Origin: Pontiella desulfatans
GTDB taxonomy: Bacteria; Verrucomicrobiota; Kiritimatiellia; Kiritimatiellales; Pontiellaceae
Reading direction: 5' to 3'
NCBI RefSeq assembly: GCF_900890425.1
Contig: NZ_CAAHFG010000001.1
Coordinates: 3,038,001-3,102,000 of the forward strand
Length of the DNA stretch: 64,000 bases
The stretch's first letter is position 1, and the number at the start of each line of letters is the position of its first letter. Below the pieces are notes generated by a model. The model worked only from the letters and a program-made list of their open reading frames with translations, did no database searches and was not told where the DNA came from. Shown piece by piece: positions 1 to 64,000 of the stretch. The translations under genes and the position numbers were made by a program.

Positions 1-1459
1 GATTAAACAATTGTGGCTCGTTCGGATACACGTACTCTTCGGCAGCTTCCGCCACATCGCCGTTGGGCAGCACATCGAAATCCTTGTGCTTCCAGCCCAC
101 GTTATTCGTCAGCTTCCATTTTCCTTTACGGATCACCCACGAGTCGCGGCTCATCGCCCAGGCCAGCCATTCGTGCTGGGTATCGCGCTCGCCTTTAACC
201 AGCGGGATGAGGCTTTTTCCGTCGAGGTTGGCGGGGATCTCCTGCCCCGCCAGATCAACAAACGTCGGGAACAGGTCCATTGAGGAAACAATCGCTTTGT
301 CGTTCACTTGGTTCTGCGGAATCGTGCCCGGCATGCTGACCAACATCGGAATACGGATCCCGCCTTCGCCGAACATATATTTGAAGCCGCTCAACGGGGT
401 ATTGTTGGCATAGGTATTGATGGTGCCGCCGTTATCTGAAATGAGCACCACCACGGTATTTTCCCGCTGCCCGCTCTCCTCCAGCGCATCGAGGATGCGG
501 GTGACACTGTGATCCAGCGCAAGCAGGTTGGCCAGATAGCAACGACGCCCTTCCGGATCAATCTCGCCCATATGCCCCCATTTAACGAGAAACTTAGCGG
601 ACGACCCATGGTTCGGCTCCCAGTACGGGTAGCCCCACTCCTCGGCATCGCGATCCCAAGGCACGTAGCGCGCACCTGTTTTTTTGGCCCAGCTCTCCTC
701 GACGATAAAGGTCGGATAGTGAACCGCATTATGGGCCACATGCAGGTAGAACGGCTTATCGCCCTTGTCGCGTTTGATGAATTCAACCGCCTTATCCGTC
801 AGCACCTCGGTGATAAAGCCATCCTCAAACGAAACCTCTTCGATCTGATCGTAACTCGCGCCGAGTCCATTGACGGATACCAGCGGCCCCACGACATTCG
901 AACCCATATGAGTCAGCGGCTTGCCCTCGAGGCGCTTGCGGGACATGACGGCATCCCGGTCCTTTTCACTCAGACGGATGTAGTCCCAGGTGTGCTTTAA
1001 GTAGCCCAAGTATTCCTCGAATCCATGTAAGGTCGGAAGATGCTTGGGCCCGCCGTTCATGTGGGTTTTCCCGTATTTGGCCGTCGTATACCCCGCTTTG
1101 AGGAGCGCTTCCGGAATGGTCTGCTCATTCAGAGGCAACCCGCCGTTTCCGTACCAGTAGTTCCCCCAGCGCTGCTGATAGCGGCCCGTAATGATCCCCG
1201 CGCGCGAGGAGCTGCAGATCGGGCATGTTGAGTATGCATTCGCGAAATAGGTTCCCGACGAGGCCAGCCGGTCAAATCCCGGGGTTTTAAACTTTTTCAC
1301 ATCGGCCGGTGCCTGCGGCAAAAAGGACATATCGGCATAACCCAAGTCATCCGCAATGATCACAATAAAGTTCGGCTTCTTCTCCGCCGCCGTCATCGCA
1401 TGAGCCGAACCCATGGCCGCCAGCAACACGGCGATCAATAAAAACGCGCTCTTTTTCAT
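1..1459 (-). CDS. Secreted S1 sulfatase, C-terminus cut by window edge
   Basis: This gene encodes a type I sulfatase that would remove sulfate esters from a carbohydrate in the periplasm or outside the cell. It starts at ATG 1459 after a good ribosome site (AGGA, 8 nt upstream) with a Sec signal peptide of about 21 residues ending AHA. The N-terminal metal site IIADDLGYAD is at residues 34-43 and SDNGG follows near residue 340. The reading frame is open to base 1, about 486 codons, and ends in PQLFN, which normally precedes the last 40-60 residues of such sulfatases. The catalytic motif is C82-S-S-S-R86, so the usual proline of C-x-P-x-R is serine. It is separated from the methyltransferase gene upstream by a 556-bp repeat-rich gap, so it is probably transcribed separately. 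Confidence 0.9.
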   Translation of the reverse strand, partial: MKKSAFLLIAVLLAAMGSAHAMTAAEKKPNFIVIIADDLGYADMSFLPQAPADVKKFKTPGFDRLASSGTYFANAYSTCPICSSSRAGIITGRYQQRWGNYWYGNGGLPLNEQTIPEALLKAGYTTAKYGKTHMNGGPKHLPTLHGFEEYLGYLKHTWDYIRLSEKDRDAVMSRKRLEGKPLTHMGSNVVGPLVSVNGLGASYDQIEEVSFEDGFITEVLTDKAVEFIKRDKGDKPFYLHVAHNAVHYPTFIVEESWAKKTGARYVPWDRDAEEWGYPYWEPNHGSSAKFLVKWGHMGEIDPEGRRCYLANLLALDHSVTRILDALEESGQRENTVVVLISDNGGTINTYANNTPLSGFKYMFGEGGIRIPMLVSMPGTIPQNQVNDKAIVSSMDLFPTFVDLAGQEIPANLDGKSLIPLVKGERDTQHEWLAWAMSRDSWVIRKGKWKLTNNVGWKHKDFDVLPNGDVAEAAEEYVYPNEPQLFN

Positions 1460-1590
1460 CTCATTCCTGCCCATCGATCTTTTGAAATTCTCTCAAAATA
1501 GCCGCTTATTAAATACGGATTCTGAGCCGTTGTAAACCTACCAAAATTAGTAGGTGCAAAGGAGACGCTAGCCTGCATTTGCCGCTTCGC

Positions 1591-1613
1591 TGCCGCCTCT
1601 TCGAGTCGGCCTC
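1591..1613. repeat. 23-bp direct repeat, copy 1
   Basis: The 23 bases 1591-1613 recur exactly at 1891-1913, 300 bp downstream. Both copies follow a GC-rich run containing GCTTCGCT and precede CTTCG-type short repeats. The gap between genes at 1460-2015 has no credible gene; it consists of this repeat pair, an AAATCC array and a stem-loop. It looks like decayed repetitive DNA. Confidence 0.8.
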
Positions 1614-1656
1614 ACTTCGTGTCTCACCGCCTTTGGCGGAAAATACAGGAAGTTCT

Positions 1657-1710
1657 AAATCCGAAGCACCCAAATCCGAAACAATGTCAAAATCCAAAAC
1701 ACTCAAATCC
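1657..1710. repeat. AAATCC periodic array
   Basis: AAATCC occurs at 1657, 1672, 1690 and 1705, spaced 15, 18 and 15 bp, embedded in similar CAAATCCGAA-like units. On the minus strand this reads as GGATTT-rich units. Similar SDFGFR/KSEIRNPKS-like conceptual translations are familiar from intergenic repeats in PVC and related genomes, recalled rather than searched. It is not considered coding. Confidence 0.6.
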
Positions 1711-1890
1711 CAAGCAATGTGTTTTTGGCCTTGTCGGCAGACATCTGTCGGCGTTTTGAATTTTACTACTTTAAACATTAGGTTTTGTTTCGTGGTGAAC
1801 CACTCCCGCTGGTCGTTATTTCCTGCGGAAATTATATTTCCTCTTCGCTCCAATGGGGTCTTTAGGATTTGCCATTCCGCTTCGCTTCAT

Positions 1891-1913
1891 TGCCGCCTCT
1901 TCGAGTCGGCCTC
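1891..1913. repeat. 23-bp direct repeat, copy 2
   Basis: Exact second copy of 1591-1613. The sequence after it (1914-1990) continues as short CTTCG/GCAAAGC-type repeats up to the stem-loop at 1991. Confidence 0.8.
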
Positions 1914-1990
1914 TGCGTTGCCATTCGCTTCGCTCATTGCTTTGCATTCGCAAAGCCCGTCTCCCTTCGGTCGGCTCGGCGGTCGCACTT

Positions 1991-2015
1991 CCCGAATTTC
2001 GGGGAGAAATTCGGG
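1991..2015 (-). terminator. Perfect stem-loop after methyltransferase gene
   Basis: Perfect 10-bp inverted repeat (CCCGAATTTC / GAAATTCGGG) with a 5-nt loop, abutting the TAG stop codon (2016-2018) of the minus-strand gene. There is no T-run after it on the minus strand, so it may be a repeat element or an RNA-stabilising hairpin rather than an intrinsic terminator. Confidence 0.45.
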
Positions 2016-3113
2016 CTAGATACTTTTGCATGCGCTCACATACGCTTCGATATTTTCCCACGGCACTTCCGGTTCGAGCATATGGGTCGGGCAACAAAAC
2101 AGTCCGCCTTTATCGCCCGCGATTTCCAGATTGCGCTTCACTTCGGCCTTCACCTCTTCCGGCGTACCGTGCGGCATGAGCTGCTGCGTACCGATCGTGC
2201 CGTTAAACGAAATGCGACCGCCATATTCCTCGAAGATTTCCTTAAAGTCCATGCACTCCGGTTGAACCGGATTGAGGATATCCACGCCCGCCTCAATCAG
2301 GTCATTGATGAACGGCTTGCAGAATCCGCAGGAGTGGTAGCTGATCAGAATATCGGGCTTCACTTCTTTGGCTGCGGCAATCACTTTCGCCAGGCGCGGT
2401 TTCAGCCACTCCTGATACATCTCATTAGACATCATCGGCGAGTCCTGCATGCCGATATCATCGCCCAGCCCGAGAATATCCACTCCGGCCGCGGCAAACT
2501 TACGGACACGAAAACAGGCCAGATCCGTGATCTTATCCAGCAGATACGTCGCCTTTTCATCCTCCATCGCCATATCCACAAACAGCTCGTCCATACTGCG
2601 CAGATACCACGCGGTTTCCCAGATCGTGCATTCCGCCCAGACAAAAACCGCCAGCCCCTGATCCTGAATCGCCTTCACCTGTTCCGGCAGGTAGGAAAAA
2701 TCCATGTTTTCAAAATCGGGCCACGGGTAGTTCTGTAACTCTTCGAGCTCCTCGAAATTCTTCATCGGATGATGCATACGAGTCATATGCTCGGAGTTCG
2801 GGTTCTCCTCATGCGCCACGCCCCAGCCGTCAAATTTCTTATCGTAGGTGAAGCCGTCCGGATAAAAGTCGTGCCAGTCGACGTTGCGCTCCGGAATGCG
2901 CCATATTTCGTCAAAGTTCCACGCAAAACCGGGATCGTAAATAATGCGGTACGGTGCACCGAAATGCTCCAGATAATCGGTCTTGCCCGGATAACGGCGC
3001 TTGAATTCCTCTTCCAGCGACGGACAGAAATGCATTCCGACCGGAACCTCTTCGCATCCTTCGCGCCGATACAGTTTCAGTAGATTTTCTCGTTTAGTCA
3101 TTCTGTTGCTCAT
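2016..3113 (-). CDS. Uroporphyrinogen-decarboxylase-fold methyltransferase (MtaA/CmuA-like)
   Basis: A 365-residue cytoplasmic protein of the URO-D superfamily. Near the C-terminus it carries H260-S-C262-G and then C340-C341 in GLFCCPTHML. This matches the His-X-Cys ... Cys zinc site of corrinoid-dependent methyltransferases (MtaA/MtbA/CmuA) and is not needed by true heme-pathway HemE. I therefore infer methyl transfer rather than uroporphyrinogen decarboxylation. There is no signal peptide. Starts at 3113 (MSNRM) or 3101 (MTKRENL) are both possible; neither has a strong ribosome site. It lies 31 bp after the SHD1-tailed protein gene and is the last gene of the block headed by the FAD oxidoreductase at 6889. 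A role in handling methyl groups from O-methylated sugars is possible but speculative; no corrinoid protein is encoded nearby. Confidence 0.75.
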   Translation of the reverse strand: MSNRMTKRENLLKLYRREGCEEVPVGMHFCPSLEEEFKRRYPGKTDYLEHFGAPYRIIYDPGFAWNFDEIWRIPERNVDWHDFYPDGFTYDKKFDGWGVAHEENPNSEHMTRMHHPMKNFEELEELQNYPWPDFENMDFSYLPEQVKAIQDQGLAVFVWAECTIWETAWYLRSMDELFVDMAMEDEKATYLLDKITDLACFRVRKFAAAGVDILGLGDDIGMQDSPMMSNEMYQEWLKPRLAKVIAAAKEVKPDILISYHSCGFCKPFINDLIEAGVDILNPVQPECMDFKEIFEEYGGRISFNGTIGTQQLMPHGTPEEVKAEVKRNLEIAGDKGGLFCCPTHMLEPEVPWENIEAYVSACKSI

Positions 3114-3144
3114 TTTTTTTGCTGATAGCGCAAATGCATTCCAG

Positions 3145-4152
3145 TTATCGGATATGAGCCTGAATCGATTCGAGATAAGCGAGATCTCCCGCCGTCAGGA
3201 TTTTGTGCGGAATATTCGCTTCCGTTCCGTCGGGTTGCCTCACGGTGATGACGACCTTCCCCGTTTGGGTCTTGAACATCTTCACGAAGGAACCTTCCTT
3301 CTGTTTTTTACGGTTCCCCTCGACCCACATCCGAACGAGATTAGGATCACCTTTCTCTTTCGGTTTTGTAACGATTTTTTTCGGAGTGGGCATCGCTTCC
3401 CCTCCAAGCACCTGTGCGGTAATGCCATGGGTCACAATGAGCGTCGCGCCGTTCCCGTCAACCAGGTAGTTCGTGGGCAGCGTGCCCTCCCCGACATGCA
3501 GGTAGTTTTTCAACTCCAGCATCTGTCCGCCCTTAACCGGAATCTTAACGATGCCGTCGTAGCACAGGCGCTGCCCGCTGAGAAAATAGGTTCCCTCGCG
3601 CAACAGGCAAAAATCATAACCGTCGGCTTGTGCCGGGAGCATCGTAACGGCCAGCGGAAGGAGCCAGTCCGGCATGAGCGGCGCAGCGAGCGCAAACTGA
3701 CTGGTACATATTTCTCCGACCTTTACAACGGCCTGCCCGTTACGCACCTCACCGGTTTCCGTGTAGACGTTCAGGCCTTCCATCGATTGGGAAACCGGAT
3801 CCGTCGTCGAAGTGAGCTTCCACGAACGAACGCCGGCCAACAGGTCACCGTTCAACTCAAAGCGGGCTTCGCAGCTGCTGCCAGGCTGAATGGAATAAAC
3901 GCAGGAAACCGCACCGGCTCCCATTCGGGCAACCCTGAGCTGACCGTACTCTTTAGTCATATCGATCAGCGTGTAATCGACGTTGCCGCCGGTCGCGGTC
4001 TTCGGCGGAACATAGGTCTTGAGGAATTTAGCAAACCCCTGCGCGACGTAGCAGTCGCCGTTTTCTGTGGCCGCCCAGAGAGGCAGCTGTCCGGCAGCGG
4101 CCAGCGCGGCAGTCATGGACGTGTTTCGAATAAAATCGTGACGGTTAAACAT
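3145..4152 (-). CDS. Exported protein of unknown function with SHD1-like C-terminal module
   Basis: I do not recognise the main domain. The protein is 335 residues from the ATG at 4152, which follows a strong GGGGAGG site and overlaps the stop of the sulfatase upstream by 8 bp (ATGTTTAA). The frame opens earlier at 4182, but that start lacks support. The N-terminus has a signal-like stretch (NRHDFIRNTSMTAALAAAG). The middle is beta-rich (GIVKIPVKGGQMLELKNY and following). The last 60 residues, beginning MWVEGNRKKQKEGSF and ending AGDLAYLESIQA, match the tail of the sulfatase at 61267 and the GH106-like protein at 63042, and resemble SLA1-homology domain 1. It may bind substrate or another protein; the enzymatic role is unknown. 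Confidence 0.75.
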   Translation of the reverse strand: MFNRHDFIRNTSMTAALAAAGQLPLWAATENGDCYVAQGFAKFLKTYVPPKTATGGNVDYTLIDMTKEYGQLRVARMGAGAVSCVYSIQPGSSCEARFELNGDLLAGVRSWKLTSTTDPVSQSMEGLNVYTETGEVRNGQAVVKVGEICTSQFALAAPLMPDWLLPLAVTMLPAQADGYDFCLLREGTYFLSGQRLCYDGIVKIPVKGGQMLELKNYLHVGEGTLPTNYLVDGNGATLIVTHGITAQVLGGEAMPTPKKIVTKPKEKGDPNLVRMWVEGNRKKQKEGSFVKMFKTQTGKVVITVRQPDGTEANIPHKILTAGDLAYLESIQAHIR

Positions 4153-5500
4153 AAAGCGCCTCCCCTCTGCTGATCGCATCATACATCTTCAACATCGTCT
4201 GGAAATTCGCCATAGACGCGTCGGCTGTATCGGCATATTTGGGCGTCACCTGTCCACCGTTGAGGCAGACGGTGATTTTTCCGAGATAATCGCGCAGGTA
4301 TTCCAGATGCTTTTCCTTCGCCTGCCTGCCGGCATCGGTGGCAGCGAGATTGTTGATCTGGAACGGATCATTTATCCGATCAAAAACCTCCCATTGTCCG
4401 TCGTGGCGGAAGTTGCATTGATAGCGCTCACTGATCACCGACGCACCGAACCCGCCCTTGCCGGATTCGCAGACCACATAGTCGCGCCACGGCTCCTGCT
4501 CCCCGGCCAGCAGCGGCAGGAAACTGCGCGCAACCGACACGCCCGGCATCGGAGCGCATCCAGCGATCTCGCAAACCGTCGCCCCGATGTCGATGCCACT
4601 CACCAGATGGGAGCGATCCACCGTTCCGGGATTCGCAATCCCCGGCCCTTCGCAGATCAGCGGCACACGCATGGTGTTGTCGTCGAGATACCCCTTCGAC
4701 ACCCGCCCCTTGTTGGCGGCCCCTTCCCCGTGATCTGCGCTGAAGATAAAGAGCGTATTATCGGCAAATTTGGATGCGCGCAGCGTGTCCCAGATGCGCT
4801 TGGTAATGGTGTCGATCATCTCCGTCTGCCGCGAGTATTGGTAGAGATAATAGCGCCAGTCGGCCTCGGTCCAATCCTTGAGCCACTTGCTTTCCGCGCC
4901 ATTGAAATTTTTAGGTAGCGGGGGCGATTCGATGGACAGGTCGCCCGAAGCCCCGCGGTCGCTCAACCCGTACTTTCCGTAGGTTGGAGAAAAAAAGCAG
5001 CAATCGTGTGGATTGAGCAGGCCGACATTCAGGAAGAACGGCTTTTCCCCGCTATAGTTATTCAGGAAAGCCATGGCGCTGCGCCCGACGCCGGCATCGT
5101 TCGCCTCCCCGTGCCCCGAACCTTTGTCCAGCAGTTCAAACCCATCTTCCACCCTGATCCGGCTGACGTGCCACTTACCGGCATAGACCGGCAGGTAGTC
5201 CGCCTTGTCGCGCAGCCAGCTTCCAAGGTTTGGAAACTCCGTTCCCATCACATACTGGTTGCGCAACACGCCCGTCTCCGCGACCGTGCGCGAGGTATAC
5301 CAGCTGGAACGCGACGGCACACACTGTGGGCCGGCGCAGTAGCTGTTAATGAAAGTGCGTCCCCTCGACGCAATATGATCCAGCCCCGGCGTGCGGGTAA
5401 ACGTTGCGGGCCGGTTGGCCCCCGTTTCGCCATAGGCGCTGAGCACATTGGCCGTCAACTGGTCAACATGCAGAAACACAATGTTTTTTCTTCTATCCAT
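4145..5500 (-). CDS. S1 sulfatase without signal peptide
   Basis: A 451-residue sulfatase with the canonical maturation motif C60-V-P-S-R64. The N-terminal metal segment reads FLHVDQL, with Gln in place of the second Asp, as in choline-sulfatase-like members. FSADHGEG lies near residue 255. Unlike its neighbours it begins directly at MDRRKNIVFLH with no leader, so it should act in the cytoplasm or depend on another export route. That would suit desulfation of an imported monosaccharide or small oligosaccharide. It follows the FAD oxidoreductase after 114 bp, which contain a palindromic repeat, and its stop overlaps the next gene. Confidence 0.92.
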   Translation of the reverse strand: MDRRKNIVFLHVDQLTANVLSAYGETGANRPATFTRTPGLDHIASRGRTFINSYCAGPQCVPSRSSWYTSRTVAETGVLRNQYVMGTEFPNLGSWLRDKADYLPVYAGKWHVSRIRVEDGFELLDKGSGHGEANDAGVGRSAMAFLNNYSGEKPFFLNVGLLNPHDCCFFSPTYGKYGLSDRGASGDLSIESPPLPKNFNGAESKWLKDWTEADWRYYLYQYSRQTEMIDTITKRIWDTLRASKFADNTLFIFSADHGEGAANKGRVSKGYLDDNTMRVPLICEGPGIANPGTVDRSHLVSGIDIGATVCEIAGCAPMPGVSVARSFLPLLAGEQEPWRDYVVCESGKGGFGASVISERYQCNFRHDGQWEVFDRINDPFQINNLAATDAGRQAKEKHLEYLRDYLGKITVCLNGGQVTPKYADTADASMANFQTMLKMYDAISRGEALYV

Positions 5501-5543
5501 AAATCAAATCCCAGAACTTTCTAGAGAGATACAAACACGCCTC

Positions 5544-5564
5544 GCCTAAAGGCAGAACAACATG
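5544..5564. repeat. Dispersed palindromic repeat (CCTAAAGGC type)
   Basis: GCCTAAAGGCAGAACAACATG. It shares 19 of 20 bases with 46199-46218 and is related to 27750-27767. The core GCCTAAAGGC is an inverted repeat. The rest of the 5501-5614 gap shows no gene. Confidence 0.65.
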
Positions 5565-5614
5565 TCTTTTTCACAACCGCCCAAGAGCGGGACTACATAC
5601 ATTACACCTTTTAT

Positions 5615-6889
5615 TCAGATCGACTCGCCCGCCAAAATGGCACCGTGGGTTTTCAGCAAGGCTTTGAGATCATCTAGCGGAACGGCACCCGGCGAGGTCT
5701 GCTTTTCAACCGCCAGCGCGGCGGCAGCACCCGCCGCCTGCCCCATGGCCATGCAGGAAGCCTGAACACGTAACGCCGAGTTCGCCAGGCGGTCACTCGA
5801 CACACAACGGCCTGCCACCATAATGTTTTTCATGCCCGCCGGAATCAACGCACCCAACGGAACGGTCGGCACGATGCCGGGCTTCAGTTTTTTGCCCACC
5901 AACTTTCCTCCGGTATGGAGATCAATGGGATAAAAGGAATTGCAGATCGACTCCTCATACATTTTCCCGGATACGAAGTCCGCCTCGGTAATAAATGCTT
6001 CGCCCTGAATCCGATAACTCTCACGGAACGAGGTTTCGGGCTGCAGGTGCATCATTTGCAGCCCCTTATGTTTTTTAAGATTCTGGCGCAACTTCTTGAG
6101 AACGCCTTTTCTTCCAGCGAGGTTCGCCTCCGTGACCGTCTGGGAATTGGTCGAGTCGGCATCATGAACATAAATACGTTGGCATTGCCCTCTGCCGGGC
6201 TCATGCGGCTTACCCATCTTATATAGAAACGATCCGGGTTGAGTCTCCTCTTCGCGCAGACGTGTTCCGCCGGCCAGGCCGACCACTTCGGCTCCGCCGG
6301 TGCAGTCAATAAGCTGCCTGCATTTTACCGTGCGCTGCGTTCCGAATCCGGCACAGTCCACCGTCCAGCCCCCGGCCGTTTTCGTCACGTTTATCGGGAA
6401 TTCGTAATAGGCAATTTTAACGCCGGCCATTTCACACTTTTCCTCGGCCAGCAGCGCATAGAGGTACTGATTGATTTGAACCTGATTTTTCCAGTGGGGT
6501 TTCTCATAAACTGAAAAGTCGGGCATTTCGCCGGCGTCGAGTTCGACGCTCTCTTTTACCAGTTCCCAGCCGATGCCGCCGATCACCTGTTTACCCCATG
6601 CGTCAAAAATCCCCGGCCATGCCACCCCCCCGGTGGTCATCGTTCCGCCCAACTGGGTGCCGCGCTCGACAATCATCGTCTGTGCGCCCGCGCGCGCCGC
6701 CTGAATCGCTGCAACCACACCGGCGGTTCCGCCGCCAACCACCAGCACATCCACTTCATTGCTGACCGAACCGGTTACGGGCTTCTGTTTAACAGGAACC
6801 ATGCCGGACTGTTTTGCTTTTGCGGTCGCTGCCAGCGCAACTCCCGCCGCTGACACCTGCATAACTGTACGTCGTCCAATGTTTTTCAC
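5615..6889 (-). CDS. FAD-dependent oxidoreductase (FAD_oxidored family), exported
   Basis: A 424-residue flavoprotein. It begins at GTG 6889, supported by GAGGT 5-6 nt upstream. A twin-arginine-like leader (GRRTVMQVSAAG) precedes the dinucleotide fold DVLVVGGGTAG at residues 47-57 and the ribose-binding Glu in MIVERG. The C-terminal FAD motif AGRCVSSDRLANSALRVQ is near residue 360. Substrate is unknown; related proteins often sit beside glycoside hydrolases in PVC bacteria and may oxidise sugars. A close paralog (432 residues) is at 29980, and a third copy survives as a 3' remnant at 19040. The gene is first in its block and is preceded by the conserved motif at 6944-6958. Confidence 0.88.
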   Translation of the reverse strand: MKNIGRRTVMQVSAAGVALAATAKAKQSGMVPVKQKPVTGSVSNEVDVLVVGGGTAGVVAAIQAARAGAQTMIVERGTQLGGTMTTGGVAWPGIFDAWGKQVIGGIGWELVKESVELDAGEMPDFSVYEKPHWKNQVQINQYLYALLAEEKCEMAGVKIAYYEFPINVTKTAGGWTVDCAGFGTQRTVKCRQLIDCTGGAEVVGLAGGTRLREEETQPGSFLYKMGKPHEPGRGQCQRIYVHDADSTNSQTVTEANLAGRKGVLKKLRQNLKKHKGLQMMHLQPETSFRESYRIQGEAFITEADFVSGKMYEESICNSFYPIDLHTGGKLVGKKLKPGIVPTVPLGALIPAGMKNIMVAGRCVSSDRLANSALRVQASCMAMGQAAGAAAALAVEKQTSPGAVPLDDLKALLKTHGAILAGESI

Positions 6890-6943
6890 GATTACCTCGG
6901 TTTTTTTTATTCCGTGTTCACTTTTTTATAACCACACCAGCAA

Positions 6944-6977
6944 AATACAATCTGTCATATATATAGACTTGTATCAA
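6944..6977 (-). promoter_or_regulatory. Conserved operon-head motif, site 1
   Basis: On the minus strand this reads TTGATA, 22 bp, then ATGACAGATTGTATT. The same pair with the same spacing occurs at 51616-51649, and the second half recurs at 20000-20014. The motif lies about 55 bp upstream of the oxidoreductase start codon. It may be a promoter or operator; the centre ACA-N3-TGT is weakly palindromic. Confidence 0.55.
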
Positions 6978-7016
6978 TCCCATTATGCGATTAAAACCAA
7001 TCATCGTCAGTGCGCC

Positions 7017-7029
7017 CGGTCGGGGACCG
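7017..7029. other. Small GC-rich stem-loop after sulfatase gene
   Basis: CGGTC GGG GACCG, 16 bp beyond the stop codon of the sulfatase at 7046. No T-run follows on the minus strand, so it is at most a weak terminator or processing hairpin. Confidence 0.35.
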
Positions 7030-7045
7030 AGCCTACATTAGCCCC

Positions 7046-8539
7046 CTACTTCGGATAATCGGCGGGATCGAAGCCTTTGCTGCTGCCGTCGCGGCGCAGG
7101 CGGTTGAGGTAGGCCGTCAGGCGGTCGTAGACATCCTGGCGTTCCACAAAAATGTTCTGCTCTTCGGTGATATCCTTCGAGAGCTTATAGACCTGTTTGC
7201 TGTTTTCCCCGCCCCATCCATCATAGTGCCTTTTCACGTGCTCCATCAGCTGGGGAATGAGCGCGCGCTCTTCGATCACCTTATACTCGCCATCACGGAT
7301 CATAAAGGTGCCGATCGCCGACGTGGAGACGACCGGCGGACGGACCGGTTCATCGATCGGCTGATTGCCGAGCAGCACCGGGGCGATACTGAAACTGTCT
7401 TCAATATATTCCCGATGGCCAAACGGGTATCCGATAATTTCGCCGAGCGTCGCGATGATATCCACGCCGCTCACCACCTGCGCAGATTCCGTTCCGGCCG
7501 GAATGTTCCCTGCCCAGCTGGCGATCAGTGGAACGCGGACACCGCCTTCATAGATGACATGTTTGCGTCCGCGCAGCTCGCCGTTGATCCGGTGTCCTTT
7601 TCGCGCGGCCTCCGCATGGGGCAGCGTTCCGCTTTCCCCGACATAGAGCCCGCCGTTGTCGGAGGTGAAAAGAATAATCGTGTTGTCCATCACGCCCTTG
7701 GCTTCAAGCGCGGAAAGAATCCGGCCGACATGGTGATCGAGCTGCTGGATAAAATCGCCGTACGGCCCGCATTCACTGCTGCCTTTGAACGGATCGGACG
7801 GTGTAATCGGAATGTGCGGTTCCACGGATGAATAGTAGAGGAAGAACGGTTGGCCTTCCGGTACCGATTCGATGAATTCCACTGCTTTATCGGCCACGCG
7901 CGGACCGCATTCAAATTTATCCCGCAACGGCGAAACCCCGCGCGTTTCCCACTTCGGATGCGTTCCTTCCAGACGCACCTTTTCGCCGGGAATGCGATCC
8001 ACCACCGCATGGCCTTCCACATAAATGTAGGGAACATTTTCGTGATTGGCCGGCAGGCCGTAAAAGGAATCAAAGCCCGCTTCGAGCGGCCCGGGCATCA
8101 GCGGCTTGTCCCAATCCACGGTGTGGCGCATGCCGAAGCCGAGGTGCCACTTGCCGAAATATCCGGTGCGGTAGCCGCTGTTCTGGAATAGGGTTCCAAG
8201 GGTTGGACGCCCCGGCTCAAGATGGTATGGCGCATCCCAGTTAATGACCCCGCACTTTTCGCCCGTCCGCCAGTCATAGCGGCCGGTCATAATGGCATAA
8301 CGACTCGGCGAGCAAATCGCGCCCGGCGCATAGGCATCGGTAAAGCGCATGCCGGTTTTCGCGATGCGGTCAATGTTCGGCGTCTTGATTCTGGTCGCGC
8401 CGTAACAGCCCAAATCCCCGTAGCCCAGATCATCCGCCAAAATTAAAACCACGTTAGGCGAACGTGACGCACCAAAAGCCGTGCTCATCAGAAAGGTTGC
8501 AACCCAGGCGGTTGCCCATTTTTTGTTCAAATACTTCAT
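7046..8539 (-). CDS. Secreted S1 sulfatase
   Basis: A 497-residue arylsulfatase-type enzyme. It has a Sec signal peptide (about 23 residues, ending TAFGA), the metal motif LILADDLGYGDLGCYG at 33-48 and the maturation motif C76-S-P-S-R80. GKWHLGFGM and FTSDNGGLY follow in the usual order. The ribosome site AAGGATTAGA supports ATG 8539. It is the last gene of the block beginning at 19911. It lies 59 bp after the beta-propeller gene and is followed by a hairpin at 7017. Exact substrate cannot be read from the sequence. Confidence 0.93.
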   Translation of the reverse strand: MKYLNKKWATAWVATFLMSTAFGASRSPNVVLILADDLGYGDLGCYGATRIKTPNIDRIAKTGMRFTDAYAPGAICSPSRYAIMTGRYDWRTGEKCGVINWDAPYHLEPGRPTLGTLFQNSGYRTGYFGKWHLGFGMRHTVDWDKPLMPGPLEAGFDSFYGLPANHENVPYIYVEGHAVVDRIPGEKVRLEGTHPKWETRGVSPLRDKFECGPRVADKAVEFIESVPEGQPFFLYYSSVEPHIPITPSDPFKGSSECGPYGDFIQQLDHHVGRILSALEAKGVMDNTIILFTSDNGGLYVGESGTLPHAEAARKGHRINGELRGRKHVIYEGGVRVPLIASWAGNIPAGTESAQVVSGVDIIATLGEIIGYPFGHREYIEDSFSIAPVLLGNQPIDEPVRPPVVSTSAIGTFMIRDGEYKVIEERALIPQLMEHVKRHYDGWGGENSKQVYKLSKDITEEQNIFVERQDVYDRLTAYLNRLRRDGSSKGFDPADYPK

Positions 8540-8598
8540 TCTAATCCTTCATCTGTGTGTTTATTTATAGTCCAGTCGGGTCGGGTACAGCATACCGA

Positions 8599-9510
8599 TC
8601 ATTTGAGTCGATACGAGACAAACGCCAGCCTGCGGCTGTCGGGTGCCCATGAATTGACATTCATCGTGCCCTGCCCTCCAAAGAGTTTTACGATGGTTTT
8701 AGACGCGCCTCCCCCGGCCGGGACAAGGCGAATTTCAACCTGTTTATTCGGTGGATGATCACCCGCTTCGACATCATCCTTACCGTAAGCGATGTAGGCG
8801 ACCCACTGCCCATCCGGTGAGACGTGCGGAAACCAGCAGTTGGCTTCCTCCCGGACCATATGGGTTTGCTTCGAACCATCTACAGCCATGCGCCAGATCT
8901 GCATCAGACCGGTGCGCGTGGAGTTAAACCAGACATGCTTTCCGTCCGGTGAATATTCGGCACCATCATCCAGACCGGGTTCATCGGTGAGCTGCGTTTC
9001 CGCGCCGCCGTTGACCGGGATCGTGTAAATATCGTATTGCCCATCCCTTTCGGCACAGTAGGCGATTCGCTCCCCATCGGGAGACCAGCCATGCAGGTAA
9101 CTGGGTCCCCTTTCGGTGACAAGGGTCGGCATACCGCCCGCCAACGGCAGCGTGTAAATGCGCGATACGGCATCTTCATTCGTGAAATGACTGATGGCAA
9201 GCTGACGGTTATCCGGCGACAGCACGTGGTCGTTATTGCAGTCCATCGCAAAGCCGGTATCGATCTCCCTCACCTCGCTGGTTGCCAGTTCGTAGGTGAA
9301 CATTTTTCCCCGGCTGTTGTAGACTAGGGTTTTACCGTCCCGCGTCCAGTTGGGCGCCTCGATGACGTGATCGAATTCCTTAAGCACCGTGCGTTCGCCC
9401 GTATGGACATCCACGATTTCGAGCATGCTGTACGAGTCCCGCTCGGCGAGCAAACTGCGCAGGGTTTCGATAGTCATAACAGGTTGGACGCAACGATTGG
9501 CGACACACAT
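8599..9510 (-). CDS. TolB-like PD40 beta-propeller protein, cytosolic
   Basis: A 303-residue protein built of WD40-like PD40 repeats. Recurrent blades read NWTRDGKTLVYNS, VLSPDNRQLAIS, GWSPDGERIAYC, EYSPDGKHVWFN, HVSPDGQWVAYI and SWAPDSRRLAFV. It has no signal peptide. ATG 9510 has AAGGA about 9 nt upstream and is preferred over the in-frame ATG at 9477. Related proteins are annotated as TolB-family or oligogalacturonate-lyase-like propellers. No catalytic residue is identifiable, so a sugar-binding or enzymatic role is only possible. It is 36 bp after the unknown secreted protein gene. Confidence 0.8.
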   Translation of the reverse strand: MCVANRCVQPVMTIETLRSLLAERDSYSMLEIVDVHTGERTVLKEFDHVIEAPNWTRDGKTLVYNSRGKMFTYELATSEVREIDTGFAMDCNNDHVLSPDNRQLAISHFTNEDAVSRIYTLPLAGGMPTLVTERGPSYLHGWSPDGERIAYCAERDGQYDIYTIPVNGGAETQLTDEPGLDDGAEYSPDGKHVWFNSTRTGLMQIWRMAVDGSKQTHMVREEANCWFPHVSPDGQWVAYIAYGKDDVEAGDHPPNKQVEIRLVPAGGGASKTIVKLFGGQGTMNVNSWAPDSRRLAFVSYRLK

Positions 9511-9546
9511 CTATTTTTTCCTTATACTCGAGGTTTCTGCAAACTC

Positions 9547-10542
9547 CTACGGGGTTACACACTCCGGATTTTTAATCTCTTCAATCAGCCATTTGGTAAA
9601 TCCGAGCACGGAGTGCGGGTCGGATTCGGGGCCGATGGGACGAAAGCGTCCGCTGCCATTCGGGAAAGTGTTCAAATAGTAATGCATGTTCGGATGGTGC
9701 TTCGGCAGTCCGGCTGCCCAATAGGTTTCGAGCCAGTCGCGCTCGATAAACTCATAGTACCTTTTCTTATCCGCCTTCCAGATGATCGGGCCGTAATAGA
9801 AGATGTATTCTTTATTCTGAGCCAGAGTCCATTTTGCGCCCCGGATCACTTCTTCCGGGTTCGACCAGCCGGTTTTAAGCGGCCAGTGGCGGTTGAACTG
9901 GTGGCACTCATAGGCGACGCCGTCCATTTTTTCGATGAGCGGATGCACGCGCGGATCGTCAGCAAAAAACGAAGGATGCTCCACCATCATAATCAGCTTG
10001 TAATTATCATGCTTGATCAGCCCCTGTTTGTGAGCGTCTTTGAACAACTGACGGATATTGGCGACATCTTCCTCGTAGAGAATACGGGTGTCTTCCTTGA
10101 ACGGCCCCGGCTTGGCATCCGGATGTCCCCGATGTATTGCCAGCCGGTATTCGCGAGCCATTAAAATGTGATCGACGATTCCTCCCGCCGCTTCCCATTT
10201 TTTGATTTTTTTAATCAGCGTGTTTTTTTGAGGGTCAAGAACATCCCATTTCTCGTCAATTCCCCAATAATGCTCAAAAAACATCCGCCTGGTTTTAAAA
10301 TCGCCATCCAGCCAACCTTTGATGACATCCACATGTTCGGCACAAAAAGGATAGTTTCCTTTCTGGTCGGCATAGGTCGGGGTACCGTGCCAGGAGCCGC
10401 CATGCACACTTTTCCAGTCCGCTTTGGTTCGGGAAAGTGGACGGAGCCCGACAAACCCATGCGTGTTGGTTTGCGCCTGCACCAAATGGAGTGCAAAAAA
10501 CACCGTCCCTAAAAAACAGCTACTCACCCTTAACTGATTCAT
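9547..10542 (-). CDS. Secreted protein of unknown function, possibly a TIM-barrel hydrolase
   Basis: A 331-residue exported protein with a signal peptide of about 23 residues (ending LVQAQ). I do not recognise a named family. It is rich in aromatic and acidic residues (FFEHYWGIDEKWDVLD, MMVEHPSFFADDPR, YIFYYGPIIWKADKKRYYEF), as in carbohydrate-active (beta/alpha)8 enzymes, and MVEHP could hold a catalytic Glu. Its ATG overlaps the stop of the sulfatase upstream by one base (TGATG), so the two are translationally coupled. Confidence 0.65.
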   Translation of the reverse strand: MNQLRVSSCFLGTVFFALHLVQAQTNTHGFVGLRPLSRTKADWKSVHGGSWHGTPTYADQKGNYPFCAEHVDVIKGWLDGDFKTRRMFFEHYWGIDEKWDVLDPQKNTLIKKIKKWEAAGGIVDHILMAREYRLAIHRGHPDAKPGPFKEDTRILYEEDVANIRQLFKDAHKQGLIKHDNYKLIMMVEHPSFFADDPRVHPLIEKMDGVAYECHQFNRHWPLKTGWSNPEEVIRGAKWTLAQNKEYIFYYGPIIWKADKKRYYEFIERDWLETYWAAGLPKHHPNMHYYLNTFPNGSGRFRPIGPESDPHSVLGFTKWLIEEIKNPECVTP

Positions 10543-12041
10543 CAGGCTTTCCCCTTCTTCGCTTTCTTCTTCCGGTTGCCCGCTTTTTCCCCGGGAGCCT
10601 CCGCCTCGGGCGGCGGCGTGTAATCGCTGCTTCCATCGTCGTTGCGCGCAAACTTAAATGCCTCCGTGTCGCCGGTTGTCTCGCACCACTCCGCAAGCAG
10701 TTTCCGATGACCCCGCAGGATTTCCTTGTATTCGGGGTGATCAACCAGGTTTCGCATTTCGCCGGGATCCTTCTTCAGATCGACCAAAGACTCTTTACTG
10801 GCGGGATCAGAGAAGGTGGTATACTTGTAGTTCTCCGTCCGGAGCATCCGCCACTTGGCATCTTCCGACACGACATACTCGCGCCAGTCGGTGACGGCTT
10901 TACCTTCAGCAACCGGGCGCAGGCTTTTACCGATAAGGTGTTCGGGTATTTCGACACCGGCATAGTCGCAGATCGTCGGCAGGATATCGAGTCCAGTGGA
11001 AACGAGGTGTTCCCCGTCGACCTGACCGGCAGGAATGCCCCCTTTGTATTTCATGATAAACGGAACGCCAACCGACTCCTCATAAGGAAAGGATTTACTG
11101 GCCAGTCGATGGCTTGCATCCATATTACCGTGGTCACTGGTGAAAATTATCAGCGTGTTCTCTTCCAGACCGGCCTGTTTCAATCCGTCCAGAATCTTAC
11201 CGATTTCACCATCCACCCGTTCGGTGAGCCGGTGGTAGATGTAGCGATTAATCCGCCATGCTTTCTCGACATACTCGGTGCGCATCGTCATCGACGGCGT
11301 TACCGCCGTGGTGCTCAGTTTTGCCTGAATCCCGGAAGGCTCCCCGACCTGTATGCCGTAGTTGTCGGGAAGCGGCGGCAGTTCATCCAGCGGCATCGCC
11401 ATCGCCTCATCGTAAAGGTTCTTCACGGGAGATTTACCCGTTGCATGCGCCTTGTGGGCGAAACAGATATCGTGCGGGTTGATAAATGACGCCACCGCGA
11501 AGAAGGGCTTCTCCCGCTCCTGCGTGATGAATTCAAGGCAGGCTCCCGGCAACAGGTCCCGCTGGTCTTTGAAATAGGTGCCATATCCTGCGCCATGATC
11601 ACTGTCAGGCCTCAGTTGCCCGCACATATGCACCTTTCCGCCATAGAAGGTGTCATAACCGGCGCGCTTCATGATTTTCCCCATTGAGTTCTCATCAATG
11701 TGCGGGGCAAGTTTTGCTTTTGATGCCGTTTTATTATCTCCCCCGCCAAAGCGGCCGGGCATCATACCGGTTGCCATGCTCATCCGGCTCGGCACGCACA
11801 CCGGATTTGCAGCGTAGGCGCTCGCAAAGCGAACGCCTTCCGCCGCCAAGCCATCCAGATGCGGCGTGTTCAACCACTTGTTGTCCGCACAACTCATCAT
11901 GCGGTCATGCTGCTGGTCACTCATGATAAAAAGTATATTCGGCCTCTTTTTCAAACCTGTTGCTGCCCGCAGCATCGACGGCACCATCAGGGCCCCACTG
12001 CTGGCCGCAGTTGTTTTTAATAATGATCTACGTTGCATCAT
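10542..12041 (-). CDS. Tat-exported S1 sulfatase with lysine-rich tail
   Basis: A 499-residue sulfatase with a twin-arginine leader (QRRSLLKTTAASSG). The N-terminal metal motif is FIMSDQQHD (residues 38-46), in which Gln replaces the second Asp, as in choline- and N-sulfoglucosamine-type sulfatases. The maturation motif is C82-V-P-S-R86, and IFTSDHGNMD lies near residue 300. The C-terminus ends in a basic tail (GNRKKKAKKGKA). Start MMQRRS at 12041 follows AGGTGG. It sits 72 bp after the GH78 gene and is coupled to the next gene by TGATG. Close relatives are at 16103 and 38462. Confidence 0.93.
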   Translation of the reverse strand: MMQRRSLLKTTAASSGALMVPSMLRAATGLKKRPNILFIMSDQQHDRMMSCADNKWLNTPHLDGLAAEGVRFASAYAANPVCVPSRMSMATGMMPGRFGGGDNKTASKAKLAPHIDENSMGKIMKRAGYDTFYGGKVHMCGQLRPDSDHGAGYGTYFKDQRDLLPGACLEFITQEREKPFFAVASFINPHDICFAHKAHATGKSPVKNLYDEAMAMPLDELPPLPDNYGIQVGEPSGIQAKLSTTAVTPSMTMRTEYVEKAWRINRYIYHRLTERVDGEIGKILDGLKQAGLEENTLIIFTSDHGNMDASHRLASKSFPYEESVGVPFIMKYKGGIPAGQVDGEHLVSTGLDILPTICDYAGVEIPEHLIGKSLRPVAEGKAVTDWREYVVSEDAKWRMLRTENYKYTTFSDPASKESLVDLKKDPGEMRNLVDHPEYKEILRGHRKLLAEWCETTGDTEAFKFARNDDGSSDYTPPPEAEAPGEKAGNRKKKAKKGKA

Positions 12042-12113
12042 GCACCACCTGTTTCCTTTTTTACGGGGCTGCCAAATGTTGATTTCAACTTCAAACGCCT
12101 CGGTTCATCCACA

Positions 12114-14504
12114 TTAATAAAAGGTACTGAATTTCCAGTCACCGGGCCGGGCACTGAACTTGATGTAGTGTTCCGTCTCCTCCACAAAACGCAGCCCATT
12201 GGGTAATTGCGTCGCTTGTCCGTCCTCCCAAACGGTTTCTCCATTTGCGGTGATGTGCTTGACGGAGCCCCCCGATGGTTTGGGCAGCCCGACCATCGCC
12301 TCGGTGTGTTCCGGTGAAACCAGGTTTATGGAGAACGCGTCCGTCTGATTATGGAGTTCCAGTTTAATGTCACCTTTTACCGACGGAACGATGGTTTTAA
12401 TAAACTGAAGCGACCCCATTTGCGGCAGGACCTGATACGTTTCATATCCCGGCGTTACCGGCGCGACGCCCGCGCCATACTGAGATAACAACGTCAGCAT
12501 TCCGCCGCTCCAGGCGTGATTGATGGTTCCGCCGCCGAAGCCCTTCCGGCCGATTTCCCACCCTTCAAAGAGCGTCGTGTATTCGTGCGCGGTCATATAG
12601 TTGTAGCGTTTCTTGGCGCGAGCAATGGCGTCCTCTTCAAAACGCATTTGATAGAGCGCCTCGCCGACATACTTTTCCATATAGGGACTGCAGTGTTCCT
12701 CCGTGCGAAAGACTTCAAGAATCGCGGGATACTGCTCCGGCTGGGCGAGACCGGAGATGACCGCCAGCGCGTGAGCACGGTCATCGGTCGACCCTTTGTA
12801 GCCGGGCGAGCGGTACTCTTTTCCGGTCCAGAAGGTTTTGTTGAAGTTCGCTTCTATGCTTTTCATTCGGGCCGTGATGACCGGAATATCGGCCGTTTCA
12901 CCCACGGCTTCCGCCATCAGCTTCTGCCCCTTGAGCGCCAGATAAAACCAGCCGTTATAAAGGATCGTCATATCCTTGTCCTTGCCCCAGTCGCCCCAGG
13001 TCCAGCCGCCTTTGCGCGGGATAACAAGTCCGTCGTCTCCGATCTGCCAGACTTCCAGATAACGTTTCACGCCCGGATAAACCGTGCGGATGGTTTCGAG
13101 GTCGCCCGAATAGAGGTAATAGGTCCAGAAGCCGAAATAACCGACGGAGTTGAGCATCTGCATCGGTAGTTCCCGTGTATAGTTCCCGGGTACCGGTGAA
13201 AAAATCGTACCGTCATCTTTCTGCCAATTCATCAGTTCGAGAATGCCCTTTTGGGCGAGGTCACTGCTGCGTGGATCCAGCACATAGAATGCCTCGCCGA
13301 GTTCGTTCACCGCATCGCCCCACCACTGAGCACGCTCGCGGTCCGGGCAATCAAAATAGGTATCCCGCATCGTAACATAAAGCGTGCGCAGGGCTTTCTG
13401 ACGGTAGCGGTTGAAAAATTCATCGTCGCACTCAAACGTACCGGTAAATTCCGTATCGTATCCGGTTTCACGATACTTCAGGGCCAGGATTTTGAAGCCG
13501 GCGGGAATCGTATAGTGCATTTCATGCCCGTTCATCCAGCCGAGGCTTTCGTATTCCTGCACACCTGCGCGGGTCACATATTCCGCCCGGACATTGGGCG
13601 GACCGCCCCCGCGATAGTTGTCCATCCGCAGATCGATAAGCTGCCCCGCCGGGCCTTCCACTTTCAAATACGGTGTAATCTGCGCGTTGTACGGAAGCTT
13701 GGCGATTATGGGTTCGCCCGTGGAAACCGACGGCAGCTCGTCGACATTCACATAATCTTTCAATCCGAAATCTTTCCACAACGGAATCGGACGGAGTATC
13801 AGGTTATTCCAAGGGTCACACGGCACCGTTCCATACTCAGTCGCCGCCAGCCATTGGGAATCATCAAAGCCGGGCATCTGCCAATCCAACATATCTTTTT
13901 GAGCATCAAAGCGGATGTTGGATTCGGGCAAACGAATGTTCGGGTGAGGCGCCCCGGTGAAACCATAAGCCGGGTGAATGATCGTCTTCCAGCTCGCATC
14001 ACTCAACAGCGGTTTATCGTCGATGCTTGCATCAAAAATCAGGCCGGCCTTGCCACTGTCATTATGGCTGAACCCGCTTTTCCCGAAATACCAGACGAGC
14101 AGCGCGATCGTGTTGTCGCCCTTTTTCAGGTGGGCGGACAAATCGACGGTATCATAATAGGTATCCTTCGGGTTTGGCCCGCGTTTGAGCTGTCCCTCAA
14201 AGACGACCTGCTCGCCGTTGATCCAGAGCCAGTACTTGGAATCGACAGCGATCTTTGCAACCGCATGATCCGGAGCCTTGTCGAGCTTTATACCTTTTCT
14301 GAAGCACGTCCAGTAACCTGAAGGTTTCGGCATCTTCTTTTTACGTTTTTTGTCAGGGACTCCTTCTTTCACCGCTTCAGGATTCGGTGTTATTTCAATC
14401 CCCGTTCCGTCAACCCCGATCCACGACGCCTGCCACGAATCCGCGCCAGACACCATTAAAACAGATCCCGCAAAAGCGGCCCCGATCCATCGTTTATCAA
14501 TCAT
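12114..14504 (-). CDS. GH78-like alpha-L-rhamnosidase, secreted
   Basis: A 796-residue enzyme predicted to release terminal alpha-L-rhamnose. It has an N-terminal hydrophobic leader (residues 6-21), the WIGVDG start typical of the family, and a beta-sandwich at about 65-165 with YWLWINGEQVVFEGQLKRGP. An (alpha/alpha)6 barrel follows. D385-C-P-D-R-E390-R-A-Q-W-W-G-D is the GH78 acidic catalytic stretch, and NHAWSGG near residue 690 precedes the C-terminal sandwich. Residues 51-60 form an unusual basic insert (DKKRKKKMPK). Its ATG overlaps the preceding sulfatase stop by 8 bp. A truncated paralog is at 19114. Confidence 0.88.
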   Translation of the reverse strand: MIDKRWIGAAFAGSVLMVSGADSWQASWIGVDGTGIEITPNPEAVKEGVPDKKRKKKMPKPSGYWTCFRKGIKLDKAPDHAVAKIAVDSKYWLWINGEQVVFEGQLKRGPNPKDTYYDTVDLSAHLKKGDNTIALLVWYFGKSGFSHNDSGKAGLIFDASIDDKPLLSDASWKTIIHPAYGFTGAPHPNIRLPESNIRFDAQKDMLDWQMPGFDDSQWLAATEYGTVPCDPWNNLILRPIPLWKDFGLKDYVNVDELPSVSTGEPIIAKLPYNAQITPYLKVEGPAGQLIDLRMDNYRGGGPPNVRAEYVTRAGVQEYESLGWMNGHEMHYTIPAGFKILALKYRETGYDTEFTGTFECDDEFFNRYRQKALRTLYVTMRDTYFDCPDRERAQWWGDAVNELGEAFYVLDPRSSDLAQKGILELMNWQKDDGTIFSPVPGNYTRELPMQMLNSVGYFGFWTYYLYSGDLETIRTVYPGVKRYLEVWQIGDDGLVIPRKGGWTWGDWGKDKDMTILYNGWFYLALKGQKLMAEAVGETADIPVITARMKSIEANFNKTFWTGKEYRSPGYKGSTDDRAHALAVISGLAQPEQYPAILEVFRTEEHCSPYMEKYVGEALYQMRFEEDAIARAKKRYNYMTAHEYTTLFEGWEIGRKGFGGGTINHAWSGGMLTLLSQYGAGVAPVTPGYETYQVLPQMGSLQFIKTIVPSVKGDIKLELHNQTDAFSINLVSPEHTEAMVGLPKPSGGSVKHITANGETVWEDGQATQLPNGLRFVEETEHYIKFSARPGDWKFSTFY

Positions 14505-16083
14505 TCTTCATCTCCGTAAACCCTTTGACTCGCAGGTCGCGAAACGGATAGGGACGTTGGTCCTGCGCTGCATCGTAATCAGGGTTCAGCTGCGGCAGAT
14601 AGTGCGGCTTTACATTTTCCTTCAGCCAGCCCTGCATCGTTGCAAACAGCGCCTCCGTCACTTCAGGCAGTTGCTTCGCGAGATCCTTTTTCTCGTATGG
14701 ATCTTCAACAATGTTGTAGAGCTCCAGCTTGCCGTGCCAGTCCCAGATCAGCTTATAATCCCCTTTGCGCATCGCGGTGTGGGGTGTTAGCGGAAGCCCA
14801 TTATCGGGGTGCATCACTTTCACATTGTACGGATAGTGCCAGACGATCGTTCGGTCGCCACCGTCCGCTTTGGGGTTTGCCAGGATTCCGGTCAAATCCT
14901 TACCGTCGAGATCGGCGGGGATTTTGTTTCCCGTGATGGACGCAAGTGTCGGCAGGTGGTCGTACATCGAAACCACGGAATCGCACCAGACGCCCCCTTC
15001 ATATTTTCCCGGCAGATAGTAGACCATCGGCACGCGGACGCCGCCCTCGTACATGGTGGCTTTGCCGCCCTTGAATGGCGCATTGTCCGTCGACTTCGTA
15101 TATTCCGCACCGCCGTTATCCGATGCAAAAACGATCAGCGTGTTCTGATCCAGCCCCTGCGCTTGAAGTGTCTCCATGATGCGCCCGACCGAGTCGTCGA
15201 GGTGTTTAATCATCGCCGCATACGTCACATTTTCATGACCCAGCGTTCCTTTTTGCGGCTTGTCGGCAAAAAGCTGTTTGGTTTCTTCGGGCGCCTGCAG
15301 CGGGGTGTGCACCGCAAAGTGACAGAAGTAGAGAAAGAACGGTTTTTGAGCAACGCCCTTCTTCTGTTCAGCACCGTAGTTATCAATGAAATCGACCGCA
15401 AGATCGGTCAGGTGATCGGTGAGGTATTCCCCCTCATACCGGTCAGCTTGTTTTTTCTTTCCCTTTTTTCCTTTGGCGTAATAGGCATGTGCTCCCGCAT
15501 CTTTGCACCAGGGCACTTCATCAAAACCGTGGGCGGCCGGCTGCAGGTCTTCGACATTATGCCCTCCCACATGCCATTTTCCGATAAAGACCGAATGGTG
15601 GCTGTCCAGCACGTTCGGCAGATTGAACGGCGACGGAGCCAACCCGGTATTGGATTTTCCGTTCAGCCAGGCCTGTTGGTGTTTAATGGGATCTTTGTGA
15701 TCAATCGCATCATGCGGACTGTACCCCGCCGGCACGGTCATCTTTTTATGATAATAGGTCGGCGTGTTCGGGGTTGCCGTTGTGAATCCTGAACGGGCCG
15801 CGTTTTTACCCGTCAAAATGGAGGCCCGGGTCGGGGAACAGAGCGGGTTGGCATACGCCTGCGAAAAAGCAATCCCTTTGCTGACCAACTGATCGAGATG
15901 CGGGGTTTCATAAAACAGCTCGCCGGTTCTCTTTCCGGTGAAATGGCCGGCAAAGGCCGCCACATCATTAATCCCGAGATCATCGGCCAGGATAAAAACA
16001 ATATTGGGTTTCTGCTCTGCAGCCGAAACAACGGAAGCAACAACCAATCCACTCACTATCCAGTTAAACACATTTTTCATCAT
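14497..16083 (-). CDS. Secreted S1 sulfatase
   Basis: A 528-residue sulfatase with a Sec leader (residues 1-21, ending VVSAA). The metal motif is FILADDLGINDVAAF, the maturation motif C82-S-P-T-R86, then FIGKWHVGG and VFASDNGGAEY. Residues near 200-215 hold a basic insert (YAKGKKGKKKQADRYEG). The start at 16083 follows GATCAGGA. It overlaps the GH78 gene downstream by 8 bp, so desulfation and rhamnose removal are probably co-produced. Confidence 0.93.
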   Translation of the reverse strand: MMKNVFNWIVSGLVVASVVSAAEQKPNIVFILADDLGINDVAAFAGHFTGKRTGELFYETPHLDQLVSKGIAFSQAYANPLCSPTRASILTGKNAARSGFTTATPNTPTYYHKKMTVPAGYSPHDAIDHKDPIKHQQAWLNGKSNTGLAPSPFNLPNVLDSHHSVFIGKWHVGGHNVEDLQPAAHGFDEVPWCKDAGAHAYYAKGKKGKKKQADRYEGEYLTDHLTDLAVDFIDNYGAEQKKGVAQKPFFLYFCHFAVHTPLQAPEETKQLFADKPQKGTLGHENVTYAAMIKHLDDSVGRIMETLQAQGLDQNTLIVFASDNGGAEYTKSTDNAPFKGGKATMYEGGVRVPMVYYLPGKYEGGVWCDSVVSMYDHLPTLASITGNKIPADLDGKDLTGILANPKADGGDRTIVWHYPYNVKVMHPDNGLPLTPHTAMRKGDYKLIWDWHGKLELYNIVEDPYEKKDLAKQLPEVTEALFATMQGWLKENVKPHYLPQLNPDYDAAQDQRPYPFRDLRVKGFTEMKND

Positions 16084-16102
16084 TCCTGATCACCATTCAG
16101 CT

Positions 16103-17530
16103 TTAAGCTTTTTTCTTTTTATTTTTGTTGCGCATCAGGGTTCCTTCATGGGGGAACCAGCGCTTAAAGAGTTCCCGCATATCCTCAAGGTCCGTTGCGC
16201 GTTGGGTATCTGCAGTGAAATGAGTCTTTTCGCAGGGATCATTCTGCATGTCGTGCAGGCGCACCTCGATATTACGATCGACGTCATACTCAATATACTT
16301 GAACCGGTCGTTCATCACCATACGGCCGTATGCACTTTCCACCCCGAGATGGTCGCGCCACGAGGCTGCCTGACCCTCCACCAGCGGACGCACGCTGCGC
16401 CCACGCGGATCGCCTTTGGCACCGGGTACGCCGGCATAGTCCAGCACCGTCGGCAGCAGATCCAGCCCGTTTGAGATCAGATGGGTTTTATCGACCAGCC
16501 CGCCCTGCTGCGCACCGCCCTTATCCATCACAATGAAAGGCACCCGGATGCTTTCTTCATTAAACGTGCTCTTACCACTGAGACGATACGTCGCGTCGTT
16601 TTCACCATGGTCGCTGGAGAAAATGACCACTGTATTTTTTTCCTGGCCGCTCTCTTTCAGGGCATCCAGAACCACCTGGATTTCAGCATCAACACTCTCT
16701 GTCAGGCGGCAGTAGAGCCAGCGCCCCAGACGCCAATCCTCTTCGGAAAGCGCGTTGCGGTTGCTCAGCTTAATGGCCTTCTTCGCCTGAAACGCTTCGG
16801 GTTCATCCGTCTGGGGTTCAAAGTTCGGCGGCAGCGGCGGGCAGCTTCCATTGGTGAAAAAGCCGGGATCGCTTTTCGCAACCTTCAACAGCTCAACATT
16901 CTCCTTCTTCGGCTTCAGGTCGGTGCGGTGATAGTAACAGATATCGTGCGGATTGATGTAGGAAAGCACCAGATAGTAGGGTTTTTCGTGATCCCGTTTG
17001 ATGTATTCCACGGCATCTTCCGACAAGTCCATCTTCCGCCCCGTACTCATCACCTCGAATCCGAGTTTACCGGGCTCCAGTTCCGGTGGCAGGTGGGTTT
17101 TTCCGCCATAGGCGAGGTCGTACCCGGCGCGCTTGAGCTGTGCCCCGATATGGTTCTGCTCGTATCCGGGCTTCGGCTTAAACTGCTTTGCATTGCTGTT
17201 TGAACGGATTCCATAGGTATCGGGGAACTGCCCGGTCATAAACGAGGTGCGCGCCGGAACGCAAACGGGATTGGTGGTGTAGGCGCGTTCAAAGCGTACG
17301 CCGTTTTTCGCCAGATAGTCCGCCGCCGGCGTCTTGAGCCATGGATTCCCCGTGCAGCTCATCATCTTCGCACTCTGCTGATCCGTGAAGATGTAAATGA
17401 TGTTCGGCCGTCTGACTCCGCTTCCCTGCGCCTTTGCATTCGCAAGGGTGGCCGAGGCCATTGCGGCGGCGGTATTTTTCATGAACCCGCGGCGCCCTAC
17501 CCGATCTACTTTGTATTTCCCCATGCCCAA
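16103..17530 (-). CDS. Tat-exported S1 sulfatase (DQQ type) with basic tail
   Basis: A 475-residue sulfatase. The leader GRRGFMKNTAAAMASATLA is twin-arginine-like, and the metal motif is YIFTDQQSAKMMSC. The maturation motif is C90-V-P-A-R94, and IFSSDHGEND lies near residue 295. The last residues are NKNKKKKA. ATG 17530 follows TAGGAGA. Its closest neighbours in sequence are the sulfatases at 10542 and 38462, all sharing NPVCVP and the MMSC segment. It sits 19-20 bp from the sulfatases on both sides. Confidence 0.93.
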   Translation of the reverse strand: MGMGKYKVDRVGRRGFMKNTAAAMASATLANAKAQGSGVRRPNIIYIFTDQQSAKMMSCTGNPWLKTPAADYLAKNGVRFERAYTTNPVCVPARTSFMTGQFPDTYGIRSNSNAKQFKPKPGYEQNHIGAQLKRAGYDLAYGGKTHLPPELEPGKLGFEVMSTGRKMDLSEDAVEYIKRDHEKPYYLVLSYINPHDICYYHRTDLKPKKENVELLKVAKSDPGFFTNGSCPPLPPNFEPQTDEPEAFQAKKAIKLSNRNALSEEDWRLGRWLYCRLTESVDAEIQVVLDALKESGQEKNTVVIFSSDHGENDATYRLSGKSTFNEESIRVPFIVMDKGGAQQGGLVDKTHLISNGLDLLPTVLDYAGVPGAKGDPRGRSVRPLVEGQAASWRDHLGVESAYGRMVMNDRFKYIEYDVDRNIEVRLHDMQNDPCEKTHFTADTQRATDLEDMRELFKRWFPHEGTLMRNKNKKKKA

Positions 17531-17550
17531 CGATCTCCTATTTCCCGTTT

Positions 17551-19005
17551 TTACGATCTTTTTTCTTTCTGCTTTTTATTTTTTGAGTCGCCCTTTTTCT
17601 TTGGCGGGCGTTTGGCGCGCGGTGAACGCTCCTCCTGCGTGAAGGCACCGCCGCGCAGTTCAATTTCTTCGTCGCAGCGTTTACGCATCTGTTCCAGAAT
17701 CACTTTATATTCAGGATGATTCGCCAGGTTTTTAAGCTGATCGGGATCCTTTTTCAGGTCGTGCAGGAACTCATGATCGTTGTCGAAATAACGGGCATAC
17801 ACATAGCGCTCACCGTGAATACCTTCCCAGTCCGGAATCGAGCCGTTACCTCCGCAGAATTCACCGAGAAAATCAGTGCGCCAGTCGTTGGGCATTTTCC
17901 CGTCCACAAACGGTTTCAGGCTGCGTCCGTGATAGTGTGCCGGAACCGGAAGACCGGCGTATTCCAGAATGGTCGGGGTGATGTCGACGTTCACTGCGAT
18001 CTGCGGAACAACCTGCGGTTCCAGCCCCCGCGGGTCAACGACCAGCAGCGGCACCCGCAGCGCCTCGTCGTAATGCGTCCACTTACCGGCGAATCCACGG
18101 TTTCCGGCGTAGTATCCGTTATCGGCGGTGAAAATAAAAATCGTGTTTTCATACAGGCCTTCCGCTTTCAGCTTTTCAATGACCCGCCCAACGACGTTAT
18201 CGATCCCCGAAATCATGCGCAGATAGTTGCGCATGTTGTGCTGATATTTTTCGGGCGTATCCCAGCGCCATTTGTAGCGGGTAAGATGAATCGAGTTCTG
18301 CATAAAATCAGGCTGCGACGTAAAAACAGCCGGATCGTTCAGCTTCGGCCAAGGCATCGCCATGCCTTCGTACAAATGCTCTGTCGCCTTCGGATGCGGG
18401 AAATGATCTTTCTTGTCGCTATCCTCTGCGTGTGCAGCATTAAAACAGAGATTCATCGAAAACGGCTTATCTTTCGGTGCGGAATCAATGAAAGTTTCCG
18501 CCTTATCGCCAATCAGCTCGGTTTCATGGCGCAGCGAGCCGTCGGGCTGTTTTTTAAAATAGGGATTGCGCCCGATTTTTACAAACTGGTCGAACATTTT
18601 TTCCTGCTCTCCATCCGCGAAATTCACGTGATTTTTTCCAAAATATCCGACGGTATATCCGGCATCTTTCAACAGGCGCGGATAGGATGAAGCAGACCAG
18701 CGCCGATCGAAGGTGCGTCCGTTGGCTGCGCCCGTTCCGTAGCGGTGGCCGCGCAGGTACATGCCCGAAAACATCGAGGCGCGGCTGATCCAGCAGGTCG
18801 GCGTATTCACGTAAGCCTGTTCAAACCGTGCGCCCTGCTCCGCCAAGCGGTCAATGTTCGGTGTTTGAACGACCGGATGTCCGCTGTACCCGAAAAAGTC
18901 GTAACGAATATCATCCGTCAGAAAGAATACGATATTGGGCTTCTTCTCTGCATGTGCCGCCACTGCGCCAACCACCAACAGTCCTGCAATCCACTTCTTC
19001 ATCAT
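17551..19005 (-). CDS. Secreted S1 sulfatase with atypical CWISR motif and basic tail
   Basis: A 484-residue sulfatase with a short Sec leader ending AAHA. The metal motif is FFLTDDIRYDFFGYSG. In place of C-x-P-x-R it has C71-W-I-S-R75 (Pro to Ile), followed normally by ASMFSG. FTADNGYYAGNRG lies near residue 290. The C-terminus is a long basic tail (PPKKKGDSKNKKQKEKRS). The start has GCAGGAGCAC upstream. The 34-bp leader and the oxidoreductase remnant before it (19040-19186) are near-copies of the leader of the sulfatase at 29941. Confidence 0.9.
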   Translation of the reverse strand: MMKKWIAGLLVVGAVAAHAEKKPNIVFFLTDDIRYDFFGYSGHPVVQTPNIDRLAEQGARFEQAYVNTPTCWISRASMFSGMYLRGHRYGTGAANGRTFDRRWSASSYPRLLKDAGYTVGYFGKNHVNFADGEQEKMFDQFVKIGRNPYFKKQPDGSLRHETELIGDKAETFIDSAPKDKPFSMNLCFNAAHAEDSDKKDHFPHPKATEHLYEGMAMPWPKLNDPAVFTSQPDFMQNSIHLTRYKWRWDTPEKYQHNMRNYLRMISGIDNVVGRVIEKLKAEGLYENTIFIFTADNGYYAGNRGFAGKWTHYDEALRVPLLVVDPRGLEPQVVPQIAVNVDITPTILEYAGLPVPAHYHGRSLKPFVDGKMPNDWRTDFLGEFCGGNGSIPDWEGIHGERYVYARYFDNDHEFLHDLKKDPDQLKNLANHPEYKVILEQMRKRCDEEIELRGGAFTQEERSPRAKRPPKKKGDSKNKKQKEKRS

Positions 19006-19039
19006 TCAGTGCTCCTGCTTATTCCTTGTACGTTCATAA

Positions 19040-19186
19040 CTATGCCCCATGGGAACCGGAAACTTCCCTGGCTTCGCCCGCCAAAATTGCATCATGTATT
19101 TTGAGCAAGGCTTTCAGTTCGTCGAGCGGGACCTCGCCCGGCGAGGTCTGCTTCTCAACCGCCAGCGCGGCGGCGCCTGCCCGGGC
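19040..19186 (-). pseudogene. 3' remnant of FAD-dependent oxidoreductase
   Basis: On the minus strand, in a frame different from the open frame upstream, this codes AGAAALAVEKQTSPGEVPL and ends EVSGSHGA followed by TAG at 19042-19040. It is nearly identical to the last 47 or so codons of the oxidoreductase at 29980. The bases 19173-19186 also match 31073-31086, in the N-terminal part of that gene. This suggests a deletion between two GCAGGCGC direct repeats in an ancestral full gene. No start codon remains, so it is not functional. Confidence 0.85.
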
Positions 19187-19911
19187 GTGCCACTGCTTTT
19201 GTGGCTAAACCCGTCTTTGCCGAAATACCAAACGAGCAGCGCGATGGTGTTGTCGCCTTTTTTTAAATAGGGCGCCAGATCGACTTCGTCGTAGTAGGTA
19301 TCGTCCGGGGTCGGTCCGCGCTTAAGCTGTCCCTCAAAGACGACCTGCTCGCCGTTGATCCAGAGCCAGTATTTGGAATCAACCGCAATGCGTGCCATCG
19401 CTTTTCGGGGCGCTTCATCCAAAGCGACGACGTTCCGGAAACAGCTCCACTGGTTTTCATTCGGATCGACCGGCTCTTTCTTTTTCTTTGGAACAGGAAG
19501 CAGTCCAACGACCCCGCCTTCTTTTACGGTTTTTTCGATCCGCTTCGCGTTAACCACATATTCGAGCCGCAACACCTTTTCTATATCTTTCGCCGGGTCC
19601 TGACCGGCCAACTTGTTGTCGACTTTAAAACGAAACTTTCTCGGGTCGTAAGCCTTCGACAATTGCACATCGACCAACTGCTGGAATTTCGCGGTCACAT
19701 CGATCTGCTTCGATGGATCATCCGCCACCCCGTAGATCGCTTTTATAATCACAATTTCAGGTATGCTTATCTTTTCCGGACGCGGTTCGACAGCCACTTC
19801 CACTTCACGCTGGGGATGCACCCCGATCCACTGTGCCTGCCAGGTATTCTTTTCGACAGCGAAACCCGAAAGCGCGACCATTAAAATCAGGATCGACATG
19901 GTAAATTTCAT
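19114..19911 (-). pseudogene. Truncated GH78-like rhamnosidase N-terminus (broken gene)
   Basis: An open frame of 265 codons. It has a signal peptide (ending GFAVE) and the WIGVHP start. A DUF3395-like segment covers residues 45-130 (IVIIKAIYG, IDVTAKFQQLV, LRLEYVV). Then comes the GH78 beta-sandwich YWLWINGEQVVFEGQLKRGP, nearly identical to the gene at 12114. Homology stops after GFSHKSSG; the last 26 codons read out of frame through the oxidoreductase remnant. The catalytic barrel is missing, so it cannot be an active rhamnosidase. The promoter-like motif at 20000 and a start with AGGTGAGA upstream survive, so it may still be transcribed as the head of the block. Confidence 0.85.
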
Positions 19912-19999
19912 ATTTTTATTCTCACCTTTTCAACAAACAGCTCGGTCAAAAGGCGGAACTTCCTGCCATCAATCGCCCCAACCTTTTCCAAACAAATAT

Positions 20000-20014
20000 A
20001 ATACAAACTATCAT
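20000..20014 (-). promoter_or_regulatory. Conserved operon-head motif, site 3 (degenerate)
   Basis: On the minus strand ATGATAGTTTGTATT, matching ATGAYARWTTGTATT found at 6944 and 51616. It lies about 89 bp upstream of the ATG at 19911. The TTGATA partner is not conserved here. The adjoining stretch 20015-20231 shows no gene. A phrase at 20213-20240 resembles leaders of REP-associated elements, an uncertain recollection. Confidence 0.45.
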
Positions 20015-20231
20015 TAATATAACGCATATAAAATTTCATTTAGGACAATTATGCAGAAATCGTTTCACCTTCTCCCTTACATTTCCCGCGAGTCTCTACC
20101 GCCTGAATGCAAAAAGCGGATTGCTCCCCATTTGAAAGGGGTACGTTGTCCCGCATTTGGGCGCCCTTTCCGCCAGCCGCTTAACCGAAACGCCTAAAAA
20201 CCTTTCAGCACATAAGGGTCAGGTCTGGACA

Positions 20232-20417
20232 TTAGACATTCAGTAATTGTTCGAACCGTTCCACCTGTTTCTTTGCGCCCTTGTCCTCCTGCAAACGTTC
20301 TTCAAAGCGCTTCACCATTTTGCTGACTTCCGGATACTTACCGCCTCCTGCAACCTCGCCGACGGCCAGCGCCATCGTAGCGACAGTTTGCGGGTCTTCA
20401 TTGAGCGATTCTCCTAA
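20232..20417 (-). pseudogene. Orphan 3' coding remnant after GH43 gene
   Basis: Downstream of the GH43 stop, another minus-strand frame codes about 60 residues (ALGESLNEDPQTVATMALAV, then KYPEVSKMVKRFEERLQED, ending FEQLLNV) and stops at TAA 20234-20232. The frame enters from within the GH43 coding end and has no start of its own. The amphipathic, Lys/Glu-rich sequence looks like a real protein C-terminus, but I do not recognise the family. It is probably the surviving end of a gene lost by recombination. Confidence 0.5.
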
Positions 20418-21391
20418 GGCAGTTTTACTTCGTCGCCGAGGATCAGGCGGTCGCCGGCATCTTCGATATGAAAGAGGTGCAGGCGTTCCAGGCCGCCACG
20501 GTTGGGCTGGTGAATCGATAGCAGGAGTTCACCTTCGAAGTTCTTGAAGAGCATGCCGTGCCCCCCGTCTTTTTCAATCAGCGGGGGGCCAATGTGTTTC
20601 CAAGGGCCTGCGATTTTCCCGTTGTCCGAAAGGGCCATAGATACATTGTACGCCATGCTCTTACCGACCGTGGACCAGATCATGATTAGCTTGCCAGTCT
20701 TGGTTTTATAGAGGAAGGGACCGTCGGTAACAAATTTATTTCCGCTTTTGTCATTTGCTGTCCAAGGAGACTCGGACGCGGCGAAGAGGACCGTCGAGCT
20801 TCCCTCGGTTGCGGAGAGGTCGCTCTTGAGTTTGATCAGATCCATGGTTCCGTCGCGAATCTGTTTCCACTCGTGGCAGAAGACCATCCAGGGCTGTCCG
20901 TCCTCGACGTAAAGCGTCCCGTCCAGTGTCATCCACTCCGGATCGAGGTGGGGACGATTTTCGAAGGGTTTGAATGGGCCTTTGGGCGAGTCCGCCACAA
21001 AGATCTGGGTACCTTTGTACTTAAATCCATGCGCCAGGCCGCGGGTAGGATGCATGGTGGCAAAGAGGTAGTATTTGTCTTTGTATTCGTGGACTTCCGG
21101 AGCCCAAATGCCTTTGGCTCCCCAGAAACCTTCGGGAAGTTCCAAAACCGGTTCAGGCCCTGCCCAGTGCTTTAAGTCTGAACTCCAATACACCTCAACC
21201 CCTGCAGGTGTTTGAGCATTCCGATTGCCAGTTTGGGCGTATAGATAGTAGGTGCCGCTTTGTTTGTGCGGCAGGATAAACGGGTCGCGGATCCGGATCT
21301 CGGATGTGGTTTTCAGGTTTTCCGTGGTCTGGGATCCAGATTGGGCAAACCCGTTCGCGCACAGTAAAAAAAGTAGTATTTTCATCTTCAC
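20414..21391 (-). CDS. GH43-like glycoside hydrolase, secreted
   Basis: A 325-residue five-bladed beta-propeller hydrolase, the family that includes beta-xylosidases, arabinofuranosidases and galactosidases. It has a signal peptide (KILLFLLCANGFAQ). The catalytic base is in R-D36-PFI, the pKa-modulating Asp in L-D157-GTLY, and the likely acid in FCH-E174-W. APEVHEYKDKYYLF is also typical. The frame opens with GTG at 21391, 8 nt after GGAGAG, with ATG at 21385 as the alternative. It is 20 bp after the sulfatase gene upstream. Linkage specificity is not readable from sequence. Confidence 0.85.
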   Translation of the reverse strand: MKMKILLFLLCANGFAQSGSQTTENLKTTSEIRIRDPFILPHKQSGTYYLYAQTGNRNAQTPAGVEVYWSSDLKHWAGPEPVLELPEGFWGAKGIWAPEVHEYKDKYYLFATMHPTRGLAHGFKYKGTQIFVADSPKGPFKPFENRPHLDPEWMTLDGTLYVEDGQPWMVFCHEWKQIRDGTMDLIKLKSDLSATEGSSTVLFAASESPWTANDKSGNKFVTDGPFLYKTKTGKLIMIWSTVGKSMAYNVSMALSDNGKIAGPWKHIGPPLIEKDGGHGMLFKNFEGELLLSIHQPNRGGLERLHLFHIEDAGDRLILGDEVKLP

Positions 21392-21411
21392 TGGGTTCTC
21401 TCCCCGGTTAG

Positions 21412-22833
21412 TTATTTCTTCTTTTGTTTCTTCTTCGATTGCTTCCGCTTGCTGACGGCATCAAACGGACGCGGGCCATCGGCGAGATAAGGGGTGCCAC
21501 TTCCGGAGATCTGCTTGTCGCCCTGGGCTTTCATCCACTCGTCAAGCAGAGCGCTCATCTTCTCGATCTGCAGCCGATACTCAGGATTTTCCGCGAGGTT
21601 GACCTGTTCTGCAGGATCCTTCTCAAGATCGTAGAACTCGGTCGCCGGTCGGACAAAATACCTGTTGAGCTTGGCCGCGGCCGCGGGATCTTTCTTAATC
21701 GCCTCGTCCCACGAGTGCCAGTAGGCGCCTGCACCGTCTTTTCGCCCGATGTCAGAATGGTTTGAATGCTGCCATTCGGGGTGCAGGTTACGAATATATT
21801 TAAAGCGCTTGGTGCGAACCGCGCGAATCGGATAGACGTTCATCCCTTTATCACCCGTATGTGTGGTGTAGATTACGTCGCGATGCTCGGCGGTTTTGCC
21901 GAGTAACACGCCGGCAAATGATCGTCCGTCGATATTCTCTGGAGCCGGTCCACCGGCCAGGTCAATGAATGTCGGAAAGATATCGACCCAACTCACCATG
22001 GCATCGGTGCGCTGCCCCGCTTTGATCTTGCCCGGCCAGCGGACGATCAAGGCGACATTGGCGCCGGAATCATACAGGTTCCATTTTCCAAACGGCCACT
22101 GACCACCGTGGTCGGCGCTATACATCGTGATATAGTCGTCGCTGCCGAGGTGCTCGCGTAACAGCTGATCAACGGCCGCCATCTCGGCGTCCATGCCGGT
22201 GATATCCGATAGATATCGTGCCCAGTGCTCTCGCGTCTCCGGCGTATCGATAAAATAGGACGGCAGTGTGACCTTTTGTGGATCGTAGACGTTCTTTTTC
22301 GTCCAGGGGACGTGCGGTCGACGGTCGCCGACAATCAGGCAGAGCGGCTTATCGGAGTTCCGTGCGGACAGGTATTTTTTCACACTGTCGCGCAGGCCGT
22401 TTTTGTTCGTGTTGAGATGGTCAAAGCCACAGAGACTGCCATAGTCTCCATGCGCGACCTTGCCGATCGCCGCGACCTCGTATCCGAGTTCCTTCAGATG
22501 CTTGACCATGGTCTGGCTCTCGCGTTTGGGAAGCACATGATTTCCCTCCGCACCATTGCGTGCAGGCATCAGACCGCTCAGCAATGCGCATCGACTGGGA
22601 CCGCAGACGGGCGAAGCGATGAAGGCGTTGCTAAATACCATCCCTTCATCAGCCAATGACTGCATCTTCGGTGTTCGCGCATCCTTGCTGCCAAAAACGG
22701 AGCAATCAGCACGACCATGGTCGTCGGCGACAAAGAATAGAATGTTGGGTTGTTTGACGTCCGCATACGCTTGCATGACCAGCGTCAGCGCGATGATGAT
22801 GAGTGATATGGATGGTTTGCTTCTGGTTTTCAT
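21412..22833 (-). CDS. Secreted S1 sulfatase (heparan N-sulfatase-like) with basic tail
   Basis: A 473-residue sulfatase. It has a signal peptide (residues 1-25, ending QAYA) and the metal motif FFVADDHGRADCSVFG, characteristic of the N-sulfoglucosamine sulfohydrolase-like branch. The maturation motif is C77-G-P-S-R81, followed by YSADHGGQWPFGKW. The tail ends SKRKQSKKKQKKK. ATG 22833 follows AGGAAAAAG. It lies between two GH43 genes with gaps of 11 and 20 bp. Confidence 0.93.
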   Translation of the reverse strand: MKTRSKPSISLIIIALTLVMQAYADVKQPNILFFVADDHGRADCSVFGSKDARTPKMQSLADEGMVFSNAFIASPVCGPSRCALLSGLMPARNGAEGNHVLPKRESQTMVKHLKELGYEVAAIGKVAHGDYGSLCGFDHLNTNKNGLRDSVKKYLSARNSDKPLCLIVGDRRPHVPWTKKNVYDPQKVTLPSYFIDTPETREHWARYLSDITGMDAEMAAVDQLLREHLGSDDYITMYSADHGGQWPFGKWNLYDSGANVALIVRWPGKIKAGQRTDAMVSWVDIFPTFIDLAGGPAPENIDGRSFAGVLLGKTAEHRDVIYTTHTGDKGMNVYPIRAVRTKRFKYIRNLHPEWQHSNHSDIGRKDGAGAYWHSWDEAIKKDPAAAAKLNRYFVRPATEFYDLEKDPAEQVNLAENPEYRLQIEKMSALLDEWMKAQGDKQISGSGTPYLADGPRPFDAVSKRKQSKKKQKKK

Positions 22834-22844
22834 CTTTTTCCTGT

Positions 22845-24014
22845 TCAGAGGATTTCCTTCATTACCTCAAAATTTTTCTGCGCCTCGTCCGGCCCGGGCG
22901 TGGCATAGGCGGGATCCCTGGCACGAATATAGATATCTCCATCCGACTGGATTTTTACCTCCAGCGGAACGATGGTGGTCCCCTGCGGATTGATGGTTTG
23001 GGCCGTTTTAGACAAATCACGCGTTTCGATGCCTTCGCGAGACAACGGCGGAACGTTGGCGTTGAAGAAGGCGGTGCACCACCATTTCCCATCGCGTGTC
23101 TGGAACGGCGTGCCGTGACCGAGGAAACGGCCAACGAATCGACGCGGACCGTACGGACCGCTAATCTTGTCAGCGGTGCAGTAGTAGAGGTTGTAAGAGC
23201 CTTTGCGGCGCCGGTCCGTCGACCACGCGGTGCCGAAATGTACGTATTTATCGCCGATCTTATGCATCGTAGCACCTTCGTGCCCTATCACGCTGATCGC
23301 TTTGCCGTCCGGGCCCATTCGGCTTCCTGAAGGATCAATACGCATCGGCTTCGCGGTAAACTTCGTCATCTCGTCATTCAGCGGCACGATATACGTATTG
23401 CGCCAAAGCAGGTAAACCGTTCCGTCATCGTCTCTGAACAGGGATGGATCGTGAAGCCCCTTAGACAATTCTCCGAGCGGGAAGGAAAAAGGGCCTTCGA
23501 TCTTATCGCCTTGGGTCACGGCCAAATTTGATCCGTGCCGTATGGGACCGCCCGTAGTGTGCAAGATGTGCCACTTTCCATTCAGGTAGTGAACCTCTGG
23601 CGCCCAGAGATGCCAGCGAGACCGGTCTCCGGTAAATGCTTCTGGCTGCTGCTTTGCCCAATATCCGTCGAGTAGGTTAAAAGGTTCACCCAAATCTTCC
23701 CATGATATCAGATCCCGACTCCGCCAGAGTCGCATGTGATAGCCGACGAGGCTTTGTTTCCCGAGTCCGGTATTATATACGTCCGCTACCTCAAGGGGAT
23801 CATTGGGGTTGCCCGTCGTCCCGGTAAGGTAAAAATAATCGTCCGGCCCGAGAATAATATAGGGATCGCGGATCCAACCGCCTTTGATGTAAAGGGCGCG
23901 GTCATGCGATTTCAGCCCGGCTTCAATTTCAGCCCGGCTCATTACAGGCTTCTCCGTAGCCGAAAGACCACAGGCACAAGCCATCCACAATGTTATCATC
24001 CATATTTTCTTCAT
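22845..24014 (-). CDS. GH43-like glycoside hydrolase (GH43/GH117 clan), secreted
   Basis: A 389-residue secreted propeller hydrolase. The signal peptide ends GLSAT. The catalytic triad candidates are the base D50 in WIRDPYI, D189 in GLHDPSLF and the acid E246 in GHEGAT. WAPEVHYLNGKWH is present. The internal arrangement differs from the GH43 at 20414, so the two should have different targets. It is packed between sulfatases (12 and 11 bp gaps), which suggests stepwise desulfation and glycoside cleavage. Confidence 0.82.
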   Translation of the reverse strand: MKKIWMITLWMACACGLSATEKPVMSRAEIEAGLKSHDRALYIKGGWIRDPYIILGPDDYFYLTGTTGNPNDPLEVADVYNTGLGKQSLVGYHMRLWRSRDLISWEDLGEPFNLLDGYWAKQQPEAFTGDRSRWHLWAPEVHYLNGKWHILHTTGGPIRHGSNLAVTQGDKIEGPFSFPLGELSKGLHDPSLFRDDDGTVYLLWRNTYIVPLNDEMTKFTAKPMRIDPSGSRMGPDGKAISVIGHEGATMHKIGDKYVHFGTAWSTDRRRKGSYNLYYCTADKISGPYGPRRFVGRFLGHGTPFQTRDGKWWCTAFFNANVPPLSREGIETRDLSKTAQTINPQGTTIVPLEVKIQSDGDIYIRARDPAYATPGPDEAQKNFEVMKEIL

Positions 24015-24026
24015 ATGCTATTTTTC

Positions 24027-25703
24027 CTACTTCTTCTTTTTCTTCCCTTTTACCGGCTTGGGATACACCCCGTTTTGGTCGGCCCAGGATTTCCAAAGTT
24101 TGGAAAGTTCGGCCGTCTTTTCGGGATACTTCTCCTTCAAATCATTGAGCTCGGTACGGTCATCCTTGAGGTTATAGAGCTCCCACAGTTTGGGCTCTGG
24201 ACCGCCGGGCGCGGATACGCCCGTACCGACGAGTTTCCAGTCTCCCTGAATAATGGCGGCGTTGTTTTCGTGCTCAAAATAGAGTGGCTGGATGCGCCCG
24301 AGCGGTTTGCCTTTGAAAAGCGGGTCCAATGAAAGACCGCTGAGCGGACGGATCGGGTTGCCCTTGTATGCTTGCGGATAATTCGCGCCCGCAAGGTCCA
24401 GGAAAGTGGGCATAAGATCCGGAAGACTCGCAGGCTCGGCCACCCAGCCGCCCTTCTGTTGGATGCCTTTCGGCCAATGCGCCACAAACGGGGAGGCAAT
24501 ACCGCCCTCGTGAGTGTAGTGCTTAAACTTGCGAAACGGCGTATTGGACGCATTCGCCCACCCTGGACCATAACCTGCCCGCGAGCCATAACCCTCTTCC
24601 CATTTTGGGGTGTCGAACGGATTGATGTTACCTTTACTTTCAGCGCAACCGCCGTTGTCGGACAGGAACAGAATCAGCGTGTTATCGAGCTGGCCGTTCT
24701 GCTTCAAATGGTCAACCAGCTTACCGATGTTCTGATCCATGCGATCGATCATCGCGGCGTAGTAAGCCATGCGCAAATCCATCTCTTTCTTTGTTTGTTC
24801 ATCCAAGCTGTCCCACGACTCGTTGGAACGCTCGCACAGTTGCCAGCTTGGATCAATCAGCCCCATTTCGACCTGTTTCACGAGTCGTTGATCGCGAAGC
24901 TTATCCCAGCCGAGCATGTATTTCCCGGCGTATTTTTTTACTTCCTCCTGATGCGCGTGCAGCGGCCAGTGTGGCGCTGTATAGGCGAGATAGAGAAAAA
25001 ACGGGCGGTCTTTCCCCTTCTGTTCTTCATCGATAAACTGGATGGCATAATCGGTAAAGGCGTCGGTCGTGTAGTAGCGGCGATCAGTGGTCGATTCCGG
25101 CTTTTCGATTGGATCGTTGCCCAACGTAATTCCACGCGGGTGCGATGGAGTAAAAAAACGGGTGGCGCCAGCGAGGCAACCATAGAACTTTTCAAACCCG
25201 CGTTGCAGCGGCCACTGACTTTCCTCCGCCATCCCCAAGTGCCATTTACCGGTCATCAGCGTGGCGTAGCCCGCCGGCTTCAGTACTTCGGCAAGGGTCA
25301 CGCACTTGCGGTTCAGGTATCCCTGATATGCATGCTCAAGCTCATCCTTTCGGACGCCTGGGGGTTTTGTCATGTGGCCGATCCCTGCCTCGTGCGGGTG
25401 CAGGCCGGTCATCAGCGTCGCGCGGGTCGGACAGCAGCGTGCGCTGTTGTAAAACTGTTTAAAGCGCAGGCCGTTCGCCGCCAGCGCGTCCAGGTTCGGG
25501 GTCTCGATCTCGCCGCCGTAGCAACCGATATCCGAAAAGCCCATATCGTCGGCCATAATAAGGATGATATTCGGCCTGTCCTGACCTTGAAGGGGCTTTT
25601 CAGTCGCGCTGACGACCAGCGTCGTCGTAGCGACAAGTGAACCGATTAGTGTACGTATATTCATTCGGATTCGCCGCATGGCTTCGTTGTTATTTTTTTT
25701 CAT
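24027..25703 (-). CDS. Secreted S1 sulfatase (S1_4 arylsulfatase-like) with basic tail
   Basis: A 558-residue sulfatase of the Pseudomonas-arylsulfatase type. The metal motif is LIMADDMGFSDIGCYGGEI, and NSARC90-C-P-T-R94-ATLMTGLHPHEAG holds the maturation motif. GKWHLGMAEESQWPLQRGF and FLSDNGGCAESKG also fit. The tail ends KPVKGKKKKK. The frame opens at 25703, where the ATG overlaps the stop of an upstream remnant. The more typical signal peptide begins at ATG 25664 (MNIRTLIGSLVATT), so the true start is uncertain. Confidence 0.93.
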   Translation of the reverse strand: MKKNNNEAMRRIRMNIRTLIGSLVATTTLVVSATEKPLQGQDRPNIILIMADDMGFSDIGCYGGEIETPNLDALAANGLRFKQFYNSARCCPTRATLMTGLHPHEAGIGHMTKPPGVRKDELEHAYQGYLNRKCVTLAEVLKPAGYATLMTGKWHLGMAEESQWPLQRGFEKFYGCLAGATRFFTPSHPRGITLGNDPIEKPESTTDRRYYTTDAFTDYAIQFIDEEQKGKDRPFFLYLAYTAPHWPLHAHQEEVKKYAGKYMLGWDKLRDQRLVKQVEMGLIDPSWQLCERSNESWDSLDEQTKKEMDLRMAYYAAMIDRMDQNIGKLVDHLKQNGQLDNTLILFLSDNGGCAESKGNINPFDTPKWEEGYGSRAGYGPGWANASNTPFRKFKHYTHEGGIASPFVAHWPKGIQQKGGWVAEPASLPDLMPTFLDLAGANYPQAYKGNPIRPLSGLSLDPLFKGKPLGRIQPLYFEHENNAAIIQGDWKLVGTGVSAPGGPEPKLWELYNLKDDRTELNDLKEKYPEKTAELSKLWKSWADQNGVYPKPVKGKKKKK

Positions 25704-25822
25704 TTTGCTTGGAATAAAATGGGGTTTCGGGTTGAACCGTTGTCGCCGGCGGCGCTCTTGGCCTGCTCAAGCAGGAATTTCACGACCGCTTTGTATTCGG
25801 GATTCCCGATCACTGTAGGTCT
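25700..25822 (-). pseudogene. Short orphan 3' coding remnant
   Basis: About 38 codons read RPTVIGNPEYKAVVKFLLEQ, then AKSAAGDNGS, ending at TGA 25702-25700, which overlaps the next ATG. NPEYKAVV-type segments are common near the C-terminus of sulfatases and related hydrolases, so this is probably the end of a deleted gene. There is a stop codon immediately upstream in frame and no start. Bases 25823-25928 hold nothing recognisable. Confidence 0.5.
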
Positions 25823-25928
25823 TCAGCGATAGTGGCACATATAGGCCCCTTTTGCTAAGAGACGGATCCGGCCCTTTCCTTGTTTAGCATTGCATTCTTC
25901 TTCCTGCGTTTTTCAAGCGTTATCATTT

Positions 25929-26810
25929 TCAGTTTTTTCCGGTCTGCCAGGTATGGTGTCCGTGCAAAACGGCGATCAGTTTGTTCGAGTCGGGGATGGC
26001 GCGGGCGTGACTGATCACGGTCGGGAACCAGGAATTATTTCCGTAATATTCCGTCTGCCCCGTTCCGTCGGGGTTCATCTGAAAAAGCGGCTGCGGATAC
26101 AGCTGGCCGCGATCATTATAGTCCCAGCGCGTATAGGCGATACGCCCGTCATTCAACACGCTCGGGTGCGTCGTATGGACCTGATCGAACCCGACCCGGC
26201 GCAGATAGTTGCCATCCTTGTCGCAAATATACAGATTACTGACTTCCGTCTTCCAGCAGTCGACGGTTTGCACGCAGCGCGTGGAAGCAAAAACAATATC
26301 GCCGTTCGGCAGGTAACAGGGTTCATAGTCAGCAACCCCTTTCCCGAAGGTGAGCTGACGGATTTCGCGCGTTTTCGCATCCATTTCGAACAGATGGAAA
26401 TCGTCGTCATCGATGGTCGGTCCTTTCTTCCAGGCAAACAGGATTCTGGTTCCATCAAACGAAACATCTACATCGCGGATGACCCCGGTTTTATCTTCAA
26501 GCAGCGTTTCCACTTCGCCCGTTTTTACGTTGAGCAGACAGAGCGCGGAACCGGGAACAAAATGACGTTCCCTTTGCCCATCCGATTGCCCTTCGGTGTA
26601 AGCGTAAAAACTGGGCGTAACCGGGTACCGTTTAATAAAAAGGATTTGAGGCGCACGCGCCGCCAGCTCTTCGCGCATTTTTTCCTGTTCCGCACCTTCC
26701 ACTTCCGCGCAAACCCCCGAAAAAGAGAGCCCCAAAAACAAAGCTAAAGTCACTCGCCGCCCAAATTCATCAAGCCAACGGCATGAGGCGAAACAATCTA
26801 TTCTACTCAT
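25929..26810 (-). pseudogene. Truncated HzsA-like PD40 protein
   Basis: A 293-codon frame related to the full-length protein at 39960. Matching parts are FSFDGTRILFAWKK-like blades, YLPNGDIVFASTR, IAYTRWDY and the ARAIP...GHH segment. Homology stops at GHHTWQTGK and a TGA follows one codon later. The remaining blades and the two heme-binding motifs of the family are absent. Reading the other frames after the run of six A does not restore homology, so this is a truncation and not a simple frameshift. The ATG overlaps the esterase stop (ATGA) and has GGAGAAG upstream, so it may still be translated. Confidence 0.75.
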
Positions 26811-27679
26811 TTTACTTCTCCATTTTTACGCTTCATTGGCTCAAGGTATCCCAATGAAGTCAAAAACATATCCACATCTCCGATCGTTTCCCTAAAGAGC
26901 TCGGGGCTCATTTTATACCTGTAAAACCCGTGTTTCTGCCCTGCATACAAATGAAGCTCAGAGCGTACCCCCAGCGCCTTCATCCTGCGTTTATACGCCT
27001 CCGCCATTTCGACGGAGATATGCTTATCCTCGGTCCCGAAAATAACAACGGTCGGCGGGGTTGCCTGCGTCAGATTGTGCATCGGTGAGATTTTTTCCCA
27101 GTATGCTTTGACGCGCTCGTACCCATATCCCTTTGGGCTGTTGTCGTAGACCGGATTAAAGAGCACCAACGCGTTTGGGCAGTAACTAATGCTTTTATCG
27201 TCCGTCTCCTCTTCGAAACTCGTTGCCGTACCCGTTGACGCTGCGATATGCCCCCCCGCCGAACCCCCACCGGCAATCAGTTGATCCGGATCGATACCGA
27301 GTTGATCCGCATTTTGACGGACCCAGCGAATGGCCGATTTAGCGTCCTTCACACATTCAACCGGTGTGGTTTTATGTTTGTTTGCGAGCCGGTATTCTAC
27401 CGACATCGCAACGATGCCCCGCGACGCAAGATATTCGCACTGCCGATAAAACATGGCAGGGCTTCCGCCATTCCATCCACCTCCGTGAAAGAGAACCGCT
27501 ACGGACCGCTTATCGGTTTTCTGATGCCCTGCGGGATAAAAGATGTGCAACGCCAATTCGCCTTGCTCCGTTTTTTTATACACGATCTTTTCAGCGGGCC
27601 CCGGCTCTTGCGCCAACACAGAAAGCGCGCCCAAAAGGCCGAAGAATGAGAGGGTTTTCAGTAAAAATGTTTTATTCAT
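26807..27679 (-). CDS. Secreted alpha/beta hydrolase (acetyl-esterase type)
   Basis: A 290-residue esterase from ATG 27679, which follows CCAGGA. A signal peptide ends SVLAQ. It has the oxyanion motif HGGGW at 65-69 and the nucleophile elbow GGGS140AGG. The acid is in FGTEDKH and the His in GQKHGF, as in the BD-FAE/hormone-sensitive-lipase group. The likely role is removing acetyl or other ester groups from the polysaccharide. The frame is open further upstream to 27781, but those codons translate the palindromic repeat (GVPPLGG) and are not believed. It overlaps the next gene by ATGA. Confidence 0.85.
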   Translation of the reverse strand: MNKTFLLKTLSFFGLLGALSVLAQEPGPAEKIVYKKTEQGELALHIFYPAGHQKTDKRSVAVLFHGGGWNGGSPAMFYRQCEYLASRGIVAMSVEYRLANKHKTTPVECVKDAKSAIRWVRQNADQLGIDPDQLIAGGGSAGGHIAASTGTATSFEEETDDKSISYCPNALVLFNPVYDNSPKGYGYERVKAYWEKISPMHNLTQATPPTVVIFGTEDKHISVEMAEAYKRRMKALGVRSELHLYAGQKHGFYRYKMSPELFRETIGDVDMFLTSLGYLEPMKRKNGEVK

Positions 27680-27730
27680 AATCCTGGTGCTCCGTGCTTT
27701 ATTTTTTAAGGGTTTTAAGTCGGCTTTGCG

Positions 27731-27770
27731 GAACAACTTTGCGGAATAGCCGCCTAAAGGCGGAACACCG
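27731..27770. repeat. Palindromic repeat cluster (GCGGAACA / CCGCCTAAAGGCGG)
   Basis: Three short GCGGAA-type units precede a perfect CCGCCT-AA-AGGCGG palindrome at 27750-27763. Related copies are at 5544-5564 and 46198-46218, with a weaker one at 19948-19960. Confidence 0.65.
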
Positions 27771-27790
27771 TACCTTTTCAAAGACGGCTT

Positions 27791-29941
27791 CTACTGCCCC
27801 GCGGCCTCAAGGTCTTTGCGGGCCTGATCCTTCCATGACCCGCCATGTTTCTTTTTATAGTTCTGCAGGGCCTCGTATTCCGCCGGATCGATTTGGTCGT
27901 CGCGGTTTTGGTCGATAAACGGGAAGAGCCACTCTAATCCGGGTTTATCCCGGCTCCATGCGTCTGGCGAAGACCAGGTGTTTTTTGCCGATTTCCCGCC
28001 GGATTTCTCCGCTTTTGGGGTTCGTTTCGGCGGAGCCGGGTTTTCAACAGCTGGAGCCGATTTTGTGACGGAGGGTTTCGCCCCGGTCACCTGCGCTGCG
28101 TCATCTTTAAGCAGCCGGATCCGATCGAATGTCTGCTTCTGTTTAGGTACGGCGGAAACGAAGCGGATTATTTTAAGGCCGGGCTCCTCAAACCGAACCA
28201 CGCCCAGGGACACGTCTTTGAGGGTGGAGGAAGGCTCCAGGGTGCCAACGGTTGTCATCGGATAACCGGTGTCCGATTGCGCCGCATCATTCTTTACATC
28301 GTCCACCTGCACCGTACAGGATCCGCCCGCGGCAACCGTTGCGCCAAGGCGGTAGGTACCGGGCATCTGCACATCCAACACGAAATCGATGTAGCTCCCC
28401 TCGCCGGCACGCAGATCCGCACAAACCATCCGCCCGCCGGATGCGCTCGCATCCGATAGCGGATAATGAAAGTTTCCGCGAAGATTATAATCCGCCGAGG
28501 TCTGTGCGGGGATGGACTCTGCCTCAACCCAACCGTCGGCCGGGATTTCCGGATAGCTGAACGAGAGATGCTTTTCCAATTTTTCGATCACCAGCGCGTA
28601 TTCCGGATTGTCGGCGAGGTTCGTAAATTCATGCGGGTCGCTGGACAGTTTGTAGAGTTCCGTTTCGCCCGTAATCAGGCGGGTCATCCGGAAGTCATTA
28701 TCCAGCACCGACTCGAAAAAGATGCCATCCATCTGACTGGTCATCAGTGCGGGGCGGTCCCACTCGGCGTTCGGGTTTTTCAGGAGCGGAACCAAACTGT
28801 TTCCGTCCAGCGTCTGGGGCGGCTTCGGCAAGCCCAGCAGCTCAATCAGCGTCGGATAGATATCAAGCAGCGAAACCGACTTGCCGCACATCGCGCCCTT
28901 CGGAAGGCCGGGTCCGGCGATAATCAGGTTGCTGCGCGACGAATCGTACCACGGCTTGATTTTTGACCACGCGTTTTTTTCGCCGAGCATATAGCCGTGG
29001 TCGCTCCATAGCACCACATAGCCCGTTTCAGCGTAGGGGCTGGCATACCAAGCATCCAGCACGCGCCCGACCTGTTCATCGGCAAAGGTCACACTCGCAA
29101 GATAGGCGCGCACAAACTGTTTGTCGTAGCCTTTTTCGACCAGCATGTCGTGATAGCCCTTGCCAAACTTAGCCTCAAAACCGGCGAGCAGCTTGAAGCG
29201 TTCCGGCAAATCGTCCAGATCGTCGACGCGTCGTTCGGAGAGCTGCAGCGTTTCGAGCGGATATTGGTCAAAATATTCCTGCGGCACAATCCACGGCACA
29301 TGCGGACGGAAAATGCCGAGCGAAAGGAAAAGCGGGTCGGTATTCGACTGAATGGTTTGGATGCCCGCACTCGCCGCTTTGTAGTCGCCCATTTCAGAGG
29401 CGGGCATATCGGCGATATCCCAAATGGCGGAGGCGTTTAACTTAATCCCCACCTTCTTGAGTTTTTTCGGCGTTTTAAAGGGCGGAATATAGGTATCGAA
29501 CTCAGGCTCATCCCCCTTGTGAAAGTTTTTAGCGATACCGATGCTTTTCCAGCCGTTTTGCGAAAACAGTTTCGGAATCGTTACCGCGTCCGGGCCCGCA
29601 TAGAAGCGCCACCCGCCCCTATTATCATTTGACACATTGCCGGAACGGGCGGGCGCGATACCGGTAAAAACAGAAGGGCGTGAAGGTCCGCACGAAGGCG
29701 ATGCACAAATGGCGTTGCTGAAGGTAACCCCCTGTTCCGCGAGCCGTTTGATATGGGGCGAAATCACCTGCGGATGGCCCTGCAACACCTCGTTCCAATC
29801 GTTCCAGTCGTCCACATTAATGAACAACACGCTCGGGGAGCGTGACGCTCCACCCGCAGAGAAACAGCCCGTAGCAAGTATTAGATAAAGCACTCTGAGG
29901 ATCACACGCCGCCGGAAGTAAGGACAACACAACTTCTTCAT
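27791..29941 (-). CDS. Multidomain S1 sulfatase with CBM-like and EF-hand parts
   Basis: A 716-residue protein from ATG 29941. It is a sulfatase of the iduronate-2-sulfatase-like branch: FINVDDWNDWNEVLQGHP at 40-57, C84-G-P-S-R88, and LWSDHGYMLGEKNAW. After the sulfatase domain (about residue 480) comes a beta-sandwich of about 125 residues that resembles a CBM6-like module (GGRMVCADLRAGEGSYIDFV). A Pro/Lys-rich linker follows, then an EF-hand-like loop DQNRDDQIDPAE near the end. This suggests calcium-dependent stability or carbohydrate anchoring. The leader up to 29977 duplicates the one before the sulfatase at 19005. Confidence 0.9.
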   Translation of the reverse strand: MKKLCCPYFRRRVILRVLYLILATGCFSAGGASRSPSVLFINVDDWNDWNEVLQGHPQVISPHIKRLAEQGVTFSNAICASPSCGPSRPSVFTGIAPARSGNVSNDNRGGWRFYAGPDAVTIPKLFSQNGWKSIGIAKNFHKGDEPEFDTYIPPFKTPKKLKKVGIKLNASAIWDIADMPASEMGDYKAASAGIQTIQSNTDPLFLSLGIFRPHVPWIVPQEYFDQYPLETLQLSERRVDDLDDLPERFKLLAGFEAKFGKGYHDMLVEKGYDKQFVRAYLASVTFADEQVGRVLDAWYASPYAETGYVVLWSDHGYMLGEKNAWSKIKPWYDSSRSNLIIAGPGLPKGAMCGKSVSLLDIYPTLIELLGLPKPPQTLDGNSLVPLLKNPNAEWDRPALMTSQMDGIFFESVLDNDFRMTRLITGETELYKLSSDPHEFTNLADNPEYALVIEKLEKHLSFSYPEIPADGWVEAESIPAQTSADYNLRGNFHYPLSDASASGGRMVCADLRAGEGSYIDFVLDVQMPGTYRLGATVAAGGSCTVQVDDVKNDAAQSDTGYPMTTVGTLEPSSTLKDVSLGVVRFEEPGLKIIRFVSAVPKQKQTFDRIRLLKDDAAQVTGAKPSVTKSAPAVENPAPPKRTPKAEKSGGKSAKNTWSSPDAWSRDKPGLEWLFPFIDQNRDDQIDPAEYEALQNYKKKHGGSWKDQARKDLEAAGQ

Positions 29942-29979
29942 AATTTCAGTGTTCCTGCCAGTTCCTTGTACGTTCATAA

Positions 29980-31278
29980 CTATGCCCCATGGGAACCGGA
30001 AACTTCTCTGGATTCGCCCGCCAGAATCGCATCGTATCTTTTGAGCAAGGCTTTCAGTTCGTCGAGCGGAACCGCGCCCGGCGTGGTCTGCTTCTCAACC
30101 GCCAGCGCCGCGGCGGCGCCTGCCGCCTGCCCCATGGCCATGCAGGACGCCTGAACACGTAACGCGGAGTTGGCCAAACGATCACTCGATACGCATCGAC
30201 CCGCCACCATGATATTCTTACGGCCTTTCGGGATCAATGCGCCCAACGGAATCGTCGGCACAATGCCCTGCTTCAATTTTTTACCCACCAATTCACCACG
30301 GGTATGGAGGTCGATGGGGTAAAAGGAGTTACAGATGGAGTCCTTATACATTTTCCCGGAAACGAAGTCCGCCTCGGTGATGAAGGCCTCGCCCATAATG
30401 CGATAATTCTCGCGGAACGAGGTTTCGGGCTGCATGTGCTGAAGTTGCCGATCCTTGTGCGTTTTTAGAGTTTTGCGCAACCGCTCGAGAACTGCTTTTC
30501 TGCCGGTGAGGTTGGCCGCCGTCACCGTGCGGGAGTTGCTCGAATCGGCTCCATGGACATACAGGCGCTGACACTGTGCCCGACCTGGGTTGAGATGTTT
30601 CCCGATCATAAACAAAAAAGAACCAGGTTGAACTTCCGCTTCGCGCAGCCGTTCTCCACCAATCAGACCGACCGTTTCCGCCCCGCCGCTACAGTCGATG
30701 ATCTGCTTACAAGTTACCGTACGCTCGGTTCCGAATCCGGCACAGTTGACCCTCCAGCCGCCTGCGGTCTCCGTCACCTGAGTGGGGAATTCGTAGTAGG
30801 CGATCTCCACGCCCGCCTGTTCACACTTTTCCTCCGCCAGAAGGGCGTAGACAAATTGATTAACCTCAACCTGATTTTTCCAGTGCGGTTTCAGATACAC
30901 CGAAAAGTCGGGCAGGTGCCCGCCATCCAGTTCAACGCTCTCTTTCACCAATTCCCAACCGATGCCTGCGATAATCTGTTTGCCCCAGGCATTAAAAATC
31001 CCCGGCCAGGCCACTCCACCGGTAGTCGTGGTTCCGCCCAGCTGGGCTCCGCGTTCCACAACCAGCGTCTTTGCGCCTGCCCGGGCCGCCTGGATTGCGG
31101 CGATGGTTCCAGCGGTTCCGCCCCCGACCACCAGCACATCGACGTTGTTTTCGACGGCCCCGTCGGCTTGATGCTGCTCAACAGGCTTCAATCCGTCCGG
31201 CATCGCCTTTGTCGAGGCTGCCAGCGCGAGACCCGTAACGGAATATCTTAAGCAATTACGTCTTTTAATCTTTCCCAT
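29980..31278 (-). CDS. FAD-dependent oxidoreductase (FAD_oxidored family), exported, paralog 2
   Basis: A 432-residue paralog of the protein at 5615. ATG 31278 has a strong AAGGAGAG site. The leader has KIKRRNCLRYSVTGLALAAS (twin-arginine-like), then DVLVVGGGTAG, VVERGAQLGGTTTTGGVAWPG, and AGRCVSSDRLANSALRVQ near the C-terminus. The shared residues CSGGAE/CTGGAE may mark the substrate side. It ends eight residues later than paralog 1 (VSGSHGA). It is followed after 38 bp by a sulfatase, the same order as at 6889-4145. Confidence 0.88.
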   Translation of the reverse strand: MGKIKRRNCLRYSVTGLALAASTKAMPDGLKPVEQHQADGAVENNVDVLVVGGGTAGTIAAIQAARAGAKTLVVERGAQLGGTTTTGGVAWPGIFNAWGKQIIAGIGWELVKESVELDGGHLPDFSVYLKPHWKNQVEVNQFVYALLAEEKCEQAGVEIAYYEFPTQVTETAGGWRVNCAGFGTERTVTCKQIIDCSGGAETVGLIGGERLREAEVQPGSFLFMIGKHLNPGRAQCQRLYVHGADSSNSRTVTAANLTGRKAVLERLRKTLKTHKDRQLQHMQPETSFRENYRIMGEAFITEADFVSGKMYKDSICNSFYPIDLHTRGELVGKKLKQGIVPTIPLGALIPKGRKNIMVAGRCVSSDRLANSALRVQASCMAMGQAAGAAAALAVEKQTTPGAVPLDELKALLKRYDAILAGESREVSGSHGA

Positions 31279-31317
31279 CTTTCTCTCCTTTATTTAAACG
31301 GCTTCGGTCTGAAGTAT

Positions 31318-31387
31318 TCATAACCTTCTGTTCTTGTCAGCGGTTTGTTTTTCAACGCGCTTCATCAGTCGGATCGGCTCCATGAGC
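31318..31387 (-). pseudogene. Remnant of a GH106-like gene 3' end
   Basis: A short minus-strand frame reads EPIRLMKRVE, then KQTADKNRRL and TGA. It matches the last residues (GPVRLMKRVELP) of the GH106-like protein ending at 32617, and at base level CAACGCGCTTCATCAG is shared. The gene at 31398 is thus flanked on both sides by GH106-end sequence, a sign of duplication and deletion. Confidence 0.5.
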
Positions 31388-31397
31388 CAGTTTCAAA

Positions 31398-32615
31398 TCA
31401 GTGCAAGGTCCTGTTTTCCCTGGCGCACTTTTCCTGAAAGGCCGTGAGCGTTTCGGCCATTTGCTCGTTCAGGCTCTGTTTTTCCAGGTACCAGTAGGCC
31501 CTACGAGCAATAAAGAAGTTTTCGTTTTCCAGAAATCGTGACACTTCCATGAGTAATGGCTCGGAAACATGTTGATGTTTCTCAATCAGGTTGAGGAAAA
31601 GATGAAGCTCATAGTAGGTGTCTGTTTCCGTCAAGCCCTCGCTAAACTTGTCAAGCTGGGCACCGGAAATCGTCAGCTCCGCCCCCAGGAGTCCCAGCAG
31701 ATAGATCCGCGTTTCCCCGTCGCTTTGCTTGAACAGCCTGGCAAGTTTTTCATAAAACGCATCCGAGTCCGGCAGAGCTGACCTCAGATATGCCAGCCCT
31801 GCATCGATGTGGACCTGATCCCCGCCGCTCATCACGTCAATCACCTGCGACACGAATGACGGAGCGAACAACTGATGCCGTTGAAGGTGCTCGAGGGCAA
31901 AGAGAATGAAACGCGGATCGTCGCGGGCAAGAAAGCTCTCAAGAAGTTCCGCACTGCAGTTTTGGTGTGTCAGTTCCATGGCGGCCTCGCCAACGCCGCC
32001 ATTTGCCCAGTGCCAGAGATGGTAGCTGCTGAGTGCGGCGCCCTCGACCACGGCTTCCCGCAAAGTAAGCGGCGTCGCCCCCGACATGCCATCCACCCTG
32101 CTTTTGTCACGGTAGCCGGTCAGCTCGGATATCCGCTGTGTGCGCAATACGGAAGATCGATCACGCAGGATCCGATGAAGTTTCGCATGATCTTCCTCCG
32201 TGAAGGCCGCCCATGCCTGATCCCGCTCTGATGGGATTCCACCCGGCAATCCAGTCCATGCCATTTTCTTCGTCGCTGCATTTCTGTCCGGTACCAGGGC
32301 CTTTTCCAACACCGACCCATCGGCGACAAAATAGCCCCGAAAGCCCCCCAGTGCGTCCCAGTCCATCATAACCCTGACGACCTTGCAGAGGCCGTCTAAA
32401 CAGACAACAGAATCCACTTCCATGGAATATCCCACGGGGTACCCGCGCTCATCCAAGGCCTGGGAAAGGCTGTGCGGCCGCGGTTTATTCGCATCAATCC
32501 CCGGGTGTTTCACGACAATACGGTGAGGAACAACACGGTACGCCTGATCGGATTCTACATGGCCCAATGCGGCCATGCTCATCGCGAACATCAAAATTGG
32601 AGTAAACTTCATCAT
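31398..32615 (-). CDS. Exported protein with FMN-binding-like segment and HEAT-like repeats
   Basis: A 405-residue protein from ATG 32615, which lies 1 bp past the GH106 stop. The N-terminus is a signal peptide (PILMFAMSMAALGHVES). Near residue 180 VDGMSGATPLTLREAVVEGA resembles the S-G-A-T motif where flavin attaches in RnfG/NqrC-type FMN domains, followed by SSYHLWHWANG. The C-terminal half is alpha-helical with HEAT-like pairs (DDPRFILFALEHLQRHQLFA and so on). Family members of this layout are known in Bacteroidetes and PVC bacteria without a defined role. A redox partner for the neighbouring oxidoreductase is conceivable but unproven. Confidence 0.65.
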   Translation of the reverse strand: MMKFTPILMFAMSMAALGHVESDQAYRVVPHRIVVKHPGIDANKPRPHSLSQALDERGYPVGYSMEVDSVVCLDGLCKVVRVMMDWDALGGFRGYFVADGSVLEKALVPDRNAATKKMAWTGLPGGIPSERDQAWAAFTEEDHAKLHRILRDRSSVLRTQRISELTGYRDKSRVDGMSGATPLTLREAVVEGAALSSYHLWHWANGGVGEAAMELTHQNCSAELLESFLARDDPRFILFALEHLQRHQLFAPSFVSQVIDVMSGGDQVHIDAGLAYLRSALPDSDAFYEKLARLFKQSDGETRIYLLGLLGAELTISGAQLDKFSEGLTETDTYYELHLFLNLIEKHQHVSEPLLMEVSRFLENENFFIARRAYWYLEKQSLNEQMAETLTAFQEKCARENRTLH

Positions 32616-32616
32616 G

Positions 32617-35496
32617 TCACGGCAACTCAACGCGCTTCATCAGGCGGACCGGACCCAGGAGCCCGGAGGGCACCAATTCGCCGCCTTTATCGTAATGGTT
32701 CCACGGTGCAAAGGTGTGGCGGTGACCTTCAGGAATGGCCGTGCCGTTGAGAACCCAGTCGGGGAACCGTTCGTACGCTTCATTTTTCCATTTGCTGCGC
32801 TTGCCGGTTTCCGGCAAAGCCGCGTCACCGATCAGTCGGTTGACCCACAGATTGGTCACCCGGATTTCCAGTTCGTTTTTACCTTTCCTGAGCGCGCCGG
32901 AAAGACTTACGCGAAACGGCGGCTTCCAGAGCACACCCAGATCTTTGCCGTTCACCAAAACGCGTGCCATAATCTGCACGTCGCCGAGATCGAGAACCAG
33001 CTCCGCGTCCGGATCGGAAACCGCAACCGTTTTGCGATATGACGCCGTGCCGGAAAAATGTTTAATTTTCTCGTTCGAATGTTCGTTCCACGCAATCAAC
33101 TCGCGAAACGGTTGCGGCTCTTTGGGCCCGAAAGTCGGATCAAATGTAACGGTCCAGTCGCCTGTAATTTTCCCGGCTTCCTTATACTCGATTTTCGGAG
33201 ATACTTTTTCGGTTTGATTAGTCGGTTTACGGAACACCACAAAAATTGAATCAGCGGGATCGAACTCCAGATCGACCTGCGTGCGGCCATCCTTGGTTCT
33301 ACGCCAGTTCGGAGCCGGCATGGTTTCGCCCGTTTCGGGGTTCCACAGTTCCGGCAATCTACCCGCAATACGGAACGTCACTTTTTCGTCGCGTGAATCG
33401 TAGGTCTGGTTGGATACGAAATAGAAATCGGCATCGCCAACTTTATGATGCGCATACTGCATTTTATCCGCCATTTCACAGTCGGGCGTAATCGCTTTAA
33501 TGCCGGCGTCGAGATCGGAGAGCGGACGGATCTTTCCGGAATCCCAGTATTTTTTCAGCAGCGCATTCAACGCCGCATCATTCTTTTCGGCATCCTTCAA
33601 ACGCGGGGTGCGGATCGGTCGATCGCAATAGACGGATGCGCCTTCTTCGACGAGCGCACCGAGTTTTTTCGCGGTATCGGGCGTCATCAATACCGTCCGC
33701 TTCATCACCAGCATTTCATAGACGTTCGGTAATGTTTTGCCTTTATAAGTGACGCGCACGTTGCCGTTTTTATCGACGAAGAGTCGGTCAAGCGTTCCGA
33801 TATCCGCCATGTTGAATTTATGGCCTGGAAGCCACGGCTCAGACAGTTCCTTTTCTTTATAGAAGCAGTTGAACCCGCGTTCGTCCCCATACAGATAGAG
33901 AAAGTCGCTCACGTATTCGCCTTGCTGGAAGATCGACTGACAGCGCGCAATGTACTCTTTCCAGACTTTGGAACCGTAGAACCAGGTATTGTTGCGGGCA
34001 CCCTGAAAGCCGAACTGCCCCATCGTCATCCCCGGCTTCACCTCATCCGGGAACGGGTTATGCGCCGCCGAATGGAAAATAAGCCGGTTAATCCCACGCG
34101 CGAAGGCGCGGTCGCCCCGGATCTTCATCACATACGGGTGCATTTTCCAGTCGCCTTTCATCCGCGTATAGGCTTCGGCCCCGACCACCTTCCTGCCCGT
34201 TAAATGCGCGGCGGACGACATCATCTGCGCCGTCCATTGGAACCCGAGTGCATCCGCCCACGGATCGTGCGCCTTGTTCTGCCAGAATTCCGTTACCGGA
34301 ATATCGGCGAGTTGTGCGACGCGCGAAGCTTCAAACGGCCCCCAACCGTAGGATTCAAGCTCCATCTTGAGTCCGTTCTGGTGGCATTTTTCGGTGAAAT
34401 AAAGGAAGTAGTTTTCGTACACCAAATCCGCCGCCGTCCGGCGCAAATCCCACAACACGCGCTCGCTGGTTTCGGTGCTTTCCAGAATCCGGCCCGTCAC
34501 GCAAACCAGATGCGGAATGAGGTCGTAGCCCGCCCGCTTTTTAAACTCCAGGTCAAACCCGTCAGTCCAGTTCTGATGCCCTACCTCGTAGCTATCAATC
34601 AGAAAGGTGCTGAACGCCCTGTGTCCTTTTCCGTAGGCGACGATTTTATCGAGAAACTTTTCCCAATATACATCCGCGACTGCGCGGCTCATCTTATCGA
34701 TTTCCAGCCCATTCGCGCCGTCGGATGCCGGACGATTCATTTCACCGGTCGTGGTGCTTCCAAAGCGGATCACGGTCCACTCTCCCGACTTCGGGCTCCA
34801 GTTCAGCTTGCCGGATGCATCCATCTTTCCCGAAAGGTCCAGCACCTCTTCGAGCGCGATAACCCCATCAGCCGGAGCTTTATCAAAGGAAGGCGGAAAG
34901 TTGCGGTCGCTCATTTTTTTCTCGCCGGTCCGCTCTTTTGCCAGATGTCCGTCGAGCGCTTTTTCAAACCAGTGCGCTAACCGGTAATCGGCATCGTCCG
35001 GGGTCGGAAAGGCGAGCACCGCAATATCGCGGTAAAAGTCGTGCAAGGCCTTCGGTTGCTCGAGCCGGATTCCGTTTTGTCCGGCCTTGATTTTCTTTTC
35101 AGACCAGACCAGTTTTTTCATCGACTGCTCCGGCGTAACCCATGCCGCCCCGGTGCTCGACCAGCCGGAATGGTTTTTGATGGAAACATCGAGTCCGAGC
35201 CGACTCGCTTCCGCCAGCATATATTCAACGGCGGAATGAAATTCCTTCGAGTCAAAATAGACGCCGCCGTGCGGGGTGTGCCAATTGATTTCGAAAAGCG
35301 AAAGTCCGCCGATTCCATTGGCAGCAAACGCCTCCAGATCTTTGGTGATGGCCGGCTCGGAAATATTTCCATTCATAAAATGGTAAAAGGTATACGGCCT
35401 CGCCGATTCCGGCGGACTCCTGAATGATCCTTCGACCTCACCGCGCGCACCCGCAGCAAGCAGGCAAGCCATACTGATAAATAGACTTTTTTTCAT
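32617..35496 (-). CDS. GH106-like alpha-L-rhamnosidase whose start codon was rebuilt by an IS
   Basis: About 959 residues, predicted to cleave alpha-L-rhamnosides outside the cytoplasm. The N-terminus is a signal peptide (MKKSLFISMACLLAAGARG). The hallmark GH106 start SFRSPPESARPYTFYHFMNG and DLEAFAANGIGG follow, then IKNHSGWSSTGAAWVTPEQS, a long barrel, and a C-terminal beta-sandwich (VLVNGKDLGVLWKPPF, TNLWVNRLIGD). The IS4 element at 35495-36952 lies directly upstream. The A and T of the start codon are IS bases and the G is target-duplication sequence, so the reading frame is intact. The original leader is now beyond the IS at 36963. Only a weak GGGA lies upstream of the new ATG, and another in-frame ATG is at 35502. 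Confidence 0.88.
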   Translation of the reverse strand: MKKSLFISMACLLAAGARGEVEGSFRSPPESARPYTFYHFMNGNISEPAITKDLEAFAANGIGGLSLFEINWHTPHGGVYFDSKEFHSAVEYMLAEASRLGLDVSIKNHSGWSSTGAAWVTPEQSMKKLVWSEKKIKAGQNGIRLEQPKALHDFYRDIAVLAFPTPDDADYRLAHWFEKALDGHLAKERTGEKKMSDRNFPPSFDKAPADGVIALEEVLDLSGKMDASGKLNWSPKSGEWTVIRFGSTTTGEMNRPASDGANGLEIDKMSRAVADVYWEKFLDKIVAYGKGHRAFSTFLIDSYEVGHQNWTDGFDLEFKKRAGYDLIPHLVCVTGRILESTETSERVLWDLRRTAADLVYENYFLYFTEKCHQNGLKMELESYGWGPFEASRVAQLADIPVTEFWQNKAHDPWADALGFQWTAQMMSSAAHLTGRKVVGAEAYTRMKGDWKMHPYVMKIRGDRAFARGINRLIFHSAAHNPFPDEVKPGMTMGQFGFQGARNNTWFYGSKVWKEYIARCQSIFQQGEYVSDFLYLYGDERGFNCFYKEKELSEPWLPGHKFNMADIGTLDRLFVDKNGNVRVTYKGKTLPNVYEMLVMKRTVLMTPDTAKKLGALVEEGASVYCDRPIRTPRLKDAEKNDAALNALLKKYWDSGKIRPLSDLDAGIKAITPDCEMADKMQYAHHKVGDADFYFVSNQTYDSRDEKVTFRIAGRLPELWNPETGETMPAPNWRRTKDGRTQVDLEFDPADSIFVVFRKPTNQTEKVSPKIEYKEAGKITGDWTVTFDPTFGPKEPQPFRELIAWNEHSNEKIKHFSGTASYRKTVAVSDPDAELVLDLGDVQIMARVLVNGKDLGVLWKPPFRVSLSGALRKGKNELEIRVTNLWVNRLIGDAALPETGKRSKWKNEAYERFPDWVLNGTAIPEGHRHTFAPWNHYDKGGELVPSGLLGPVRLMKRVELP
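35484..35494. repeat. Target-site duplication, left (GACTTTTTTTC)
   Basis: An 11-bp direct repeat identical to 36953-36963, on the two sides of the IS. The length is in the range of IS4-family target duplications. Confidence 0.85.
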
Positions 35497-36952
35497 TATC
35501 ATCCCATAGAGGACGTTAACGGAATGTCAGCGCCCGTTTTTGTTAAGGTTTTTGGTGTTCGATTCATTTAGTCGATTCCGATTTTTTATTGAAGGGTAAT
35601 GATGATTCCCCGTTTTAAACAGTTGGCTGTCCCACAGCATTTAGACGAACCCCGGCAGATACGCCTGTTCCGGTGCTCCTCGGATGCGACCGGGTGGTTT
35701 GGCTGTCCCATAGGATTCCAGCAGGGCGGGCAGGTTCCAACGACGCCAAAGCGAGGATCTTACGACGGTGAACAGCCGCTTGAAACTGTGATCCCATCCG
35801 TGCATGAACTTGAGACAGCGCATCAGCAAATGGACGAGCAATCCGGTCCATACCTGCCAGCGCACGGCATTGGCACTGTAGCCGAGGAAATCGGAGAGCT
35901 GGAGCGTCTGTTTGATTTCTTTAAAGAACACCTCGATGTCCCAGCGGCAACGGTAGAGCTCGGCCACGGTCCACGCACTCCACTTAAGATGGTTAGTCAG
36001 AAAGACCATCTCGATGTCTTGACCGTTGATTTCGACGAGTGCCACAACCCTGCGCAATTCGCGCGGGTAGGCCTCCTTAGATTTATCGAGCGCGAGTTCA
36101 ATCACCTCGTCACGAAGGATGCGCTTGTGTTTAGTCGTTTCGAGGGAGCGTATCACCGTGTACTGCATGTTGTCTTTCGCTCGACCCGCCCAATTAACAC
36201 CGCGCTCCGTCAGTTCCGAGAGATGCTTAAACTTGATATAAGCCTTGTCGAATACAACGATTTCTCCGGGCTCAAGGTCAGCACACAAGCTCAAGGTCTT
36301 GCGGCTGTCATGGTATTTTGCCGTGTCGACAATGGCGCATCGCGGAAGAAAGCTTTGCAGGTCCAGACGCATGTGACACTTCGCCGCAGCCTTGCGGCGG
36401 CGGTGCTTTGCCCAGTCCATGCTATTGGCCACCAGCTGTATCGTGGTCGAATCGAGCGCATGGATCGTCTTGCTGAAGCGACGGAGATATCCACTGCGTA
36501 CTTTACCCTTCGCAAAGCCGGGCACCGTGTCCATCAGATGCTTCATCATGCTCCAATAAAGTTCTTCAGCCATGTTCGCGTCACGCACTTGATTCGCATG
36601 ACTCAGGTTGTTGCGAGACGGCGGAACCGCACCGCGGATGGTGGAGAGCGCTGCTGCATTCATCTGGAGCGCGTCGCATACGTCGTTAAGCCCGAGCGCA
36701 TGAGCAAGATGGGCATACAAGAGCGAAACCACATGGCTCCACGGAGTGTACGTCCGGCTTCGGGCATCGACGCCATGCTTCTTCGCAAGGTTCGTGACCA
36801 TGTGTCCGGGAATCAGATTGCACAATTGCTTCAAGGTTGTATACCTATGTCCGGCTGGTTTGTGTTTTTGTCTCTGTTTTTTCATACCCTCCGAGTGGAG
36901 GATTTAGAGCTCACAAGCCAGCCTTTTTATTTAAAAGCTATGGGATGACAGT
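35495..36952 (-). mobile_element. Complete IS4-family insertion sequence, 1458 bp
   Basis: The element is bounded by 15-bp imperfect inverted repeats: ATTATCATCCCATAG at 35495-35509 and the complement ACTGTCATCCCATAG at 36938-36952 (13 of 15 match). An 11-bp target duplication flanks it. It carries one transposase gene on the minus strand and no passenger gene. The 131 bp between the left end and the transposase stop hold no gene. Identical duplications and intact transposase suggest a recent insertion. Confidence 0.92.
35641..36885 (-). CDS. IS4-family transposase
   Basis: A 414-residue DDE transposase. The first catalytic Asp is in IHALDSTTIQLV, the second in VVFDKAYIKF, and the Glu in the Y-(2)-R-(3)-E-(6)-K signature of IS4 enzymes, seen exactly in YRCRWDIEVFFKEIK. 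An N-terminal helix-turn-helix-like region is rich in basic residues (KKQRQKHKPAGHR). There is no internal stop or frameshift, so it is probably active. It reads in the same direction as the rhamnosidase gene downstream and could contribute read-through transcription. Confidence 0.95.
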   Translation of the reverse strand: MKKQRQKHKPAGHRYTTLKQLCNLIPGHMVTNLAKKHGVDARSRTYTPWSHVVSLLYAHLAHALGLNDVCDALQMNAAALSTIRGAVPPSRNNLSHANQVRDANMAEELYWSMMKHLMDTVPGFAKGKVRSGYLRRFSKTIHALDSTTIQLVANSMDWAKHRRRKAAAKCHMRLDLQSFLPRCAIVDTAKYHDSRKTLSLCADLEPGEIVVFDKAYIKFKHLSELTERGVNWAGRAKDNMQYTVIRSLETTKHKRILRDEVIELALDKSKEAYPRELRRVVALVEINGQDIEMVFLTNHLKWSAWTVAELYRCRWDIEVFFKEIKQTLQLSDFLGYSANAVRWQVWTGLLVHLLMRCLKFMHGWDHSFKRLFTVVRSSLWRRWNLPALLESYGTAKPPGRIRGAPEQAYLPGFV

Positions 36953-36963
36953 GACTTTTTTTC
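36953..36963. repeat. Target-site duplication, right (GACTTTTTTTC)
   Basis: Second copy of the 11-bp duplication at 35484-35494. Confidence 0.85.
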
Positions 36964-36987
36964 ATGTTTATTCCGCTATTCCTTGAA
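36963..36987 (-). promoter_or_regulatory. Orphaned original leader of the GH106-like gene
   Basis: On the minus strand AAGGAATAGCGGAATAAAC precedes ATG (36965-36963) and the codons AAA-AAA-AGT. These are the pre-insertion ribosome site and start of the rhamnosidase gene. They now lead into the IS and stop after about 11 codons. The bases 36988-37046 show nothing else. Confidence 0.7.
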
Positions 36988-37046
36988 CAACAACTTGATG
37001 TTTTTTTGTTTCCTATTTCTTCAGCGGTTAAATATTGAGAATTCCA

Positions 37047-37121
37047 TTAACCACAAGATGCACAGAACTCACAAAAGGCCTATAAATATAGCTATGTGTC
37101 TCTTGCGTATTTTGTGGTTAA
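37047..37121. repeat. Long inverted repeat TTAACCACAA ... TTGTGGTTAA
   Basis: Perfect 10-bp arms enclose a 55-bp interior with CACAGAACTCACAAAAGG-like sequence. The AACCACAAAATACGCAAGAGACAC style is familiar from intergenic repeats of many environmental bacteria (recollection). It lies 9 bp after the stop of the sulfatase at 37131 and could form a transcript-end hairpin. Confidence 0.55.
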
Positions 37122-37130
37122 CCAAAACAT

Positions 37131-38465
37131 TTAGTCGCCGGATCTAAAATTAACGGGCGGGGTTGCCTGCACCCACTCGTCGATCAACTTCGTCAGTTGC
37201 TTCACCTTTTCGGGATTTGCCGCGGCCAGGTCGGTTTGGTCATCGGGATCGCTCTTCAGATCATAGAGTTCCTTTTTGCCGGGACGGGCGATCAGCTTGT
37301 CCCAGCCGTCGATCACCACACGCGCCTCCAGACCGTCATCCAGATTATCGAGCTGATCAATGTCGCTGTCGTGTTTGTAGACATCCACAAAAATGCGGCC
37401 GCGTTTGGCGAGCGCCTTTGGATCACGCAGATCCAGTCCGCTCATCGCATCCGGTGGCGTGATGCCGCAGGCGCGCAGAATGGTGGTTGCAACGTCAATA
37501 TTGCTGGCAAGAATCTCTTTTTCACGCTGTGGCGGAACCGTCTTCGCATGCGTCACAAAAATCGGGGTGCGAATGCCCATCTCAGTCGGCTCGCGTTTAG
37601 AGCGCATATATCCGTTGACCCGTTCCGGGTTGGGCAGCCAGCCGTTGTCGCAGGTATAAACAAAAATAGTATTTTCGTAGAGTCCCTTTTCTTTCAGGTG
37701 GTCAACGAGCTGGCCGCAGGTTTCGTCGAACCAATCGACGTTCGCCCAGTATTTGGCGGTCGGTTTATCGGGCGCGATCTCCTTGTATTTGTTGTAGAAC
37801 CGTTCCGGCGCATTATGCGGAGAATGCGGCAGGAATACACCATACCAGATGAAAAACGGCTGATCGTTCTGCTGCGCCTTCCCCACAAAGTCATAGATCG
37901 GCTGCATTGTCTTGCGTCCGATATCCAGCCCCTTGTCTCCGTGCCGGCCGCCACGCGTAGGATCACCGTGGGTCATGGCATCCGTAAAACCGTGATCCAG
38001 CGGATTGCCTTCCCACCACTTGCCGGTTTGCAGGGTGGCATATCCGTTCGCGTTGAGCTCTTTAATAAACGAGGGGCACTTCGCTACTGGCGCGGTCATC
38101 TGATTACGCATTTGCACCCACTGCGCCTTCATTGCTTCGTTGCCGGGCTGATTCATGCCTTTCTTGGAGAATCCTTTCGGCATCACCGGGTCGTTGCCGC
38201 GGACCCCCGTTTCGTGCGGATAAATTCCCGTCGCGAGGCTGGCCAGCGAGGGCCGACAGAGCGGCGCGGTTACATAGCCGCGCTCATAGAGCAGGCCTTC
38301 GGAAGCGAGTTTATCCAGATTCGGCGTCTGCACATCCGGATGCCCCATGAATCCGTAATCCATCCAGCCCTGGTCGTCGCTCAACAAAAATACCACATTC
38401 GGTTTTTGGGCGGCCTGAGCCCAAAATCCAGTCAATATCAGCATACCTGTAATTAATCTTATCAT
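37131..38465 (-). CDS. Secreted S1 sulfatase with atypical CRPSL motif
   Basis: A 444-residue sulfatase from ATG 38465, which overlaps the upstream stop (ATGA). Earlier in-frame starts to 38537 lie inside that gene and lack support. The signal peptide ends WAQA. The metal motif is FLLSDDQGWMDYGFMG. Where C-x-P-x-R is expected it has C70-R-P-S-L74, so the arginine is replaced by leucine, with normal flanks (TAPL before, ASLATG after). VYTCDNGWLPNPE replaces the usual SDHG/SDNG segment. Function as a sulfatase depends on whether the cysteine is still converted. Confidence 0.88.
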   Translation of the reverse strand: MIRLITGMLILTGFWAQAAQKPNVVFLLSDDQGWMDYGFMGHPDVQTPNLDKLASEGLLYERGYVTAPLCRPSLASLATGIYPHETGVRGNDPVMPKGFSKKGMNQPGNEAMKAQWVQMRNQMTAPVAKCPSFIKELNANGYATLQTGKWWEGNPLDHGFTDAMTHGDPTRGGRHGDKGLDIGRKTMQPIYDFVGKAQQNDQPFFIWYGVFLPHSPHNAPERFYNKYKEIAPDKPTAKYWANVDWFDETCGQLVDHLKEKGLYENTIFVYTCDNGWLPNPERVNGYMRSKREPTEMGIRTPIFVTHAKTVPPQREKEILASNIDVATTILRACGITPPDAMSGLDLRDPKALAKRGRIFVDVYKHDSDIDQLDNLDDGLEARVVIDGWDKLIARPGKKELYDLKSDPDDQTDLAAANPEKVKQLTKLIDEWVQATPPVNFRSGD

Positions 38466-39949
38466 TTTACTTCTCCTACCATTCTTCGGTGCCCTTCGGG
38501 GAACCATTCGTTCAGTGCTTTTTCGAGTGAATCCCACGCCGCTTTGCGATCGCCTTCTGGAAGGAAATGGCGCGTTTCGTAGGGGTCGGCTTTTAAATCC
38601 AGCATCTGTGTTTCCGTTTTTCCGTTGTAGGGATAGTCATATTCGATCAGCTTTTTCCCATCGGAATTTACAACCATCCAACCAATCTGACTTTCCACAC
38701 CGAGCGTATCGCGCCACTCGACGTTTCTGCCTTCAAAGAGCGGACGCATACTCCGCCCGCGCGGATCGGCTTTGGCTGCCGGGTTTCCGGCGTAGTCGGC
38801 GGCGGTCGGGAGAAAATCGAGTCCGGTCGAAACCAGCGCGTCGACGTTGACCGTGCCGGCGGGAATCGTCCCTTTATACATCGCGATAAACGGAACGTTT
38901 GCCGATTCTTCGTAGAGCGCGGTTTTATGCTCGATCCGATGCGCGCCGTCCATATCGCCGTGATCGCTGGTAAAAATGACGAGCGTGTTCTCTTCCTGCC
39001 CGCTCTCTTTAAGCGCGTCGATAATCAGCTGGATTTCAGCATCGACCTGTTCGGTGAGGCGGGCATAGAGCCAGCGGTGCAGTCGCCAATCGGCCTCCGT
39101 ATAATTTTTGCGCGCTTCCTCTTTGAATGCCCGAATCCTCAGATACGCATCAATCGCAGCGGGTTCCCCCTCTTGTGGCGCAAAGTTGGGCGGCAGCGGC
39201 GGGCAGTGCTTTTCAAGAAACTCATCCGCATCGATTTTCGCACTGCGGTTCATGAGTGCGACTAAATCAGTTTCTTCGAGTCCTTTTTTCTTCGGGGGTT
39301 TTGCTCGATCCTCAAATCGGTAGTCGCGCAGGGCCATATAACAGATGTCGTGCGGGCTGATAAAATTCGCCCACATCAGAAACGGTTTGTCGTCCGGTTT
39401 TCGCTCCCGGATAATCTTTGAGCTCGCTTCGGCCAACGGCATCTTCGGATTTTTTTCATACACCTTGAATCCGTGTTTCGCCGGGCTCAAAACTTCGGGT
39501 AAATGGACTTTCCCGCCGTAAAACAGATCGTAACCTGCTTCTTTCATAGTGATCGGCAACAGGGTATTGATGACCTCCTCGGATGCGCCGCCAAAGCGTT
39601 TAGCACCACCGGAATTTTCACGGACAAGGTTCCCTTTTTGATCGCGGAAATCCGATGGGAAACGTCCGGTCATCATTGAAATCCGGGCCGGAACACAAAC
39701 CGGGTTGGTTGTGTAGGCGCGTGTAAAGCGCATTCCGTTGTCCGCGAGATAATCCATCGCAGGTGTTTTAAGGGTCTTGTTACCGGCACAGCTCATCATA
39801 TTCGCGTGCTGCTGGTCGGTATAAATTAAAATGATATTCGGCTGACCAGAGAGCTTCTTTTCCGAACCCGTTGCGGCACGCAGCGACGGCATCATCAGCA
39901 CCCCACCGCCCGCTGCGGCTGTTGTTGTAAATCTTCTACGCTTCATCAT
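38462..39949 (-). CDS. Tat-exported S1 sulfatase (DQQ type)
   Basis: A 495-residue sulfatase with a twin-arginine leader (MKRRRFTTTAAAGG). The metal motif is LIYTDQQHANMMSC, the maturation motif C85-V-P-A-R89, and IFTSDHGDMDGAHR lies near residue 305. The start has AAAGGAGAAAGG upstream. It is homologous to 10542 and 16103, sharing the MMSC and TNPVCVPAR segments, but has no long basic tail (ends GEVK). It lies 10 bp after the di-heme protein gene. Confidence 0.93.
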   Translation of the reverse strand: MMKRRRFTTTAAAGGGVLMMPSLRAATGSEKKLSGQPNIILIYTDQQHANMMSCAGNKTLKTPAMDYLADNGMRFTRAYTTNPVCVPARISMMTGRFPSDFRDQKGNLVRENSGGAKRFGGASEEVINTLLPITMKEAGYDLFYGGKVHLPEVLSPAKHGFKVYEKNPKMPLAEASSKIIRERKPDDKPFLMWANFISPHDICYMALRDYRFEDRAKPPKKKGLEETDLVALMNRSAKIDADEFLEKHCPPLPPNFAPQEGEPAAIDAYLRIRAFKEEARKNYTEADWRLHRWLYARLTEQVDAEIQLIIDALKESGQEENTLVIFTSDHGDMDGAHRIEHKTALYEESANVPFIAMYKGTIPAGTVNVDALVSTGLDFLPTAADYAGNPAAKADPRGRSMRPLFEGRNVEWRDTLGVESQIGWMVVNSDGKKLIEYDYPYNGKTETQMLDLKADPYETRHFLPEGDRKAAWDSLEKALNEWFPEGHRRMVGEVK

Positions 39950-39959
39950 CCTTTCTCCT

Positions 39960-42716
39960 TTAATCCATTGGGTCAGTCACAGGCTGCAGGCGGTCGATGA
40001 CCGGCGCGGTTTTAATCGTTGGCTTGACCGCGAAGCGTTCAAATTCGGAACCGACCGGATCGGGAATCATACGGATTTCTTCGTCGCCGCGATAGACGCA
40101 GTTCGCATCGACCCACGCCATGAGACGACGCAGATCTTCGCCTTCAATCTTTATGTCTTTGTGGGTCCCTTCACGCACCATGTTAATCAGTGGACTCGTG
40201 TACGAAAGCATGGTGCGCGGCTTAAGCAACTGCACATTAAACATGCCATTATCGGCTTCCACCTGCAGCGCACCGGCAATGCCCGCACCCGGCGCATCCG
40301 TTTTAACCGGCGGATGCTGCGCTCTATGTTTCCCATCCTTTACTTCTTTTTGGCCTCTGTACCACGTTGGCCCAACCAGTGTGAGATACGGTTCCTTAAA
40401 CGGCCAGAGTTCTTCCGGCACACCGAGTTCCGGAACGCCGCCGCGCAAGGTCAGGTCGAGCACTTTGCGGGCTTTCGGGTTTTTATCGCCTTGGTGACAG
40501 CTGCCGCAATATTTGTCGAGCACCGGCTGGGCGAAACGTTCGTAACTGATGCTGACCGGGCCCCACGGCGGCGGGGTAATTTCGGACGGTGCGCGGCGCA
40601 ACGCTTTTGAGCTGGCTTTGAATGCGACGGGAGTGCGGTTGTTCTGTTCGTGACAACCGAGACAGCCGCGCGTTTCGCCGGGCATCACGCCGGTGAACGA
40701 GCGCATAATCTGCAAACAGCGGTAGTCCTCGTCGAGCAGCTGGAAATGGAGCGCTTTTCCGCTCGGGACTTTAAAGTGAACGGAGCCGTCCTCTTCTACC
40801 GGCACCGTGCCGAGAATCCGCTTTACACCGTCTTCCTGGATAATCGAAACCGCCGGGCCGGAATGGCGGAACGATTTGACCATCGACGTGTAGGTCTTCG
40901 AATCCATTTCGATTATCCGAAGGTATTTTGCGGTCCCGCGCGGCAGGTCTTCGTCGATACCCTCATACACGTCGGCGCTGTACAGAACGCCGTCTTTCGC
41001 AGGCTCGCCTTTATTCGGCCAATCCACCGTATCGGCGCGCATCGGCGGAACCGTGCGCGGCTTCAGCGGCATCGCGTACAGAATATTATGATTACCGCGA
41101 TAAATCAGTTCACGGTTCCCGTCCATATCCATCAGGTAGAGCGAAAACGGATTAAAAACCGAAACCCGGTTCCCGCCACTGTCGACTTTTCCGCTTCGTA
41201 TCGAAACCAGAAAATCATTTTCGCCGATGGGGTACGGCGTTTTATAGGCACCGTAGTTCCCGCTCGCGTGATAGTTCGGCGAATAGGTCGGATGCGGCGG
41301 TTTCGGGTCGCCCGTTTCAGGCCATCCCACATCGGCCGTAATCTTGTAGATACCGTCCGGGTGCTCGCGTCCTTCGCTCAAATTGATCACGCCGAGCGAG
41401 CCGCTGAACACGCGATGATGCCCCTGTCCGACAAACATCACGTTGCCCGTTCCGGGGATGGCGCGCGCCTCGATCAGCATATCGGGTGTAAACGAACGGT
41501 TGCCCCAATAGATTTGCGGATTGGTTCCATCAGGGTTCATCGTCCACAACCCCTGAATGCGCCAAAGAGGTCGCTCGGTATATTCCCAGCGCGTATAGAT
41601 CACCGAGCCGTCAGGCATCATCGCGGGCAGATAGTCCGGCTCGTTGTTGCGGGAAATAATGCGGATATTCTTTCCGTCCGCATCGGCACGGGCCAAAACG
41701 AAAGCGGGTGAAGTGGGCAGACAGCGGACATAGCTATGTGCGCGGGTGGTCGAAAATAGTATTTTCCCGTCCGGCAGATAAATCGGATCGAGGTCGTCGT
41801 AGTCGCTGTTCGTCAATTGTTTAAGTCCGGTTCCATCCACATTAACCTCAAAGAGCTTGAACGACGGGTCGAAGTGGTCCTTTTTCGAGAAGATGATTTT
41901 ATCCGCGTCGTACGACAGATCGGGGCGCCAAAGATAGGTGTCCAAATCGTCCGGCAACAGGTTTTGTACCGCCGCGTTCGGATTGAGTCCGCTGATAACC
42001 TGGAGTTTGCTGCCCGAGTTGAATTGCTGCGACCCGTTCCGGTGTCCCGACTCGTGGTTTGAGTGCACCGTTTCCGGATGCGGGCTGTCGATTAAAAGGA
42101 TGCGGTCAAAATCGACCGTCGGATTGCTGAACAAAATTTTGCGCTTGGCACGGCGTACGTCGAAGTAGAGTTCTTCGAGTTTATCTTTGCCGCTGGTTTG
42201 CGGAATTTCGCGTTCGAGCTTTGCGATGGCTGCAAGCGCGGCGGCTCGGGCTTTTGCCGTTTTGCCGGCGCCATTCATTTTTTCGATTCGAGTGGCGAGC
42301 TGTCTGGCCCAGCCGATTTCCTGCTCGATCCGCTCCGGTGTAACCTGGCTGTTCGCCTGAAAAAGCCAATCGGCTTTCAGCAATTTTTCTGAATCGGTTT
42401 TGCTGACCGGACGCGTTGCGGAAATCGTCGGAAAGAAATCGGTAGTCTTCAGCGCTTTGATCTCGGCTTTGAGTTGCTGGAGTTCATCGTACGCCGCTTG
42501 AAGCGATCCAGGATTTTGTTCGACCTGTTTCCGTAAAGCTTCGACTTGCTGCATAAACTCCGCTTTTTTTTCGTTCGAAAACTCCTCTTTCCGTGTGAGT
42601 TTCAACAGCGAGTGATGTGTCCAAAACAGCTCATCGAGAACCCGCTGCGGAGTCAGCTCCGCCCTACCCCATACAGCGGCAAGCAACATCACAAATAATA
42701 ACGCGTTTTTCTTCAT
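39960..42716 (-). CDS. HzsA-like PD40 propeller protein with two c-type heme motifs
   Basis: A 918-residue exported protein. A signal peptide (LLFVMLLAAVWGRAEL) is followed by a helical, probably coiled-coil region (about 40-210, QVEALRKQVEQNPGSLQAAY). A PD40 beta-propeller follows (PDLSYDADKIIFSKK, YLPDGKILFSTTR, MMPDGSVIYTRWEY). Two heme-binding sites are visible: C685-L-G-C688-H and C737-G-S-C740-H. The layout matches proteins named after the alpha subunit of hydrazine synthase, but these relatives are widespread in PVC sulfatase clusters and are not anammox enzymes. A redox or sugar-oxidation role is inferred only. It lies within a sulfatase/GH106 run. A truncated copy is at 25929. Confidence 0.8.
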   Translation of the reverse strand: MKKNALLFVMLLAAVWGRAELTPQRVLDELFWTHHSLLKLTRKEEFSNEKKAEFMQQVEALRKQVEQNPGSLQAAYDELQQLKAEIKALKTTDFFPTISATRPVSKTDSEKLLKADWLFQANSQVTPERIEQEIGWARQLATRIEKMNGAGKTAKARAAALAAIAKLEREIPQTSGKDKLEELYFDVRRAKRKILFSNPTVDFDRILLIDSPHPETVHSNHESGHRNGSQQFNSGSKLQVISGLNPNAAVQNLLPDDLDTYLWRPDLSYDADKIIFSKKDHFDPSFKLFEVNVDGTGLKQLTNSDYDDLDPIYLPDGKILFSTTRAHSYVRCLPTSPAFVLARADADGKNIRIISRNNEPDYLPAMMPDGSVIYTRWEYTERPLWRIQGLWTMNPDGTNPQIYWGNRSFTPDMLIEARAIPGTGNVMFVGQGHHRVFSGSLGVINLSEGREHPDGIYKITADVGWPETGDPKPPHPTYSPNYHASGNYGAYKTPYPIGENDFLVSIRSGKVDSGGNRVSVFNPFSLYLMDMDGNRELIYRGNHNILYAMPLKPRTVPPMRADTVDWPNKGEPAKDGVLYSADVYEGIDEDLPRGTAKYLRIIEMDSKTYTSMVKSFRHSGPAVSIIQEDGVKRILGTVPVEEDGSVHFKVPSGKALHFQLLDEDYRCLQIMRSFTGVMPGETRGCLGCHEQNNRTPVAFKASSKALRRAPSEITPPPWGPVSISYERFAQPVLDKYCGSCHQGDKNPKARKVLDLTLRGGVPELGVPEELWPFKEPYLTLVGPTWYRGQKEVKDGKHRAQHPPVKTDAPGAGIAGALQVEADNGMFNVQLLKPRTMLSYTSPLINMVREGTHKDIKIEGEDLRRLMAWVDANCVYRGDEEIRMIPDPVGSEFERFAVKPTIKTAPVIDRLQPVTDPMD

Positions 42717-42764
42717 TCTATCATTCTCTATTTTTCAGTCAGCCGGGGCACTTTGGCCCCGTCA

Positions 42765-45700
42765 TCACTTAAATTTAATGGGTTTGTTTTCAGCGGACAC
42801 CCTGGTGTTTTCTTTGCCATCTACACTATAGGTAACCGTAAGTTTTTTAACTTTTCGTGGATGCGGTTGGCCGAAGACCTTATTATAATTTCCTATCTCC
42901 AACACGCCTCCGACATTCTTTACTGCGAGTTTCGCGAGCTTATCGGTCACATCAAAAAAATTCTCATCCGTACCGTACACGGCGCTGATGATCTTGACCG
43001 GAATCGGTCCAGCATTCACGTCCGGTGCAGCAGCAATCTCTTCGGCTACACCCTGCACCGCGTGACGCGCCACAAAATCGCTGACTTGTTGCAATTTCGG
43101 ATTTTTGAACTTCGGCGTGTAAAGCACACTCACCGGGCCGATCAGGCCGGAGGGAAACAGCGTGTCATCCTTGGAGTAATACCAGCAGGTTGCAAAACTC
43201 TTACGGCGTGGTTCTGTCCGCGGCTTGTCTTCGACAAGCCATTCCGGCAACCCATTGATAAGCCCGTGCTCGTTCACTTCAAAATCGCGTGGGAAACGTT
43301 CGTCGCCAATCATACGGTTGGGCCATAGATTTGCGACGTGAACTTCGACGCGGTTTTTACCGGATTTAACCAAATCGGTGATGTTGGCCCGATACGGCGG
43401 CTTCCACAACGTTTCTGCTTTTTTGCCATTGATGTAGAGCTCGGAAATCACCTCAACTTGACCCAGCTCGAACCAAACTTCACTTCCATTCGGGTCGCAC
43501 TCAAACTCGCGCGAATAAACGGCGGTGCCGGAGAAGTAGCGGATTCGTTCTTCGGGATGCTCGTTCCACGGAGTCAACTTTTTGAACCGTACGGGTTCGG
43601 TCAAATCGCTCTCTTTCGGGAACGTTACCGTCCAGTTTTCGTTCAGCGTCACCGTAGGTTTTTCAGCAAACGCTTCTTCAACTTTAGAACCATCCGCCAT
43701 AGTCAGGCTGACTTTTCCCGGTTTTTCGAAAACCGAATAGGTCGGTGCGGGAAGCGGCTCTTCCACGGAAAGAACAGGGCGAGTGCCAATCGATGCGAGC
43801 GCAGCGGGGGTCTCAGCTTTGCCCTCACGGAACACAACAAAAACAGAGCCGTAGGTATCAAACAGAATGGGAATCTCGGTTCTTCCGTTTTCCTCCTTAT
43901 AGACCGTGCATTTTTCAATGACCCCGGTGTCGGGATACCAAAATTCCGGCACCTTTCCAGAGACTCGGAAACTGAATGTTGCGGTCGGTGTTGCGTCGCT
44001 GTTAGCGGCAATAAAATAGATCTCTTCATCTTCTGTATAGCGATGAATGTGCTGAAAATCTTTCTTATCGCCGTTAACCGTCTTAACGATCAAGTCGGGC
44101 TGAAGCGCCAATTTGTCCACAACCTGCGACTCGGTTAAACCCCAGTAGAGTTTCCCCTTTTTGTAGGATTGTTCTTTGACCTTTTTGCCGTCAAGCCCCT
44201 GCCAGATTTCGTCTACGAGCGACGCCACCTGCTTATCACTTTTTGGGTATCCGCTCAGTCCGTGCGCTCGTTCAGGTCGTGAACGAACCATCACCTGCCC
44301 CCCCTGCGCAACTAACTCTTTGAGCTTTTCGAGCAACGCGGGAGTGACGTTTTCCATTTCCGGCAAAACCAGCAGCTTGTAGCGCATTCCGGAAGGAAAG
44401 CAAAATTCGCCATCGTTGACATAGAGTTTCTCTTTAACCGCTTTGCTACTGCAGAGATCCCAGTCGTATCCGTTCGGCAAACGAACCCCGCGCGCCGTTC
44501 CTTTTTCGTTACCCGGTGCGCTCTCCGGCGTCATATACAACACATCCGCCGCAAACGTTCCCTGCTGCTGCAGATACCAACAACGGCTCAAATAACGATG
44601 CCACGCACCACTCATCTCCCACCAGGTATTGTGTTGGGAGTATTGCGTTCCCCAGTTTTTGAAAATCATGCCCGGCTTATACACCGCATTCTGTTTTTCC
44701 GCCCAGGGTTGAAGCGGGAAGCAGTGGAAAAGAAAGTGGTTCACACCGGAACACATGTGATTATCGGCGTTCTGCTTCATCGTCCACGGATGATTAACCC
44801 AGGCACTGTCTCTCTTTAACCAGACCCCGTTTTTCTTTTTAGCACCGGCCGGAAACGCCTCAGCAGTAATCACCTTTGCACCGGAAACGTGAGCGCCGGA
44901 AGAGGCCCATTTCGACATCGGGCTCTTTCCGAATCCTTTCAGGCCGACCTGCCAAAAGGTCGAACAGGTTCGAGTGACCACTTCGGCAGCTTCCATTCCG
45001 TCAAAGGTCGAGCGGGTAAAGGCTTCCGATTCGAATTTCATCCCCAGTTCTGAGCTGAGTTCAGTGAGATATCCAAAAAAGTTATCACGGATACAGTCGG
45101 AGGTGGTCTGCCGGAAATCCCAGAGAAATCGCTCCGAGAGCTCAACACTCCCCACAACCCGGCCCGTGAGAACCGGCATCCACGGATAGAGACTGTAGCC
45201 ACGGCGTTTTTCAAATTCTTCGGGCAAGACGACCGACCAGTTCTGCGATCCGGCCTCCCAGCTGTCGATACCCAGAAACTTAATGTTCTTCGCCGGCACA
45301 ACATTCTTTTTGTCCAGCAACGGTTTCGCCATATGGTCGAAATGGAATTTCACGTTTTCGCGACTAAGCTTATCCACATCAAGCCCCGTCGTTTCACGAC
45401 CGCCGGGGCGGGTACACGATCCGGTTGACATCCGGCCCATTCGCAAGATGGTCCATTTTCCCGCCGGCGCTTTCCAGTTCAGGTTTCCGTCGGCATCCAT
45501 TTTATCGGAAATATCGATGACCTTTGCCGTCTCAATAATGTCGCTCGCTGCGACCGAGTCGACCGGTGTCGGTGCGAGCACTTTTTCCAAACTGAAATGG
45601 TGTCCTTCCGGTATTCCAGATTTCTCTTTCCATTCCAGGATCCGCCCTTGCCCGACGGTCGGAACCGCGAACACTTTGACGTCTTCATAAAACCCATAGG

Positions 45701-46229
45701 TCATCTTTTTGATGAACTCCGGCGGAAAAATTTTTAGCTTCGGATTGAATTTAAGGTAGACCGGCTTCGGTTTCTCGAGTTGCATTTTGATGTTGCCGGG
45801 GCCTGATACGTTCGTTTCATTCCACGCGAGTGCCTGCATACTGCGATCCGGCGTAACCCACGGACCGCCCGCGCAGTTAAAGCCTTCGGTCAGATTCAGC
45901 CCAACTTCCATATCCAGACGTCCGGCCTCTTCGCAGACGTGCGCCATCATCTCGAACCATTCATCGGACGCGAAACGGACCGGACCCTGCGGACCGGAAA
46001 CGTTGAACACCTTTCCGCCTTGCATCCCGACCCGATGCATCGCTTCCAGATCGGACGTGATACTCGCCTTGTTTATGTTCCCGTTGCACCATTCCCAGAA
46101 TACACCGGGGCGATACTCCATTGGCGGATTATCAAACCCCGACTCTAACGCGGCATTCGCGCAAAACGCACCCAGAACCAGAGTAAAACTCACTCTACCC
46201 CTAAAGGCGGAACAACATGCAAACTTCAT
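42765..46229 (-). CDS. GH106-like alpha-L-rhamnosidase with DUF3395-like C-terminus
   Basis: A 1154-residue secreted hydrolase. ATG 46229 follows AGAGGAAATTAA. The signal peptide starts KFACCSAFRGRVSF; its codons 4-11 are made of the dispersed palindromic repeat. GH106 marks include MEYRPGVFWEWCNGNINK, DLEAMHRVGMQGGKVFNV, LNLTEGFNCAGGPWVTPDRS and GVNHFLFHCFPLQPWAEK. A beta-sandwich follows with INGKKAETLWKPPYRANITD and VANLWPNRMIGDERFP. The last 90 residues (VKIISAVYG, FDVTDKLAKLA, KKLTVTYSVDGK) resemble the DUF3395-like part of the broken GH78 at 19114. It follows a sulfatase after 117 bp. Confidence 0.85.
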   Translation of the reverse strand: MKFACCSAFRGRVSFTLVLGAFCANAALESGFDNPPMEYRPGVFWEWCNGNINKASITSDLEAMHRVGMQGGKVFNVSGPQGPVRFASDEWFEMMAHVCEEAGRLDMEVGLNLTEGFNCAGGPWVTPDRSMQALAWNETNVSGPGNIKMQLEKPKPVYLKFNPKLKIFPPEFIKKMTYGFYEDVKVFAVPTVGQGRILEWKEKSGIPEGHHFSLEKVLAPTPVDSVAASDIIETAKVIDISDKMDADGNLNWKAPAGKWTILRMGRMSTGSCTRPGGRETTGLDVDKLSRENVKFHFDHMAKPLLDKKNVVPAKNIKFLGIDSWEAGSQNWSVVLPEEFEKRRGYSLYPWMPVLTGRVVGSVELSERFLWDFRQTTSDCIRDNFFGYLTELSSELGMKFESEAFTRSTFDGMEAAEVVTRTCSTFWQVGLKGFGKSPMSKWASSGAHVSGAKVITAEAFPAGAKKKNGVWLKRDSAWVNHPWTMKQNADNHMCSGVNHFLFHCFPLQPWAEKQNAVYKPGMIFKNWGTQYSQHNTWWEMSGAWHRYLSRCWYLQQQGTFAADVLYMTPESAPGNEKGTARGVRLPNGYDWDLCSSKAVKEKLYVNDGEFCFPSGMRYKLLVLPEMENVTPALLEKLKELVAQGGQVMVRSRPERAHGLSGYPKSDKQVASLVDEIWQGLDGKKVKEQSYKKGKLYWGLTESQVVDKLALQPDLIVKTVNGDKKDFQHIHRYTEDEEIYFIAANSDATPTATFSFRVSGKVPEFWYPDTGVIEKCTVYKEENGRTEIPILFDTYGSVFVVFREGKAETPAALASIGTRPVLSVEEPLPAPTYSVFEKPGKVSLTMADGSKVEEAFAEKPTVTLNENWTVTFPKESDLTEPVRFKKLTPWNEHPEERIRYFSGTAVYSREFECDPNGSEVWFELGQVEVISELYINGKKAETLWKPPYRANITDLVKSGKNRVEVHVANLWPNRMIGDERFPRDFEVNEHGLINGLPEWLVEDKPRTEPRRKSFATCWYYSKDDTLFPSGLIGPVSVLYTPKFKNPKLQQVSDFVARHAVQGVAEEIAAAPDVNAGPIPVKIISAVYGTDENFFDVTDKLAKLAVKNVGGVLEIGNYNKVFGQPHPRKVKKLTVTYSVDGKENTRVSAENKPIKFK
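46198..46218. repeat. Dispersed palindromic repeat inside a signal-peptide coding region
   Basis: CCCCTAAAGGCGGAACAACAT, on the plus strand, is the complement of codons 4-11 of the GH106-like gene. The match to 5545-5564 is 19 of 20 bases. Confidence 0.65.
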
Positions 46230-46346
46230 TTAATTTCCTCTGTTAACGATGAAAAACCGTGACCCGCTATACCTGAATCCCGGAATGAAATAACCAGCCC
46301 AAATGTGCCGGCGCGTCCGCTCGATTCGGAACGGGGCGATTACGCC

Positions 46347-47831
46347 TTAATGCCCCTGCCCTTTCTTTTTTCGCTTGGCTTCTTTTGCCGCTTTTTTGGC
46401 AGCCTTCATTTGCTCCGCTTGTTCGGCGGTAGGCTTAGTATAGCCCAGTTTTCCATCGGTGATAATCCATTTACCTTTCGGCGATATGTCCTGATCCGGA
46501 ATCCCGCCTCCACTGGGGGGACGGTTTTCCAGATCGTAAATCGGCGGAAGCGTTTGCGCCCATTCATTGTGCTTTTGCTCCAACTGTTTCACGACCTCCG
46601 GAAACGCTGCCGCTACATCTTTTTCTTCGCGCGGATCTTTCTTCAGGTCATAGAGTTTCCACGTTTCCTGCTGCTGGGCTCGATATAACCGCCAATCGCC
46701 AAAACGAACCGCCTGAATGTCCCGCGTACGGGTCTTCGAGTTTTTGTTATACCAATAGACGGTGTCGCGAACATCGCCCTTCTTCTTTCCCGTCAGCCAC
46801 GGCATCACATCGACCCCGTCGAGGTGCTCCGGCAACGGCAATTCAGCGGCGCTGAGCATGGTGGCATAAAAATCGAAGGTACACATCATCCCGTCATAAC
46901 GCGTGCCTTGAGGAATCACACCCGGCCAGGAAACGATCCCGGGGGTCAGCGTCCAGCCGACCTGCTCACGACCCTTTCCTTTCCCGCCCCGGTACGGGGT
47001 TGACGTGCCGCCTTCTCCGACATTCGGCCCGTTATCACTCGCTAATATGATCAGCGTGTTTTCGCGCATGTTGTGTTCATCGAGATAATCGAGCAGTCTG
47101 CCCACCTGATCGTCGAGCGCCACAATTCCACCGCCGAGCAAACGACGGTTAGAGTCAAAGGTCTTATTGAGCGGCTGCCCTTTCGGTACGGAGGTGCGTT
47201 CGCAATATTTTTCCGGTGTGTTGCTGTGTGGACAATGCACCGCCAGCGGCGACCAGTACATCATGAACGGCTTTCCTTTTTTGCGGTTACGGTCCACAAA
47301 CTCCACCAGCCGATCCCCGTCCAGCTCCGTCAGCCAGATTTCCTCGCCGTTATCATCCAGGCGCATAAACAGTTTTCCGTTTGGCGCTTTCGGTGGTTCG
47401 ATCGCCACTTCCATAAAGCCGCGGCTCGACGGCGACTGATGATAGCCTACATCCCATTTTCCGACCTGCCCGGTCACGTAGCCGTGATCACGGAAGACTT
47501 CGGCAAACGTCGGCTTCTCGTCCGGAAGCGGCAAACCGCGCATCATTCCAAATTTCCCATCTTGTTGCGCATAGGTTCCCATGAGGAGGCTGTGTCGACT
47601 TGGCGAGCATGGCGGGTTCGTGACGTACATCTGAGTGAGTGTCACGCCCTCTTTGGCCAGCCGATCCATGTGCGGTGTCGGAATGTCTTTGCAGCCAAAC
47701 GCGCCAATATCGCCCACCCCGAGATCGTCGATAAACAACAGTATAATGTTCGGACTCGCCTGGGCGGATTTCGACCAACCCGTCAGACAACAGGCCAGCC
47801 CCAGTAATAATACGACATTCTTCTTCATCAT
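46347..47831 (-). CDS. Secreted S1 sulfatase with basic tail
   Basis: A 494-residue sulfatase from ATG 47831, which follows GAGAAGGAT and lies 8 bp past the upstream stop. The frame opens 12 bp earlier but that start overlaps the GH106 stop. A lipoprotein-like or Sec leader (LLLGLACCLTGWSKSAQA) is followed by LLFIDDLGVGDIGAFG, C75-S-P-S-R79 and ILASDNGPNVGEGG. After the sulfatase fold there is a C-terminal extension (GKWIITDGKLGYTKP) and a Lys-rich tail (KKAAKEAKRKKKGQGH). The cysteines in the leader do not form a clear lipobox. Confidence 0.92.
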   Translation of the reverse strand: MMKKNVVLLLGLACCLTGWSKSAQASPNIILLFIDDLGVGDIGAFGCKDIPTPHMDRLAKEGVTLTQMYVTNPPCSPSRHSLLMGTYAQQDGKFGMMRGLPLPDEKPTFAEVFRDHGYVTGQVGKWDVGYHQSPSSRGFMEVAIEPPKAPNGKLFMRLDDNGEEIWLTELDGDRLVEFVDRNRKKGKPFMMYWSPLAVHCPHSNTPEKYCERTSVPKGQPLNKTFDSNRRLLGGGIVALDDQVGRLLDYLDEHNMRENTLIILASDNGPNVGEGGTSTPYRGGKGKGREQVGWTLTPGIVSWPGVIPQGTRYDGMMCTFDFYATMLSAAELPLPEHLDGVDVMPWLTGKKKGDVRDTVYWYNKNSKTRTRDIQAVRFGDWRLYRAQQQETWKLYDLKKDPREEKDVAAAFPEVVKQLEQKHNEWAQTLPPIYDLENRPPSGGGIPDQDISPKGKWIITDGKLGYTKPTAEQAEQMKAAKKAAKEAKRKKKGQGH

Positions 47832-47839
47832 TATCCTTC

Positions 47840-50800
47840 TCATTTGGCTGTTACCGGAATCCGGAAATAGCCCGTTCCGGAAAATTTATTATCCTTGTAC
47901 CCCATCCATTCCGCCATGCAATCCGCGGGAATCCCGGACACCCGTTTTTTCCACGGCGGAATACCGTACGCTCCAAACACGACCGGTTTTTTCCAGTGCG
48001 AATCATTGAAACCCGTTTCCTGCCAGCCGGTTTCAAGAACATCTGAACCCCGGGCATGTGCGGCCACCGGATACACCGCTCCGTTTTGTTCGACATAAAT
48101 CAGAACACCCCCCAGCCCCTTCGCGTTTTCAAACTGCAGCGCGATTTGATTTACACCGGAGTTTACGGTGATTGGAAAATGCTTTGCCTTTTGCCAATTG
48201 CCGGTCTTCCCCAGGGATTTCCCGTTAAAGAACAGCTGAACGGAATCGTCCGCGCTTGCAACGATCCGGGCACCGCCCGCCTTCAGGGACAGGGCAGACT
48301 GCGGAGCCTTGTCGGCAGACACCTTCGGTTTCGGCTGTTCCTTCATAACCTGTTTCTTCGCCGGCTTCTTCTTTTTCTTTAAATCCTTCGCATAGGGGCT
48401 TTCGCGGTGCCGCCCGAACGAAAGCGAGTCGGGATTGCGGCTGTAAACAAACAAGTCGCGGACAATCTGCTGAACCAGCGGGTCTTTGTTGTCTGTCGTC
48501 GTAATTAACGAAACCGGCCCCACCAACCCGGACGGCATGAGCGAATCTTTTTTGTCGTAGTATTTGGCGGTCGTAAACGTCTTGCGCCCCGGCTCCGGTC
48601 GCGGTTTGTTTTTCGCGAACCATTCCGGCAGCGCAGCCAACCCCTCATATGAAAAGCCTGTATCGTCCGGGAACTGCTCGTCGCCGATCAGACGGTTGAC
48701 CCACAGGTTGCTGACTTTCACCTCAAGCGTGTTTTTACCCGGACGCACCGCATCCGTGAGTTCCACCAGGAACGGCGGCTTCCACGCGATGCCTACATCA
48801 TTGCCATTAACGGCCACCGTGGCAATCACTTCGACGCTACCAAGATCGAGCCAGATGCGATGTTCTGCTTTTTTCGCAATGTCAATCGTCTTGCGGTAGG
48901 TACCCGTTCCTGAGAAATAGCTGATGGCTTCGTCGGTATGTTCATTCCACGGAGCCAGCGTTTTAAAGGTCGTTTTCGCCGGAGCACCTGCGCCGTCAAA
49001 GGTAACCGTCCAATCGCTATTGAGTGAGCGTACGTCCTGCGCAGGGATCTTTGTTTCAACCTGCTGCTGATCCGATATTTCAATCGATAATACGCCGCCG
49101 GCTTTAAAGAACGACCGGGTGGCGGACAATGGATTGATGCGCTCCGAGGTGGAAAGTGCCGGTTCGCCGTTCAACAGAACCTTGGTGGCAGACGAGGCCG
49201 CTGCCTTTTCGCGGAAAACCACAAACACCGACCCAGCCGGATCAAACACCATCGGAACGATAGTGCGCCCATCTTTCTGTTCATAGACCGGGCACGGCTC
49301 AATGCGTCCGCTGTCCGGATGCCAGAACTCCGGCTGTTTATCGATCACCTGAAAACTGAGCAGCCCCGAGGTCGGCTTTTCCGACGAGCTGGATACAAAA
49401 TAGATCTCCGCATCAGGGGTCGTGCGATGAATATAATTGATCGGGAGTTTTCCAGTGTTAGCACCTTCCGCCTCCACAATCACATCCGGCTTCACGCCCA
49501 GCTTATTGAGCACCACTTCAGGCTTTTCCCAATAGAGCGCTCCCTTTCCGTACGCCTTTTCTTTCAACCGGCTTCCGTCCAACTTGCCCCACATCTCGCC
49601 GACGATGTCTGCGACCTCTTTTTTGCTGGCGGGATAGTTCACCAAACCGCGCGATGTTTCCGGGCGGCTCGAAACCACAACATGGGCACCATCCGCAACA
49701 AGAGCCTGCAGTTTTTTCAGCAGCGGCACGGATATCTCGGAAATTTTGGGCAAGACCAGCATATGGTATTTCAGGCCTGAAGGCGCACAGACCATCCCCT
49801 CTTCAACGGACAATTCATCCCGAACCATCTGGGCACTGATCATGTCCCAATCATATCCGAGCGGCAGCGCAAACCCGGCTTTCAACTCCACCCCCGGAAT
49901 GGCCTCAGGGGTCATAAAGAGCGCCTGCGCCGTGCCCGCACCCTGCTGTAGCATAAACTGGCAGCGGGTTTGGTATTTCTGCCAATCAACGCCCTGCTCC
50001 CACCAGGTATTGTGCCGACTGTACTGTGAGCCCCAGTTCTTGAAGATCATGCCGGGCTTATGCACCGCCTTGTCGTCCCACGGTTGAAACGGAAAACAGT
50101 GGAAGGAAAAATGGTTGATACCGCTGGCGTAGGCATAGTCGCCGAGCCATTTGTAGGTCCACGGATAATGCACCCAGGCCGCTTCCATTCTCGCGGCGGG
50201 AAATGCCTCGGACGACACCTTTTTCTTGCCGGTCACATGGGCGGCGGAAGAGGCCCACTTGCCTTCATTTCCCGCACGCCCCCAACTGTTCGGGCTCTGC
50301 CAGAATGTAGCCGTGGGAATGCCCACTGCCTCGGTCGTCTCCATGCCGTCATACGCCGCGCGAGTGAACGGTTCCGAGCTGAATTTCATACCGTGCTGCT
50401 GACACAGCTCGGCCATGTACGCATAAAAATTATCATGAATGCAATCCGCGATTGTCCGTCGGAAATCCCAGAGAAAGCGTTCCGACACATCGATGCTTTC
50501 CACCACCCGTCCGGTCAGCACCGGCAGGAAGGGATAAAGGCTGTAACCGCGCCGTTTTTTAAACTCAGCCGCAAGCACCGGCGACCAGTTCTGTCCATCC
50601 GCCTCCCAGCTGTCGACCGCAAAAAAGACCAGGTTTTCGCCCGGCTTCACCCCATCCATTTTGAAGAGCGGCTTACTGAACGTATCAAAATGAAATTTAA
50701 CGGTTTCGCGGTTCAGCTTGTCCGCTTCCAGCCCGCGGGTCTTCTCGCTGCCCGGCCGTGTGCAGGCGCCCGTGCTGGCAGTTCCCATGCGGAGGATTGT

Positions 50801-51541
50801 CCACTTCCCTGCTGGTGCCTTCCACTTCAGGTTCCCGTCTTTATCCATTCGATCGGTCAAATCAATTACCTTGCCGGCCGGAATAATATCGCCGGCGGGC
50901 ACGGAATCCTCCGGTGTTTTGACCGACGCGTCTTTGGGGTCGGAATGATGCGGCATCATCCCTTTCTTAACCCGGATGGAACGGATTCGACCGTCCCCGA
51001 CCCGCGGCACGGCAAACACCTTGATATCGCGATAGAAATCCACATCTTTCAGTTTAAATACTGTCGTGTCGATCGGAGCAACATCCGGTCTTTCCAACGC
51101 AACGGAAAACGAACCCGGCCCGCTTACCTCCATTTCGCTCCAGACCACACGCTGCATACTCTGCTCTGGCTTGATCCATGGGCCGCCGATTCCGCAAAAG
51201 CCTTCGGTCATATTCAACCCAAGCGTAAGCCCAAGCCGATCGGCTTCACGTAAGGAATGCGCGACGATCTCATACCACTCTTCCGACGCGAAACGAACCG
51301 GGCCTTCCGGACCGCCGACGTTGAAAATCTTGCCGCCGCCGAGCCCGACGCGCTTCATCGATTCAAGATCGGCCGTCGCGCCGTCCTTGTTAAGCATGCC
51401 GTTGCACCACTCCCACTTCACCCCGGAGCGGTATTCATCGGGTGGATTCGCAAATCCCTTTTCCAGGCCGCCCCCCTCTTCCGCATGCAGCAAACCGGCA
51501 AACGCCAACAACCCAACCAACCCATGAAATACGTTTTTCAT
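47840..51541 (-). CDS. GH106-like alpha-L-rhamnosidase with extra C-terminal domains
   Basis: A 1233-residue secreted enzyme from ATG 51541 (AGAAGGATTG upstream). GH106 marks: DEYRSGVKWEWCNGMLNK, DLESMKRVGLGGGKIFNV, LNMTEGFCGIGGPWIKPEQS, GINHFSFHCFPFQPWDDK. The beta-sandwich has VNGNDVGIAWKPPFLVELTD and LWVNRLIGDEQFP. A basic linker (KKKKKPAKKQVMKEQPKPK) leads to a galactose-binding-like domain in the last 150 residues (SADDSVQLFFNGKSLGKTG). It shares about the same core as 42765 and 63042. It is the first gene of its block, 75 bp after the conserved motif at 51616-51630. Confidence 0.86.
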   Translation of the reverse strand: MKNVFHGLVGLLAFAGLLHAEEGGGLEKGFANPPDEYRSGVKWEWCNGMLNKDGATADLESMKRVGLGGGKIFNVGGPEGPVRFASEEWYEIVAHSLREADRLGLTLGLNMTEGFCGIGGPWIKPEQSMQRVVWSEMEVSGPGSFSVALERPDVAPIDTTVFKLKDVDFYRDIKVFAVPRVGDGRIRSIRVKKGMMPHHSDPKDASVKTPEDSVPAGDIIPAGKVIDLTDRMDKDGNLKWKAPAGKWTILRMGTASTGACTRPGSEKTRGLEADKLNRETVKFHFDTFSKPLFKMDGVKPGENLVFFAVDSWEADGQNWSPVLAAEFKKRRGYSLYPFLPVLTGRVVESIDVSERFLWDFRRTIADCIHDNFYAYMAELCQQHGMKFSSEPFTRAAYDGMETTEAVGIPTATFWQSPNSWGRAGNEGKWASSAAHVTGKKKVSSEAFPAARMEAAWVHYPWTYKWLGDYAYASGINHFSFHCFPFQPWDDKAVHKPGMIFKNWGSQYSRHNTWWEQGVDWQKYQTRCQFMLQQGAGTAQALFMTPEAIPGVELKAGFALPLGYDWDMISAQMVRDELSVEEGMVCAPSGLKYHMLVLPKISEISVPLLKKLQALVADGAHVVVSSRPETSRGLVNYPASKKEVADIVGEMWGKLDGSRLKEKAYGKGALYWEKPEVVLNKLGVKPDVIVEAEGANTGKLPINYIHRTTPDAEIYFVSSSSEKPTSGLLSFQVIDKQPEFWHPDSGRIEPCPVYEQKDGRTIVPMVFDPAGSVFVVFREKAAASSATKVLLNGEPALSTSERINPLSATRSFFKAGGVLSIEISDQQQVETKIPAQDVRSLNSDWTVTFDGAGAPAKTTFKTLAPWNEHTDEAISYFSGTGTYRKTIDIAKKAEHRIWLDLGSVEVIATVAVNGNDVGIAWKPPFLVELTDAVRPGKNTLEVKVSNLWVNRLIGDEQFPDDTGFSYEGLAALPEWFAKNKPRPEPGRKTFTTAKYYDKKDSLMPSGLVGPVSLITTTDNKDPLVQQIVRDLFVYSRNPDSLSFGRHRESPYAKDLKKKKKPAKKQVMKEQPKPKVSADKAPQSALSLKAGGARIVASADDSVQLFFNGKSLGKTGNWQKAKHFPITVNSGVNQIALQFENAKGLGGVLIYVEQNGAVYPVAAHARGSDVLETGWQETGFNDSHWKKPVVFGAYGIPPWKKRVSGIPADCMAEWMGYKDNKFSGTGYFRIPVTAK

Positions 51542-51615
51542 CAACAATCCTTCTGCTCTCATTATCCGTCAATATCCGTAATGCAGCCGTGCTGAAACCA
51601 GCTCGCAACTTTCAA

Positions 51616-51649
51616 AATACAATTTGTCATACTAAATCGAAAATATCAA
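51616..51649 (-). promoter_or_regulatory. Conserved operon-head motif, site 2
   Basis: On the minus strand TTGATA, 22 bp, then ATGACAAATTGTATT, with the same spacing as at 6944-6977. It is followed by TTG and lies 75 bp upstream of the GH106 start. The remaining bases up to the terminator at 51726 show nothing else. Confidence 0.55.
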
Positions 51650-51725
51650 TTCCACTGGTCGATTAATTTCAGAGCTGAAGATCCCTATTGATACGAATGG
51701 AAAAATTTCATTTTTTAATATCGTC

Positions 51726-51757
51726 AAAAAAAAACTCCCCGCTTGCGCAGAGGGGAG
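51726..51757 (-). terminator. Rho-independent terminator of the Fn3-protein operon
   Basis: On the minus strand CTCCCC, an 11-nt loop, GGGGAG and nine T. The preceding bases include GCTTATGCCATGAA, shared with the terminator at 58532. It separates the surface-protein operon from the GH106 operon. Confidence 0.88.
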
Positions 51758-51783
51758 GCATTCATGGCATAAGCGATTTTCCG

Positions 51784-51945
51784 CTAGTCCGTAACCTTGT
51801 AGAAGGCGTTGGTGCCGGACGGATTCGGGTCGATCAGGGCACTGCAACTCAGCAGTCCGACCGTGGCCGGCGCGGTCTTCACCGCGCAGTCCACCTTGGC
51901 GACCGGCGAGGAGGAGCATGCCGGCCTCACAAGGTTTGCCTCGTA
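51784..51945 (-). pseudogene. Chimeric remnant of PEP-CTERM and another secreted protein end
   Basis: In frame after the TAA of the Fn3-like gene, a stretch codes APATVGLLSCSALI and then DPNPSGTNAFYKVTD, ending TAG 51786-51784. The first part is nearly the PEP-CTERM tail of the gene at 53961; bases 51828-51851 match 53991-54014 at 22 of 24. The second resembles the FYKV ending of the protein at 55660. The membrane anchor and Arg cluster are gone. It has no start and is probably debris of a deleted gene. Confidence 0.6.
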
Positions 51946-53913
51946 TTAGTCTTCGATCTTCAAACGAATGAAGCGCTGGTCTTCGGCCACGGCATCGATG
52001 CTGTTGGTCACAAAGTCCAGCGTTCCGTAGACCACATTCGTACCCTCAATGGTGTAGCCGATATTGGTCCAGGAACCTTCCGTAAGGTCTGTTTTGGTTT
52101 CAACCGTATAGGTCAGGCTATCATCATCGGAACGCATGGGGTGGACATACGTAAACGAACCGCCCACATTGCTGAAGACCGGCAGGGTGGCCGAGTCCTG
52201 CGTGCCATCCGTCGGGTCGCCATCCAAGCCATATTCCTGGAGGTTGTTCAACCCATCATCGTCAGCATCCGCACCCTGATCACTGACATCTTCGGGGAAC
52301 CACTGATCCGACCACTGCACATATAGCGGACGGCCGTCGGTAAACTCGACCTTCAACCGCGGCGGATTCGCATGTGCATTGTCATCGAAATACACGGTGC
52401 GGATCGCGTAGTTCGTTATCCCAATCGACGCATAATAGGCCGGGTTGGTCAGCGAAAGATCATCGTTGAGCTGCAGCCGGAAGGCGGAGCCGGCACGATC
52501 GTTAGCCAAATCCGCCAATACCGCGTCGGTGACATCGATTTCATAATATTGTTCAGTGGCCGCGCCGCTGACGATACCCGGGATGGCGCCCTGATAATTA
52601 TCAAAACCAGCATCTTCGAAGTCGGCGTTCACTATAGAGCTGTCGATCGCTTCCGTATGGGAGGCGTAGACTTCAACCGCACTGCCGGGGAGCGGCGCAT
52701 TGGTCAATGCAACGGTTGACCCTACAAATACACGAAGCCACGCACGCTCAATATCGTTCGTGGTCTTCCCGGCATCGACGATGTCCTGCTCTTCCAGTTC
52801 AAATTTAAGCACGCTGCGGCCAAGATAGGGAGTGTTTGTCGAGTACTGACCGACCCGGATGGAATTCAAAAACCGGTTTGATCCGGTTGACGCATAGCCG
52901 GTTCCGTTGGTTGCCGCCCTTAGCGTGCCCTGCAGAGCAGTGTTCAGGTTTTCAACAATCAGGTTCGCCGTCGGCGTTGCGGAAACCTCGTCGCTAAAGT
53001 CGGTTTCGAAGGCGTTGGTGTCCACGGTCGTAACTTTGTAATAGAAAGTGAAGTCGTTCACGACATGGGTATCGGCATACGCGCTGTTGGTCAGGCCGTC
53101 GGCATACAACGTGAAATTGGTGCCGGATTCCAGCGAACGGTATACATTGTAGGAATCGAACGCACCCGACGGTTCATCCGCCCAATCGAGCTGAATTTCT
53201 CCCGTCCCCAGCGTTGCCACAAGACCTAATGGCACGGAAACGCCCGTTTCCACAAAAGGCACGTTGAACGTAATGGCGTCTTTGCGGAACCAATTGTCCC
53301 CAATGGTCGCCCCCGCGGCAATAACAATCATATCGCCCGCGTCCATGGCATAGCTGCCGGGGAGCGGAGTATGCGGTACGCCATCCCATCGAATCTCGGT
53401 CACCGTATTGGATGAGGCATCATAGATCAGGATGTCGGCGCGATCATTTTTGCCTGAGTTGCCCCATGTAAGCCCTTCAAAAAACAACGACTGGGAAATG
53501 TTGGTGGTACCCAATTCAATGAAAATGACTTCACCAGCACTAATCTGATTATCTATCACACCCATTGTACCGGTGGTCGCTAAACGGCCCAGACCTACTG
53601 AAGTCAGGCCGGATATGTAGTTCGTGAACGTACCGTCGGTAATATGGGTCTGTGCAATCTCGGAGCTCCAGTTTGTAGCCGCGGTATAGGTCAGGGTATA
53701 TTCCGCGCCGGCAGCCATCTGGGCATAGCCATCCAGATAACCACTGATTTCGCTGAACTGGCCGCTAATCGTAGGTGTCGCCGTTTCAATATCCGTGACG
53801 GTAGCCGTCAGTATCGACGCGTTCTCCGTCGGCGCCCTTGTCGTGATGGCCGCCTGGGCCAGCATGGCGAAAGCCGCCATCGCACTTGTCAGAACTAATT
53901 TCTTCATATTCAT
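51946..53913 (-). CDS. Secreted multidomain protein (Fn3, DNRLRE-like, TSP3-like)
   Basis: A 655-residue protein from ATG 53913, which has AAAAGGAG 8 nt upstream; the open frame to 54006 overlaps the previous gene and is not believed. The signal peptide ends MLAQA. The first 240 residues form a beta-rich domain that I do not recognise. Then comes a fibronectin type III unit (GEIQLDWADEPSGAFDSYNV), a DNRLRE/CBM96-like domain (SVLKFELEEQDIVDAG, RAWLRVFVG), a calcium-binding-type DADDDGLNNLQEYGLDGDP motif and a final beta-domain. It looks like an adhesin or substrate-binding surface protein. It follows the PEP-CTERM gene by 47 bp and ends before a terminator, so the two form one operon. Confidence 0.8.
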   Translation of the reverse strand: MNMKKLVLTSAMAAFAMLAQAAITTRAPTENASILTATVTDIETATPTISGQFSEISGYLDGYAQMAAGAEYTLTYTAATNWSSEIAQTHITDGTFTNYISGLTSVGLGRLATTGTMGVIDNQISAGEVIFIELGTTNISQSLFFEGLTWGNSGKNDRADILIYDASSNTVTEIRWDGVPHTPLPGSYAMDAGDMIVIAAGATIGDNWFRKDAITFNVPFVETGVSVPLGLVATLGTGEIQLDWADEPSGAFDSYNVYRSLESGTNFTLYADGLTNSAYADTHVVNDFTFYYKVTTVDTNAFETDFSDEVSATPTANLIVENLNTALQGTLRAATNGTGYASTGSNRFLNSIRVGQYSTNTPYLGRSVLKFELEEQDIVDAGKTTNDIERAWLRVFVGSTVALTNAPLPGSAVEVYASHTEAIDSSIVNADFEDAGFDNYQGAIPGIVSGAATEQYYEIDVTDAVLADLANDRAGSAFRLQLNDDLSLTNPAYYASIGITNYAIRTVYFDDNAHANPPRLKVEFTDGRPLYVQWSDQWFPEDVSDQGADADDDGLNNLQEYGLDGDPTDGTQDSATLPVFSNVGGSFTYVHPMRSDDDSLTYTVETKTDLTEGSWTNIGYTIEGTNVVYGTLDFVTNSIDAVAEDQRFIRLKIED

Positions 53914-53960
53914 TTTTATTCTCCTTTTGTTGTTGCTTTTACCTACTAAAGCATCCCGGA

Positions 53961-54779
53961 CTACATGCGGATGCGACGGATAAAGAGCGTGATCAGGGCA
54001 GCGCAACTCAGCAGCCCGATCGTGGACGGCTCCGGGATGACCTCGACCAGGAAACCCTCGGTCTCGTGACTCATGAGATTCGTTCCCGCGTCATCCCCGT
54101 TAGGGCCTGCGTAGCTAACGCCATAGAAACCGACACCGATAATGTTGTCCGCGCTCACGTCAATCGTTCCGGCGGAGCCACCAATTGATGCCGCATAGTT
54201 CACGATCGGATTGAAGACGGACCAAGTGGCGTTGGAGATATCAAGCGATCCGCCAAAATCCACATCCTGACTGACGTAATATCTTGAATCAGCGGTTTGG
54301 ATGAGGAAGTGCAAGTCGTTGTCTTTATCGGCGCCCTTGGCACCAAAGGTTACGCTCCCTGTATGCGTCATCTTCGCCAGCTCGCCCGTCGCCATAAAAT
54401 CGGCAGACTTCCACATCGTCATTGAGCGCATCTCGGTGATATCCGTGTCGTTCACGAAGTAGCGTATGTAGTCATTACCATCGCCCCCATCGGTCACATG
54501 GCCGCCATCAATTCTGACATTGTCTCCAGTCGCTAAATCCATGCCGGTGGCAGCGTAGAAACTCGGGGAACGGCCTGTAGCGTTCGGATAGTAGGCAGGT
54601 CCCGCAGGATCGGTCCAGTAGCTACCGGTACTGAAGGTTTTATCAGGTCTGCCAAAGTTTTGATTGGCGCTAACAATGTTAGTTGCTACCCCCCACTGCA
54701 CGGCCGTGACCATCTCAGCGGAAGTGCTGAGGATTAAGCCGATCAATACGGCGGCCATAACTGCGATTCTTTTTTTCAT
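53961..54779 (-). CDS. PEP-CTERM exported protein
   Basis: A 272-residue protein from ATG 54779 (MKKRIAVMAAV; AGGACTAAG upstream). It has a Sec signal peptide and a beta-rich body (ATNIVSANQNFGR, TMWKSADFMATGEL, VTFGAKGADKDNDLHF). It ends in a classical PEP-CTERM tail: IPEPSTIGLL, hydrophobic segment, then RRIRM. Exosortase would cleave and anchor or export it, but no exosortase gene is in the window. The body is not a family I recognise. The promoter at 54849-54877 is clear. Confidence 0.85.
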   Translation of the reverse strand: MKKRIAVMAAVLIGLILSTSAEMVTAVQWGVATNIVSANQNFGRPDKTFSTGSYWTDPAGPAYYPNATGRSPSFYAATGMDLATGDNVRIDGGHVTDGGDGNDYIRYFVNDTDITEMRSMTMWKSADFMATGELAKMTHTGSVTFGAKGADKDNDLHFLIQTADSRYYVSQDVDFGGSLDISNATWSVFNPIVNYAASIGGSAGTIDVSADNIIGVGFYGVSYAGPNGDDAGTNLMSHETEGFLVEVIPEPSTIGLLSCAALITLFIRRIRM

Positions 54780-54848
54780 GATGCTTAGTCCTGTCTTAAT
54801 GCTTGCAATCACAACGACCCAGCACGATACCCTATGCCTAATAAATTA

Positions 54849-54877
54849 CATATAACCCCTTCCGTAAGAAATGTCAA
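54849..54877 (-). promoter_or_regulatory. Sigma70-type promoter of PEP-CTERM gene (TTGACA-N17-TATATG)
   Basis: TTGACA (54877-54872) and TATATG (54854-54849) are spaced 17 bp, 70 bp upstream of the start. About 20 further bases upstream match the promoter at 61088-61116. Confidence 0.7.
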
Positions 54878-55120
54878 ATTGCAATCTGTATTATAAATAT
54901 TCACACGGGATGTTCAGGCCTGACGATAGTGCCTAGGGCTCAAGGCGCACCTGAAGTTTATAAAAACCGGAGCGGATATGCGTTTTCATGATCATTTTTT
55001 ACTTCGGGGGATTGGGATATTTGCACGTTGTACCGACTTTAGCCGGAATGCCGCTCAGCCGAGCCCTCCAAAGACGGATACCGGGGCCGGGCCCCGTCCC
55101 CAAACCGCGAACGTTTGAGA

Positions 55121-55177
55121 TGAGCCGACCGAACCATTGATCACTCTTATCAATCGGCGTCTAATGAGGTCGGCTCA
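55121..55177 (-). other. Perfect 10-bp inverted repeat spanning a gene end
   Basis: TGAGCCGACC (55121-55130) and GGTCGGCTCA (55168-55177) with a 37-nt spacer contain the stop codon of the two-TM protein. A GC-rich hairpin (GGGGCC-G-GGCCCC) is at 55083-55095. No T-run follows. The gap 54878-55120 has no gene. Confidence 0.5.
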
Positions 55178-55506
55178 AGCTCCTGATTCTGCATATTTTC
55201 TTCAATAATTTCTCCTTCAACAAATTCCAGCTGAATTTTTCTGAACCATGAAAATGCCCATAGCCCAAATGCTGACCCCATCCAGATGAAGGAAGAGAAC
55301 AAGAGTAGAAAAACAGGGTACATAATCAGGGCAGCGATGAATCCTCCAACACCAGTTACAGGGGTGTCATTTACTTTTACTGTGTCCGCTCCCGAAAACG
55401 CTAAGATGCCGCAGATAAGCATGAAGATAACCAGAGGAACGATCTGGCTGAAAAATATCAGTTTGAATAATGATGATTTACGAAGTTTCTTTGCTTTGAT
55501 TTTCAT
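55150..55506 (-). CDS. Small two-TM membrane protein of unknown function, low GC
   Basis: A 118-residue protein with two hydrophobic helices (IFFSQIVPLVIFMLICGILA, and AALIMYPVFLLLFSSFIWMG continuing for about ten residues). Between them is a short exposed loop with NDTPVTGVGGF, and the C-tail is acidic. The N-terminus is very basic (MKIKAKKLRKSSLFK). The coding sequence is clearly AT-richer than its neighbours. Similar two-TM proteins occur in gene cassettes and on mobile DNA (recollection, not searched). It stands alone between a possible MITE and an inverted repeat, and looks acquired. Confidence 0.7.
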   Translation of the reverse strand: MKIKAKKLRKSSLFKLIFFSQIVPLVIFMLICGILAFSGADTVKVNDTPVTGVGGFIAALIMYPVFLLLFSSFIWMGSAFGLWAFSWFRKIQLEFVEGEIIEENMQNQELEPTSLDAD

Positions 55507-55524
55507 AATTCTATTCCTGCGAAG

Positions 55525-55663
55525 CTAGCCTGAACTATTCACGCGTCGAGTTTGCTTTGGCAGCAAGGCGATAAGTGGTGATGCTGTAGTTGTCTACCGC
55601 GAACCACTTGCAACGAAGCTGACGAAGTGAAATCGGGGCGCCTACGGGAAAAATGCAGGCTAG
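55525..55663. mobile_element. Candidate MITE-like element with CTAGCCTG/CAGGCTAG ends
   Basis: A 139-bp non-coding segment begins with CTAGCCTG and ends with the exact complement CAGGCTAG; further bases inward match partly. The right end contains the TAG stop codon (55662-55660) of the large protein upstream. CTAGCCTGCATTT, the right end read inward, also occurs at 1568-1580, and CTAGCCTGCA at 58576-58585. No target duplication is evident. Confidence 0.5.
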
Positions 55664-58482
55664 GGTGTTTCCACTTTATAGAACAACCGGATCTGATCCG
55701 GATGATTCGTCACGGTAACGGTTCCGCCCTCTCCGATCATCGTCTCCAGTATCCCCCAGCCGGTTGAGGTCAGGTCGGCGTTGGTCAGCATGGTATAGCT
55801 CTGCCCCGGGGCCGTATCCCATGAGAACAGCAGGTCGCCACCGGCATTCCCGCTCAGGGTGATATTGCCAATCTGATCCGTAAACCCCTCAAGGAACAGC
55901 GCCGGCCATAACGAGCTGTCCGCATGGTTCATCGAAAACATCGATGTGACCTCGGCCACCTCGGAATCCAATGCAAAAGCGTAATACCCCGGCCCGGTTA
56001 TCTGGTCGGAGAGATCAAACTCAAACCATCCGGTTCCGGTATCCGATATTTCCGAAGCAATAAGCGCCCCTTTTGCCGGTTTTGTATTCCAGGTCACATC
56101 GGGGCCGGTCCAGTTGGTATCCGCAACTGGATAAATGGAAACCATATCGTCTGCGACCGGATTGTAGGCGTACAGCCTCAGGCGCGCCGACCGAACAGGA
56201 AAGCGAATATCTGAAGGAACCAGCACCTTCACATAGGCTTCGAAGCTATTGGGCGTTGCGGGGGTACCCAGGGTGCATACCGCCAACGTCTCTCTCGTGT
56301 GAAAAGAGGTGTCCTGCTTATTAACCGCACTCCGAACATAGGTATCTGCCTCTATATCGAGTTCCTGCACCATCAGGTTATTCTCGGAAGAGGTGCTGAA
56401 CGACCAGGCCAGGCCGGTTGTTGTTCCGGATGAATTATGAACATCCACCCGCCAATAGTATGTGGTGTCGGGCTGAAGAATGCCCGGATCAAATACAGTA
56501 GGCGTGGTGAACCATCCCTGATACTCCAGTGCTGCTGAATTTGTTCCGAAGTATACATCCGACCGCACCGTATTGCCGTCGCAGATCCAGGAAAGCGTCG
56601 TGGTCAAGGACTGCCCGGTGGCGGCATGGGCCGGGGCTGGAGAAGCCGCTTGGGCGGCGACAGGAATCACCGGGTTTACCGCCTGCCCGGTGCCGCCGAT
56701 TCCATACTCTCCATCATAGAGGGAGTGAGTCAGGGCCATCGCATCCCGCGCCGTATTCATAAAGGTATTCGATGTCGTTTCAGGCACATGCAGTTCAGGG
56801 TCTTCCCACCAGGAGCTGAGCGAAAAGCCATCCGGGTATATCCCGATATCATGCATCCTCGTGATATACGCCATCGTACCATCATAGAAATACTGCGCCG
56901 CTTCAGCCGGGGCGGCGCTCGAATCCCATGCCCCCAGCAGCACCGAGAATTTTATGTCACGTGCGTCGCACCACTCCTTCAACTTCAGAAATCTCAAATC
57001 ATTATCCACCGGATAGCCGTCAGGACTTTCGGTCCGCACATAAAAATGCCAACCCGTTTCAGGCTGAACAAACGCAATGGTCTCTCCCACTGCGGCCAGG
57101 GCCGCATACAGACGATCGAGGATTACATCATACGTATATCCGCTACGATCCGTATACCGGTTGTTTGCCGGGCTATACAGGACGGAACCGTTATCATCCC
57201 AGTCCCAGGCGAGAAAATTTGGACCGATCCCGATTTCAAGCTCCGGATACCGGGCATGAATACCCTGCCAACACTCAACCATTCTTGAAATCGATTCCTC
57301 GAGCGTCAATCCCCCGTAGGCATCTTTCAACGTCAGGCCGGTTTCCAGATCCATGAGCAGCTTCCGGATCGGGCCATCAAACACAAAGCTGGTCACCACG
57401 CCCCCACTTTCAACCACCGCATCAATCGGCTTCAAATTCTCCCGCGCGAGATCCATCGAAGGAGAGAGGGCGGCGCTGTTCATCGTGGGTCGGAATATCC
57501 CCCCGCCAAAACCGATCAGTACATTCGCCTGGTTCGCCCAGTTGGCTGTAGCGGCAGCCGAGTTGCTGGAAACCATCGTCGGAGAACTCCGATTGAAGAA
57601 ATTGATCTGACTGGCCACCGTGGTCCACTGATCGACTTTGGGCGACACAAACAACTCATCAATATCCCCCTCAAGGCGCGCGGACCGCGAAGGTCCCACC
57701 CGAAACACATAACTGTCCGGAACGCCCGGGATAAAAGGTGCGGTCACTTCAAACGAGTCCAGCACAACCTCCGTCACGTCTGCAGCCGTCTCGGCGCGCG
57801 CACCGAACGCCAGGCCGTACGAAGCGGGGGTATGGGTTCCCGACAGATTCCATGAAGCATCGGTTCCTCCTGCGACAAACGTGGTTCCCTCCACCCAAAG
57901 CGTCAGATTCGTGCCCAGCACATCGAACCCGAATGCATCCGCCTTGCCGGCGAGATCCAAACCCGTGTAAGCACCGACCAAACTCCCCTCATGGTATTCG
58001 CCCAACCGGATGCGCCAGGCGTCGTTTGACACCACTTTATCCAATTCCACCGCAAATCCGGTGTATCGCCCGGCATCATCCGCGGAGATGGCCAACTCGC
58101 CCATATGCACCTGAAACGATCCGATTTCGTTGGTCATGTTTCCGGAATGAAAGTCGAAGCGGGTCGATACCGTATGCGCGCTGTAATCGTACACCGAATG
58201 GCCGTCCAGCATGGTCCTCCCGGTCTGTCCCTCCGTGGCAACCACCATGGCGCGGGAAAATTCACTGCCTGCTTCGGTGTTCATTCGGAGTGTCCCGTTG
58301 GTCTGTATCACTTCGCCGCCGGCGGTCCGGACATTAAGATGCGGGTTGCGCAATGCATAGTCGAACCCCTCATTCCACACACACAGCCCGATTGAGGCCG
58401 GCTCAGTGACATACGGGTTTGTTGTTGCAGCGTACACCACGCCAGCCAAACCCATAATTAATCCCATCACTGTTCTCTTCAT
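55660..58482 (-). CDS. Large secreted protein with glycosidase-like barrel and DNRLRE domain
   Basis: A 940-residue protein from ATG 58482 (KRTVMGLIMGLAGVVYA signal). The first 250 residues resemble a concanavalin-like sandwich. Residues of about 260-630 look like a TIM-barrel (FVFDGPIRKLLMDLETG, IGIGPNFLAWDWDDNG, FVQPETGWHFYVR, FSVLLGAWDSS) that I cannot assign. A Fn3-like unit (YYWRVDVHNSSG) is followed by a DNRLRE/CBM96-like domain (EADTYVRSAVNKQDTSFHTR) and a beta-domain ending LFYKVETP. The DxEx pairs in the barrel could be catalytic. The stop codon lies in the end of the MITE-like segment. Confidence 0.75.
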   Translation of the reverse strand: MKRTVMGLIMGLAGVVYAATTNPYVTEPASIGLCVWNEGFDYALRNPHLNVRTAGGEVIQTNGTLRMNTEAGSEFSRAMVVATEGQTGRTMLDGHSVYDYSAHTVSTRFDFHSGNMTNEIGSFQVHMGELAISADDAGRYTGFAVELDKVVSNDAWRIRLGEYHEGSLVGAYTGLDLAGKADAFGFDVLGTNLTLWVEGTTFVAGGTDASWNLSGTHTPASYGLAFGARAETAADVTEVVLDSFEVTAPFIPGVPDSYVFRVGPSRSARLEGDIDELFVSPKVDQWTTVASQINFFNRSSPTMVSSNSAAATANWANQANVLIGFGGGIFRPTMNSAALSPSMDLARENLKPIDAVVESGGVVTSFVFDGPIRKLLMDLETGLTLKDAYGGLTLEESISRMVECWQGIHARYPELEIGIGPNFLAWDWDDNGSVLYSPANNRYTDRSGYTYDVILDRLYAALAAVGETIAFVQPETGWHFYVRTESPDGYPVDNDLRFLKLKEWCDARDIKFSVLLGAWDSSAAPAEAAQYFYDGTMAYITRMHDIGIYPDGFSLSSWWEDPELHVPETTSNTFMNTARDAMALTHSLYDGEYGIGGTGQAVNPVIPVAAQAASPAPAHAATGQSLTTTLSWICDGNTVRSDVYFGTNSAALEYQGWFTTPTVFDPGILQPDTTYYWRVDVHNSSGTTTGLAWSFSTSSENNLMVQELDIEADTYVRSAVNKQDTSFHTRETLAVCTLGTPATPNSFEAYVKVLVPSDIRFPVRSARLRLYAYNPVADDMVSIYPVADTNWTGPDVTWNTKPAKGALIASEISDTGTGWFEFDLSDQITGPGYYAFALDSEVAEVTSMFSMNHADSSLWPALFLEGFTDQIGNITLSGNAGGDLLFSWDTAPGQSYTMLTNADLTSTGWGILETMIGEGGTVTVTNHPDQIRLFYKVETP

Positions 58483-58531
58483 CGTACCCGTCTCATATTT
58501 TCCGGGGTTCTGCCACGTCAACAGCCTCATA

Positions 58532-58558
58532 GAAAACCTCCCCGCCTGCACGGGGAGG
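58532..58558 (-). terminator. Rho-independent terminator after micro-ORF
   Basis: On the minus strand CCTCCCC, loop of 8, GGGGAGG, TTTTC. It shares GCTTATGCCATGAA and the CTCCCC stem with the terminator at 51726. Confidence 0.8.
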
Positions 58559-58591
58559 CTTCATGGCATAAGCCGTTTGCAGGCTAGAGCA

Positions 58592-58669
58592 TTAAAACAA
58601 AACTGAAGCCGATGCAGTTGCGGCACAGAAGAGCGTCGCGAAACCAAACCATGTAATTTGTTTCCTCAT
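58592..58669 (-). CDS. Micro-ORF: lone signal peptide, probable gene remnant
   Basis: 25 codons starting MRKQITWFGFATLFCAAT and ending SVLF, then TAA. ATG 58669 has a perfect AAAAGGAG site 7-8 nt upstream. The peptide is a near-copy of the leader of the PEP-CTERM protein at 61003 (MMKQLTWFGFAALIFAASAT). It ends where the mature protein should start, and two bases later CTAGCCTGCA and the terminator module begin. The simplest reading is a paralog whose body was deleted, but a tiny secreted peptide cannot be ruled out. Confidence 0.6.
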   Translation of the reverse strand: MRKQITWFGFATLFCAATASASVLF

Positions 58670-58720
58670 TTCCGTTCTCCTTTTAGCGCTTCCTTCTCAA
58701 CCCAATAAACCATTCCCGAA

Positions 58721-61003
58721 CTACCTGCGTATGCGGCGCCCAATGAGCAGCACTGCTCCACTTAAAAGAATAAGACCGAGCGTCGCCGGTTCCGGAATAA
58801 CATAGAGCTTGGTGTGACCATCTTCAAATGTCACCGCCAGCTCACCATCCAGATCGTCGCCGTCATATTCAAACACGCCCAGCGCAATGGCATCGGTCCA
58901 GTCATCGTAGACATCGCCATCCACCCAGATTTCGCCGCCGCTCATCAGCACGGAATAGTTGGCGTAGACGTTTTCGTCTTCGAGATTCATGTCCAGAGAA
59001 CCGAGGTCGAGGAGTCCGCTGTTCAGATCGATAAGCCCGCTTCCGCCATTGGTCATGACCAGCGCCCCGCCAAGCGTCAAGGTTCCGGCGTCCATGACCA
59101 GCTCGGTTTTGCCCAGCAGCGCGAGAGAAAGATCGCCGCCCACCGACATCGTGCCCGAGTTGGTGATGGAGGTGAATGCGGTGGACTGCTCGGACAGGGT
59201 CATATCATACCTAACCGTAAATGTTCCGCTAGCGGCATTATGAACCAGCGTCGTTCCGGCTACGGAGGTGAAATAGCCGAAAGGATCGCCGCGGGTTACA
59301 AGGATTTCCCCTTCGTTGGAGATGATGCTCACCGAATCCGCCTGCATCGCCGTCTTCAAAATACCGGCCTGAATATACCCGTCCGCTTTGTTCTGGATGG
59401 TTTGCGTTCCATGATTCAACTGCATCCCGGATGTCGCGCCGGCGAGAATATCACCCTCATTGATCAAGGTTGCCGTTGCGGAACCGGCTTTATTTCCCAT
59501 TATCAGGGAACCACCGGGATCAATCGTCGCGTCTTTGGCGTTGTAGACCGTAAGCTCGCCGCCCGAAGCAGTAGCCCCCATGTAAATCGATTTTCCCGTA
59601 GTGACCGTTCCGCGGTTCGTAAACGTACCCGCATCGAGGTTCAGCTGCCACCCCAGATCGAGCACCCCGTTCGCTGTGTTTTCGAAGGCAAACCCGTTGT
59701 TAAATACAGATGCGGGCTTGGTCGCTGAGCCTTCAACCGTGGAAATGGTTCCATCATTCACAACCGTTCCGCCGCTGAGATTAAAATCAACTTTAGCCGT
59801 CATGGTTCCGCTGTTGTTCACCACCGTGTCGGCACCGATATTGATATTGTTAGCGGTACTCTCCATCAAGCCGGAGTTGTTGATGGTGACCGACCCGTTG
59901 CCCATCGTTTCGATATTGCCGGTAACCAGGTTGGTTCCGGCGTTCACGAACGTGACCGAAGAGCCCGCGCCGTTGCCGAACTGCTGCACGCCCGACACAT
60001 TGATGACGCCATCCAGCGTGTTGGTGAAGAAAGTGGTTCCGTTTGCGCCTGCGCCCAAGTACATATTTGCGGCATCGAGCGTGCCTTCGTTGGTGATGCG
60101 GCTTGTGCCGATGTGGGTTTCAAAACCCGCGCCGACATTCATATCGCCCTGGTTGAGCATGGTAACCGCTGCGCCTGCCCCTTCGCTGAGCTTCATCGCG
60201 CCCGTCGTGGTTACGGTTCCGTCCGCCGTGTTGGCAAAGAAAGTGGTTCCGTTTGCGCCTGCGCCCAAGTACATATTTGCCGCATCGAGCGTGCCTTCGT
60301 TGGTGATGCGGCTGGTGCCGATACTCGTCTCAACGTCGCCACCGACGTTCATGTCGCCCTGGTTCTGCAACACAGCAACTGAATTATCTCCACTGGCCAT
60401 CGTAAAATTAGCCGTCACATCGACCACCCCGGTGACGTCATTCGTAAACAGAGCTGTGGATGCCATCATAGTGCCACCGCCAACATCGGTCTCGGCCGCA
60501 GTCGCCAGCGAGATGGCATTGGCTGAAAACTGACCGGCGTTGTACACACGATTCGAACCCGAAGCCAGATTCAGTATGGTTCCGATCGTATTGGTTCCGT
60601 AATTGATCAACTTCGTTGGATCGCCAATCTCAGAATTACCCGTCTTTTTGATGGATCCGTTCATCATTATATCCGCCGTCGTTGTAAGCGTTCCGTCGGA
60701 CGTCGTCGTCAAGCTTCCGTGCACTCCATATTTTCCGAGATCGATTTCGTTTGCCACCGCCAAACCGGCGGCATCAATCACAACCGAATCACCATAGGTA
60801 ATAATTACGCTATCATCCGATTCAGGAAGCTGTGCGTAATTGGTCCAGCTGCCGGCTGGCTTGTATTCCCAGTTCTGGACATTGGTCCAAAGGTTATCCG
60901 ACCCTGCCTCATCATCATAAAAGCGCACCGTTTCCGCCGTCGCACTTGCGGCAAAGATGAGCGCCGCGAATCCAAACCATGTAAGTTGTTTCATCATATC
61001 CAT
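58721..61003 (-). CDS. Autotransporter-like repeat protein with PEP-CTERM anchor
   Basis: A 760-residue protein from ATG 61003 (or 60997). After the signal peptide comes a long, Cys-free, Asn/Gly/Thr-rich beta-helix of short repeats (ITNEGTLDAANMYLGAGANG, TFTNRGTVTTGKSIYMG, TFTSITNSGTMSVGGDLSLA), typical of autotransporter-associated repeats. One 70-residue unit is almost exactly duplicated. The C-terminus is VIPEPATLGLILLSG, a hydrophobic stretch and RRIRR, a full PEP-CTERM signal. It is expected at the cell surface or in an exopolymer matrix. Promoter at 61088. Confidence 0.87.
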   Translation of the reverse strand: MDMMKQLTWFGFAALIFAASATAETVRFYDDEAGSDNLWTNVQNWEYKPAGSWTNYAQLPESDDSVIITYGDSVVIDAAGLAVANEIDLGKYGVHGSLTTTSDGTLTTTADIMMNGSIKKTGNSEIGDPTKLINYGTNTIGTILNLASGSNRVYNAGQFSANAISLATAAETDVGGGTMMASTALFTNDVTGVVDVTANFTMASGDNSVAVLQNQGDMNVGGDVETSIGTSRITNEGTLDAANMYLGAGANGTTFFANTADGTVTTTGAMKLSEGAGAAVTMLNQGDMNVGAGFETHIGTSRITNEGTLDAANMYLGAGANGTTFFTNTLDGVINVSGVQQFGNGAGSSVTFVNAGTNLVTGNIETMGNGSVTINNSGLMESTANNINIGADTVVNNSGTMTAKVDFNLSGGTVVNDGTISTVEGSATKPASVFNNGFAFENTANGVLDLGWQLNLDAGTFTNRGTVTTGKSIYMGATASGGELTVYNAKDATIDPGGSLIMGNKAGSATATLINEGDILAGATSGMQLNHGTQTIQNKADGYIQAGILKTAMQADSVSIISNEGEILVTRGDPFGYFTSVAGTTLVHNAASGTFTVRYDMTLSEQSTAFTSITNSGTMSVGGDLSLALLGKTELVMDAGTLTLGGALVMTNGGSGLIDLNSGLLDLGSLDMNLEDENVYANYSVLMSGGEIWVDGDVYDDWTDAIALGVFEYDGDDLDGELAVTFEDGHTKLYVIPEPATLGLILLSGAVLLIGRRIRR
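60027..60322. repeat. Internal 210-bp-offset repeat in PEP-CTERM gene
   Basis: 60027-60112 and 60237-60322 match at 84 of 86 bases, a direct repeat in frame (70 codons apart). Confidence 0.85.
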
Positions 61004-61087
61004 TCTCTCTTTTTCATGCTGTATCGCTTTCCGTCTTAATCTGGAAACCATAACAACTCAGCACAATGCTTCAGTCTAAACAAATGA

Positions 61088-61116
61088 CATATACCCCCCA
61101 CTGGCAGTCATGTCAA
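61088..61116 (-). promoter_or_regulatory. Sigma70-type promoter of repeat PEP-CTERM gene (TTGACA-N17-TATATG)
   Basis: TTGACA (61116-61111) and TATATG (61093-61088) with the same 17-bp spacing as at 54849, 85 bp upstream of the start. The segment TGAATTTAAATATTACAATT just upstream also resembles the other promoter. A hairpin AAAGCC-TTC-GGCTTT at 61177-61191 follows the previous gene and is a weak terminator candidate. Confidence 0.7.
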
Positions 61117-61266
61117 ATTCCTAATTGTAATATTTAAATTCAGGAGGAATTCTCATGCTTACACGGGGCCTCTTGCAAAGCCTTCGGCTTTTCAGTGGTA
61201 ATTTATCTAAATGTTATACGGATTTAATCTGAGTAAAAATGCAACCCGATTCCGGTATCTGTTCTT

Positions 61267-63024
61267 TCACTTAAGGGCCTTCATCCCATCAGCCTGAATG
61301 GATTCAAGATAAGCCTTATCTTCCGCGGTCATCGCCTGCATTCTTATTGCGAACCGTGTTCCGTCGGGGGCTTTCAATTCCACCTGATCTTTTCCTTTTG
61401 AACTGACGGATATGCGGATGAAGGAGCCCTCCGCCGCCTTCGCTTTACCGACCGCCCATTGACGCATCTCGTACTTTCCCGTCGGCGCGGATTTCACCGC
61501 AGGCTTCGCCTTCGTTTCCGGCCTGGCTTTTTTATTAGCGCTGGGTTTGTCAGCATTGGATTCCGGCGTCGTTTCCTGGAACTCCAGGATCGATGCTTTG
61601 AGCTGTTCTTTGAGCTCGGAAAACTCTGGGTTATTGCTCTGGTTCGTCCATTCGTGCGGGTCGGTCCGATGATCGTACAGCTCGTCGGAACCGTCTTCGT
61701 AGCGGATATAGCGGTAGCGCTCCGTCTGGAGAGCGGTGTTCTCGGGTCCATAACTGATAAAGGCCGCATCGCGTTTTGCGGTCGGGTCTTTCAGCAGAGG
61801 AATGAGTGATTCACCATCCAAATGGTCCGGCTTGGGAATTCCAGCAAAGTCACAAAGCGTCGGATACGTATCGACCAACGATACCGGCTGGTTATTCACC
61901 GTCCCCGGCTCGGCGACCCCGGGCGCAACGACAATATACGGAACATGCGTAGAATCGCACCACAATGCAGACTTGCACCAATGCCCTTTTTCTCCCAAAT
62001 GCCAACCGTGATCACCGGTCAGGATAATCATGGTTTCGCGTCCGCGCGGATTTTTTTTAAGCGCCTCCAGCAAATGTCCGACCTGCGTATCCGCATAATT
62101 GATACAGGCGAGGTAGGACTGAACCATGTATTTCCACTCCTCTTCTCCGCCTCGATGCAGAATCTCCTCATGGACACTTCGAGGATCAAACGTTAGATCG
62201 AAGTTGGTATAGCGCGCGATCCATTTGGCGTATTCGGGCAAGTCCTTCGTGTCATCAAAACCCGGCATTTCCGGCAACTGTATGGATTCAATAGGAAACT
62301 TTTCAAAATAGGCCTTCGGAACCGTAAGCGGGGTATGAGGCCTGAAAATCCCGATGGTCATCAGTAAGGGCTTGTCCGTAACCGTATTCCACTGATCAAT
62401 CGCCCAGTGGGCAATCTTGTAATCACTGGTTTGCGAATCTTTCTGGTTGGTGGCGCCATACTGTCCCCAGACATTTCGTCGAGCGCTCGCATACCCCGCG
62501 CCCTCGTTATTGAACGCGGCAGACTTGCGGTTCGCAACCGCATCCAGCGACTCCTCACCGACTAAATGTCCGATTGGCCCATGCGCCATTTTTCCGCCGC
62601 TGACCACCCGGTAGCCCGATTTTTTGAAATGCTGATGCATGTACGGGTACTCTGCAGGTGCCGATTTGGAGGTGGGTCCACTCATGGGCATGTCACAAAA
62701 AAACGGGGGGCGATCCTTCTCTAACTTGTTGCCGCCATTGAAATACTTCCCGTTACTTTTGGGGTACAACCCGCTCAGAAAACTCTTTCGCGACGGATTA
62801 CAGGTGGGTGCATTACAATGCGCGTTTGAAAACAAAACGCCCCGTTTTGCCAACGCATCAATGTTCGGTGTTTTACTTTGTGGATGCCCGCCCAGCACCC
62901 CAACCCAGTCGTTCAGGTCATCGACTACAATAAATACAACATCCGCCTTCTTCGCTGCCGCATGAACGGACAAAACAGCGGCCGCACCGGCCAGCAAGAG
63001 TGTTATAAAAAGCGAGCGTCTCAT
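61267..63024 (-). CDS. Secreted S1 sulfatase (iduronate-2-sulfatase-like) with SHD1-like tail
   Basis: A 585-residue protein. ATG 63024 has GGGAGGAG upstream and the signal peptide ends SVHA. The sulfatase domain has FIVVDDLNDWVGVLGGHP at 31-48, C75-N-P-S-R79 and ILTGDHGWHLGEKGHW. After about residue 470 comes a Pro/Ala/Lys linker and a C-terminal module (KYEMRQWAVGKAKAAEGSF, VELKAPDGTRFAI, EDKAYLESIQA) shared with the proteins at 3145 and 63042. The activity is probably 2-O-desulfation of a uronic acid or related sugar. It follows the GH106-like gene by 17 bp. Confidence 0.92.
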   Translation of the reverse strand: MRRSLFITLLLAGAAAVLSVHAAAKKADVVFIVVDDLNDWVGVLGGHPQSKTPNIDALAKRGVLFSNAHCNAPTCNPSRKSFLSGLYPKSNGKYFNGGNKLEKDRPPFFCDMPMSGPTSKSAPAEYPYMHQHFKKSGYRVVSGGKMAHGPIGHLVGEESLDAVANRKSAAFNNEGAGYASARRNVWGQYGATNQKDSQTSDYKIAHWAIDQWNTVTDKPLLMTIGIFRPHTPLTVPKAYFEKFPIESIQLPEMPGFDDTKDLPEYAKWIARYTNFDLTFDPRSVHEEILHRGGEEEWKYMVQSYLACINYADTQVGHLLEALKKNPRGRETMIILTGDHGWHLGEKGHWCKSALWCDSTHVPYIVVAPGVAEPGTVNNQPVSLVDTYPTLCDFAGIPKPDHLDGESLIPLLKDPTAKRDAAFISYGPENTALQTERYRYIRYEDGSDELYDHRTDPHEWTNQSNNPEFSELKEQLKASILEFQETTPESNADKPSANKKARPETKAKPAVKSAPTGKYEMRQWAVGKAKAAEGSFIRISVSSKGKDQVELKAPDGTRFAIRMQAMTAEDKAYLESIQADGMKALK

Positions 63025-63041
63025 GAATTCTCCTCCCTTTT

Positions 63042-64000
63042 CTATTTTTTGAATTCAGCCCGAATCGATTTGAGATACGCTTTATCTTCCAAACTCATCA
63101 ACTTCATCCCGATCGCAAACACCTTCCCGTCGGGGGTCTTCAGTTCCACCAGATTTTTCCCCTTGGGGTTCTTGAACAGCCGAACAAAAGAGCCATCCGC
63201 CGCCTGCGGTTTTCCCTCCGCCCAACGGCGAACTTCATACGTTCCAGCGTGTGCCGCCTCGGACACCGGAGCCGGCTTCAACTTAGCGGTCGGTTTTTCC
63301 TCCGGCTGCGCGTGAGCGTCTGCCGGTTTCTTCGCGAACTTCGCTTTATTCTTATCCCCTTTCCGCGCGACATCTTTCCAGTAGGGAGCGACGCGGTGCC
63401 ATCCATAGGTAAAGAATTCAGGATTGCGGCTGAACTCAAACAGGTCGCGCGCAATTTGTTCCACACGCGGATCCGCGTTTTTCGAACGCGTAATCAGCGA
63501 AACAGGCCCCAGCAGGCCGGACGGCTTGAGCGGATCGTCTTTGGCATAATAGCGACAGGTGGTGAAGGTTTTGCGTCCCGGTTGCGGACGGGGTTTATCC
63601 TGCACAAACCAGTCAGGAAGCGTGCCCAAAACCCCGTTGGAAGGGAACCCGATATCGTCCGGATACTGCTCGTCACCGATAAAGCGGTTGCCCCACAGGT
63701 TGGTAACCCGGATTTCGAGTTCGTTTTCACCCGATTCCAGCGCATCGGTCATGTCGAGCAGGAACGGCGGCTTCCATTCCGTCGCGAGTTCTTTGCCGTT
63801 TACAAGCACCGTCGCGATCACTTCGACCAGCCCCAGATCGAGCCAGAGCTCTTCGCCCTTATCTTTGTTCACATCAATCGTCTTTTTGTAGATGCCCGTA
63901 CCGGAGAAGTAGCGCAGCAGCTCGTCGTCGCTCTCGTTCCACGGATAGAGCGTTTCAAATTGACGCGCTTTCGGCGCGGCCACCCCGTCGAACGAAACTA
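63042..64000 (-). CDS. GH106-like protein C-terminus with SHD1-like tail, cut by window edge
   Basis: The frame is open to the right edge (VSFDGVAAPKARQFETL at the border); no start is inside the window. It covers the final beta-sandwich of a GH106-like rhamnosidase (YFSGTGIYKKTIDV, VNGKELATEWKPPFLLDMTD, TNLWGNRFIGDEQYP, AKDDPLKPSGLLGPVSLI), about as in 47840 and 42765. A linker rich in Lys/Ala/Pro is followed by the SHD1-like module (YEVRRWAEGKPQAADGSF, VELKTPDGKVFAIG, LEDKAYLKSIRA). It is upstream of, and probably cotranscribed with, the sulfatase at 61267. Confidence 0.85.
   Translation of the reverse strand, partial: VSFDGVAAPKARQFETLYPWNESDDELLRYFSGTGIYKKTIDVNKDKGEELWLDLGLVEVIATVLVNGKELATEWKPPFLLDMTDALESGENELEIRVTNLWGNRFIGDEQYPDDIGFPSNGVLGTLPDWFVQDKPRPQPGRKTFTTCRYYAKDDPLKPSGLLGPVSLITRSKNADPRVEQIARDLFEFSRNPEFFTYGWHRVAPYWKDVARKGDKNKAKFAKKPADAHAQPEEKPTAKLKPAPVSEAAHAGTYEVRRWAEGKPQAADGSFVRLFKNPKGKNLVELKTPDGKVFAIGMKLMSLEDKAYLKSIRAEFKK

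Follow-up and report, generated by a model that had tools for sequence, protein, structure and literature searches.

What becomes of a gene when an insertion sequence (IS) lands on its start codon? Insertion sequences are usually scored as either breaking genes or bringing promoters. The question is raised by a locus in the 8.66-Mb genome of Pontiella desulfatans (G000), studied here in a window of 64,000 nucleotides (the whole stretch of DNA analysed, G000:C1:3038001-3102000). The neighbourhood is a run of minus-strand genes encoding sulfatases, an FAD oxidoreductase-like protein and a GH106 alpha-L-rhamnosidase, and an IS stands at the start of the rhamnosidase gene (32617-35496, minus strand), whose reading frame of 959 amino acids is intact (Pfam PF17132, E=2.8e-161). 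The N-terminus of the protein, MKKSLFISMACLLAAGARG, is signal-peptide-like, and a 57% identical paralogue, whose open reading frame (ORF) contains MKKKTIIKLAGLCLVVAGARA, aligns with it from residue 2. An earlier note on this DNA had described an IS4 element with a flanking duplication at this gene start. This was borne out by the sequence, by Pfam and NCBIfam models and by comparison of copies: the IS4-family element is intact and the duplication that flanks it is perfect.

The ends of the element were fixed against 24 other copies in the same genome and 11 copies in Pontiella sulfatireligans. The P. desulfatans genome has 25 full copies in three sequence groups, the others being 82-83% identical to the window copy, and the transposase is 96% identical in P. 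sulfatireligans F21 (G021). Oriented by the transposase, nearly all own-genome copies read 5'-CAYTGTCATCCCATAG ... CTATGGGATGAYARTG-3' (or ...GATGAATGTG) and nearly all have an exact 9-bp duplication; the well-resolved copies other than that of the window all have 9 bp, save two with 8 bp. In P. sulfatireligans and more distant Verrucomicrobiota, duplications are 9 bp, sometimes 8, and the ends are always CA...TG. Since the other copies show 9 bp and CA...TG ends, the window IS is the 1460-bp segment 35494-36953 (minus strand), flanked by the duplication ACTTTTTTT (read on the gene strand, AAAAAAAGT), which is identical at 35485-35493 and 36954-36962. Thus, the element remains at the gene start, as first described, and its exact ends shift to 35494 and 36953: the inverted repeats are 16 bp (CA...TG) rather than 15 bp, and the duplication is 9 bp rather than 11 bp. 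A duplication of 11 or 13 bp in the window copy was ruled out by the 9-bp duplications elsewhere; the extra G and C of the 11-bp repeat GACTTTTTTTC are there because the terminal G and C of the IS meet identical bases of the target.

Within these ends, at 35641-36885 (minus strand), lies an intact transposase of 414 amino acids with DUF4372 and DDE_Tnp_1 domains (PF01609, E=2.3e-25; PF14294, E=2e-13), which scores 239 bits against the NCBIfam IS4 model NF033592 (cut-off 115). The IS also contains two 19-bp repeats (35623-35641 and 35699-35717; TTGGCTGTCCCAYAGSATT), which look like the terminal repeats found in related elements (GGC[T/A]GTCCCAYAGG) and may represent an older end or a transposase-binding site within the IS.

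The corrected ends alter the account of how the codon was rebuilt. It had been proposed that the IS gave A and T and the duplication gave G; the G is the terminal base of the IS and, therefore, the IS supplies A, T and G, so that the new ATG (35494-35496, minus strand) is entirely its own. The rest of the earlier account stands: the start is restored in frame as ATG-AAA-AAA-AGT-CTA, the rhamnosidase protein is unchanged, and the native leader with its ribosome site is lost to the gene and lies beyond the IS. The native ATG is the CAT at 36963-36965, preceded by a leader with a GGAA ribosome-site-like motif (AAGGAATAGCGGAATAAAC-ATG, 36963-36985, minus strand; predicted anti-SD energy -4.9 kcal/mol). 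An empty-site orthologue was sought in 58 related genomes and no close one was found, the best match outside the own genome having 43% identity. In the leader region now cut off from the gene there is an imperfect palindrome, TTAACCACAAGATGCACAGAACTCACA / TGTGTCTCTTGCGTATTTTGTGGTTAA (37047-37121), which may be a dispersed REP/MITE-like repeat.

The gene-proximal tip of the window copy, CTATGGGATGATAATG (16 bp, 35494-35509, minus strand), differs from CTATGGGATGACAGTG, the same-end tip of every close relative; the other tip of the window copy (36938-36953) reads CTATGGGATGACAGTG on the plus strand. The ending ATGACAGTG closes the gene-side tips of 4 own-genome copies, 11 P. sulfatireligans copies and 1 other Pontiella copy, whereas ATGATAATG occurs in the window copy only. 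Where these 16 related tips have ATG-ACA-GTG, the window tip has ATG-ATA-ATG, i.e., two substitutions private to this copy, one of them GTG to ATG; selection for an improved start codon would fit this change, but it is one case. A second in-frame ATG at 35500-35502 (minus strand; ATG-ATA-ATG-AAA, ORF 32617-35502) would add Met-Ile. Such an ATG stands six bases before the terminal (A/G)TG in most tips of all groups (ATG-NNN-RTG), where it overlaps a two-codon ATG-GGA-TGA reading frame; rebuilt proteins could be longer by two residues at the N-terminus.

In the earlier note the locus was read as a one-time accident, but start codons are rebuilt in the same way at seven insertions of this genome. 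Beside the rhamnosidase gene (L001, new start ATG), the genes concerned encode an FAD oxidoreductase (L003, Pfam FAD_oxidored, GTG), a signal-peptide-like protein with no family assigned (L004xL005, GTG), a 234-amino-acid signal-peptide-like protein (L012, GTG), a sulfatase (L013, Pfam Sulfatase 5.8e-65, GTG), a 101-amino-acid protein (L018, ATG) and a 226-amino-acid signal-peptide-like protein (L024, ATG). A GTG start is also read as methionine. Five of the genes lie downstream of the 3' tip of the transposase and two downstream of its 5' tip, and every one of the seven is now separated from its native leader by 1.46 kb. Empty sites are available for two of them. The L018 gene is matched by an uninterrupted paralogue elsewhere in the genome (L300, 86% protein identity) and by a homologue in G016 (L298, 76%); the counterpart of the L004xL005 gene is an own-genome paralogue without the IS (L294, 93%). 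The uninterrupted own-genome paralogues lie at about 3,035,939 and 3,154,864 of G000:C1. All three uninterrupted genes keep the same leader and ATG, and the L294 leader, aaaacataaggagattaag-ATG-AAGTTATTTC, nearly equals the joined flanks of L004xL005; they are direct evidence that the IS landed just behind the native start codon of both genes. For the remaining five, the start was judged from the ORF, the leader and the N-terminus. There are two further near-start sites, L017 (native ATG within the duplication) and L011 (at codon 6). Elsewhere, L109 is the only clear start-codon case among about 31 sites, against 7 of 23 in P. desulfatans: in this uncultured bacterium, with a transposase 68% identical, ATG·AAACGTACT has become GTG·AAACGTACT in a signal-peptide-like gene (the dot marks the edge of the duplication). 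Its target was at one point taken for rpmH (MKRTLQP...), a reading rejected on finding that the frame runs on as a signal-peptide-like protein.

Several copies have irregular flanks. L002, L004 and L005 (G000:C1 at 2.864, 3.013 and 2.962 Mb) have the same orientation, and their mismatched duplications pair in a three-way cycle, as if the segment between two copies had been excised by recombination and reinserted at the third; one joined site of the cycle is confirmed by an uninterrupted paralogue. L007 and L020 (G000:C1:2414796-2417710) are tandem copies 9 bp apart, in which the duplication of the outer copy lies directly against the CAT tip of the adjoining one, and the repeat of the partner is only 7 bp (ACTGATT). 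In P. sulfatireligans (G021), L059, L069 and L063 lack matching duplications, and the identical right flank of L059 and L069 suggests recombination between copies or a duplicated flank. The otherwise well-preserved copy L022 (G000:C3:666128-667576) has an in-frame TGA in its transposase.

Once L002, L004 and L005 are re-paired according to their duplications and the tandem L007/L020 is set aside, the genome offers 23 independent sites. At nine of them (L001, L003, L004xL005, L012, L013, L018, L023, L024, L025) an ATG on one strand directly precedes the duplication, against 0.84 expected from the local sequence (+/-150 bp) of each site, a count reached in 0 of 200,000 simulations; at seven of these nine the ATG is a real start codon, which the IS tip has restored in frame as ATG or GTG. 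The relatives with about 50-68% identical transposases also have 9-bp duplications and (G/A)TG tips, and outside Pontiella an ATG flanks 5 of 24 sites (0.82 expected, P=0.001). In G001, G004, G024 and G365, the one-sided sites found at contig ends are also often of the form duplication-CAT. When start-codon sites are omitted, the symmetrised consensus is ATAATG·AATTCAATT·CATTAT, and a TG flank is present in 11 of 50 half-sites at non-start sites (P=1.6e-4); the half-site consensus outside Pontiella is TTATTG·AATT. The ATGs at L023, L025, L066, L071, L133, L244, L249 and L269 were considered as real starts and rejected, as they open short ORFs only. Since L023, L025, L066 and L071 are ATG-flanked without being gene starts, the preference is for a sequence and not for genes as such.

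How far such a preference reaches was estimated with a PWM of the non-start sites on the window, taken as a sample of the genome: starts would be expected to take 2.9% of insertions (0.06% if insertion were uniform), or 8.2% if every within-gene insertion were lost, whereas the observed share is 7 of 23, i.e., 30% (P=3e-6 and P=0.002, respectively), in a small number of sites. By this estimate, target preference explains most of the start-codon effect; as the observed share exceeds 8.2%, tolerance or selection probably adds to it, in that protein-preserving insertions would be tolerated.

The explanation considered likely, and with good confidence, is that a target preference matching the start codons of secreted-protein genes combines with (A/G)TG tips to yield insertions that preserve the protein but leave it without its leader and ribosome site. 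The element, of the IS4 family (IS4Sa-type), would be a cut-and-paste IS whose transposase would prefer A/T-rich 9-bp targets with the half-site flank (A/T)TG·AA (consensus ATG·AATT), a preference presumed to be intrinsic to the transposase. The ATG-AAA-AA starts of secreted-protein genes fit it, so insertions would recur between codons 1 and 2; the seven start-codon insertions would be there because the element prefers an ATG-AA landing site. The 9-bp duplication places codons 2-4 beyond the IS, and the tip, ATG or GTG, takes the place of codon 1. The protein is therefore the same whichever way the IS points, and its native leader and ribosome site come to lie about 1.46 kb upstream of the rebuilt gene.

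Could the pattern arise by survival rather than by targeting? A weak A/T-rich preference, with start insertions over-represented since these spare the protein and are tolerated, would fit the observed 30% at starts, which tops the 8.2% expected even when insertions in genes are lost. Such an origin is possible but doubtful, as the ATG·AA consensus and the TG flanks persist at non-start sites, and ATG flanks are also found away from gene starts, as well as in distant relatives. Very improbable is a single chance insertion, in which an 11-bp duplication happened to restore the codon: the 11-bp direct repeat is literally there, but the other well-resolved copies have 9-bp (in two cases 8-bp) duplications with CA...TG ends, and the same outcome is seen in seven genes.

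Perhaps, the tips instead owe their form to a role as a portable module for starting translation (GGGA-N5-(A/G)TG, with an extra in-frame ATG in most), through which the IS keeps or takes control of the gene. An (A/G)TG tip was found in every copy examined, Pontiella tips are predicted to pair with the anti-SD at -4.4 to -4.7 kcal/mol (median of window genes -4.8, random 20-mers -2.9), and in the window copy the gene-side tip alone has GTG changed to ATG relative to 16 related tips. Yet the CA...TG ends and the CATCCCATAG core are required by the transposase anyway, the GGGA of the tip, although about average among window leaders in its predicted pairing, would pair only 1-4 nt from the start codon (poor spacing), and the GTG-to-ATG change is one case. 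Moreover, a consensus scan on the gene strand from the transposase stop to the new ATG found no sigma-70-like promoter pointing into the gene. Such a module is thus unlikely, and an equally slender chance is given to the bolder reading of a Verrucomicrobiota-wide IS family that targets ATG·AA starts with its tips as portable initiation ends, swapping the native leader for one carried by the IS and leaving the protein unchanged; if true, this would be mobile expression control through start-codon replacement. Rhamnosidase expression would plausibly depend on IS signals or read-through, as the earlier note supposed. The consensus scan revealed no terminator between the transposase stop and the new ATG either, and the last 166 nt of the IS fold no better than shuffles (z=-0.19). 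Upstream read-through would be the likeliest source of any transcript of the rebuilt gene, and the rebuilt genes may still be expressed in this way, perhaps aided by the GGGA-N5-(A/G)TG tip.

Together, the target preference and the terminal bases of the element would ensure by construction that an insertion behind a start codon preserves the protein, whichever way round the IS lies, and annotation pipelines would score such genes as intact though the leader, the ribosome site and perhaps the promoter are gone. The rule is simple and testable (ATG·AA target, 9-bp duplication, (A/G)TG tip), and there are natural pairs of interrupted and uninterrupted paralogues within one culturable bacterium. 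A search of the open-paper literature found no precedent for an IS which targets or restores start codons.

Among known systems, the element is closest to IS4Sa. The IS4 family is defined by a D(60-110)D(100-150)E spacing with a Y(2)R(3)E(6)K motif (PMC2266710); here D145, D213 and E318, with Y311/R314/E318/K325, are invariant (alignment A1), and the duplication is of about one helix turn, as in the family (9 bp in nearly all copies, 8 bp in few). According to De Palmenaer et al. (2008, PMC2266710), IS4Sa has a length of 1150-1750 bp, 8-10 bp repeats, the terminal consensus CA------T and a DUF4372/DDE_Tnp_1 transposase; the Pontiella copies are 1457-1461 bp with 8-9 bp repeats, CACTGTCATCCC has C1, A2 and T9, and the window copy, at 1460 bp, has a single ORF with D(67)D(104)E and YREK. 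By these published measures (length, ends, duplication, DDE spacing and YREK), the element would be of the IS4Sa type. It shares with the IS231 subgroup the IS4 family, 5'-CAT ends and a marked target specificity, but IS231 has 10-12 bp duplications and another terminal consensus, CAT-------AA--TAA (PMC2266710, Table 1), whereas the Pontiella element has 9-bp repeats and the ends CAYTGTCATCCCATAG. Conserved target arms flank the duplicated sequence also in ISRm22 and other IS4-family elements (PMC2266710, PMC1525189); in the case described in PMC1525189, the insertion is into REP palindromes, whereas the arm of the Pontiella IS is an ATG, often at a gene start. What sets the element apart from IS4Sa, as far as described in PMC2266710, is the ATG·AA half-site at start codons, together with tips that rebuild the codon in frame.
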